Of a stretch of 42,078 nucleotides of DNA, positions 1 to 42,078 are shown piece by piece. The position numbers and the translations under genes are program-made. Positions within the stretch are counted from its first letter, which is position 1. Every line of letters begins with the position of its first letter. Under the pieces are notes generated by a model, which had not been told where the DNA came from, did no database searches, and saw only the letters and a list, made by a program, of their open reading frames with translations. Source of the stretch: Thermodesulfovibrionia bacterium (GTDB lineage: Bacteria > Nitrospirota > Thermodesulfovibrionia > UBA6902); assembly GCA_945788685.1 (NCBI GenBank), contig CALZMZ010000013.1, positions 1 to 42,078 on the forward strand, written 5' to 3'.

Positions 1-1
1 C

Positions 2-232
2 AACAATGTCCACCTGGGCATTATCTTTCTGGCTAATATGCAGATTGGCTATCTAACGCCTCCTCTTGGCATTGGCCTCTTCATATCCAGCTATCGTTTC
101 AACAAAGGGATACTCAAGATAACAGTGGCTTGCTTGCCCTTTATCGCCATTTTGATCACCTCAGTCCTAGTGATTACCTATTGGCCGGACCTCAGCCTCT
201 TCCTGCTCAGGGTAATGGGTAAACCCTATTGA
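2..232 (+). CDS. TRAP transporter large permease (DctM family), C-terminal fragment, 5' end outside window
   Basis: Open frame from base 2: NNVHLGIIFLANMQIGYLTPPLGIGLFISSYRFNKG..., typical DctM C-terminus (GYLTPPLG.. motif); stop at 230-232. Confidence 0.8.
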   Translation, partial: NNVHLGIIFLANMQIGYLTPPLGIGLFISSYRFNKGILKITVACLPFIAILITSVLVITYWPDLSLFLLRVMGKPY

Positions 233-744
233 TCGTTTCTAAATAAATTCAAAGTGTTCCTCTTTCAATATCTAATACATTATTCTTGACTCAACCTCCT
301 CTTTGATGCTACGTTTCTTTCATAGTGCATTTTTTTCATTTCGTTTTTTAGGCACAGAAGACCATCAAATCAAATTTAAAAAATGAACACTCAGATGAAA
401 TTTAAGCGTATGCGACTGAATAAGGTATTTGCTTGAATGTAAGAATGTTATTTGCTGTAGAAAAAAATATAAATTAAGAATATAGTGCAAAGTGAAGTTA
501 CTTTAAAAAAGAGCATTAATCTCCAACTGCTGCGTTTTTAAACTCACCTAAAAACTGCAGATAACATGATGTTATAAATGATCAAAGGACCTCCCCCATT
601 TTGAGGATATGTCGGTATTATAGATAAGAGGATTATCAATAGTCTGTACGTATTAAGAATGGGCTGTTCTGGCCAATTTTCAACTTATGCGAAAATGAAG
701 CTCAATAAATAAAATATATTGAATATACATTTGTATGCGGTAAA

Positions 745-1413
745 TTAATCATGAACAGGTTTAATACACTCAGGTGTATTATGGGCAGGAGAATTAACCA
801 TGGGTGATACCTGGTAAAGGTCCATTTTATCTGAAGGAAAGGCTTTTAAGACAGGGAGCAGTTTTTCGGCGTCCTGTTCAGACGGGTCCAGCCAGCGGTC
901 CTCATCTTTTTTCTGAATGATGACCGGCATCCTGTCATGTATGTTCATCAGGAGATCATTTGCGCTGGTTGTTATGATTGTACATGTGCATATCTTTTTC
1001 TTTTCCGGGGAAGTCCATTCACTGAGCAGGCCGGCAAATCCAAGAGGTTTCCCTGATTTAAGACTGATATAAAAAGGGACTTTTGATGTGCCCTGTTTTT
1101 TCCACTCATAAAAACCGCTGGCCGGTATAATAACACGGTGCTTTTTAAAGGAAGACCTGAAGCTCGGTTTTTCAGCTACGGTTTCGGAGCGTGCATTTAT
1201 CATTCTGTAGCCTATTTTCGGGTCCTTTGCCCATGACGGTATCAGTCCCCATTTGCAAAGGGCCATGCTCTTCTTTCCAGCATTCATTACAATTACAACT
1301 TCCTGGGATGGCGCTATGTTATAGCTTGGAGACAGGGCAAAAGAGGGTTTATCAACCCCGAACTCATCAGCAATATCTTCAATGGAGACAGCCCTGACAA
1401 AGCGACCGCACAT
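745..1413 (-). CDS. SOS response-associated peptidase (SRAP/YedK/HMCES family)
   Basis: Starts MCGRF (catalytic Cys2), with WGLIPSWAKDPKIGYRMINARSETVAEKPSFRSSF and HDRMPVI motifs. Confidence 0.95.
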   Translation of the reverse strand: MCGRFVRAVSIEDIADEFGVDKPSFALSPSYNIAPSQEVVIVMNAGKKSMALCKWGLIPSWAKDPKIGYRMINARSETVAEKPSFRSSFKKHRVIIPASGFYEWKKQGTSKVPFYISLKSGKPLGFAGLLSEWTSPEKKKICTCTIITTSANDLLMNIHDRMPVIIQKKDEDRWLDPSEQDAEKLLPVLKAFPSDKMDLYQVSPMVNSPAHNTPECIKPVHD

Positions 1414-1577
1414 TATGTGTCTTTACATTCACCGCACGGGTAATAGACCCTGAACGCGGTCTTCATTTTTTCAACAGCTTCTTCCTGGGTCTTTCCTTTT
1501 GCTGAAAACCCCGGGATCTTGTCACACGTTACGATCCATTCACCATTGGTGTTCTGATAAATCGAAAATTCTTTCAT
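1413..1577 (-). CDS. small HicB-like/DUF1902-type protein (54 aa)
   Basis: Not in the ORF track. Reverse strand reads MKEFSIYQNTNGEWIVTCDKIPGFSAKGKTQEEAVEKMKTAFRVYYPCGECKDT*. Its TAA overlaps the SRAP start (TAATG). Confidence 0.7.
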   Translation of the reverse strand: MKEFSIYQNTNGEWIVTCDKIPGFSAKGKTQEEAVEKMKTAFRVYYPCGECKDT

Positions 1578-1631
1578 TTAATAACTTACAAATTAATGTA
1601 ACGAGTGTCTACGTATAAACTCAAAGATTGA

Positions 1632-1730
1632 ACTGTCATTCCCGTAGTCTTTTGAGCGGGAATCCAGTCTTTTTGATGAGTTCTGGATGCCCGACTTACT
1701 GACCTCGGGCATGACAAATAAAGATACGAC
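1632..1730. repeat. dispersed double-hairpin repeat, copy 1 (GTCATTCCCG..CGGGAATCCAG..CTGGATGCCCGA..TCGGGCATGAC)
   Basis: Two adjacent hairpins; a second copy lies at 29908-30022. Confidence 0.75.
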
Positions 1731-1801
1731 AGTTTATACACAGACACGAAATAGTATTCAATAAAGTATATCAAAACTGCAAATAATAGAAAAACATATG
1801 C

Positions 1802-2302
1802 TCATGATGTGAAATAAATATTATAAACAGCCAATACATAGTAATAAGCCATTACTACTGACAGTACCAGTCTTACGGCTGTACCGGCCAGAAAACCGAG
1901 AAAAGATCCGAATGCCGGTTTTAATGCATGGTTCGCTTTTTTACCGCTGATCATTTCTCCGGCAAATGCACCGAGCATCGGGCCTATGACTATTCCTGCA
2001 GGAAATAAAAAAAACACTCCGGCAAAAAGTCCGAGCGTACTGCCCCATATGCCATACTTTGATCCACCTAATTTTTGTGTTCCATAAATCGGGACTACAT
2101 AATCCAGGATGCCTACAAAAATGGTCAGCAAGGCAAATGTGACGAGGAATTCCATGGTAAAAGAATGAACTTGGCTGATATGAAGGAGGAGTAATCCTGC
2201 ATAACCGATTACAGGACCGGGAAGTACAGGCAGTATGCATCCGACCAGTCCTGTAATAATACAAATTCCACCGATTATTATGAGTATTGAATCAATATAC
2301 AT
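1802..2302 (-). CDS. DUF456 family membrane protein
   Basis: 166 aa hydrophobic, glycine-rich: GCILPVLPGPVIGYAGLLLLH...LDYVVPIYGTQKLGGSKYGIWGSTLGLFAG. Confidence 0.85.
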   Translation of the reverse strand: MYIDSILIIIGGICIITGLVGCILPVLPGPVIGYAGLLLLHISQVHSFTMEFLVTFALLTIFVGILDYVVPIYGTQKLGGSKYGIWGSTLGLFAGVFFLFPAGIVIGPMLGAFAGEMISGKKANHALKPAFGSFLGFLAGTAVRLVLSVVMAYYYVLAVYNIYFTS

Positions 2303-2515
2303 TATTCATTAGTCTACAATGTGTCCGGTCAATTTCCAAACTATTCTCTATATAATATTCAGTTAATAAACTTCCTCGACTATTTCCTGACAAGTCATAA
2401 ACGATAATTTACAGGTGTTGTCCATCGTCTTTTGCGTACTAAAGGAAAGTCCTGTATCTACCGAAATATTATCAATGGGGAGATATTGTGAGGCATTAAT
2501 TTCTCAGCATTCGTC

Positions 2516-3733
2516 ATGATCAAAAAAATTAATACGAAACAGTTAAGACCCCGCATGTACATCAGTAACCTGAATTGCGCCTGGTTAGATCATCCGTTTA
2601 TTGGAAATAATTTCATGATAAAGGATGCGGCAACGATACAAAAGATCATCGATTACGGTATCGAGGAAGTTTATATAAATACAGATTATGGATTGGATGT
2701 TCCTGATACTTCAACTAAAGATAAAAGCAGGCATGATACTGCAGAAGAATCTGATTCCGGTCCAGGCAAAAAACCGGCAGGGACAAAGCCGGTCCCTCTT
2801 AACGAGGAGATTGTCAGGGCAAAGAAAATAAAAGATGAGACAATGAAGACAATGAAAACGGTTCTGGATGATGTCAAGCTTGGAAAGCCCCTGGAAAAAG
2901 AAAGGATTGAACAGGATGTTGCGGCCATCACCGAATCAGTCTTGAGAAATAAAGACGCGCTTATCGGATTGGGACGGCTCAGAAATATCCATGAGTATAC
3001 TTATGGTCATTCTCTCAGCGTATGCATCTTAATGGTCGCATTTGCAAGGTATCTGGGGTTTGATTCCCGGTTCATACAGGAACTGGGAATCGGGGCCCTC
3101 CTGCATGACATAGGCACAATACATATATCTCCGCAAATTGTAAACAAGAATACAAAATTATCAGAAGCAGAGTATGAAACGATAAAGAGGCATGTTGAAT
3201 ACGGATGGGACATACTTGAAAAAACATCAGGTATGGGCGAGATATCCATGAAGATGGCTTATCAGCATCATGAAAGGCTTGACGGAACCGGTTATCCGAA
3301 TGGACTGAAGTCAGATGAAATATCACTTCATGTGCAGGCTTTGGGAATTGTTGATGTTTATGATGCAGTAACGACCAAAAAGAGATATCGCGCTTCCTAT
3401 CAGCCGACCGAGGCATTGAAGATGCTTTATAAGTGGGGTGGAACCCGGTTTGACAGCAGTCTTGTGAAGAAATTTATCCGCTGTATCGGTATATTTCCTG
3501 CAGGCTCGCTGGTAAGTCTGGAAAGCGGTCTGCTCGGGGTAGTTATTAACCAGGGTACGGATGATTTATTGAAACCTACTGTCAGGATTGTTATGAACAT
3601 CAATAATAATCGCGTAATCGGCATGCCCTATGACATCGACCTTTCGAAGCAGGAAGGAAGAGGGAGCAGGGACAGAATAATGAGCTATGAGTCTCCTGAG
3701 AAATGGAGTCTTCAACCTGAGATGTATCTGTAG
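2516..3733 (+). CDS. HD-GYP domain protein (DUF3391 N-terminus), putative c-di-GMP phosphodiesterase
   Basis: N-terminal LRPRMYISNLNCAWLDHPF (DUF3391-like); LLHDIGTIH and QHHERLDGTGYP motifs intact. Confidence 0.93.
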   Translation: MIKKINTKQLRPRMYISNLNCAWLDHPFIGNNFMIKDAATIQKIIDYGIEEVYINTDYGLDVPDTSTKDKSRHDTAEESDSGPGKKPAGTKPVPLNEEIVRAKKIKDETMKTMKTVLDDVKLGKPLEKERIEQDVAAITESVLRNKDALIGLGRLRNIHEYTYGHSLSVCILMVAFARYLGFDSRFIQELGIGALLHDIGTIHISPQIVNKNTKLSEAEYETIKRHVEYGWDILEKTSGMGEISMKMAYQHHERLDGTGYPNGLKSDEISLHVQALGIVDVYDAVTTKKRYRASYQPTEALKMLYKWGGTRFDSSLVKKFIRCIGIFPAGSLVSLESGLLGVVINQGTDDLLKPTVRIVMNINNNRVIGMPYDIDLSKQEGRGSRDRIMSYESPEKWSLQPEMYL

Positions 3734-3832
3734 AAAAGATTCAAGGGAACAGGACCGTCTGTTGAGTTTAGAGTCAATAAGTATTATTTCGTGGTCAATA
3801 ATGTGTCTTATGAATTTTATGGACAATCGATG

Positions 3833-3865
3833 CCTACCTCACTGGCCGTGTGAATAATGTGGGCT
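3833..3865. repeat. solo half of dispersed inverted-repeat element (CCTACCTCACTGGCCGTGTGAATAATGTGGGC)
   Basis: Same sequence family as arms at 7336-7530 and 31665-31725. Confidence 0.65.
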
Positions 3866-3962
3866 AAATAACAAATTATTCCGCCTTATCCTCCTAACTA
3901 TTAGAACACACAAAGTGTCTTTCACATATTAACAAGAATAAGTTTAAAATATGGACTGACCA

Positions 3963-4658
3963 ATGTATAAAATGATTTCAGACCATAGAGAATTTCTTAT
4001 TATCAGCAAAGATCCGGGCGTGAGTTTTCATAAGGACAAAAATGATAAGGGACTGCATGAAAAGATAAAAGAGGACCTGGGTATTAATACACTCTATTCA
4101 GTCCACAGACTTGATAAGATGACATCAGGGTTACTTGTTTTTGCTAAAAGACCGGAAATTGCAAGGGATCTCTCCAATCAGTTCAGGAGCAGGAAAGTGG
4201 AGAAATATTACATTGCCATATCTGACCGCAGGCCGGGAAAAAAACAGGGGACTATCATAGGGGACATGGTAAAATCCCGAAGAGGAAGCTGGAAATTAAC
4301 AAGGGGACAACGTGATCCTGCCATTACAAGTTTCTTCAGCTGCGCCCTTGGGGAGGGGCTCCGACTGTTTCTGCTCAGGCCCTATACCGGAAAAACCCAT
4401 CAGCTCAGAGTGGTAATGAAAAGCCTGGGTGCTCCTGTGCTGGGTGACAGTACGTATCATAAAAAGGAATTGAACGGAGAATGTGACAGGGGGTATCTGC
4501 ATTCATATGTGTTGAGGTTCAGGCTGAAAGGGAAATTTTTCGAGTTTGAAAGCCTGCCGGATTCCGGGGAGCAGTTCTTAAGCGATATGTTCTTATTAAA
4601 TATAAATACATACCGGCATCCCTGGCTTATGAAATGGCCTATGATTAAAAACAGGTAA
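3963..4658 (+). CDS. RluA family pseudouridine synthase
   Basis: HRLDKMTSGLLVFAKR catalytic motif; RPYTGKTHQLRVVMKSLGAPVLGD motif. Confidence 0.92.
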   Translation: MYKMISDHREFLIISKDPGVSFHKDKNDKGLHEKIKEDLGINTLYSVHRLDKMTSGLLVFAKRPEIARDLSNQFRSRKVEKYYIAISDRRPGKKQGTIIGDMVKSRRGSWKLTRGQRDPAITSFFSCALGEGLRLFLLRPYTGKTHQLRVVMKSLGAPVLGDSTYHKKELNGECDRGYLHSYVLRFRLKGKFFEFESLPDSGEQFLSDMFLLNINTYRHPWLMKWPMIKNR

Positions 4659-4661
4659 GGG

Positions 4662-4724
4662 GACAAAACAGTAAATTGTGAATCTCCTGATGAATGGAAT
4701 CTCCAGCCTGAGATATATTTATAA
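4662..4724 (+). pseudogene. remnant of the 3' end of an HD-GYP gene paralogue
   Basis: Reads DKTVNCESPDEWNLQPEIYL*, aligning with the C-terminus of the 2516-3733 protein (DRIMSYESPEKWSLQPEMYL*, nt 3671-3733): 11/20 identical, stop codons aligned. Confidence 0.75.
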
Positions 4725-4819
4725 AAGATATCCTCACAACAAGTCAGACCTGCAATCAGCAGAACACAGCCGTCAGTTTAAAACCGGCATTGATGACATG
4801 TATAATTTAAAATATCAAT

Positions 4820-4954
4820 TTAATCTGTTCCGCCTTCTTTGTACTTTAATATCCCGTTGATCCTTGAAGGGACAGATAAATCTTTGATAAGCACAAGAAG
4901 GATGATACTGATGCAGCTTCCAAGTACGATACCGATAATTAATCCTAGCAGCAT
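4820..4954 (-). CDS. small single-TM protein (44 aa)
   Basis: Not in the ORF track. MLLGLIIGIVLGSCISIILLVLIKDLSVPSRINGILKYKEGGTD* preceded by GGAG 7 nt upstream of ATG. Confidence 0.55.
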   Translation of the reverse strand: MLLGLIIGIVLGSCISIILLVLIKDLSVPSRINGILKYKEGGTD

Positions 4955-5314
4955 CTCCGATCTCCTATGATAGCTGAGAACTTACCTGATGATAGCCATC
5001 TTTACTAATGATTAATAGTTATACTCAATGGGACCAGCTGAACTTATTGAGTATTTAGTGAATAGATAACAACGTTAGCCGGGTTGTTTCGAGTACTTTA
5101 ATAAATCCTTTGCATTTTGTAAACAGTTAATTTTTGAACTGTTAATTATCAATTAAATCAATATGTTAGCAGGTAGGTGCTGCTGATTCTATCTGATAAT
5201 TATTATCATCTCATTTATATGGTTTTCTTTATGAATGAGTTTCTGATATCAGGATCAGTCATTCCCCCCTTTAACCTTAACCAGCAGCAAATCGAAATGT
5301 TTCTTATATGTAAC

Positions 5315-5336
5315 GGCGGGGGATCATTTGCCCGCC
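5315..5336. terminator. GC-rich hairpin GGCGGG-N10-CCCGCC followed by TTCTTTC, possible terminator
   Basis: Perfect 6-bp G+C stem in an AT-rich intergenic region. Confidence 0.3.
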
Positions 5337-5510
5337 TTCTTTCAAGATGAGCCAATTATTTAAATCAGCCTTCATCTTCAGGCTATCTTAAGCCTGCCAT
5401 GTATGCAAAGCAGTTAAGGGATTGTCAATGTATGACGATTAATATTATTATCATCATATTGACATTATGACAACTTGAAAAATTATACTTTTTATAAAAA
5501 GGAATTAACC

Positions 5511-6557
5511 ATGATTGATCTTCATTTTACACGTACTAATGGAACAGCAGATAAAGCCATTGATGATTTGATGGACCTTGTGGGAAATGTACATCACCCT
5601 GAACTTGTAAGGGAGATGATCCTTGCTGCGCTCAAGGCAGGACAGGAGAAAAATGACAGGGCGCATATGAAACTGATGAACACGACGATGAAGGAGATGA
5701 GGTTCACAGGGAAGATGTTTGGACCTTACAGTCACATCAGAAAGGTGACGGTATTTGGTTCTGCACGAACGGAAAAGGATGAGCCTATTTATGACATTGC
5801 CCTCAATTTTGGAAAGCAGCTTGCTGACTCGGGATATATGGTAATTACAGGCGGGGGACCGGGCATTATGCAGGCTGCAAACGAAGGCGCCGGGCCTGAA
5901 CATTCTTTTGGAGTAAATATTCAGCTTCCCTTTGAACAGCAGCCGAACCCGGTTGTGATCAATAATCCCCGTCTGATAACGTATAAATATTTTTTTAACC
6001 GCAAGGTGGCTTTTCTCAAGGAGGCCGATGCAGTTGCCCTGTTTCCCGGTGGATTTGGAACACTTGATGAAGCCATGGAGACCCTTACACTGCTTCAGAC
6101 CGGAAAGCATGACCCCCTGCCCCTGGTACTGCTTGATGAACCTGGAGGCACATACTGGAGCAGATGGTTGAGATTTCTTAAAGAAGAACTTATGTCTCCT
6201 GATTATATTGATGATTATGATTTTAATCTTTTCGAGTGTTTTGACTCCATTGATGATGCTGTTGCAAGCATTAATCATTTCTACAGCCGCTACCATAGCC
6301 TGCGGTATGTAAATGGCAAACTTGTTATCAGGCTGAACTCAGGGATCGACCAGCTGTCAATAAGGAACTTAAATGATAAATTCAGGAACATCCTTAAACA
6401 GGACGGTAAGATTTATATGTCAGACCCTTTGCCTGAGGAATCTGATGAACCAGAGCTGATGGACAAACCCAGACTTGTGACGGATTTTAATTTGAGGGAC
6501 TTTGGCAGGTTGAGAGGGTTAATTGATGATATCAACAATTATGAAAATACAAATTAG
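5511..6557 (+). CDS. LOG family (lysine decarboxylase-like Rossmann fold) protein
   Basis: VTVFGSARTEKDEPIYDIALNFGKQLADSGYMVITGGGPGIMQAANEGA and PGGFGTLDEAMETLT motifs. Start at 5511 (MIDLHF) preferred, with AAGGA upstream. Confidence 0.9.
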   Translation: MIDLHFTRTNGTADKAIDDLMDLVGNVHHPELVREMILAALKAGQEKNDRAHMKLMNTTMKEMRFTGKMFGPYSHIRKVTVFGSARTEKDEPIYDIALNFGKQLADSGYMVITGGGPGIMQAANEGAGPEHSFGVNIQLPFEQQPNPVVINNPRLITYKYFFNRKVAFLKEADAVALFPGGFGTLDEAMETLTLLQTGKHDPLPLVLLDEPGGTYWSRWLRFLKEELMSPDYIDDYDFNLFECFDSIDDAVASINHFYSRYHSLRYVNGKLVIRLNSGIDQLSIRNLNDKFRNILKQDGKIYMSDPLPEESDEPELMDKPRLVTDFNLRDFGRLRGLIDDINNYENTN

Positions 6558-6580
6558 ACAGTGAATAAATTAAGGTGAAC

Positions 6581-7330
6581 ATGAACAGAATGAAGGTGCT
6601 TATAGCTGAAAGCAATCCCTCGGTAAGACAGTTTATCAGGTATACCATGCAGGAGCATTTTCCTCAATTTGATTTTGAAGTTGCAACAAACGGAAAGAAT
6701 ATTCAGAAAAGAGTGGAAGAAACGAAATTTGATCTCGTAATCTATGAGAGAGAGATGCCGATGTTGAGCGGAGATGAATTCCTTGCATGGAGGAAGGGCC
6801 ATTCAGGATTTGCGGCAGTTCCGGTTGTCATCATGTCTTCTGACAGACGGGAAGAATGTCTGAAAACTGCCATAAAACTGGGTGCAACTGCCTACCTGAT
6901 CAAACCTCTGTTAATGGAGCACCTTGTAAGTAATATCAGGGAAATAATCGGCAGGCAGGAACGGGCCCCGGAAGACAGGAGAAGGTTTGACAGGATCAAG
7001 ACAGAGGGCATTATTTCCATAAAATTTAATAATAAAATCTGTAAGGGAAAACTGATCAATATCAGTTCGGGCGGCATTCTGGGGATGTTTAACAACAAGG
7101 ATGGGCTGCCCAATATTCTGGATAATGTAGATGTTGATATCGAGTTGATCAATAAAAATAAAATTCAGGGACTAAGTGCAGATGTAATCAGAATACAGGC
7201 TGTCGACTCGATCATGGGTCTGAATTATATTCAGCTTGTGGTGAAATTTGATGAGACAATGCGTCCTGAAAAGAAGAAAGAATTTGATGAAGTCATTTCC
7301 AGCATTCAGCCGAGCACAATGACCAGATGA
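6581..7330 (+). CDS. degenerate response-regulator receiver + PilZ domain protein
   Basis: REC-like fold (MKVLIAESN...FDLVIYEREMP...IMSSD...LIKP), then PilZ motifs RRFDR and NISSGG. Confidence 0.88.
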   Translation: MNRMKVLIAESNPSVRQFIRYTMQEHFPQFDFEVATNGKNIQKRVEETKFDLVIYEREMPMLSGDEFLAWRKGHSGFAAVPVVIMSSDRREECLKTAIKLGATAYLIKPLLMEHLVSNIREIIGRQERAPEDRRRFDRIKTEGIISIKFNNKICKGKLINISSGGILGMFNNKDGLPNILDNVDVDIELINKNKIQGLSADVIRIQAVDSIMGLNYIQLVVKFDETMRPEKKKEFDEVISSIQPSTMTR

Positions 7331-7335
7331 CCTCT

Positions 7336-7530
7336 ATCCCATATTATTCACAAATATGTGAGTCAGGGAGGTAAGCCTTAATAAAAGTTTTGAATACGGC
7401 AAAAAGCAATGAAATATGATCAATCTCTGATGTTGATCAGCATACAGAGTGTAATCTGCTGATCTTCTGCCAAAGCCGCTCCCAAAACTTTTATTAAGGC
7501 TTACCTCTATGGCTGTGTAAATAATGCAGG
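7336..7530. repeat. MITE-like inverted-repeat element with 24-bp perfect arms (7368-7391 / 7484-7507)
   Basis: GAGGTAAGCCTTAATAAAAGTTTT ... AAAACTTTTATTAAGGCTTACCTC; inner 8-bp hairpin GATCAGCA/TGCTGATC at 7435-7464. Outer ATTATTCACA-type termini are shared with 3833 and 31665. Confidence 0.8.
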
Positions 7531-7551
7531 CTATATAACATGCCGGCCCTC

Positions 7552-9069
7552 TTATTTCTTATCAGTCAGCTGGTACCTGCCTGAGATTCGGACTAAATCT
7601 GAAAGCTTATCAATTAATGGACGGGTCAACTGTTCCTGCCTGAGCCTCCACTCCCAGTTGCCATTGGCGCTGGCCGGCAAATTCATCCTGTCTTTTTCTC
7701 CGAGACAGAGGATGTCCTGCATAGGGATAATGGCCATGTCCGCAACAGAGGTCATGGCAAGCCTTATCAGCTCCCAGTTAATATGTTCTTCAGTAATCTC
7801 CCTTCCAAGGTAGAGAGAAATTCTTTTCCGGTCTTCCCCGGACAGTTCTGACCTGTACCATCCAATTATTGTATTGTTATCATGCGTGCCGGTGTAAATT
7901 ACGCAGTTCTTGACATGATTATGCGGGGCATAAGGATTGGTGGGCAGGTCTTCTCCAAATGCGAACAACAATACTTTCATACCCGGAAATCTGAACCTGC
8001 TGATTATAGTTCTCACATCATCAGTAATTATCCCAAGGTCTTCGGCAATTATTGCACCGGCAGGTACGTGCTCTAAAAGAGAATTGAAAAAATCCTTTGC
8101 CGGGGCATGCATCCACTTTCCGTTAATGGCGGTCTGCTCTGATGAATGGACCTGCCAGTATCCTACAAAGCCCCTGAAATGGTCCAGTCTGAACATATGG
8201 AAAAGGCTGTGATTATGTGTGATTCTCTTAATCCACCATTCATAACCTGATTTTTTAATAACATCCCATCTGTAAACCGGATGTCCCCACAACTGACCTG
8301 TTGAGCTGAAATAATCAGGCGGGACACCGGCAACATAATCCGGCTTTCTGTTTTCGTCAAGACTGAATATTTCAGGATTTGCCCAGACATCAGCACTATC
8401 GTACGTAACATAAATGGGGATGTCTCCGATTATTTTAATATTCCTGCTGTCACAATAGTTCTTCAGGGAATACCACTGGGTAAAGAAAAGAAACTGCAGA
8501 AACATTTCTTTCAGGATACTGTCTTTAAATGTATTGCGGCTCTCTATCAATGTCCCGTTATTTCTGTCTCTAAGATCTTCAGGCCAATCACCCCATTCAA
8601 GTCCCTTATTACTTTCCTTGATTGAAATAAACAGGCCATAGTCTTCGAGCCAGTAAGAGTTGGCATGAAAGAAATGCTGAAACTTCCGGTGCTCCGGCAG
8701 CTTTTCTTTAATTCTTTCAAATGCCTTTTGCAGCAGTCCTTCCTTGTATTCTGTAACTTTTTCGTAATTGACTTTTCCAGCTGAAAAATCAGGTGGATTT
8801 TTAATGTCATCCGCTTCCAGAAATCCGGTCTTTACAAGCCTGTCCGGACTGATAAGCAGATGGTTGCCTGCAAAGGCTGAAAAACTGCTGTATGGAGAAT
8901 TGCCATATGCAGCGTTCGTCTGGTTTAACGGAAGTATCTGCCAGTAACTCTGACCTGCTTCAGACAGGAAGTCAACGAATTTATAGGCTTCAGGCCCCAT
9001 GTCCCCGATCCCGTATTGTGACGGCAGTGATGTTATATGAAGAAGTATGCCGCTGCCCCGTTTACCCAA
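7552..9069 (-). CDS. malQ: 4-alpha-glucanotransferase (GH77)
   Basis: MGKRGSGILLHITSLPSQYGIGDMG...; IGDIPIYVTYDSADVWANPE; FRLDHFRGF; IAEDLG; TGTHDNNT. Confidence 0.96.
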   Translation of the reverse strand: MGKRGSGILLHITSLPSQYGIGDMGPEAYKFVDFLSEAGQSYWQILPLNQTNAAYGNSPYSSFSAFAGNHLLISPDRLVKTGFLEADDIKNPPDFSAGKVNYEKVTEYKEGLLQKAFERIKEKLPEHRKFQHFFHANSYWLEDYGLFISIKESNKGLEWGDWPEDLRDRNNGTLIESRNTFKDSILKEMFLQFLFFTQWYSLKNYCDSRNIKIIGDIPIYVTYDSADVWANPEIFSLDENRKPDYVAGVPPDYFSSTGQLWGHPVYRWDVIKKSGYEWWIKRITHNHSLFHMFRLDHFRGFVGYWQVHSSEQTAINGKWMHAPAKDFFNSLLEHVPAGAIIAEDLGIITDDVRTIISRFRFPGMKVLLFAFGEDLPTNPYAPHNHVKNCVIYTGTHDNNTIIGWYRSELSGEDRKRISLYLGREITEEHINWELIRLAMTSVADMAIIPMQDILCLGEKDRMNLPASANGNWEWRLRQEQLTRPLIDKLSDLVRISGRYQLTDKK

Positions 9070-9077
9070 AAATCCTC

Positions 9078-11483
9078 CTAAACTTTAACATTAAGATAAT
9101 TTCCCAGCTTAAGAAAGCAGTCCATCCACTGCTTTGAGGATTCTTCCTTTTCTTTCATCTCTCTGAAATACTCCTGACTGACAGCGAAGTAGATATTCTG
9201 GGCCTTCCACACATTCAGTGAGAGTGAAAGCGGCTCAAGTGTTTCCAACGCATCAATAATCCTCTCGGGCAGTTCGGTCTGATAAGGTTCTGCACTGAAG
9301 TTTTCCATTTTTGTTATGATCCATTCACTAACTTTAAAACCCATTGTTGTGCTGTCTATCCTGACAGACCATCTTTTGGTCTCATCAATTAATCGTTTAA
9401 GTCGTACCTTGTCAAACGCCTCTTCTTCAAACATTTTCTTCAGGTCTGAATTGATAATATATTCTGCAGCAGCTGCAAATGGCCGTGGTATCTGGTGCCT
9501 CAGGTTTTCATAAAAATTCATGATAGTGATGTTGTTTTCATATATCTGCCGGTAAGCTGTCTCAACACCTTCATATGTAAGCTCCAGTATCTGGTCAAGC
9601 ACTTTCTTCTGCTCGTCCTTGAACAGATGCCACAGAGAATAAACATTGCTGTCAAAATGCTTGTCCATCTGTCTGACCACTTCAGGTATATTGCCCTGGG
9701 CAAACGTGTCCTTTAGTTCATTTTTCATTTCTTTAAGCTTTTCTTCAGTGATAAAGTCCCTGACACCTGCGCTGATATTGTGATCACCGAAATGAAGAAC
9801 GGCAAAACTTATATTTCGTTCTTCCCAGGTGATATCGGACGTAATCGTTGTCTGGCCCACAGCCAGGGTCATCTTCCCGGCCTCAAGCTGTTCATAAAAG
9901 TCACTTCTGGAAGTATAACAGCAGATCCTGGTTTCTGAACTGTAATCCTCAAAGATAGATGAAATGCAGTAGTGTGCACCAACCCTTAAAAGATCACACT
10001 GGGCCGGTTTTACATATTTGTCATAAGCAGCAGCGGCATTTTCAAACTTATTGGATGGTGCCTCTTTCAGTTTTTCTATATATTCCAGCTCCAGAGACGT
10101 GCCCTGAATATCTGAGGCATATTGAATGGCCTTGGATGCATACTGCATGATCTGGATATTTTCAACTCCCGAAACCTCGTCAAAGAACCAGCCGCAGCTT
10201 GTATACATCAACATGGCATTTCTCTGCATCTCAAGCAGGTTCAGGGCCTTTACTTTGTCTTCCTTTGAAAGGTCCCTGCTTGCATGTACACTGAAAAATT
10301 TCTCAATATTTTCCTGTGATCTGTCAAGAATGACCTCAATATAACCGTTTCTGGCGTCCCAGGGATTTCTGAAAACATTCGATGACTGGTTTTCATATAT
10401 GGTAATGAGAGAATCCCTTAACCAGTCCATCGCATTTCGAAGAGGTCTTCTCCATTCCTGTGTCCATCCCGGATGAGCTCCTGAGTTGCATCCACAGTTG
10501 TTCCTCCACCGTTCAACACCATGTATACAGCTCCAGGATGAATTTTCAAAAAGCTCCACTTCATACGTGGGAGGAAATTTTTCAAGATACCCGGCATAGT
10601 TTGTGATCTTTGCTATATTGTTTGACTCAATATGGTTGAGACAATATGCGAGGGCCATCTCACCGAACTTATGGTGATGGCCAAAGGTTTCACCGTCAGT
10701 GGCAACATGTATCAGATGGGCGGAGTCCTTTTTATCACGGGCTGCTCCAAGCAGACTGTTGGCAAGATTTTCCCCTTTAGTAAGCGCATTACCAAAAGCT
10801 ATGTTATGGGAAAGCCCGCCATCATAAAAGAACACACTGATTTCACCGCCGGATGGCAGTTTTACCCTATATGGCCGTGTAGTATCAATGGAACCGTCAG
10901 AAACCTCATGCCACTGATCATGCCCCTGTTTCCGGATTTTTTTTGCCTGTCCCGGGGCAAGGATTGTAAATGTAATGCCATGATCATAAAGGATTCTGAG
11001 TGTGTCCAGATCAACAGCGGTCTCAGGAAGCCACATGCCTTCCGGTTGTCTGTCAAATCTCTTTCTGAAATCATTTATGCCCCAGACCACCTGTGTTATT
11101 TTGTCATGTCTGTTGGCAAGGGGCATGATCATGTGGTTATATGCCTGGGCGATTGCGTTGCCGTGGCCGCTGTATTTTTCAATGCTTGTTTTGTCAGCTT
11201 CAAGAATTGCAGTATATACCTGTGGCGCGAACTCCTGCAGCCAGCTCAGAAGTGTGGGGCCGAAATTGAAACTTATCTTTTCGTAATTGCTTACTATCTG
11301 GTTGATCCTGCCTTCCCTGTCATGAATTCTTGTGACCGAGTTAGGTTCATAACATTCAGCGTTTATCCGTTCATTCCAGTCATGCCAGGGGTATGCAGAC
11401 TCCTGGGTCTCGATCATTTCCAGCCATGGGTTTTCACGCGGGGGCTGATAGAAATGTCCGTGTATGCAAATATGCCTTTTCAT
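9078..11483 (-). CDS. GH57 family glycoside hydrolase with DUF3536
   Basis: MKRHICIHGHFYQPPRENPWLEMIE...; WLPETAVDLDTLRIL; HVATDGETFGHHHKFGEMALAY. Confidence 0.92.
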   Translation of the reverse strand: MKRHICIHGHFYQPPRENPWLEMIETQESAYPWHDWNERINAECYEPNSVTRIHDREGRINQIVSNYEKISFNFGPTLLSWLQEFAPQVYTAILEADKTSIEKYSGHGNAIAQAYNHMIMPLANRHDKITQVVWGINDFRKRFDRQPEGMWLPETAVDLDTLRILYDHGITFTILAPGQAKKIRKQGHDQWHEVSDGSIDTTRPYRVKLPSGGEISVFFYDGGLSHNIAFGNALTKGENLANSLLGAARDKKDSAHLIHVATDGETFGHHHKFGEMALAYCLNHIESNNIAKITNYAGYLEKFPPTYEVELFENSSWSCIHGVERWRNNCGCNSGAHPGWTQEWRRPLRNAMDWLRDSLITIYENQSSNVFRNPWDARNGYIEVILDRSQENIEKFFSVHASRDLSKEDKVKALNLLEMQRNAMLMYTSCGWFFDEVSGVENIQIMQYASKAIQYASDIQGTSLELEYIEKLKEAPSNKFENAAAAYDKYVKPAQCDLLRVGAHYCISSIFEDYSSETRICCYTSRSDFYEQLEAGKMTLAVGQTTITSDITWEERNISFAVLHFGDHNISAGVRDFITEEKLKEMKNELKDTFAQGNIPEVVRQMDKHFDSNVYSLWHLFKDEQKKVLDQILELTYEGVETAYRQIYENNITIMNFYENLRHQIPRPFAAAAEYIINSDLKKMFEEEAFDKVRLKRLIDETKRWSVRIDSTTMGFKVSEWIITKMENFSAEPYQTELPERIIDALETLEPLSLSLNVWKAQNIYFAVSQEYFREMKEKEESSKQWMDCFLKLGNYLNVKV

Positions 11484-11861
11484 GTAACTCCTGTTTGTGA
11501 TACGTGTCTAACGTAAGAATATCGGATTATATTCTATAACAGTTCATATGAATTAATCACATAATATCATCACTAATAATAGTTATCAATATTTATTGTT
11601 TTTCTTATGGAAGAAGGGTGTTTTTATGTCAGTCGAAATAATTCTTCTATTATGCCCGGCATCGGGATTAATCCAGTCTGCCTCCCCTTAATCCCCTCCC
11701 GTCCCGAATCGGGTCTCCACGAAGGATCGCTCCGACCTGATAGTAAAAGGAGAGGAAAAATCAGTTGCCAGATCCGATAAACTTACCGGACCCGGTGCAT
11801 GACTTCATTGATTATGATAAAATGCCCTATTAAATTCTGTTAATTTTCTGAGGAGGATGTA

Positions 11862-13580
11862 TTGCCGGAAAAAAAGAAAAAAGCCGTACCCTCACAAACC
11901 CGTTTGAGAAACATTGCCTGGGAAGTGGGCCAGAATTATCCTGTTTCACATACAGCAGACTATATAGTTCTGTTAATGATTACTCCGGGAACAGGACATG
12001 TTCACTGGAATGTCACAAAAAGGACTGTCAGTTCCCTGGTCAGGAAGAAAATTATTATTGATGAACATATTCACCCGGTCGTGCGCATTCATGATGTGAC
12101 AGATATTATCTTTGACGGTTCCAACTCACACCGTTATTTTGACATAATGGTTGAGTCAAGCAAAGGACATTACACCTTTGCCCATGACCATAACGCAAGA
12201 CATTATATTGCCGAGATTGGTCTCAGCAATAAGGGCTCATTTCACACTGTTGCCAGGTCTGAAGCTGAGTTCTTTGGCAGTGACAGGCCATCCGGCATTT
12301 ACAGCACGTCAGGCCTGTTTGGTGGTGGAATGATAAACAGGATGTTTCCGGTTGAAAATATATTTGATGCCCCTGTGTATGAAAAGATGAACAATGAACT
12401 GGCATCGGTAAAAAGAAAACAGGTACTTTCAATAGCTGTTATTAACATTAATATACATGGGGCCCCGGATTCAGACAACCCGCTCAACGACTTTATCAGG
12501 AGCATGTCAAAAAGTTTTAAGACATTTGGCTGCAGGTCCGCATTGTTTGACAGGGAAGATAAAGATGCATTACATATTTCAGACACAACCATATTAAAAA
12601 CGGCAGGGACGGTTTCAGAATCCATATATAATAATGTGGCAGGCAAGCATAAGAAAAAGGCCTTTCATCTGGTCCATTGCCATGACTGGTATTCGTCACA
12701 GGCCGGCATTGATGCAAGGAAGGAATTAAAACTGCCTTTTGTTCTTACTCTGCATTCCACGGAATTTGAGAGAACAAAAGCAGACAGGATGTCAGATCTT
12801 TCAAATAAGATAAGCGCGATCGAAAAAAAAGCTGTCAAGGCCGCTGATCTGGTTATCGTTCCCCGCTTGTCAACCCGGGAGCAGGTGACAGGTCGTTATA
12901 AGGCACGGCCTGACAAGGTCATCATCATTCCTGATGTTATTGGTGACGTGCATGACAGTCAGGCTGCTCACACGTCTCACGCTTCAGAGGCAAGGCAATG
13001 GTTTGGTATTCCGCATGACAGTCAGGTTGTGCTTTATTCAGGAGAAATGTCACATGCCGGCGGTGCAGACCTTCTCATGGAGGCACTGTCCACTGTCTGC
13101 CGGAACCACAGGTTGTCTTATTTTATTTTTGCAGGAGAGGGTCCTCTGAAAGGAGAACTTGAATCCAGGGCCCATCACATGGGTGTCAGCCAGAGATGCC
13201 GTTTTACCGGACATTTACCCAGGAAATCATTTGAGTCTGTTCTATTGACCTCAGACTTTGTAGTAATACCTGCCAGGACATGGCAGGATGAGGGACTTGC
13301 AAAGATGGCTATAGATTATGGCAAGCCTGTTCTGGCGACACACCAGTCAGGCGTTAACTGCATTGAGCACGGCAAAAACGGTCTTGTTACATTTGACAAT
13401 CCCGGCTCTATTGTCTGGGGGGTGCAGGAACTGCTCCATAATCCATTGAAAGACAGTATGGTCCGTGCTGCTGTAAAAAGAAGCGCCGGACAGGCACCAT
13501 CGCTGGAAAGTATTGCGGCCCGGCATTATATGTACTATGAGATCTTACTGAAAAACAAGAAAGGGAGCAGACGTGTCTAA
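11862..13580 (+). CDS. DUF4912 domain fused to a GT4-type (GT-B fold) glycosyltransferase
   Basis: N-terminus DYIVLLMITPGTGHVHWNVT..., C-terminus HLVHCHDWYSSQAG...VLYSGEMSHAGGADLLMEAL...FAGEGPLKGELE. TTG start with GAGGAGG Shine-Dalgarno. Confidence 0.85.
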   Translation: MPEKKKKAVPSQTRLRNIAWEVGQNYPVSHTADYIVLLMITPGTGHVHWNVTKRTVSSLVRKKIIIDEHIHPVVRIHDVTDIIFDGSNSHRYFDIMVESSKGHYTFAHDHNARHYIAEIGLSNKGSFHTVARSEAEFFGSDRPSGIYSTSGLFGGGMINRMFPVENIFDAPVYEKMNNELASVKRKQVLSIAVININIHGAPDSDNPLNDFIRSMSKSFKTFGCRSALFDREDKDALHISDTTILKTAGTVSESIYNNVAGKHKKKAFHLVHCHDWYSSQAGIDARKELKLPFVLTLHSTEFERTKADRMSDLSNKISAIEKKAVKAADLVIVPRLSTREQVTGRYKARPDKVIIIPDVIGDVHDSQAAHTSHASEARQWFGIPHDSQVVLYSGEMSHAGGADLLMEALSTVCRNHRLSYFIFAGEGPLKGELESRAHHMGVSQRCRFTGHLPRKSFESVLLTSDFVVIPARTWQDEGLAKMAIDYGKPVLATHQSGVNCIEHGKNGLVTFDNPGSIVWGVQELLHNPLKDSMVRAAVKRSAGQAPSLESIAARHYMYYEILLKNKKGSRRV

Positions 13581-15156
13581 AGGATATGTGGCATTTGTAC
13601 TTCATGCGCATCTTCCATATGTGCGCCACCCCGAGTATGACTCGTTTCTTGAGGAACGGTGGTTTTTTGAGGCCATGACAGAGACATATATCCCGCTTGT
13701 TACATTCTTTGATAAGCTTGTCAAAGACAGGGTACGGTTCAGGACCACCATTTCAATTTCACCTTCTCTTCTTGCGATGATGGAAGACAGTCTGCTTCAG
13801 GAAAGGTATGAGGCCCACCTGTCAGGACTGATTGAACTGAGTAAAAAGGAGATGGACAGGACCAGCAGTGACCCGCATCTTCATCACCTTGCAGGAATGT
13901 ATCACGGGCTCTTTAAAGGAGCGAGAGATGTGTATGTAAAAAAGTACAGGCGAAAAATTTCATCAGCCTTTCTGAAATACCAAAAGAAAGGCGTTGTAGA
14001 GCTGATTACATCATCTTCAACACATGCCATCCTCCCCCTTATCTCTTCACTGCCAAAAGCAGTTGTTGCACAGGTCCGTAATGGTCTGGATTATTTTGAA
14101 AGTGTTTTTGGTTTCAGGCCCGGGGGTATGTGGCTGCCTGAATGCGCTTATGACCGGGGACTTGATAACATACTCAGCAAAGAAGGAATAAATTATTTTT
14201 TTATGGAAGCTCACGGTGTTGAAAACGCGAGCATTTCACCATTTTATGGTTTACATGCTCCTGTCTTTACCCCGTCAGGTATTGCAGCATTCGGAAGGGA
14301 CAGGGCAAGTACAAAGCAGGTCTGGTCTGCCAGGGAAGGATACCCGGGTGATCCTGATTACAGGGAGTTTTACCGTGATATCGGACATGATCTGGACCAT
14401 GATTATATCCATCCCTATATTGCCGGGGACGTACGCGTTGATACAGGCATCAAGTATCACAGGATAACAGGCCGGTCAGGCTGGAAGGAATATTATCATC
14501 CTCAAATTGCACAGGAACGTGCATCGCAGCATGCCGGAGATTTTCTTTATAAAAGAATATCACATATTGAATACCTTGCATCTGCCATGGAGACGAAACC
14601 TGTTGTGGTCGCTCCTTTTGATGCAGAGCTTTTCGGGCACTGGTGGTTTGAAGGGCCGCAGTGGCTGGATTACGTTATCCGAAAGGCCGCATATGACCAG
14701 GATGTACTGGAGCTGACAACCCCTTCTGAATATCTGAGACACCACCCTGTTCACCAGACGGGAACACCGGCATCATCTACCTGGGGACATAAGGGATATT
14801 ATGAGACATGGTTAAACAGTAAGACCGAGTGGATTTATCCTCAGCTTCATGAGTGTGCCCACAGGATGGAAAAGCTGGTGATGAAAAACGGAAAAGGCAG
14901 GGTTGCTGCACTGACCAAACGCGCTCTTAAGCAATGTATGAGGGAACTTTTACTTGCCCAGAGCTCGGACTGGCCTTTCATCATAAACAGCGGCACATCA
15001 GTGGAGTATGCTGAAAGAAGGGTTAAGGACCATGTGGCGAGATTTCATTTTCTGGCAAACGCGATAGACAAAAAGGACTTAAAATTAAAATACCTGTCTG
15101 CTATTGAACATATGGACAATATTTTTCCTGATATCGACTATAAGCTGTTCATGTAA
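13573..15156 (+). CDS. GH57 1,4-alpha-glucan branching enzyme-type protein (DUF1957)
   Basis: VLHAHLPYVRHPEYDSFLEERWFFEA; nucleophile region WLPECAYDRG; PFDAELFGHWWFEGP. GTG start overlaps the preceding stop (GTGTCTAA). Confidence 0.93.
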   Translation: MSKGYVAFVLHAHLPYVRHPEYDSFLEERWFFEAMTETYIPLVTFFDKLVKDRVRFRTTISISPSLLAMMEDSLLQERYEAHLSGLIELSKKEMDRTSSDPHLHHLAGMYHGLFKGARDVYVKKYRRKISSAFLKYQKKGVVELITSSSTHAILPLISSLPKAVVAQVRNGLDYFESVFGFRPGGMWLPECAYDRGLDNILSKEGINYFFMEAHGVENASISPFYGLHAPVFTPSGIAAFGRDRASTKQVWSAREGYPGDPDYREFYRDIGHDLDHDYIHPYIAGDVRVDTGIKYHRITGRSGWKEYYHPQIAQERASQHAGDFLYKRISHIEYLASAMETKPVVVAPFDAELFGHWWFEGPQWLDYVIRKAAYDQDVLELTTPSEYLRHHPVHQTGTPASSTWGHKGYYETWLNSKTEWIYPQLHECAHRMEKLVMKNGKGRVAALTKRALKQCMRELLLAQSSDWPFIINSGTSVEYAERRVKDHVARFHFLANAIDKKDLKLKYLSAIEHMDNIFPDIDYKLFM

Positions 15157-15167
15157 TTCTATCGATT

Positions 15168-15221
15168 AACAGTAGTTCAACTGTAGTTTAACTGTAGCTC
15201 AACATTGCTCAACAGTAGTTC
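15168..15221. repeat. tandem degenerate 11-bp iterons (AACWGTAGYTC), 5 units
   Basis: AACAGTAGTTC/AACTGTAGTTT/AACTGTAGCTC/AACATTGCTC/AACAGTAGTTC; inverted TGTTGAGCAAC at about 15294. Confidence 0.65.
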
Positions 15222-15323
15222 AAAGGTTGCTTTAAAATTATTGTACATTGATCATAGAAGAAATAATAAAGCCTGCTTCCAATGATGCGCCATTGTTGAG
15301 CAACAGTTAAGTAACCGTTTATG

Positions 15324-15545
15324 TCAGATTTCTGTGCTGGTTACATAACAGATGTCGTATCTGTCAAATTTTCTTGCGCATGTATACACCAGTTTTTTCA
15401 GTCGCTTGAGTCGTCTTAGTGACCTGCAGTAGTGCAGGGAAAAATAGGACTTATACAGGACAAGGTACAGGAAAAGGTCCTTTTTCTCATGTACTCCAAA
15501 TTCTCTTAACATACCCACTATCTCTTTGCTGGACAGCGTTTTCAT
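15324..15545 (-). CDS. hypothetical basic protein (73 aa)
   Basis: MKTLSSKEIVGMLREFGVHEKKDLFLYLVLYKSYFSLHYCRSLRRLKRLKKL...; AGGAG 8 nt before ATG. Confidence 0.5.
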   Translation of the reverse strand: MKTLSSKEIVGMLREFGVHEKKDLFLYLVLYKSYFSLHYCRSLRRLKRLKKLVYTCARKFDRYDICYVTSTEI

Positions 15546-15808
15546 TTTTCAAACTCCTGCTCAAATATATGCATATTCTATGCCCATGTAACTCTTTGTT
15601 AATAAAGAATTGATTTGCTGCATAATCTGTCACAATACTGTCATATTGACAAGGGCATGTCAATGCGTCCTTTGCCTGGTTTTTGTCAGGAAAAACAGAT
15701 CATGAAAGCGATCACAAAAGCATAGAAATGTATGTTGGGGCGAATGGCCATTTGCACTGTAATGATGTTAGTAAAGAGGAGTAACGTGTCCTGTTATTTA
15801 CAGAGTAT

Positions 15809-16312
15809 TTATGGCATTAAAGCGGGATGGGTAAATACATAATCATTATGTTTTACAGGAGTGTGGCAGCCAAAACATTCCTGTACAAATGATTTATCTT
15901 TACCATACGGTTTTTGATCAAGGCCTTTCCATCTTGCAAACCCCCATCCTCCAGTTGATGCAAATTTTTCCGAGTCCTTTACCATAAACTCCGCATGGAC
16001 AAATTCACCCGGAATGACCGCTTTTTGCCACTTTTCATGATTAGTGTCTTTCCACACGAGTTTTCCAAGTATGGAACCGTCAGGCCAGGGATTGGTCTTT
16101 CCCTCTCTTGCAGCCTTAATTGCAGTATCATTTCCAAGAATCGCCCTCAGCGTTTGATTATCATCCCTGTGGGACACACTGATAACAGGCCAGTCCTTAT
16201 ATCCGTCAGGCAGATTGATTCCATTGGGAGCTGGATGTACATTATCGTCTGCAAAAGAGTTTACATAAAAACAGAAAGTAAACACGGTAATCAGGAATAT
16301 TAATCTTTTCAT
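15809..16312 (-). CDS. cytochrome P460 family protein
   Basis: Signal peptide, PDGYKDWPVISVSHRDDNQTLRAILGNDTAIKAAREGKTNPWPDGSILGKLVWK, and CFGCH heme-binding motif. Confidence 0.92.
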   Translation of the reverse strand: MKRLIFLITVFTFCFYVNSFADDNVHPAPNGINLPDGYKDWPVISVSHRDDNQTLRAILGNDTAIKAAREGKTNPWPDGSILGKLVWKDTNHEKWQKAVIPGEFVHAEFMVKDSEKFASTGGWGFARWKGLDQKPYGKDKSFVQECFGCHTPVKHNDYVFTHPALMP

Positions 16313-16390
16313 ATTGCCTCCAGTTTAATTTTCTAAGGGTATGTCTTTTGTATATCAAATAAAGCATGATTTTGCAATGTAGAAAAAGAC

Positions 16391-16470
16391 AGGGTATGGG
16401 TAATGGGTGATGGGTAACGGACAACGGACGACGGGCGACGACCGACGATCGATGGGTGATGGGTGATAGG
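16391..16470. repeat. low-complexity degenerate GGGTRAT / ACGGACG repeats
   Basis: GGGTATGGGTAATGGGTGATGGGTAACGGACAACGGACGACGGGCGACGACCGACGATCGATGGGTGATGGGTGATAGG. Confidence 0.75.
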
Positions 16471-16513
16471 TCTAGGAATTGGAACGACGAGATTCACGAA
16501 TGGTTCTCAAATC

Positions 16514-17782
16514 TTAAAATAAATACGCCGCATCAATCCCCATCATATGGACGCTGCTTTTGTATGTGCCGTTTACACTGGTCAGTGGATTTGGTATAAG
16601 GGTATCATCGGGATTATCATCGAGCGTATTGTTCTTTTCTCTGTCTTCATACTTTTTATAAACATACAGCAGTCCAACCTCGATATTTCGAAACCTGATA
16701 TCAGCGCCCAGAGAGAAATTATGTCCATCACTGTCAGGTACGGAAGGCTCAAACGTATCATCCGGTACCGGGCTTGGATCATAGGTGTATCCGGCATTAA
16801 TATCAAACGTATCATTGAGCCGGTACTGTGCACCAAAACTTACAGGATATACGTCCTTCCAATCCCTTTGGAGCGTAATAGCAGTTTCAGTGGCTACAGG
16901 CTCGTCAAGGGCTATCTTCAGTTCGTCATATGCTGACCATCCCTCCCTTTTCACAGACACTTCAAATACGAATGAATCAATACCGCTGTACGCAATACCG
17001 GCAAATGTCTGGGAAGGAAGATTTACCATAGTCTCTGCCGATGTATCCGGGAAAAATGTTTCCAGTCCAAATCCTGACGGCACCTGATGCTCAACTTCTC
17101 CTTTAAATGTTGTCTTTATTTTGCTGCGATATGAAAACCCGAACGAAATATCTTCCGAAATATCTACGAGGAGACCGGCATTGTATCCAAATGCCGTGTC
17201 ATCACCGGTCAGCTTCTGCTTGATATCAGGTGCGGAACCGACAGTAATATTCCTGTTCAATTCTGCATCAAACATCGAAATGCTGATTCCTCCGGCAATA
17301 AAGACCTGTGGAGTAACCCTGTAGGAAACAGCAGGATTGAAAGTGACCGTTATTAATTCCGAATGAGTGGCCAGATATCTTCCTTCCCATGCATCATCCC
17401 AGGTTGATGAGAGACCAAACTGTGAAAACACCCCGAGTCCTGCAGATACACTATCATTGATCCTGTAAACGGCAAATAATGTCGGGACATAATGGGAGGT
17501 ATCTTTCAGATTGAATGTCTTGCCTGTAGCATCACTTCTGAATTTAACGGAACTTTTGAGATAATTTATGCCGAGCCTCACCTGGGGCTGCTCCAGTTTA
17601 TTCATGAGTGCAGGATTGAAAAAGAGTGCAGAGGAATCATCATTATGGGCAATAACAGCTCCGCCCTGTGCTATGGATGCTGAACTATGGTTGTAAAGTG
17701 CAAAACCCGCAGACCAGACTTGCGGGGCCAGGGCAGTTATGAGAAGAGTTGACAGAATGATACATAAAGCAGGTTTTCGCAT
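16514..17782 (-). CDS. OmpP1/FadL/TodX family outer-membrane transporter
   Basis: Signal peptide, GFALYNHSSASIAQGGAVIAHNDDSSALFFNPA, C-terminal MGIDAAYLF beta-barrel end. Confidence 0.92.
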   Translation of the reverse strand: MRKPALCIILSTLLITALAPQVWSAGFALYNHSSASIAQGGAVIAHNDDSSALFFNPALMNKLEQPQVRLGINYLKSSVKFRSDATGKTFNLKDTSHYVPTLFAVYRINDSVSAGLGVFSQFGLSSTWDDAWEGRYLATHSELITVTFNPAVSYRVTPQVFIAGGISISMFDAELNRNITVGSAPDIKQKLTGDDTAFGYNAGLLVDISEDISFGFSYRSKIKTTFKGEVEHQVPSGFGLETFFPDTSAETMVNLPSQTFAGIAYSGIDSFVFEVSVKREGWSAYDELKIALDEPVATETAITLQRDWKDVYPVSFGAQYRLNDTFDINAGYTYDPSPVPDDTFEPSVPDSDGHNFSLGADIRFRNIEVGLLYVYKKYEDREKNNTLDDNPDDTLIPNPLTSVNGTYKSSVHMMGIDAAYLF

Positions 17783-17848
17783 AATTCATCCTCCATGAAG
17801 TAATTAATGCGTAATGAGATCAGACATGCGTATGAATTTAATATCTCA

Positions 17849-17871
17849 ATATTAGGGTCAGACCCTAATAT
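17849..17871. repeat. REP-like palindrome ATATTAGGGTC-A-GACCCTAATAT
   Basis: 11-bp perfect arms around a single central base. Confidence 0.65.
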
Positions 17872-17930
17872 ATTCCCTTACAAATGTGTCAGGTATTATG
17901 CTGGATGGTTTTTAATTTAGTCAAGGGAAA

Positions 17931-17980
17931 GACAGGTAACGTATGACAGGTAATAGGTAATGGGTCATGGGTCATGGGAA
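17931..17980. repeat. low-complexity GGTAATRGGTMATGGG repeats
   Basis: GACAGGTAACGTATGACAGGTAATAGGTAATGGGTCATGGGTCATGGG; same family as 16391-16470. Confidence 0.65.
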
Positions 17981-18003
17981 TGAGAACTACGTTGCAACTG
18001 CAG

Positions 18004-18023
18004 GGGCGTATTGCAATACGCCC
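18004..18023. repeat. 20-bp perfect palindrome GGGCGTATTGCAATACGCCC
   Basis: Perfect self-complementarity; flanked by GCAG/CTGC (imperfect extension). Confidence 0.7.
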
Positions 18024-18143
18024 GCTGCAATAAACATCAATAATTTACATCCTCTAAAAATAAGTATAATATGGATGTAGAAGCAGGACAGGGTATTAAT
18101 AAAGGATCATTATTCATTTCAAAATTTACGTAAATAATATTTG

Positions 18144-19754
18144 ATGACAACGACTGAAAAGATTGCTATTAATAATGATTTAACACTCAAGGTTGATATT
18201 GAAGAGACAGACGACAATATATTCCTGTCCCTTCAAATGAATAACCAGGGGAATTGCCGTCTTCATTGGGGATTAAGCAGGAAGATAAGTAAAATCTGGA
18301 AACTCCCGCCCAGCACGTCATGGCCTTCAGGCAGTATTGTTTTTGGAGATTCAGCAATCCAGACACCTTTTGAATTACATGAAAATGAAAGCCGGATTAA
18401 ATTCAGTATGGAGAAATCAGCTGAATTCGGTGTTATGAACTTTGCCTTTTACTACCCTGATACAGACAGGTGGATCAATAATCACGGAAATAACTTTCAT
18501 ATCAGATTGCCGGTACCTGAAAAGGTTCGCACTGATACAGTAAACATACTTGAAGAGACTCTGTCAGGAGAAGTCCTGTATAAAGACAATTTTGAAATTG
18601 ATGACGAAGGTGATGTATCTGTAGCTGTAACAGGAGAGAATAATGCATTCAGGATTTATTTTGTAACAGATATTCCCGGCAAACTGCTTTTGCACTGGGG
18701 CGGGGCATTTAAAAATCCCTTTGAGTGGAGACTGCCTTCGGAACATATGTTACCGCCGGATACAGTTGTGTATGATGACAGGGCTGTTCAGACTGCATTT
18801 ATGTTTCAGGATAATGTAAACCGGTTGGAGCTGGAGTTTAATGAAGAAGCTGCTCCTCTTGGTATTCATTTTGTCCTTACGTTTGCTGATGAAGCAAGGT
18901 GGCTGAATGACAGGGGGCAGAACATTTATATACCTGTAGCAGAACTTCTTAAGAAAAACGCATACAAGGGAACTTCCGGCAATGCACATATTGCCAGGGA
19001 TATAGTGCAGGCAGAAACAGGCCGGAACTCATGGACATTGATGCACCGCTTTAACCTCGGTCATGACCTGCTGGACAGGATTGAAAAGGATGAAGAGGGT
19101 CTTGCACTGATCTTTGTCTGGATGCGCTATTCTTTTTTGCGCCAGCTCGACTGGCAGCGCAATTATAATACAAAGCCGAAAGAGCTGAGCCATGCCCAGG
19201 ACCGACTGACTCTGAAACTGGCAGATATGTACATTAATTTTCCTGACAGCAGGGAGATGATCAGTCTAATCATGAGCACCCTGGGCAGGGGTGGTGAAGG
19301 CCAGCGTATCAGGGATGAGATCCTCCAGATTATGCACCGTCATCATATCAAAGAGGTGGCAGGCCACTTTATGGAGGAATGGCACCAGAAGCTGCATAAC
19401 AATACTACTCCTGATGATATTGTGATATGTGAGGCCTATCTCGAATTTTTAAAAAGTGACGGCAATCTTGATCTGTTCTATTCAACTCTTGAGGCAGGCG
19501 GAGTTACAAAGGATCGACTGGAGAAGTTTGAACGTCCAATCATAACCCATCCTGATTTCATACCACACCTGAAAGATGCACTCATCCATGATTTTGAAAA
19601 CTATCTCAAGCTCCTGAAATCGGTCCATTCCGGGACTGATCTTGAAGGCGCTGCTGATGCAGCCGGATATCTGATGGATTATGAGATGAGGGAACATCTG
19701 AATTTTATTTTCCATTCCAGACATGATGCTTCGGTATCTTTAATAAAGAACTGA
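18144..19754 (+). CDS. alpha-glucan water dikinase-like protein, N-terminal part (two CBM45-like repeats)
   Basis: Two repeats with CRLHWGLSR..WKLPPSTSWPSGSIVFGDSAIQTPF and LLLHWGGAF..WRLPSEHMLPPDTVVYDDRAVQTAF; then HFMEEWHQKLHNNTTPDDIVICEAYLEFL (GWD-characteristic). Confidence 0.88.
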   Translation: MTTTEKIAINNDLTLKVDIEETDDNIFLSLQMNNQGNCRLHWGLSRKISKIWKLPPSTSWPSGSIVFGDSAIQTPFELHENESRIKFSMEKSAEFGVMNFAFYYPDTDRWINNHGNNFHIRLPVPEKVRTDTVNILEETLSGEVLYKDNFEIDDEGDVSVAVTGENNAFRIYFVTDIPGKLLLHWGGAFKNPFEWRLPSEHMLPPDTVVYDDRAVQTAFMFQDNVNRLELEFNEEAAPLGIHFVLTFADEARWLNDRGQNIYIPVAELLKKNAYKGTSGNAHIARDIVQAETGRNSWTLMHRFNLGHDLLDRIEKDEEGLALIFVWMRYSFLRQLDWQRNYNTKPKELSHAQDRLTLKLADMYINFPDSREMISLIMSTLGRGGEGQRIRDEILQIMHRHHIKEVAGHFMEEWHQKLHNNTTPDDIVICEAYLEFLKSDGNLDLFYSTLEAGGVTKDRLEKFERPIITHPDFIPHLKDALIHDFENYLKLLKSVHSGTDLEGAADAAGYLMDYEMREHLNFIFHSRHDASVSLIKN

Positions 19755-19779
19755 CAGGGACAAATACCGGGTCCGGGAA

Positions 19780-21564
19780 ATGATGTATCTGGATTTTGCT
19801 CTTGAAGCGTATTTGCGTGTTATTGTGGAACGAAATATTCATGATATTACAAATCATGATGATCTTGTTGAATTGATAGACCTCGTGCTTGAGAACCAGA
19901 TATTTTCCTTCAGCAACTTTGAACTTTCGGTCTGTTCCGGTCACTGGAACCGCCTTAAGGGAACTGATCGTGAAGGTCATGACTGGGCACTTCATGCCAA
20001 ATCTGTACTGGACAGGCTCGGAAGGGCGATAGCTGAACTGGGTGACCGTTACTATGGATTACTGCAGGACAATGCTCATTATCTCGGTGAGGCATTTTAT
20101 GCGGAAAAATGGACGATCAATCTGTTCAGTGAAGAGATAGTCAGAGGAAGGCTGTCATTTGTTCTCTCCATTCTGATCCATCATCTTGACCCTGTTCTTC
20201 GCAAACGAGCTAACCTTGGAGACTGGCAGGTCATAAGTCCGGGACAGGCCAGCGGAGTGGTTGAGGTTGTGCAGTCCCTGGACTCTGTTCAGGACAGGAC
20301 CTTTGAAAAGCCAACTATAATTATTGCTGACAGGGTCAGGGGGGATGAAGAACCCCCAACAGGACTTAGAGCAGTAATAACACCTGATCTGGTCGATCTG
20401 GTTGCTCATGTTGCGATAAGGGCCAGGAATGCAGGCATTCTTTTTGCTACATGTTATGACAGGGAAAAATTTGAAAAACTTAAAGGTATGAAGGGGCAGA
20501 CAACAAGTTTAAGAATAAACCCCTCTGGTGATATTGAAACATATGATTCAGAAGAAGACTGGGACGTGCAGTCTGTTGTGTCCGGGGCCGAGGTAAGAAA
20601 GATAAAGAGTTTTTCGAAAAACGGATATGTCGTTTCTTCAGAAAAATTCAGTCATGATCTCGTAGGAGGCAAGTCTCTAAATCTTACCAGCCTGAAGGGT
20701 AAAGTACCGGACTGGATCCATCTTCCTGCTTCAGCGGCCATCCCCTTTGGAGTAGCAGAACAGGTTCTGGCTCTTGATATTAATAAAGACACATCCGGTC
20801 AGATTAAACAACTGTCAGCCCTTATCGAAGATAATCCGGAGGAAAACCTCGCAAAGATACGAAAACTGATGCTTGATCTTAATGAGCCGCCTGAGCTTGT
20901 TTCATCGCTGCGGATTGTCCTGGAAGATGCAGGTCTTGGCTGGCATGAAAACTGGGAAGATGTATGGATGTGCATCAAACGTGTCTGGGCTTCCAAATGG
21001 AATGATAGAGCCTTTGTTAGCCGCAGGAAACAGGGGATTGCCGATGATGACCTGTATATGGCCGTACTTATCCAGCAGGTCGTGAAGGCTGAATATGCAT
21101 TTGTCATACATACCTCAGATCCGGTTACAGGTGACAGCGAAGAGCTTTATGCTGAAGTGGTTCCCGGACTCGGGGAAACACTTGTAGGGAATTATCCGGG
21201 AAAGGCCCTTGGTTTCAGTTCAGGCAAAAAGACGCCGGAACCAGGGATAATTTCATACCCAAGCAAAAGTATTGCATTGAGCGGAGGGGGTCTGATCTTC
21301 CGGTCAGACTCAAACGGTGAAGACCTCGCCGGGTATGCAGGAGCAGGACTGTATGACAGCGTGACAGTCGAGGAACCCAGAAAGATCCAGGTCAGCTATA
21401 ATGATGAGCCTCTGGTATGGGATGAAAAATTCAGAAATGATATTCTGTCGGCCATAACCAATATAGGTATTTCAATTGAGCACCTCATGGGATCGCCCCA
21501 GGACATCGAAGGTGTTTATAGCAAGGGTAAGTATTATGTTGTCCAGACACGACCACAGATATAA
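19780..21564 (+). CDS. alpha-glucan water dikinase-like protein, C-terminal part (phosphohistidine + PPDK_N-type ATP-binding domain)
   Basis: GDEEPPTGLRAVITPDLVDLVAHVAIRARNAGILFATC (catalytic His) and FRSDSNGEDLAGYAGAGLYDS; C-terminus VQTRPQI. The open frame extends upstream to 19747. Confidence 0.88.
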   Translation: MMYLDFALEAYLRVIVERNIHDITNHDDLVELIDLVLENQIFSFSNFELSVCSGHWNRLKGTDREGHDWALHAKSVLDRLGRAIAELGDRYYGLLQDNAHYLGEAFYAEKWTINLFSEEIVRGRLSFVLSILIHHLDPVLRKRANLGDWQVISPGQASGVVEVVQSLDSVQDRTFEKPTIIIADRVRGDEEPPTGLRAVITPDLVDLVAHVAIRARNAGILFATCYDREKFEKLKGMKGQTTSLRINPSGDIETYDSEEDWDVQSVVSGAEVRKIKSFSKNGYVVSSEKFSHDLVGGKSLNLTSLKGKVPDWIHLPASAAIPFGVAEQVLALDINKDTSGQIKQLSALIEDNPEENLAKIRKLMLDLNEPPELVSSLRIVLEDAGLGWHENWEDVWMCIKRVWASKWNDRAFVSRRKQGIADDDLYMAVLIQQVVKAEYAFVIHTSDPVTGDSEELYAEVVPGLGETLVGNYPGKALGFSSGKKTPEPGIISYPSKSIALSGGGLIFRSDSNGEDLAGYAGAGLYDSVTVEEPRKIQVSYNDEPLVWDEKFRNDILSAITNIGISIEHLMGSPQDIEGVYSKGKYYVVQTRPQI

Positions 21565-21568
21565 AATA

Positions 21569-21674
21569 AAATTACGAATTACAAATTTCAAATTACAAAT
21601 GACGAAAGACGAAAGACAGTGACGTGTGACTCGTAACGGGTAAAATAACCCATAACCTATGACCTATAACCTGA
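21569..21674. repeat. composite low-complexity repeat (AATTACAAATTTCAAATTACAAATGACGAAAGACGAAAGAC + CCCATAACCTATGACCTATAACC)
   Basis: Short direct repeats filling the intergenic gap. Confidence 0.65.
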
Positions 21675-21681
21675 AACTGAG

Positions 21682-22488
21682 ATGAAGAAAATCAGAATAG
21701 GAAACCAGACTGCTTTTTCAGCTTCAGACATAATGGATCCGTTTGAATATGCCGTGGAAAACGGGTTTGACGCATTTGAGTGGTTTCCTGATAAGCAGGA
21801 CATAAACAAAGGCTGGGACGTTAATGATATAGACAGTCAGACCCGTTCTTATATCAGAACGGTTGCTGATAAACATGATATAGATCTTTCCGTGCATGCT
21901 TCTTTAGAGGCCGAGATGTGTAATGCTGACAAAATAGATGTAATGCTCTGTAATATCAACTTTGCACAGGAGATAGGGGCAACGCTTATCAATACGCATC
22001 TCTGTATAGAGAAAGGAATAAACTATTATGTGGATGCCATAACTCCTGTTGTGAGAGAGGCAGAGAAGGCGGGACTCAGTCTGGCAATTGAGAATACAGT
22101 ATTTACAGTCCCGAAAGATTTCAACAGGTTGTTTGATATTATAAGACAGCGTAAGATTGCATCATCAGGAAAGTTTGGCATGTGTCTGGACCTCGGTCAT
22201 GCCAACCTGTCCAGTTTCAGCCGGAATAATTTCCTGAAATTCCTCGATCTGCTTGATCCTGATGTTCCTATTATTCATATACATATGCATGAAAACTATG
22301 GTGACAACGACAGCCACCTTCCGCTCTTTACAGGACCTTCAGGAAAAAATATTTCAGGCATTGCTGGTTTTATTAAAAGAATGAATGGGCGGGGTTTCTC
22401 TGAATCAATAATTTTTGAGCAGTGGCCTGAACCACCGACTCTGCTGATTGAAGCAAGAGACAGGCTGTATAGTATGTGGAATGAGTAG
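21682..22488 (+). CDS. TIM-barrel sugar phosphate isomerase/epimerase family protein
   Basis: DLSVHASLE, LAIENTVF, GMCLDLGHANL, IIHIHMHENYGDNDSHLPLFTG, SIIFEQWP: AP-endonuclease-2/xylose isomerase-like pattern. Confidence 0.85.
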   Translation: MKKIRIGNQTAFSASDIMDPFEYAVENGFDAFEWFPDKQDINKGWDVNDIDSQTRSYIRTVADKHDIDLSVHASLEAEMCNADKIDVMLCNINFAQEIGATLINTHLCIEKGINYYVDAITPVVREAEKAGLSLAIENTVFTVPKDFNRLFDIIRQRKIASSGKFGMCLDLGHANLSSFSRNNFLKFLDLLDPDVPIIHIHMHENYGDNDSHLPLFTGPSGKNISGIAGFIKRMNGRGFSESIIFEQWPEPPTLLIEARDRLYSMWNE

Positions 22489-22497
22489 GTAAGTATT

Positions 22498-22593
22498 CAG
22501 GAGCAAAGTGACAAAGGCCAGAGGAACAAAGTTTTAACAACAATACATGAAGAATTATTTTTTTCACTTTATTTCTTTGTCACTTTGTGCCTG
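22498..22593. repeat. intergenic inverted repeat CAGGAGCAAAGTGACAAAG / CTTTGTCACTTTGTGCCTG
   Basis: 13-bp perfect core CAAAGTGACAAAG at both ends of the intergenic gap. Confidence 0.65.
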
Positions 22594-22618
22594 ATTAGTT
22601 ATTAAACCAGGAGATATA

Positions 22619-23923
22619 ATGAGACAACCTGAAAAAATGATCATTTATAATTTATTTCCTCTGCTGGCAGGCAAGACCGGCCAGTGGGAGAGCCATCTGA
22701 AAAGGGCTGCTGAAATGGGTTTTAACTGGGTATTTGTTAACCCGATCCAGTATACAGGTTTTTCGGGCAGTCTTTATTCCATAAAGGACTATTTTCAGAT
22801 CAACCCTTTATTTGTAGATGAGGACAGCTCTGTAAGCCCGGGTGACCAGATAAAAGAAGTCAATAAACGTGCAGAAGAACTGGGGATGAAAATGATGATA
22901 GACCTCGTAATCAATCATTGTGCGGTTGACTCTGAATTGTTGGTTGAACATCCTCAATGGTTTGAATGGAGAAAAAAGGAGAAGGTTACCCATCCTTTTG
23001 CACTTGAAAACGGCAAGAAAGTTGTCTGGGGAGACCTTGCAAAGTTTGATCACAGGAACACCAGAGACAAGGAGGGAATGTTCCGGTTTTTCCTCAGTGT
23101 GGTGGAATTTCTTATAGATCTCGGGTATCACGGCTTTCGATGTGATGCAGCATACCAGCTTCCAAAAAGCCTTTGGGAAAGGCTTATTAAGGAGACCAGA
23201 GCAAAATATCCGGATACCATTTTTTTTGCAGAAACACTTGGCTGCTCATCTGACCAGACAAGGAAAACTGCGAGCGCCGGATTTGATTATATTTTTAACA
23301 GCTCCAAATGGTGGGATTTTCGCGGGACATGGCTGATGGAGCAGTATAACCTCACAAGAGATATTGCGCCGTCAATCAGCTTTCCTGAAAGCCATGACAC
23401 AGTGAGGCTCAATGAAGAACTGAACGGCAACATCGAAGGTCTGAAGCAGCGCTATCTTTTTACCGCGCTTTTTTCAGCCGGTACAATGATGCCTTCAGGG
23501 TTTGAGTTTGGTTTCCGCAAGAGGATGCATGTTGTAAAGACCAGGCCCGGTGACTGGGAGGAGACGGATATTGATCTTACTTCCTTTATCAGGAACGTGA
23601 ATAATATAAAAGAAAAGTATACGGTGTTTCACGAAGAGTCGCCAGCTGAGATTCTCCAATGTGACAATCCCAATGTACTTCTCTTCTGGAAGGCATCAAC
23701 CCATTCGCAGGATGAAGCGCTTCTTATTCTGAATAAAGATATATATCACCACCAGAGTTTTTATGCTAAGAGGTTATCTAACCTCATGCAGTCAAAGGCC
23801 CAGTTGACTGATGTGTCTCCGGAACAAACAATGGATTATATTCCCGAGCCATTTTCCTATGACCTCAGGCCGGGCCAGGGGATTGTGCTTGTTACTGCAA
23901 GGGATGCTGTCACTGAAGACTGA
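22619..23923 (+). CDS. GH13 alpha-amylase family protein
   Basis: MMIDLVINHCAVDSELL, GFRCDAAYQLP (nucleophile Asp), IFFAETLG (acid/base Glu), FPESHDTVRL (His-Asp). Confidence 0.88.
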   Translation: MRQPEKMIIYNLFPLLAGKTGQWESHLKRAAEMGFNWVFVNPIQYTGFSGSLYSIKDYFQINPLFVDEDSSVSPGDQIKEVNKRAEELGMKMMIDLVINHCAVDSELLVEHPQWFEWRKKEKVTHPFALENGKKVVWGDLAKFDHRNTRDKEGMFRFFLSVVEFLIDLGYHGFRCDAAYQLPKSLWERLIKETRAKYPDTIFFAETLGCSSDQTRKTASAGFDYIFNSSKWWDFRGTWLMEQYNLTRDIAPSISFPESHDTVRLNEELNGNIEGLKQRYLFTALFSAGTMMPSGFEFGFRKRMHVVKTRPGDWEETDIDLTSFIRNVNNIKEKYTVFHEESPAEILQCDNPNVLLFWKASTHSQDEALLILNKDIYHHQSFYAKRLSNLMQSKAQLTDVSPEQTMDYIPEPFSYDLRPGQGIVLVTARDAVTED

Positions 23924-24170
23924 GATGCCTGGCGTGACACCTTTATATAATTTGCTTATCATCGCTGACTCTACTGACAAAGTGAGTATTTGCATAGCTG
24001 TGGAAAATGAGGATTTACGATTGAAAGTGTTAATGCAGACATCAGAGAGGCGTGGCTGAATCATAATGTCTTGCATAAAACTAATTTGCAATGCAAAAAT
24101 TAATAACAGCGAAAAAGATTCCTGCTGTCACACATTCTAATGCATGGACCTGTTATAAAATCTTTTCATT

Positions 24171-25910
24171 CTATTGTCGAGGCGCTTCAATTGTCAAGAA
24201 TTGTGTTTTATATATCAGGTGTGTAATAACATTTTTTTTACGAATGAAGTCCAGACGAGTACGGTCAACTCGAAACCCTACTACATCATCCTCGTATTTA
24301 TAGGGTTTTATCTCTAATTGAGGATTGCCGGTTAATCTAGAATAAATCTTGCCCTCATGAGCAATAATAGTAATCTTAAGTCCATCAATCGGTGGATCGT
24401 AAACACCGATAATTTCAGCAATGACATCTTCTGACAACACTGGGTTTTTGCGGATAAAAATAACGTTATCAACCTGGGTCTCAAGGGGAATTGAAATCGA
24501 TTCAATGTCCCCATTATCATTTATTAAAAAGCGGATCTTCAGCCATAGATCAAAATCAGATAAATGCCATTCAAATACGTTGTAGTGGTAATGACTCAAC
24601 TCTGACCATTCCAGACTTCCTACAGTGCATGCCTGAAGCTTTTCGCCTTCCAGTTTGACTTCGAAGTCCGGATAGCCATCTGCTTCATACGTGCCTGTAT
24701 AGATTTCTAAAGGATGCGTAGGGGGGGCTTCTTCAATACGTTCCTCGGCTGCCGTTTGCTTGCCTTTTGCCTCAGCCGCAATAATCGGGTCCAATATGTT
24801 ATGAAATTTTGTATTCCAGTGCTTCTCCGGCAGGTCCAGAGCTCGATCAATGGCTTCATATAAAAGTAGTTCGCACAATGGCAGCGCTGCAATATTTGTC
24901 AAAGCTGCAGCAGCGATCTTCTCCTGAGCAATAAAACCAATGATCAGGCTGTGCCCCTCGACACCGCCACTGTGGTGGATAAGGGTATATCCTCGGTAAG
25001 GCTCTATAAACCAGCCCAACCCATATGTAATAATCGCATTCCCCATTAAGGCTTCCCTGATTCCGCCCCTCGGAATAATTGTCTGGGGCAGGTGCATCTG
25101 CTTGAGATTGTCAGGAGAAACAAGCTGTACATCTGCAGCCCGACCATCGTTTACATGAACCTTGAGCCATTGAGTAAGATCTGCAAGTGTGGAGAACAAC
25201 GACCCTGCAGCACCCGGTGCCAATTCAGTGTGTTGGCCAAACGGCATACGGACTAGTCCTTTTGCTCCCCCTACATCATCCCGGTCTACTCGGTAACCTA
25301 TCGCATTAAATAGACCTTCTCCTGGAGGTTCCGGCACGAAGTTTGATGCATCCATACCGAGTGGGGACAAAATTCTCTCTTGCATAAAATCTTCCCAATG
25401 TTTTTTCGCAATCTTTTCAACTAAATATCCGGTTGCATAATACATCAAATTGTTATACTGGAATTTTTCGCGGAATGTAGCACTGAATTTCAGGTGCCTC
25501 ATACGTTTGATAAATTCAGCACGTGACACGTCCAGCCGCCATGCTGAGAAATCGTGCCGGGGCATGCCGGAGCGGTGACTTAACATATCCCGAACCGTCA
25601 GATGCTGTGTAACATAATGGTCATCCAGGATGAATTCCGGCATATACTCTCGTACGGGTTTGTCCCATTCTAGTTTCCCTTCATCTACAAGCAGGGCAGC
25701 ACTCATTGCTGTAAATGATTTTGTAACTGAAGCTGCAGGGAATCGCGTATCTTCTGTCATCGGAAGATGATCATCGACGTCACGTAATCCATAGGCACCT
25801 TTGTGAAGCACCTCATTGCCTTTAACAATCACAACGGCTGTACCGGGACAGTGCCATGAATCCATGGCACTTTTAATATACTGGTCGAATTTATCTAAGC
25901 GCATCATCAA
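24171..25910 (-). CDS. serine hydrolase (beta-lactamase class C family)
   Basis: SVTKSF (SxxK), FQYNNLMYYATGYLVEKI (YxN), YTLIHHSGGVEGHSLIIGF. Confidence 0.92.
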   Translation of the reverse strand: MMMRLDKFDQYIKSAMDSWHCPGTAVVIVKGNEVLHKGAYGLRDVDDHLPMTEDTRFPAASVTKSFTAMSAALLVDEGKLEWDKPVREYMPEFILDDHYVTQHLTVRDMLSHRSGMPRHDFSAWRLDVSRAEFIKRMRHLKFSATFREKFQYNNLMYYATGYLVEKIAKKHWEDFMQERILSPLGMDASNFVPEPPGEGLFNAIGYRVDRDDVGGAKGLVRMPFGQHTELAPGAAGSLFSTLADLTQWLKVHVNDGRAADVQLVSPDNLKQMHLPQTIIPRGGIREALMGNAIITYGLGWFIEPYRGYTLIHHSGGVEGHSLIIGFIAQEKIAAAALTNIAALPLCELLLYEAIDRALDLPEKHWNTKFHNILDPIIAAEAKGKQTAAEERIEEAPPTHPLEIYTGTYEADGYPDFEVKLEGEKLQACTVGSLEWSELSHYHYNVFEWHLSDFDLWLKIRFLINDNGDIESISIPLETQVDNVIFIRKNPVLSEDVIAEIIGVYDPPIDGLKITIIAHEGKIYSRLTGNPQLEIKPYKYEDDVVGFRVDRTRLDFIRKKNVITHLIYKTQFLTIEAPRQ

Positions 25911-25955
25911 TCTCTCCTCCTATCACCGCTGGTTTGATTTTACTTCACAGACTTG

Positions 25956-26456
25956 TTATCCAATTTCTTTTTGATATTTAATCATGTTATATCCTGAATC
26001 GATCTGGTTATGAACTCTTCTTTTCTCCTGAAATCCGCACGCAAGGTACATTCGCTGAGCTGGAAGGAAAAAAGGATTTTCACTAGTCGAAGCTAATGCT
26101 GTTTTAATCCCCTCGGATTGAAATATTCTTAAAATTTCACAAATCTGTTGCTTGCCGAAACCATTTCTCCGGAATCTTGGCAATATGCAGTTATGTCCAA
26201 TAATTCCATATTCCAATCCCTGTCTCGGATCAAAAGATCCAAATCCGACTAACTTATCGTCTGACCAGCTTAAGAACACACAACTTCCAACTGTCTCCGG
26301 ATGTTCAAATGCATCTCTATCAAACTGATGCCATTTATGTACTTCCGGTTCCCAATATAAAGGATCGGAATTTATGAGTTCTTCATAGCTATCCCATAAT
26401 AAAGAAGCCAGTATTCCTGGTTCATTCTTATTAATCGATGTGAACTGGATCTTCAT
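25956..26456 (-). CDS. GNAT family N-acetyltransferase
   Basis: GIIGHNCILPRFRRNGFGKQQICEILRIFQSEGIKTALASTSENPFFLPAQRMYLACGFQEKRR. Confidence 0.85.
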   Translation of the reverse strand: MKIQFTSINKNEPGILASLLWDSYEELINSDPLYWEPEVHKWHQFDRDAFEHPETVGSCVFLSWSDDKLVGFGSFDPRQGLEYGIIGHNCILPRFRRNGFGKQQICEILRIFQSEGIKTALASTSENPFFLPAQRMYLACGFQEKRRVHNQIDSGYNMIKYQKEIG

Positions 26457-26553
26457 TATTATGAATAGAATTGATTATCGAACTCATTGCAATGAGAACC
26501 AAACAGCTAACTCCTGCCGTTATTCAAGACTGATATTGAGATATTATTCTACT

Positions 26554-27053
26554 CTATGACAATGATTTTGCCATATAATATTCGTCAACATAAGAACCAT
26601 TAACGAAAAGTGCGTGTTCCTTTTTGCCCTCAATCTCAAATCCCATTTTCCTGAATAATGCAAGCGCTTTATTATTATTGGTCATCGTAGATAGTTCTAA
26701 ACGGTAAATTTTATTTTGATAAGCCCATTTTTCTATTTCCTTAAATAACAGGGTGTCGATACCCTGCCCTGTATAAGATTTAATTATACCTATTACCAAA
26801 TTGACATTGTGTCTATTTCTTTTAAATATTCCCCCGAATGCCTTAAGATACCCAATCAATTTCCCATTATCTTCTGCTACATATATTATTCCATTGTCGG
26901 TTGATAAAAGATATTTTATTTCATGTTTTTGATCGCTGACAGATGTCACTCTTTCATCAGGTTCCACCAATACAAACCGTGTTTCTTTCTCTATTTTTTA
27001 CGAAGCTCTAAAAACTTCTTAGCGTCACTCTTTCTTATTTGTCTTATTATCAT
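26554..27053 (-). pseudogene. GNAT family N-acetyltransferase with an apparent 1-nt frameshift in an A6 run
   Basis: The tracked ORF (26554-26970) lacks its N-terminus. The adjacent frame gives MIIRQIRKSDAKKFLELRKK, joining [I]EKETRFVLVEPDERV if T6 at 26994-26999 were T7. Confidence 0.75.
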
Positions 27054-27063
27054 TTATCAATAA

Positions 27064-27810
27064 CTATTTAATACGTTTTGCAATGATAAAGTCTTGATCT
27101 GGTATGCCGATTCTGTCCCAGTCGCTGTAATGGATTGGTTCTATTATATTGAATCCGCAGTTATCGTAAATCTTTCTAACAAATGTCTCGCTCTGTGCGA
27201 TACCTTCTTCAGGATTTTCCGGATCAAACGTATAACATTCACCAATACTATGAGTAAAGTTGAAACTGGCTGTTCCTTTTCTGACTCCTTCTGCCGTTTT
27301 ACTGTTTATTAAATAATAACTGGCATAGAATGTCCCGGTAGGCTTGATTACCCGGGATAATTCGTTTATATAGTACTTCATTTCGTGATCTACCATATGA
27401 GTAAATAGAGAATGTGCATACACAATATCAAACATGTTCTCAGAATATGGCAGTGTCATCTCTTTCAGTTGGTATTTTCCATTTGGATTATACAATTTCT
27501 TTTTCACATCGACATGAGCAAAATGAAAATCAGGAAATGAAACTGAGATATTTTTTTTACACCAGTCGATATGTTCGGGACAAATATCAAATCCATAGTA
27601 TTTACCAGCATCACTTAAAAAATGCAGTAACAGTAGCGCGACCCTTCCGCATCCACAACCCGCATCTAATATGGTTTGTGAAGGGGAGATATTTGCATAT
27701 TCTTTAAGTATATTGAAAGTCTGCTGTCCACTTTTGGTAAATACGTCCGCGTCTTTAAATGGTCCGACCCATGTTCGGATACTTTCAGGAGGAATGAGAT
27801 TGTTGCTCAT
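27064..27810 (-). CDS. class I SAM-dependent methyltransferase
   Basis: ILDAGCGCGRVALLLLHFL (motif I), MFDIVYAHSLFTHM, ELSRVIKPTGTFYASYYL. Confidence 0.92.
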   Translation of the reverse strand: MSNNLIPPESIRTWVGPFKDADVFTKSGQQTFNILKEYANISPSQTILDAGCGCGRVALLLLHFLSDAGKYYGFDICPEHIDWCKKNISVSFPDFHFAHVDVKKKLYNPNGKYQLKEMTLPYSENMFDIVYAHSLFTHMVDHEMKYYINELSRVIKPTGTFYASYYLINSKTAEGVRKGTASFNFTHSIGECYTFDPENPEEGIAQSETFVRKIYDNCGFNIIEPIHYSDWDRIGIPDQDFIIAKRIK

Positions 27811-27936
27811 CTTGTTCTTTATTTATTAGTTGAAGTCAGCGGCTGGCCAAAAAGTTGGCCGCGTCAGCCCTGCCGCGCTTCTTCCAGTCCGCAGAACTGT
27901 TTTGTTATGCCTTTATTTATTTGAACTTGCTCTCAC

Positions 27937-28212
27937 CTACCGAAATTGAGCTCTTATTCTGCCTGCTGACACACCCATGGCTATTGCCTGCACTGCACCA
28001 ATTTCTTCATCGGTAAGTCCATTTTCTTTGGCAACTCCAAAGAAATGTTACATTCATGGGTAGCATCCAGCGATGAACGATGCTGCCAATTGGATCATAA
28101 CAGTTGTTTTCTGATCTAATATTTCATTATTAGCTGTTGACTCAAAGAATTCTTCGTATTTTTGTTTCTGCTTCTCCGGTAACAATGGTTCTCCTTTCAT
28201 TTGTTCTGGCAT
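27937..28212 (-). pseudogene. AhpD-like/carboxymuconolactone decarboxylase-family gene with in-frame TGA (codon 53) and TAA (codon 55); candidate (decayed?) selenoprotein
   Basis: Not in the ORF track. MPEQMKGEPLLPEKQKQKYEEFFESTANNEILDQKTTVMIQLAASFIAGCYP(TGA)M(TAA)HFFGVAKENGLTDEEIGAVQAIAMGVSAGRIRAQFR*. Confidence 0.75.
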
Positions 28213-28583
28213 AACGTATATCATTATAAATTTGTCATAAAGGGGTAATGGAATGAAAAAACCATCACTATCAGAGTTAAATTAAATTCTACGTTCAAAG
28301 ATCCTAACACAGGACAAGTATATCTCAACTTTATAATTAGAACAAGAATAAAGTGTACAAAAAAATGTACAATTCACTAGAACTCTGTATTGATTTACAA
28401 TGGAAATATTCAGTGATGAAGACCCGCCTTGGATTGAGGATTATTAGATAATAGTTACGATTCCAGTATCACTCAAAAACTGATGCTATATATGAGTCAA
28501 TCAGCACTTCAATTTTACGAGGGATTAGACGATTTGAGGTTATTTTAAAGTGATGAGCAACGTAACCTGAAAGAGACGCTGGA

Positions 28584-29801
28584 TCAATCAAGTCTGACAA
28601 GATGTACCTTCTTTAACAGAATGTGCAGTGATACGGGCGGCATGAGAGTTGTCAGGAATGCTATTACGATGAGAATCGAAAAATAGATATTGTCAATGAT
28701 TCCCATCTGAAGTCCGATGGATGCGATGATAAGTTCAACAGCCCCCCTCCCGTTCATTGCAGCGCCGATGACCATTGCTTCGCCTCTCTTCATTTTTCCA
28801 ACGATAGCGCCTGCTCCGGAGCCGACAAGTTTTCCCGTAACAGCGGCAATGAGCAGAATGGACAGGGGCAGAAAATGGGTTGTGAGAACAGAGAAATCAA
28901 TATGAAAGGAGAGGCTGACAAAAAATATGGGGCCGAGAAAGCCGTATGTTATGGAAACAAACCGGTCATTTATTTTCTGAAACAGCTCTTTGCTCACGAT
29001 GCCTTCACGTACGAACAGCCCTGCCATGTAAGCACCCAGGATGATATGCAGCCCTGCCATCTCTGCCAGTACTCCAAATATCAGGGCCATGATAAGGGCG
29101 AAGGTAAACCCCTTTGCCTCACGGGATGAAAAATATTTGCTGAATTTCGGATAAAGCAGCATTCCAATTAAATGAGATATGCCAAAGAAAGCCGCCACCT
29201 TAAGCATCTGGATAAGGAGATGGGTGCCGATTAATGAATTGTCTCCTGAAGCAAGGTCTATGATGATAGTAAAGAGTGCCAGAGAGAGAATGTCATCAAT
29301 GATGGAGGCACCGATAATAACCGGGGTGACTCTAAACCTGGTCATTTTCATATCGGTAAGCACTCTTGCGTTGACAGCTATGGCAGTAATGGAAAGGGCC
29401 ATACCGATAAAAAGGGCCTGGATAAGGGAAAGATCAAGAAAGTAGCATGCTCCGAGACCCAAACTAAATGGCAGTATAAAACCTCCAAAAGCCACAAACA
29501 ATGACGGTTTTGTCATCCGCTTTAATTCAAAAGGATTTGTTTCCAGTCCGGCATAAAACATCAAGAAGAAGATCCCCAGCTCTGACAGGACATGCAGGGT
29601 CTCATCCGGATGTATAATGCCCAGCACAGGCGGCCCGAATATGAATCCGGCCAGAAGCTCTCCTATTACCGGGGGTTGTCTGATTGTGCGAAAGAGAACG
29701 CCAGTAGTCCAGATAATTACCATGACCATAAGCAGGTTTATGATAGAATTATTTGCTGATATGACCTCCTGAAAGGAATCTATTATTAGCTCTATTATCA
29801 T
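28584..29801 (-). CDS. CPA2-type cation:proton antiporter
   Basis: PPVIGELLAGFIFGPPVLGIIHP, FLMFYAGLETNPFELK, SIIDDILSLALF, AMNGRGAVELIIASIGLQMGII. Confidence 0.93.
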   Translation of the reverse strand: MIIELIIDSFQEVISANNSIINLLMVMVIIWTTGVLFRTIRQPPVIGELLAGFIFGPPVLGIIHPDETLHVLSELGIFFLMFYAGLETNPFELKRMTKPSLFVAFGGFILPFSLGLGACYFLDLSLIQALFIGMALSITAIAVNARVLTDMKMTRFRVTPVIIGASIIDDILSLALFTIIIDLASGDNSLIGTHLLIQMLKVAAFFGISHLIGMLLYPKFSKYFSSREAKGFTFALIMALIFGVLAEMAGLHIILGAYMAGLFVREGIVSKELFQKINDRFVSITYGFLGPIFFVSLSFHIDFSVLTTHFLPLSILLIAAVTGKLVGSGAGAIVGKMKRGEAMVIGAAMNGRGAVELIIASIGLQMGIIDNIYFSILIVIAFLTTLMPPVSLHILLKKVHLVRLD

Positions 29802-29907
29802 AAGAGTTTCATATCATGGATTGACTGTGATAACAAGCAAGGTTGGAGGCTGGTAAAGAAAACAGGCTTATCAGAAATAGTGTGAATGACTATGTTTTTC
29901 CGTCATT

Positions 29908-30022
29908 CCCGCAGTTTTTAAGCGGGAATTCAGAGATTTGATGAAGAATGTCATGGATTGATTTGTATGATCAAATTTGTGAGAACTCTGGATTCCCGAT
30001 CAACAGACCTCGGGAATGACTG
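29908..30022. repeat. dispersed double-hairpin repeat, copy 2
   Basis: CGTCATTCCCGCAG..AAGCGGGAATTCAG...CTGGATTCCCGATCAACAGACCTCGGGAATGAC; homologous to 1632-1730. Confidence 0.75.
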
Positions 30023-30094
30023 ACTAAACCATGTCGTATATGCTGAACCATAACGAACATAAAAGCCAATGACAGGCAATACCTTTTATGTGGT

Positions 30095-31567
30095 TTACTT
30101 TTCCCTGATGTAATCGTAGACATTCATGTAGTGCCGACCAGGATGGTTCCATGAGAAATCATATTTCATGCCGTTTTCCATCAGCTCCCTGTAATATTCG
30201 GGGTACGAGTACCACATGCCAATAGCGCGATGCAGAGCAGATTCCAGTCCTTCATTATTGAAATTATGAAAGACATAACCGGTCCGTTCATTAAAGGGTC
30301 TCTGGGCATGGTCCGCATCAAAAACAGTGTCTCTTAATCCACCCGTGTCCCTTACCACCGGTATTGTCCCGTATTTCATGGCGATAAGCTGTGTCAAACC
30401 ACAGGGTTCAAACAGGCTTGGAACTATAATCATGTCAGAACCGGCATAAATAAGGTGAGACAGTTCTTCATCGAAGCCGATCTCAAGATGACAGTCAGGA
30501 TTGTCATTGAACTGATGCTTCAGGTTCCAGAAATAGCTGCTTATCTCATGGTCGGGGCTTGACCCTAACAGCACGAACTGGCATCCATGATCCAGGGCAA
30601 AAAAGATGGCATGTTTGATCAGGTGTACCCCTTTCTGGTGGTCCAGCCTTCCGATATAAGCGATTATCGGTTTGTATTCATTTCTTAACAGGAGTCTGTG
30701 GCGCAGCACTTCCTTGTTTCCATATTTTATGTCCAGATTTTCAGGACCATATTTATAAGGGATGTGACGGTCAGTTTCAGGATTCCAGATGTCATAGTCA
30801 ATACCGTTCAGTATGCCCCCGAATTTGCCCTGATGCACATGCAATGTGTGACCGAGACCATACCCTTCATCTGTGTACTTGATCTCCCCCGCATATGTAG
30901 GAGAGACAGTCGTCACAAAATTGGAATAAACGATTCCGCTTTTCATCAGGTTTAATGCGAAGGGATCAATGTTGTCCCGCATGCGGTCGAAGTGAAAATA
31001 ATGGCCTGAATTATTAAGCCCTGTTTCCCGCAGAATATACTCGCCTACAAGGCCCTGGTGTTTGAGGTTATGCAGTGTATAGCATACGCGGGGGTGGCTC
31101 ATACCGATATGTTTGTAAATATCATACAGGAGTACAGGAACGATTCCTGTCTGCCAGTCGTGGCAATGAACTATGTCCGGGTTTTTGCCGGATTTCAGCA
31201 TGAATTCCATCGCTGCCCTGCAGAAAAAGACATATCTCTCAGGATCATCATGATGTCCGTAAAAAACTCCCCGGTTAAAAAAGTTCTTACTGTGATGGGC
31301 GTCTATGAAATAACATTTGCGTCCATGGACAAATCCGAAATAAACCGTGCAGTGGACCCACTGGTCATAATAAGGGACAACAAGATCAGAATAGGATTCC
31401 TGAAGTCCATAAATCTGGTCATACCGCATACAGTCATATTTGGGGAGAATAATCTCGACATCATTGCCCCTGATTTCCAGTTCACGGCTCAGGCCGTACA
31501 CCACGTCGGCAAGACCGCCGACCTTGGCTACAGGCGCGCATTCTGATGCTATCATCATAATGTACAT
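30095..31567 (-). CDS. glgA: glycogen/starch synthase (GT5)
   Basis: MIASECAPVAKVGGLADVVYGLSRELEIRGNDVEIILPKYD; DIVHCHDWQTGIVPVLL; GGILNGIDYDIWNPETD; PSLFEPCGLTQLIAMKYGTIPVVRDTGGLRDTV. Confidence 0.96.
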   Translation of the reverse strand: MYIMMIASECAPVAKVGGLADVVYGLSRELEIRGNDVEIILPKYDCMRYDQIYGLQESYSDLVVPYYDQWVHCTVYFGFVHGRKCYFIDAHHSKNFFNRGVFYGHHDDPERYVFFCRAAMEFMLKSGKNPDIVHCHDWQTGIVPVLLYDIYKHIGMSHPRVCYTLHNLKHQGLVGEYILRETGLNNSGHYFHFDRMRDNIDPFALNLMKSGIVYSNFVTTVSPTYAGEIKYTDEGYGLGHTLHVHQGKFGGILNGIDYDIWNPETDRHIPYKYGPENLDIKYGNKEVLRHRLLLRNEYKPIIAYIGRLDHQKGVHLIKHAIFFALDHGCQFVLLGSSPDHEISSYFWNLKHQFNDNPDCHLEIGFDEELSHLIYAGSDMIIVPSLFEPCGLTQLIAMKYGTIPVVRDTGGLRDTVFDADHAQRPFNERTGYVFHNFNNEGLESALHRAIGMWYSYPEYYRELMENGMKYDFSWNHPGRHYMNVYDYIREK

Positions 31568-31664
31568 AATCTTATCCTGGCTCTGCCGTCAAACCGACAG
31601 ATATTCTTTCCGGCATATGGTGACCCGCATAAAATAATCAACCTTCTGACTAAAGTCAACTCCA

Positions 31665-31725
31665 GCCCGGATTATTCACACGGCCAGGGGAGGCTCACCT
31701 CCCTGGCCGTGTGAATAATCCGGGC
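31665..31725. repeat. 25-bp perfect inverted repeat (long hairpin) GCCCGGATTATTCACACGGCCAGGG / CCCTGGCCGTGTGAATAATCCGGGC
   Basis: Arms 31665-31689 and 31701-31725, 11-nt spacer that can extend the stem (AGG-CTCA-CCT). Lies in the glgA/DUF4912 divergent intergenic region. Confidence 0.85.
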
Positions 31726-31942
31726 CAGGTGAGGACAGTGAAAAAAATCTGTACGAAAGATTTGACTATTAATAAAAAAAGTTATGAGATAATATATCAC
31801 ATATGAGAACAGGGTGTATCCATTAAAATGCGGGGTATCATAACAGGGATTTTGAGAGCCGGAGTTCCGGGGCACAATTTTTAATGTAATTATTAAATTT
31901 TGGATTATAATATAAGAATAAAATTATTTACACATACTTTCT

Positions 31943-32578
31943 ATGGTCCACAAAAAAATGAAAAGACCTGCAAAAAAAAGACCTGTCAGAAAGGCAGCTG
32001 ACAGGCCCAGACTGCAGAAAAAAAGTGTTGATATAAAAAAGATCAAGAAGTCCCGCGTGATAAGGCAGGACCTCCCTTCAGCATATAACATGGATACTAT
32101 TGTAATCATGCCGGTAAATGTTGAGAAGAATTTTATTTACTGGGAAGTGACCGGGAAGCTTCTTAAAGAGCAGGGGGCGGGCAGGGGGCCTGTAAAGCTT
32201 ATGGTCAAAATATATGAAACGGACACTGATAAAGAGGTTTATTCTTTTACGGTCAATGAAAAAGTGGGCAAACACTATATGCACAGCCCTGTTCCTGTAA
32301 CAAGCCTTTTTGCGGAGATCGGGACAGTGAGAGGAAAGACATTTACTTCCCTTATGAAATCAAATCCGGTATCACTGACTGCCGTTTCTGCCAGGACGGC
32401 AGATCATGAAGTATGGATAAGAAGGATAAAAGATTCTGCAGAGGCATTTCATGTCTCTGACATTGAGGTAACAAGAATATCAAAATATAATCCATTTCTG
32501 CATAAGCACTTCCATGAACTGCAGGATGTATTTGAATCTCCTTTTTCAAGCAGCACACTCCTGCGCCAGCGAAGCTAG
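31943..32578 (+). CDS. DUF4912 domain-containing protein with highly basic N-terminus
   Basis: MVHKKMKRPAKKRPVRKAADRPRLQKKSVDIKKIKKSR...DTIVIMPVNVEKNFIYWEVTGKLL; directly upstream of the GH57 gene. Confidence 0.8.
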   Translation: MVHKKMKRPAKKRPVRKAADRPRLQKKSVDIKKIKKSRVIRQDLPSAYNMDTIVIMPVNVEKNFIYWEVTGKLLKEQGAGRGPVKLMVKIYETDTDKEVYSFTVNEKVGKHYMHSPVPVTSLFAEIGTVRGKTFTSLMKSNPVSLTAVSARTADHEVWIRRIKDSAEAFHVSDIEVTRISKYNPFLHKHFHELQDVFESPFSSSTLLRQRS

Positions 32579-32624
32579 AAAGACCCTTGTTGATATTAAA
32601 AATATATTGCGGTGATCGATCTCC

Positions 32625-34232
32625 ATGATTAAACAGAATATTGAGGGGTTATGGCTTCCTCTCTTACACGCACACCTTCCGTTTGTTAAACACCCGGAAC
32701 ATGAATATTTCCTTGAGGAGCAGTGGCTGTTTGAGGCGATTTCCGAATCATACATACCGTTGCTGATGAATATGAAAAAGCTGGTTGACGAAAGGATCGA
32801 TTTCCGCCTGACAATTTCATTAAGCCCCCCTTTACTTGAGATGATGTCTGACGAACATCTCATGGACAAATATATGGTGTATCTGGACAGACTGATCAAT
32901 CTCTCCACAAAGGAGTTAAAGAGACTGAAAGATGACGTTGCATTCAGGTCTCTTGCAGGATTCTATAAAAACAGATATGCTGAGATCAAGGCGTTTTATA
33001 TAGAGTTTCTGAATCGGAATATTGTGTCAGGCTTTACGTATTTTGATAAGCTGGGTAATATCGAAATCATAACGAGCTGTGCTACCCATGGATTCCTCCC
33101 CCTGCTCAGCGTTAATCCCCGTTCAGTGGAGGCCCAGATCCGCATTGCTGTTGATTCTCATTACAAATTCTTCGGGCAATACACTAAAGGTATCTGGCTT
33201 CCGGAATGTGCTTATTACGAAGGTCTGGACAGGCTTCTTGACAAATACGGCATAAGGTTTTTCTTCCTCGATTCCCACGGATTAATGCACGGTTCGCCCG
33301 CTCCCAGGTATGGAGTGCATGCCCCGGTTTATACAGATAGCGGTGTTGCTGCCTTTGGACGGGACATGCAGTCATCAATGCAGGTCTGGAGTGCTGAAGA
33401 GGGGTATCCCGGTGACTGTCATTATCGTGACTTTTACAGGGATATTGGTTTCGACCTGGATTTTGATTATATCAGGCCTTATATAAGCCCGGACGGTAAC
33501 AGGGTATTTACCGGTATAAAATACCACAGGATAACAGGCAAGGGGGAGCACAAAGAGCCTTATGATCCTGTGATGGCAATGGACACTGCAAAGATGCATG
33601 CCCGGCATTTCTGTACTGAAAGGATAAAACAGATACAGTCTCTGGGAGTGCTTATGGACAGACATCCTGTTGTTGTGTCTCCCTATGATGCTGAGCTCTT
33701 TGGTCACTGGTGGTTTGAGGGCCCTGATTTTCTTTATTATGTTTTTCGGGAAATTAATCGTCATAAGGATATCAAGGCCTGTACGCCTTCTGAGTATTTA
33801 AAATATAGTCACCGGAACCAGGTTATTACTCCATGTCCCACATCATGGGGTGATAAAGGGTACTATGATGCCTGGTTGAATAAAGATACTGACTGGATGT
33901 ACAGGCACTTGCACCAAATGGCTGAAAAAATGGAGGATCTTGCCGGCAAGTATTTTCATGAGTCAGATGAAATTAATGTGAGATGCCTGAAGCAGCTTTC
34001 ACGGGAACTGCTGCTGGCCCAGAGCAGTGACTGGGCCTTTTTAATCACTACAGACACGGCAAAAGAATATTCAATGAGACGGTTGAATGAACATATCACA
34101 AATTTCAATACACTTTATGAGGCACTTGAGTCAGGTACAGTGGACCTGGTTCTGCTTGAAGTCATGGAGAAGAAAAATTCGATATTTGAGGATATTGACT
34201 TCAGGATTTATTCACATATGGATAATCCATGA
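32625..34232 (+). CDS. GH57 1,4-alpha-glucan branching enzyme-type protein (DUF1957), paralogue of 13573-15156
   Basis: LLHAHLPFVKHPEHEYFLEEQWLFEAISESYIPLL; WLPECAYYEGLD; PYDAELFGHWWFEGP. Confidence 0.93.
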   Translation: MIKQNIEGLWLPLLHAHLPFVKHPEHEYFLEEQWLFEAISESYIPLLMNMKKLVDERIDFRLTISLSPPLLEMMSDEHLMDKYMVYLDRLINLSTKELKRLKDDVAFRSLAGFYKNRYAEIKAFYIEFLNRNIVSGFTYFDKLGNIEIITSCATHGFLPLLSVNPRSVEAQIRIAVDSHYKFFGQYTKGIWLPECAYYEGLDRLLDKYGIRFFFLDSHGLMHGSPAPRYGVHAPVYTDSGVAAFGRDMQSSMQVWSAEEGYPGDCHYRDFYRDIGFDLDFDYIRPYISPDGNRVFTGIKYHRITGKGEHKEPYDPVMAMDTAKMHARHFCTERIKQIQSLGVLMDRHPVVVSPYDAELFGHWWFEGPDFLYYVFREINRHKDIKACTPSEYLKYSHRNQVITPCPTSWGDKGYYDAWLNKDTDWMYRHLHQMAEKMEDLAGKYFHESDEINVRCLKQLSRELLLAQSSDWAFLITTDTAKEYSMRRLNEHITNFNTLYEALESGTVDLVLLEVMEKKNSIFEDIDFRIYSHMDNP

Positions 34233-34306
34233 TCGGGTACTGTTGCGGATCTCTGCGAGGAGTCGATACGACCGGAATGACAGATCAATCAGGATGACAG
34301 ATATTA

Positions 34307-36325
34307 TTATGGCTCACCGAGCATGTCCCAGGCCAGAACTGTTTTATCGGTTTTAGCCACCTTTTCCCGAACGGGTTTTTTTACAGTCTTCTTTTTACCT
34401 GATTTTTTTCTTACAGGCCTTAATATTACTGCTCCAAGGGGAGGGATGCTGAGGTTTAACGAAAACTGCTTTCCCTCCCAGGGCACAGGTTCTGCCAGGA
34501 CTTTTCCATAGTTGCCGATGTTGCTTCCCCAGTATCTTTCAGAATCGCTGTTAAGCATTTCTTCATAATAGCCTCCGTTTTGTATGGCAACCTTGTAATT
34601 ATGTCTTGGGACAGGAGTGAAGTTTAAAACAAAAACAAGAGTTTTTCCAGTGTTTCTGGATTTTCTGATAAAAGATATTATGCTGTTTTCATAATCATCA
34701 AAATTTATCCATTCAAAACCCTCATGTGAAAAATCATTGTCATATAACGCGGGCTCGCTTTTATAAAGGTGGTTCAGGTCTCTTATCCAGTTCTGTATTC
34801 CCGCATGAGCAGGATAATTCAGGAGATACCATTCGAGGTTTTCATCATGGTTCCATTCCTTCCACTGTCCGATTTCTCCACCCATGAAGATCAATTTTTT
34901 ACCGGGATGGCCATACATATAGGCAAAAAGAACCCTGAGATTCGCACATTTCTGCCACTCGTCACCTGGCATTTTCCCGACAAGTGATTTTTTCTCATGC
35001 ACAACCTCGTCGTGGGAAAGGGGCAGTACAAAATTTTCTGAAAAGGCATACCATATACTGAATGTAAGCTGGTCGTGATGGTATTTCTTATGAACTGGTT
35101 TTATAGATACATATTTCAATGTATCGTGCATCCATCCCATGTTCCATTTCATGCCAAATCCAAGTCCGCCCAGATGCGTGGGTTTTGTTACCATGGGCCA
35201 TGCCGTAGACTCCTCAGCTATAGTCTGTACATCAGGATAGCCTGAATAAACCGCTTCATTAAGCCGTTTGAGAAAACTAATGGCTTCAAGGTTTTCATTC
35301 CCGCCATATTCATTAGGTTCCCATTCACCCCGTTTTCTTGCATAGTCAAGATACAGCATTGAAGCAACAGCATCTACCCTTAATCCATCGATATGGTATT
35401 TTTCAATCCAGTACAATGCACTGCTGATGAGAAAGTTTCTTACTTCACTTCTGCCATAGTTGAAAATATAACTTTTCCACTCAGGATGATAGCCTTTTTT
35501 GGGATCCTGATGTTCGTACAGATAGGTTCCGTCAAAGTATGACAGTCCATGCTGGTCAGAAGGAAAATGAGAGGGGACCCAGTCAAGTATTACGCCTATG
35601 TTTTTTTGATGCAGATGATCAATAAGATACATCAAGTCCTGTGGTGTTCCATATCTGCTTGTTGGAGCGAAAAAACCGGTACACTGGTATCCCCATGAAC
35701 CATAGAAGGGGTGTTCCATGATGGGCATGAGTTCAATATGGGTAAAACCCATATTTTTTACATAATCTGCAAGTTCATACGCTATTTCTCTGTATGTCAT
35801 GCGATTTTTTTTATTGTCCGGATGATTGCGCCATGACCCAATATGTACTTCATAAATGGATATGGCCGAATCAAGTGTATTGATTTTCTGCCTTTTTGAC
35901 ATCCAGTTACTGTCATTCCATGTGTAATCCAGGTCCCAGACAACTGAGGCTGTTTTCGGGGCCCGCTCCCAGTGATACGCAAAGGGATCTCCCTTGTCTA
36001 CACTGTATTTATTAAACCTGGAAACTATATGGTATTTATAGATGTCGCCCTTTATTATTCCCGGAATAAAGCATTCCCAAATGCCTGAATCATCTCCCCT
36101 AAGGCAGAGTTTGTGAGTATCACTGTTCCATCCATTAAAGTCGCCCTGAATGGAAACCTGTCTGGCATTTGGGGCCCAGACAGCAAAATAGCGGCCTTTT
36201 TTCCCGTTAATTACAGCAGGGTGGGAACCCAGTTTATCATATAGTCTGAAGTGGTTGCCTTCTTTAAACAGATATATATCATGATCCGAAAAGAGGCTTA
36301 TGTCAGACTTTACAGTTTTCTTCAT
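34307..36325 (-). CDS. glgB: 1,4-alpha-glucan branching enzyme (GH13) with Lys-rich C-terminal tail
   Basis: YDKLGSHPAVINGKKGRYFAVWAPNARQVSIQGDFNGW; DGLRVDAVASMLYLDY; TIAEESTAWP; LPLSHDEVVH. Confidence 0.96.
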   Translation of the reverse strand: MKKTVKSDISLFSDHDIYLFKEGNHFRLYDKLGSHPAVINGKKGRYFAVWAPNARQVSIQGDFNGWNSDTHKLCLRGDDSGIWECFIPGIIKGDIYKYHIVSRFNKYSVDKGDPFAYHWERAPKTASVVWDLDYTWNDSNWMSKRQKINTLDSAISIYEVHIGSWRNHPDNKKNRMTYREIAYELADYVKNMGFTHIELMPIMEHPFYGSWGYQCTGFFAPTSRYGTPQDLMYLIDHLHQKNIGVILDWVPSHFPSDQHGLSYFDGTYLYEHQDPKKGYHPEWKSYIFNYGRSEVRNFLISSALYWIEKYHIDGLRVDAVASMLYLDYARKRGEWEPNEYGGNENLEAISFLKRLNEAVYSGYPDVQTIAEESTAWPMVTKPTHLGGLGFGMKWNMGWMHDTLKYVSIKPVHKKYHHDQLTFSIWYAFSENFVLPLSHDEVVHEKKSLVGKMPGDEWQKCANLRVLFAYMYGHPGKKLIFMGGEIGQWKEWNHDENLEWYLLNYPAHAGIQNWIRDLNHLYKSEPALYDNDFSHEGFEWINFDDYENSIISFIRKSRNTGKTLVFVLNFTPVPRHNYKVAIQNGGYYEEMLNSDSERYWGSNIGNYGKVLAEPVPWEGKQFSLNLSIPPLGAVILRPVRKKSGKKKTVKKPVREKVAKTDKTVLAWDMLGEP

Positions 36326-36465
36326 ATACGTATATATACTTAACCTTTATACTATGATTCTAAAGGTGACAGCTGTTTCATCCGTAGATAATATTATAAT
36401 TTATCACAAAAAGATACTTGAAAACGTGGATACGTAATATAAATATTTATTTGGACTGAAAACAG

Positions 36466-37971
36466 ATGCAAAGTGTAGATTCAGTAATTGATAATGTAAA
36501 AAATCTGCCGTCCCTGCCTGCGATAGCGCTAAGAATAATTCAGGAGATCAAAAAAGACAAGATTTCCAATAACTCACTGGCCGAGATAATTTCATATGAT
36601 CCTGCATTAACAACCAAGATTCTTAAGATCGCCAACTCCTCTTTTTACGCTATCTCCAGCGGGGTTGAATCCATTGACAGGGCAGTCCAGATTCTTGGAC
36701 AGGAAGCACTGAAAAACATTGCGCTCTCGTTTGTAATCGTAAAGGGTCTTAAGAGAAACAATGTAGACAATTTTGACCATGAATTCTTCTGGAAGAGGTC
36801 AATTACTGCAGCAGTGAGTGCTGAAATGCTTGCATCCAGATTAAATGGAAAACGGGAAGATACGTTTGTAATTCCCCTTTTGATGGACATCGGTGCACTT
36901 GTGATGTACATGATTAATCCCCATGAATATTTCAAGGTCTTTGATGAGAAAAGGGTGTCTGGCTTAACAACTGTTGAGGCGGAAAAAAAATTATTAGGTT
37001 ATGACCATCAGGAGCTTGGCAGCAGCATATTGATGAAATGGAAAATACCGGACAACATCTCCCAGCCAATAGCCTATCATCATGACCCTGAGAACTGTCC
37101 TCCGGATATAAAGGACGTGGTAGAAATCCTGCAATTGGCTGATATAGCATCGTCTGTATACCATAGCAGCAACAGCACACAGAAAATGGGTCAATTCAGG
37201 AAATTATTAAAAGAGAAACTGAAGATCAGTGATGAAGAAGTAGGTGATTTTATCGATGGAATCGCAGAAAAGACAATAGAGGTACTGGGTACTTTTGAGA
37301 TCGATCCGGGAGATATGAAGCCGTACTCGCAAATACTTGAAGAAGCCAACACAGAGCTCGGTAAGATGAATCTTTCATACGAGCAGCTGGTAATGGAATT
37401 AAAACAGGAAAAAAACAAAGTGGAAATTCTTGCCAGGGACCTGAAGGGTGCAAATGACAAACTTAGGGGCCTGGCTTTTGAAGACGGGCTTACACAGCTT
37501 TTTAATCACAGATATTTTCAGGACCACCTGGAACGTGAGATTAGCAGGATTGACAGGTATTCCCATCTCCTGTCGCTCATAATGATTGATATTGATCACT
37601 TTAAAACGTTCAATGATACATATGGACATCAACAGGGTGACACCGTGTTGAGGGCGGTTGCCGAAGTATTAAATAACTCAATAAGGAGACCTGACATTGC
37701 GGCAAGGTACGGAGGAGAGGAGTTTGCGATCATACTTCCCGAGACAAACCTGAAAGGCGCCCTTGTTCTGGCAGAAAGAATAAGGCAGTTTGTTGAAGAT
37801 CTGGAAATAAAGATTGATAATCAGGCCCTGAAAGTAACAATAAGTCTTGGCATTACCTTCTATGATCCAGCAAAGGGGAGGAAAAAGAAGGAAGAAATAA
37901 TCGAGTCTGCTGACAAGGCACTGTATAACTCCAAAAACACAGGCAGAAACAAGCTGAGCATAGCCCAGTAA
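36466..37971 (+). CDS. HDOD domain + GGDEF diguanylate cyclase
   Basis: N-terminal HDOD (NLPSLPAIALRIIQEIKKDKISNNSLAEIISYDPALTTKILKIANSSFY); C-terminal RRPDIAARYGGEEFAIILPE with RxxD I-site. Confidence 0.93.
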   Translation: MQSVDSVIDNVKNLPSLPAIALRIIQEIKKDKISNNSLAEIISYDPALTTKILKIANSSFYAISSGVESIDRAVQILGQEALKNIALSFVIVKGLKRNNVDNFDHEFFWKRSITAAVSAEMLASRLNGKREDTFVIPLLMDIGALVMYMINPHEYFKVFDEKRVSGLTTVEAEKKLLGYDHQELGSSILMKWKIPDNISQPIAYHHDPENCPPDIKDVVEILQLADIASSVYHSSNSTQKMGQFRKLLKEKLKISDEEVGDFIDGIAEKTIEVLGTFEIDPGDMKPYSQILEEANTELGKMNLSYEQLVMELKQEKNKVEILARDLKGANDKLRGLAFEDGLTQLFNHRYFQDHLEREISRIDRYSHLLSLIMIDIDHFKTFNDTYGHQQGDTVLRAVAEVLNNSIRRPDIAARYGGEEFAIILPETNLKGALVLAERIRQFVEDLEIKIDNQALKVTISLGITFYDPAKGRKKKEEIIESADKALYNSKNTGRNKLSIAQ

Positions 37972-38045
37972 GCAGGATTATAACGTGTCGTAATCACAAA
38001 AAGCATTACATTAACTGTACACAATTCCCTGACTCAGTCCTGAGC

Positions 38046-38240
38046 AATGACAAATCTCAAAGCCCCAATATCAAATCAAATCCAAATGTAGAAATGTCAA
38101 AACAAACTGCACACCAGTACATCCTGAAGTAAAACACATTTTATTGTCAGGAAGTAATCCTGGTCACCTCTATTAAAAGCTATATTTTGATATTGTGATT
38201 TTGACATTCATTTAGCATTTGAGCTTTGAGATTTGTCATT
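38046..38240. repeat. large intergenic inverted repeat upstream of carB (17-bp outer arms)
   Basis: AATGACAAATCTCAAAG (38046-38062) / CTTTGAGATTTGTCATT (38224-38240); inner pairs CAATATCAAA/TTTGATATTG and AATGTCAAAA/TTTTGACATT. Confidence 0.75.
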
Positions 38241-38369
38241 TGGATTGTTATATATATTTTTCACGAAAAATGTTTAATTCCTGCTATGATTATATTATCT
38301 TTTCCAACGATTAAACAGCTTTAATTTGTCTGAAATCAGATAATAAACTTTACTGTAAGGAGGAAGTCT

Positions 38370-41300
38370 ATGCCCAGACGTGACGACATCAAAAAGGTGA
38401 TGATCATCGGTTCAGGACCAATAGTAATAGGTCAGGCTTGTGAGTTTGACTATTCAGGGACACAGGCCTGCAAGGCCCTGAGAAATCTGGGGTATGAGAT
38501 AGTCCTCGTCAACTCCAATCCGGCCACCATCATGACCGATCCGGGCATAGCTGACGTTACATATATTGAGCCCCTTACCCTTGAATACATGACCGATATC
38601 ATCGAAAAGGAGCGTCCCGATGCGTTGCTTCCCAATCTTGGAGGCCAGACAGGACTGAACCTTTCATCAGAGCTTGCCAAAACAGGAGTGCTCGATAAAT
38701 ACGGCGTAAAGGTGATAGGTGTCAATATTGATGCCATTAAGAGAGGTGAAGACCGCCAGGAATTTAAAGATACTATGGAGCGTCTGGGCATTGAAATGCC
38801 AAAGAGCGAAATTGCTGAATCAGTCGAAGAAGCGGAAAAGATTGTTGAGGAACTGGGCTTCCCGGTTGTGATCAGGCCTGCCTATACCATGGGCGGTACC
38901 GGAGGAGGCCACGTCTATAACCTCGAAGAACTGCGGACCGTAGTTAACCGGGGGTTATCTGTCAGTCTTGTGCATCAGGTGCTAGTTGAAGAGTCAGTGA
39001 TTGGCTGGGAAGAGCTGGAGCTGGAGGTTGTACGTGATGCAAAGAACCAGAAAATAACCGTCTGCTTTATAGAAAACGTCGATGCCATGGGAGTGCATAC
39101 CGGTGATTCCTATTGCACAGCGCCCATGCTGACCATTTCACCTGAACTGCAGGAGCGTCTGCAGAAATATTCCTACGATATCGTCGATGCGATTGAGGTT
39201 ATCGGCGGCACCAATGTTCAGTTTGCCCATAATCCTGAAACAGGCAGGGTAGTTGTAATAGAGATCAATCCAAGGACCTCGCGTTCATCAGCTCTGGCTT
39301 CAAAGGCCACAGGATTTCCCATAGCCCTGGTCTCATCAATGCTTGCAGGAGGGCTTACCATGGATGAGATCCCCTACTGGAGGGACGGCACGCTTGAAAA
39401 ATATACTCCTTCGGGAGATTATGTTGTAGTTAAATTTGCAAGGTGGGCATTTGAAAAATTCAAGGGCGTTGAAGACAAGCTGGGCACCCAGATGAAGGCT
39501 GTTGGAGAAGTCATGAGTATCGGGAAAAACTATAAGGAGGCATTTCAAAAATCGATCCGTTCTCTTGAGAACGGGCGACACGGGCTTGGCTTTGCAAATG
39601 ACTTTAATGATACATCACTGAGTGACCTCATGGACATGCTACTGGAGCCGTCCAGCGAACGTCAGTTTATCATGTACGAAGCGCTGAGAAAAGGCGCTGA
39701 CATAGATGATCTGCATGATAAGACATATATTAAAAGGTGGTTTATCGAGCAGATGAAAGAGCTGGTGGACCTTGAAGAAAATCTGTTGCAGCATAAGGGC
39801 AAGATGCCGCCCGATGACCTCCTGGTCCAGGCCAAGAAGGATGGTTTTGCGGACAGATATCTTTCTAAGATACTTGGAGTCTCTGAAAAGGATATCCGTA
39901 TAAAAAGAAGCTCGCTCGGAATGGTAGAGGGATGGGAGCCTGTACCGGTAAGCGGAGTGGAAAATGCTGCCTATTATTTTTCAACGTATAATGCTCCCGA
40001 CAAAGTTGATGTGAGTTCAGACCGTAAGATCATGGTACTCGGCGGCGGCCCCAATCGTATCGGACAGGGAATTGAGTTTGATTACTGCTGCGTGCATACG
40101 GCCTTTACCCTTCGGGATGAAGGGTATGAGACAGTGATGGTCAACTGCAATCCCGAGACAGTGTCAACTGACTATGACACATCGGATAAACTTTACTTTG
40201 AACCCTTGACAGTTGAAGATGTCCTTGCGATCTATGAAAAGGAAAAGCCCGAGGGCGTTGTTGTTCAGTTTGGGGGACAGACCCCTTTGAACATAGCGGC
40301 AGAGCTTGAAGCCAATGGAGTAAAGATTCTCGGAACCAGTCCTGAAACAATCGACCTTGCGGAAGACCGCGACCGGTTCCGTAAGATCATGGAAGACCTG
40401 AACATACCCCAGGCAAAGTCAGGGATGGCCGGAAGTGTTGATGAGGCATTTGACGTTGCTGAAAGGATAGGGTATCCGCTCATTGTCCGGCCGTCATATG
40501 TTCTTGGAGGACGTGCCATGGAAGTAGTGTATGACAAAGAGATGCTGCAGGAATATGTTTCTGCAGCGGTGGACATGTCGCCGGAACGGCCTATCCTGAT
40601 TGAACAGTTTCTGGAAAATGCAATAGAAGCTGAAGCCGATGCAATATCTGATGGCACTGACGCCTTTGTGCCTGCAGTTATGGAGCACATCGAACTTGCG
40701 GGGGTCCACTCAGGTGATTCAGCCTGTGTAATACCTCCTGTCAGTATTGCTCAGGAGCATATCAACACAATTGAGGAATATACCAAAAAGATAGCGGTAA
40801 AATTAAATGTTATTGGGCTGATGAATATTCAATATGCCATTGCAGATGATGTTGTCTATGTACTTGAAGCAAATCCCAGGGCCAGCCGTACTGTTCCTCT
40901 CGTAAGCAAGGTATGTAATATACCGATGGCCCGATATGCCACACAGATCATGCTTGGGAAAAAATTAAGTGACCTCCATCTCTCACACAAAATAATTCCG
41001 CATTATGGTGTGAAGGAGTCTGTTTTTCCGTTCAACATGTTTCCTGAGGTAGACCCCCTGCTCGGCCCTGAGATGCGTTCTACCGGAGAAGTACTGGGTA
41101 TGGCCGGTCATTCAGGACGGGCCTTTTACAAGGCACAGGAGGCCACAAAGCTGAAACTCCCCCTGGAAGGGGCGGTCCTGATATCTGTGTCCAGACGGGA
41201 CAGGGCAGGTGTGATCAAAGCAGCACAGGAATTTAAAAAGGCCGGTTTTACCATTAGGGCCACAAAGGGGACATATAATTATCTGGCTGACAATGGAATA

Positions 41301-41570
41301 AAATCCGAAGAAATTCTGAAACTCCATGAAGGACGTCCTAATCTGATAGACGCAATTGAAAATGGTGAAATACAACTTGTGGTCAACACACCAATCGGCA
41401 AACGCAGTGCCATAGATGACTCTTACATCCGCAAGGCAGCGATAAAGCATAGCTTGCCTTACATTACCTCCACTGCTGCTGCTGTCGCTGCAGCCAGGGG
41501 GATTGCCGCATGCCGTGAGAAGAAAAGCGGGATCAAAAGTCTTCAGGAATATCATGCGGATATAACTTAG
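38370..41570 (+). CDS. carB: carbamoyl-phosphate synthase large subunit
   Basis: MPRRDDIKKVMIIGSGPIVIGQACEFDYSGTQACKALR...; two ATP-grasp halves; C-terminal MGS-like domain; 1066 aa. Confidence 0.98.
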   Translation: MPRRDDIKKVMIIGSGPIVIGQACEFDYSGTQACKALRNLGYEIVLVNSNPATIMTDPGIADVTYIEPLTLEYMTDIIEKERPDALLPNLGGQTGLNLSSELAKTGVLDKYGVKVIGVNIDAIKRGEDRQEFKDTMERLGIEMPKSEIAESVEEAEKIVEELGFPVVIRPAYTMGGTGGGHVYNLEELRTVVNRGLSVSLVHQVLVEESVIGWEELELEVVRDAKNQKITVCFIENVDAMGVHTGDSYCTAPMLTISPELQERLQKYSYDIVDAIEVIGGTNVQFAHNPETGRVVVIEINPRTSRSSALASKATGFPIALVSSMLAGGLTMDEIPYWRDGTLEKYTPSGDYVVVKFARWAFEKFKGVEDKLGTQMKAVGEVMSIGKNYKEAFQKSIRSLENGRHGLGFANDFNDTSLSDLMDMLLEPSSERQFIMYEALRKGADIDDLHDKTYIKRWFIEQMKELVDLEENLLQHKGKMPPDDLLVQAKKDGFADRYLSKILGVSEKDIRIKRSSLGMVEGWEPVPVSGVENAAYYFSTYNAPDKVDVSSDRKIMVLGGGPNRIGQGIEFDYCCVHTAFTLRDEGYETVMVNCNPETVSTDYDTSDKLYFEPLTVEDVLAIYEKEKPEGVVVQFGGQTPLNIAAELEANGVKILGTSPETIDLAEDRDRFRKIMEDLNIPQAKSGMAGSVDEAFDVAERIGYPLIVRPSYVLGGRAMEVVYDKEMLQEYVSAAVDMSPERPILIEQFLENAIEAEADAISDGTDAFVPAVMEHIELAGVHSGDSACVIPPVSIAQEHINTIEEYTKKIAVKLNVIGLMNIQYAIADDVVYVLEANPRASRTVPLVSKVCNIPMARYATQIMLGKKLSDLHLSHKIIPHYGVKESVFPFNMFPEVDPLLGPEMRSTGEVLGMAGHSGRAFYKAQEATKLKLPLEGAVLISVSRRDRAGVIKAAQEFKKAGFTIRATKGTYNYLADNGIKSEEILKLHEGRPNLIDAIENGEIQLVVNTPIGKRSAIDDSYIRKAAIKHSLPYITSTAAAVAAARGIAACREKKSGIKSLQEYHADIT

Positions 41571-41872
41571 AAGATGTTACTGAGTGGTGATTGTATATAA
41601 ATATTAGCGATCCTCAATTATTCTGATTTTTCAAGATAAATCAGATTAATCAGTGAAATGGGGTGAGGTTGGATTCCGTTAATTTCTTTAAGAAATTATC
41701 ATTATTATAATAAGGTGTCTTTTCAGTCAATATTTATATTGTAGCAGTGCAATATTTAAGTTTAAGCCCTATCTCCGAATGCACGTGTTTTTATTCTTTA
41801 ATACCTAATGTTCAATGCATTTATTGCCGATTAAAAAACATCAACAATACTTATGAGGAGGAAAATTTATTT

Positions 41873-42078
41873 ATGTCATCGATATTATCTCAGTGTCCTT
41901 CATGTGGTCGTCAAGACATCGATCTTGAAAAGCAATGTGAATGTGGATTTAGTGATAAATCTATTATTGAGAACCTTGAAAAGAAAAGTAGGGATACAGT
42001 CAAAAAAAATCCCATAAAAAAAGTTGATAAACCAGAAAAAAACAATCTTAACAATCTCGTTTTAAAAGAAATTGATTC
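41873..42078 (+). CDS. zinc-ribbon-containing protein, N-terminal fragment (runs off window)
   Basis: MSSILSQCPSCGRQDIDLEKQCECGFSDKSIIENLEKKSRD...; GAGGAGG Shine-Dalgarno upstream. CPSC/CECG zinc-ligand pattern. Confidence 0.65.
   Translation, partial: MSSILSQCPSCGRQDIDLEKQCECGFSDKSIIENLEKKSRDTVKKNPIKKVDKPEKNNLNNLVLKEID

Follow-up and report, generated by a model that had tools for sequence, protein, structure and literature searches.

A probable recently inactivated AhpD/CMD-domain selenoprotein gene in a Thermodesulfovibrionia genome

The window analysed here, a 42,078 nt stretch of contig CALZMZ010000013.1 from a Thermodesulfovibrionia bacterium (GCA_945788685.1), contains on its minus strand (27937-28185) a single CMD/AhpD-domain reading frame that is interrupted by an in-frame TGA (28054-28056) and then by a TAA (28048-28050). 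We put the probability at about two in three that this is a horizontally acquired, recently inactivated AhpD/CMD selenoprotein gene in which the TAA is a true nonsense change. An AhpD-like selenoprotein had been proposed at this locus from the letters of the sequence, and that reading is now backed by selenocysteine (Sec) machinery genes in the same metagenome-assembled genome (MAG) and by homologues carrying either TGA or Cys at the equivalent codon. As CxxU selenoproteins of the CMD/AhpD kind go back in the literature to 2005, this is one more member, and it seems to be decaying. What it offers is a case of recent loss, in a gene that routine annotation would probably overlook.

The intact gene would have encoded a small stand-alone protein of the AhpD/CMD fold, a predicted thiol (seleno-)oxidoreductase. 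In its ancestor, Sec would have formed the second half of a CxPU redox pair, inserted by way of SelA, SelB and SelD and a SECIS hairpin immediately behind the UGA. The copy in the window would then have arrived by horizontal transfer and been inactivated recently, when the codon two places beyond the Sec codon became a stop; a further early stop lies close to the C-terminal end. Ribosomes would now halt at the UGA or, should Sec be inserted there, at the UAA, leaving a truncated peptide that lacks the C-terminal half of the domain, and the gene is probably not expressed.

Reading frame, stops and relatives

The original prediction gave the gene an extent of 27937-28212; its TGA, its TAA and its quoted translation all match the window sequence exactly and its frame stands, whereas its start probably does not. 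The closest homologue, from a Desulfobacterales MAG (L018), begins ATG-TTA-CCG where the window reads TTG-TTA-CCG, and a Shine-Dalgarno-like AAAGGAG (28191-28197, minus strand) lies 5 nt before this TTG (28183-28185), both of which favour it over the ATG at 28212, rejected here as the start. The read-through product matches the CMD family of Pfam (PF02627) over residues 19-80, a span that includes the TGA, with E=1.7e-10 and 41.1 bits against a cut-off of 23.

At the 3' end the frame closes with a TAG (27937-27939) in the context CGG-TAG-GTG-AGA, to which CGT-CAG-GTG-CGG corresponds in L018. Because L018 has CAG there and runs on, with nine more residues in all, the TAG looks premature by codon comparison and probably replaces a Gln as a second premature stop; the Val-Arg of the lost tail is still legible behind it. 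Apart from the predicted Sec codon, then, the frame is closed twice, at the TAA and at the early TAG. The damage is limited to the stops, the rest of the frame being intact, and we regard the gene as probably a broken member of the CxxU CMD/AhpD-like selenoproteins.

L018 is 78% identical to the window gene and carries TGA at the equivalent codon (GCYP-TGA-M-A-HFFGVAKEN). So do three other genomes from the class to which the window belongs, which read CQP-TGA-TEYCLAVARQQ (L039), CQP-TGA-TEYCLAVEEQS (L040) and CTP-TGA-MEVYFGGAEDL (L046), and in all four the frame is open on both sides of the TGA. Cys occupies this codon in L024, L041 and L043; the redox motif is CLPC in a Photobacterium protein and CRPC in L041 and L043, which are more distant CMD proteins (as is L044; L022 and L043 are one gene found twice). 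Since TGA homologues and Cys homologues align at the same place, the TGA is assigned to the second redox-Cys position (C-Y-P-U), where it had originally been placed as the second Cys of a CxxC motif; the alignment across the TGA proposed as a check on that placement includes four TGA homologues as well as Cys homologues. Viral contigs, phages and plasmids yielded as relatives nothing but one Cys homologue, in Photobacterium.

The position of the TAA is filled differently in the relatives, by Ala (GCG) in L018, by Glu in L039, L040 and L046, and by Asn in Photobacterium. In all four relatives with the TGA this codon is a sense codon, which indicates that the TAA is a lesion peculiar to the window copy and not a family trait.

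Two of these relatives have features of their own. In L039 (genome G259), the TGA-bearing AhpD frame runs stop-free into an upstream Cys-rich ORF (SALDAGKHH...HGCRETKCPFF, upstream of 1495), and the two are possibly a fusion. In L040 (genome G328, about 1350-1900), the SECIS region folds poorly and an extra in-frame TGA occurs upstream of the likely start; this homologue may be decaying too, or may be the end of a longer selenoprotein.

Among known systems, the window gene most resembles the CMD-like or AhpD-like 2 selenoproteins (pfam02627, CxxU) described from marine metagenomes (PMC1088965, PMC2398784, PMC13188914), with which it shares the CMD fold, a CxxU motif with predicted Sec as the second Cys and a hairpin immediately behind the UGA; what sets it apart is its pair of stops, a TAA at the second codon past the UGA and the early TAG. 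Its best NCBIfam matches, over residues 6-81, are the selenoproteins MduS (NF045649, E=1.5e-16) and ArsM_AhpD_UU (NF041537, E=4.6e-16); in these the AhpD domain is C-terminal and fused to a methyltransferase, whereas here the domain stands alone and scores far below their full-length cut-offs (380 and 510 bits). The GSU3128 family (seleno)protein (NF041047) is itself a small stand-alone CxxU/CxxC AhpD homologue, matched with E=1.7e-9, and membership in that family was rejected at 37.7 bits against a curated cut-off of 110.

Selection, SECIS-like hairpin and Sec machinery

Codon comparison of the window gene with L018 divides at the TGA. Before it there are 15 identical, 12 synonymous and 16 nonsynonymous codons; behind it there are 16 identical (the TGA itself included), 20 synonymous and 2 nonsynonymous, with dN of 0.07 and saturated dS. 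Judged from this excess of synonymous over nonsynonymous changes (20 versus 2), the stretch behind the TGA was under strong purifying selection and was translated until very recently, which also dates the TAA to recent times, be it mutation or error. Of all the arguments for a genuine Sec gene, we give this pattern the most weight.

The hairpin noted originally is also present: RNA from 28047 down to 28020 (minus strand) folds as an 11-bp stem with one bulge, and the G of its apical loop lies 19 nt after the TGA. The 60-nt segment that begins at the TGA has a minimum free energy of -15.2 kcal/mol (z=-3.3), equalled by 1 of 200 dinucleotide shuffles. Against shuffles that preserve the protein the result is borderline, as 97 of 2000 fold as well. 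Hairpins occur at the equivalent place in three of the four TGA homologues (L018, L039 and L046, that of L040 being weak) and in the MAG's own selD, and a G at position 22 from the UGA, in the apical loop, is invariant across the five aligned genes. Covariation gave no significant signal in this alignment of only five sequences, one of which (L039) is shifted by one base in register. Taken alone, the hairpin is modest evidence for Sec.

The MAG (2.6 Mb, 192 contigs, 84% complete, 4.5% contamination) encodes most of the machinery for which the original prediction had suggested a search. It contains selA (616.7 bits); selB directly behind it (325.7 bits), running off the end of contig C59 (L035/L002) after 541 codons; and a selD (322 bits) that itself contains an in-frame TGA, in the motif GGUAAK, followed by a hairpin. 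The part of the expectation that failed concerns selC: neither the MAG nor any of three genomes from its genus, one of them 95% complete on a single contig, yielded a tRNA-Sec gene above the Rfam cut-off, and L035, the locus that holds selAB, has no tRNA-Sec match. In the MAG, the top hits to RF01852 turned out to be ordinary tRNA-Ser, -Leu, -Trp, -Arg and -His genes and were rejected as selC. In a Nitrospirae lineage selC overlaps the end of selB (PMC8124441), and if the genes are arranged likewise here, the missing selC may lie a short way past the end of the contig. As for the genomes of the same genus, the Rfam model may miss their selC; if it does not, they would be without Sec decoding.

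Alternative readings of the stops

The main competitor to recent inactivation is that the TAA is an error of sequencing, assembly or strain mixture, and that the gene is intact and still encodes a working AhpD-like selenoprotein. It would agree with there being just one defective codon in the conserved core, with strong purifying selection on the 36 codons behind the TAA into the recent past, and with the source of the sequence, a fragmented MAG with 4.5% contamination. Consensus base errors are, however, rare per site, and this one would have to share a short gene with a second stop, the TAG that stands for the CAG of L018. Because two stops sit in one short gene, we favour decay and consider such an error less likely, though it is the alternative to be taken most seriously. 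Recent decay, a base-call error and something stranger had all been entertained originally for the TAA; the Ala and Glu codons of the relatives uphold its status as a lesion, and the second premature stop favours decay over error.

The remaining readings are far less probable. One is that the frame around the TGA is open by chance, or is the pseudogene of an ordinary Cys gene that never used Sec. The failure to find selC in the MAG would fit it, but it is made very improbable by four other genomes that keep the TGA at the equivalent codon in an otherwise uninterrupted frame, and by the sel genes that the MAG does contain. Least credible of all is that the UAA is itself decoded, by readthrough or by a tRNA with a UUA anticodon, so that the gene with its double stop is functional. 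UAA-reading variants of tRNA-Sec have been described in metagenomes, and strong conservation continues behind both stops. Yet the position is not that of a redox residue, being Ala, Glu or Asn in relatives, the tRNAs inspected include no suppressor, and the adjacent genes read normally under table 11.

Probable horizontal acquisition and a possible integron cassette

None of three other genomes of the genus examined has the gene, and few of the family and class carry one. The neighbours of the L018 gene differ from those of the window gene, and this difference, together with the patchy occurrence, suggests that the gene was acquired horizontally.

The flanks of the gene are laid out like those of an integron gene cassette with its attC. 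On the minus strand, a GTTATGC at 28209-28215, a possible 5' cassette boundary (R' box), is the exact reverse complement of a GCATAAC (27904-27910) that would serve as the R'' box opening a roughly 80 nt attC-like element at 27829-27910, in which GCGG (27889-27892) and CCGC (27839-27842) precede a degenerate 3' R' box. This element folds as DNA with z=-2.6, and once the GTTATGC is joined to it, 7 bp form between the outer boxes. The GTTATGC stands to the GCATAAC as the 5' TTRRRY of a cassette does to the R'' box of its own attC, being complementary to it, although the RYYYAAC consensus is departed from at one base. Among 594 NNNNAAC sites on the gene's strand, just 2, including this GCATAAC, have their complement 280-330 nt upstream. 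Matches of the attC-like site to plasmids were rejected as short chance matches.

Integron gene cassettes (attC sites; PMC2727003) are thus alike in the short gene, the GTTATGC at its 5' edge and the complementary GCATAAC that opens a folded element at its 3' side. The window element differs from them in its degenerate 3' R' box (CTAATAA stands in place of a canonical GTTRRRY, so it is not a complete attC), in having no neighbouring attC and in having no adjacent intI. A DNA search of the MAG found no second similar attC, beside its intI fragments or elsewhere, and no array. Those fragments of integron-integrase genes are on two other contigs, C137 (204.7 bits, cut by the contig end) and C8 (142.3 bits, interrupted), against a cut-off of 265. 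The interruption in C8 (L034:3296-4655, minus strand) is an ORF of the 23S_rRNA_IVP type (PF05635, E=3.8e-36, L034:3664-4023) that splits the integrase-like gene and has short AGCTTATAGC/AAAGCTTAAAGC-like repeats on either side; a stretch nearby reads N.

We hold it to be a tentative idea, with the odds somewhat against it, that a UGA-Sec gene with its SECIS, enclosed by attC boundaries, moved between lineages as an integron gene cassette. A gene carried in this way would work only in Sec-decoding hosts and would decay easily and, were the idea true, Sec-dependent genes would be spreading through integrons. Among the matches listed by a full-text literature search, no paper on selenoprotein genes spreading via integrons was found.

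Directly downstream of the gene, on the minus strand at 25956-27810, lies a low-GC block (37%) that encodes two GNAT acetyltransferases and a SAM methyltransferase; it is possibly acquired DNA, or a set of cassettes that lost their attC sites.
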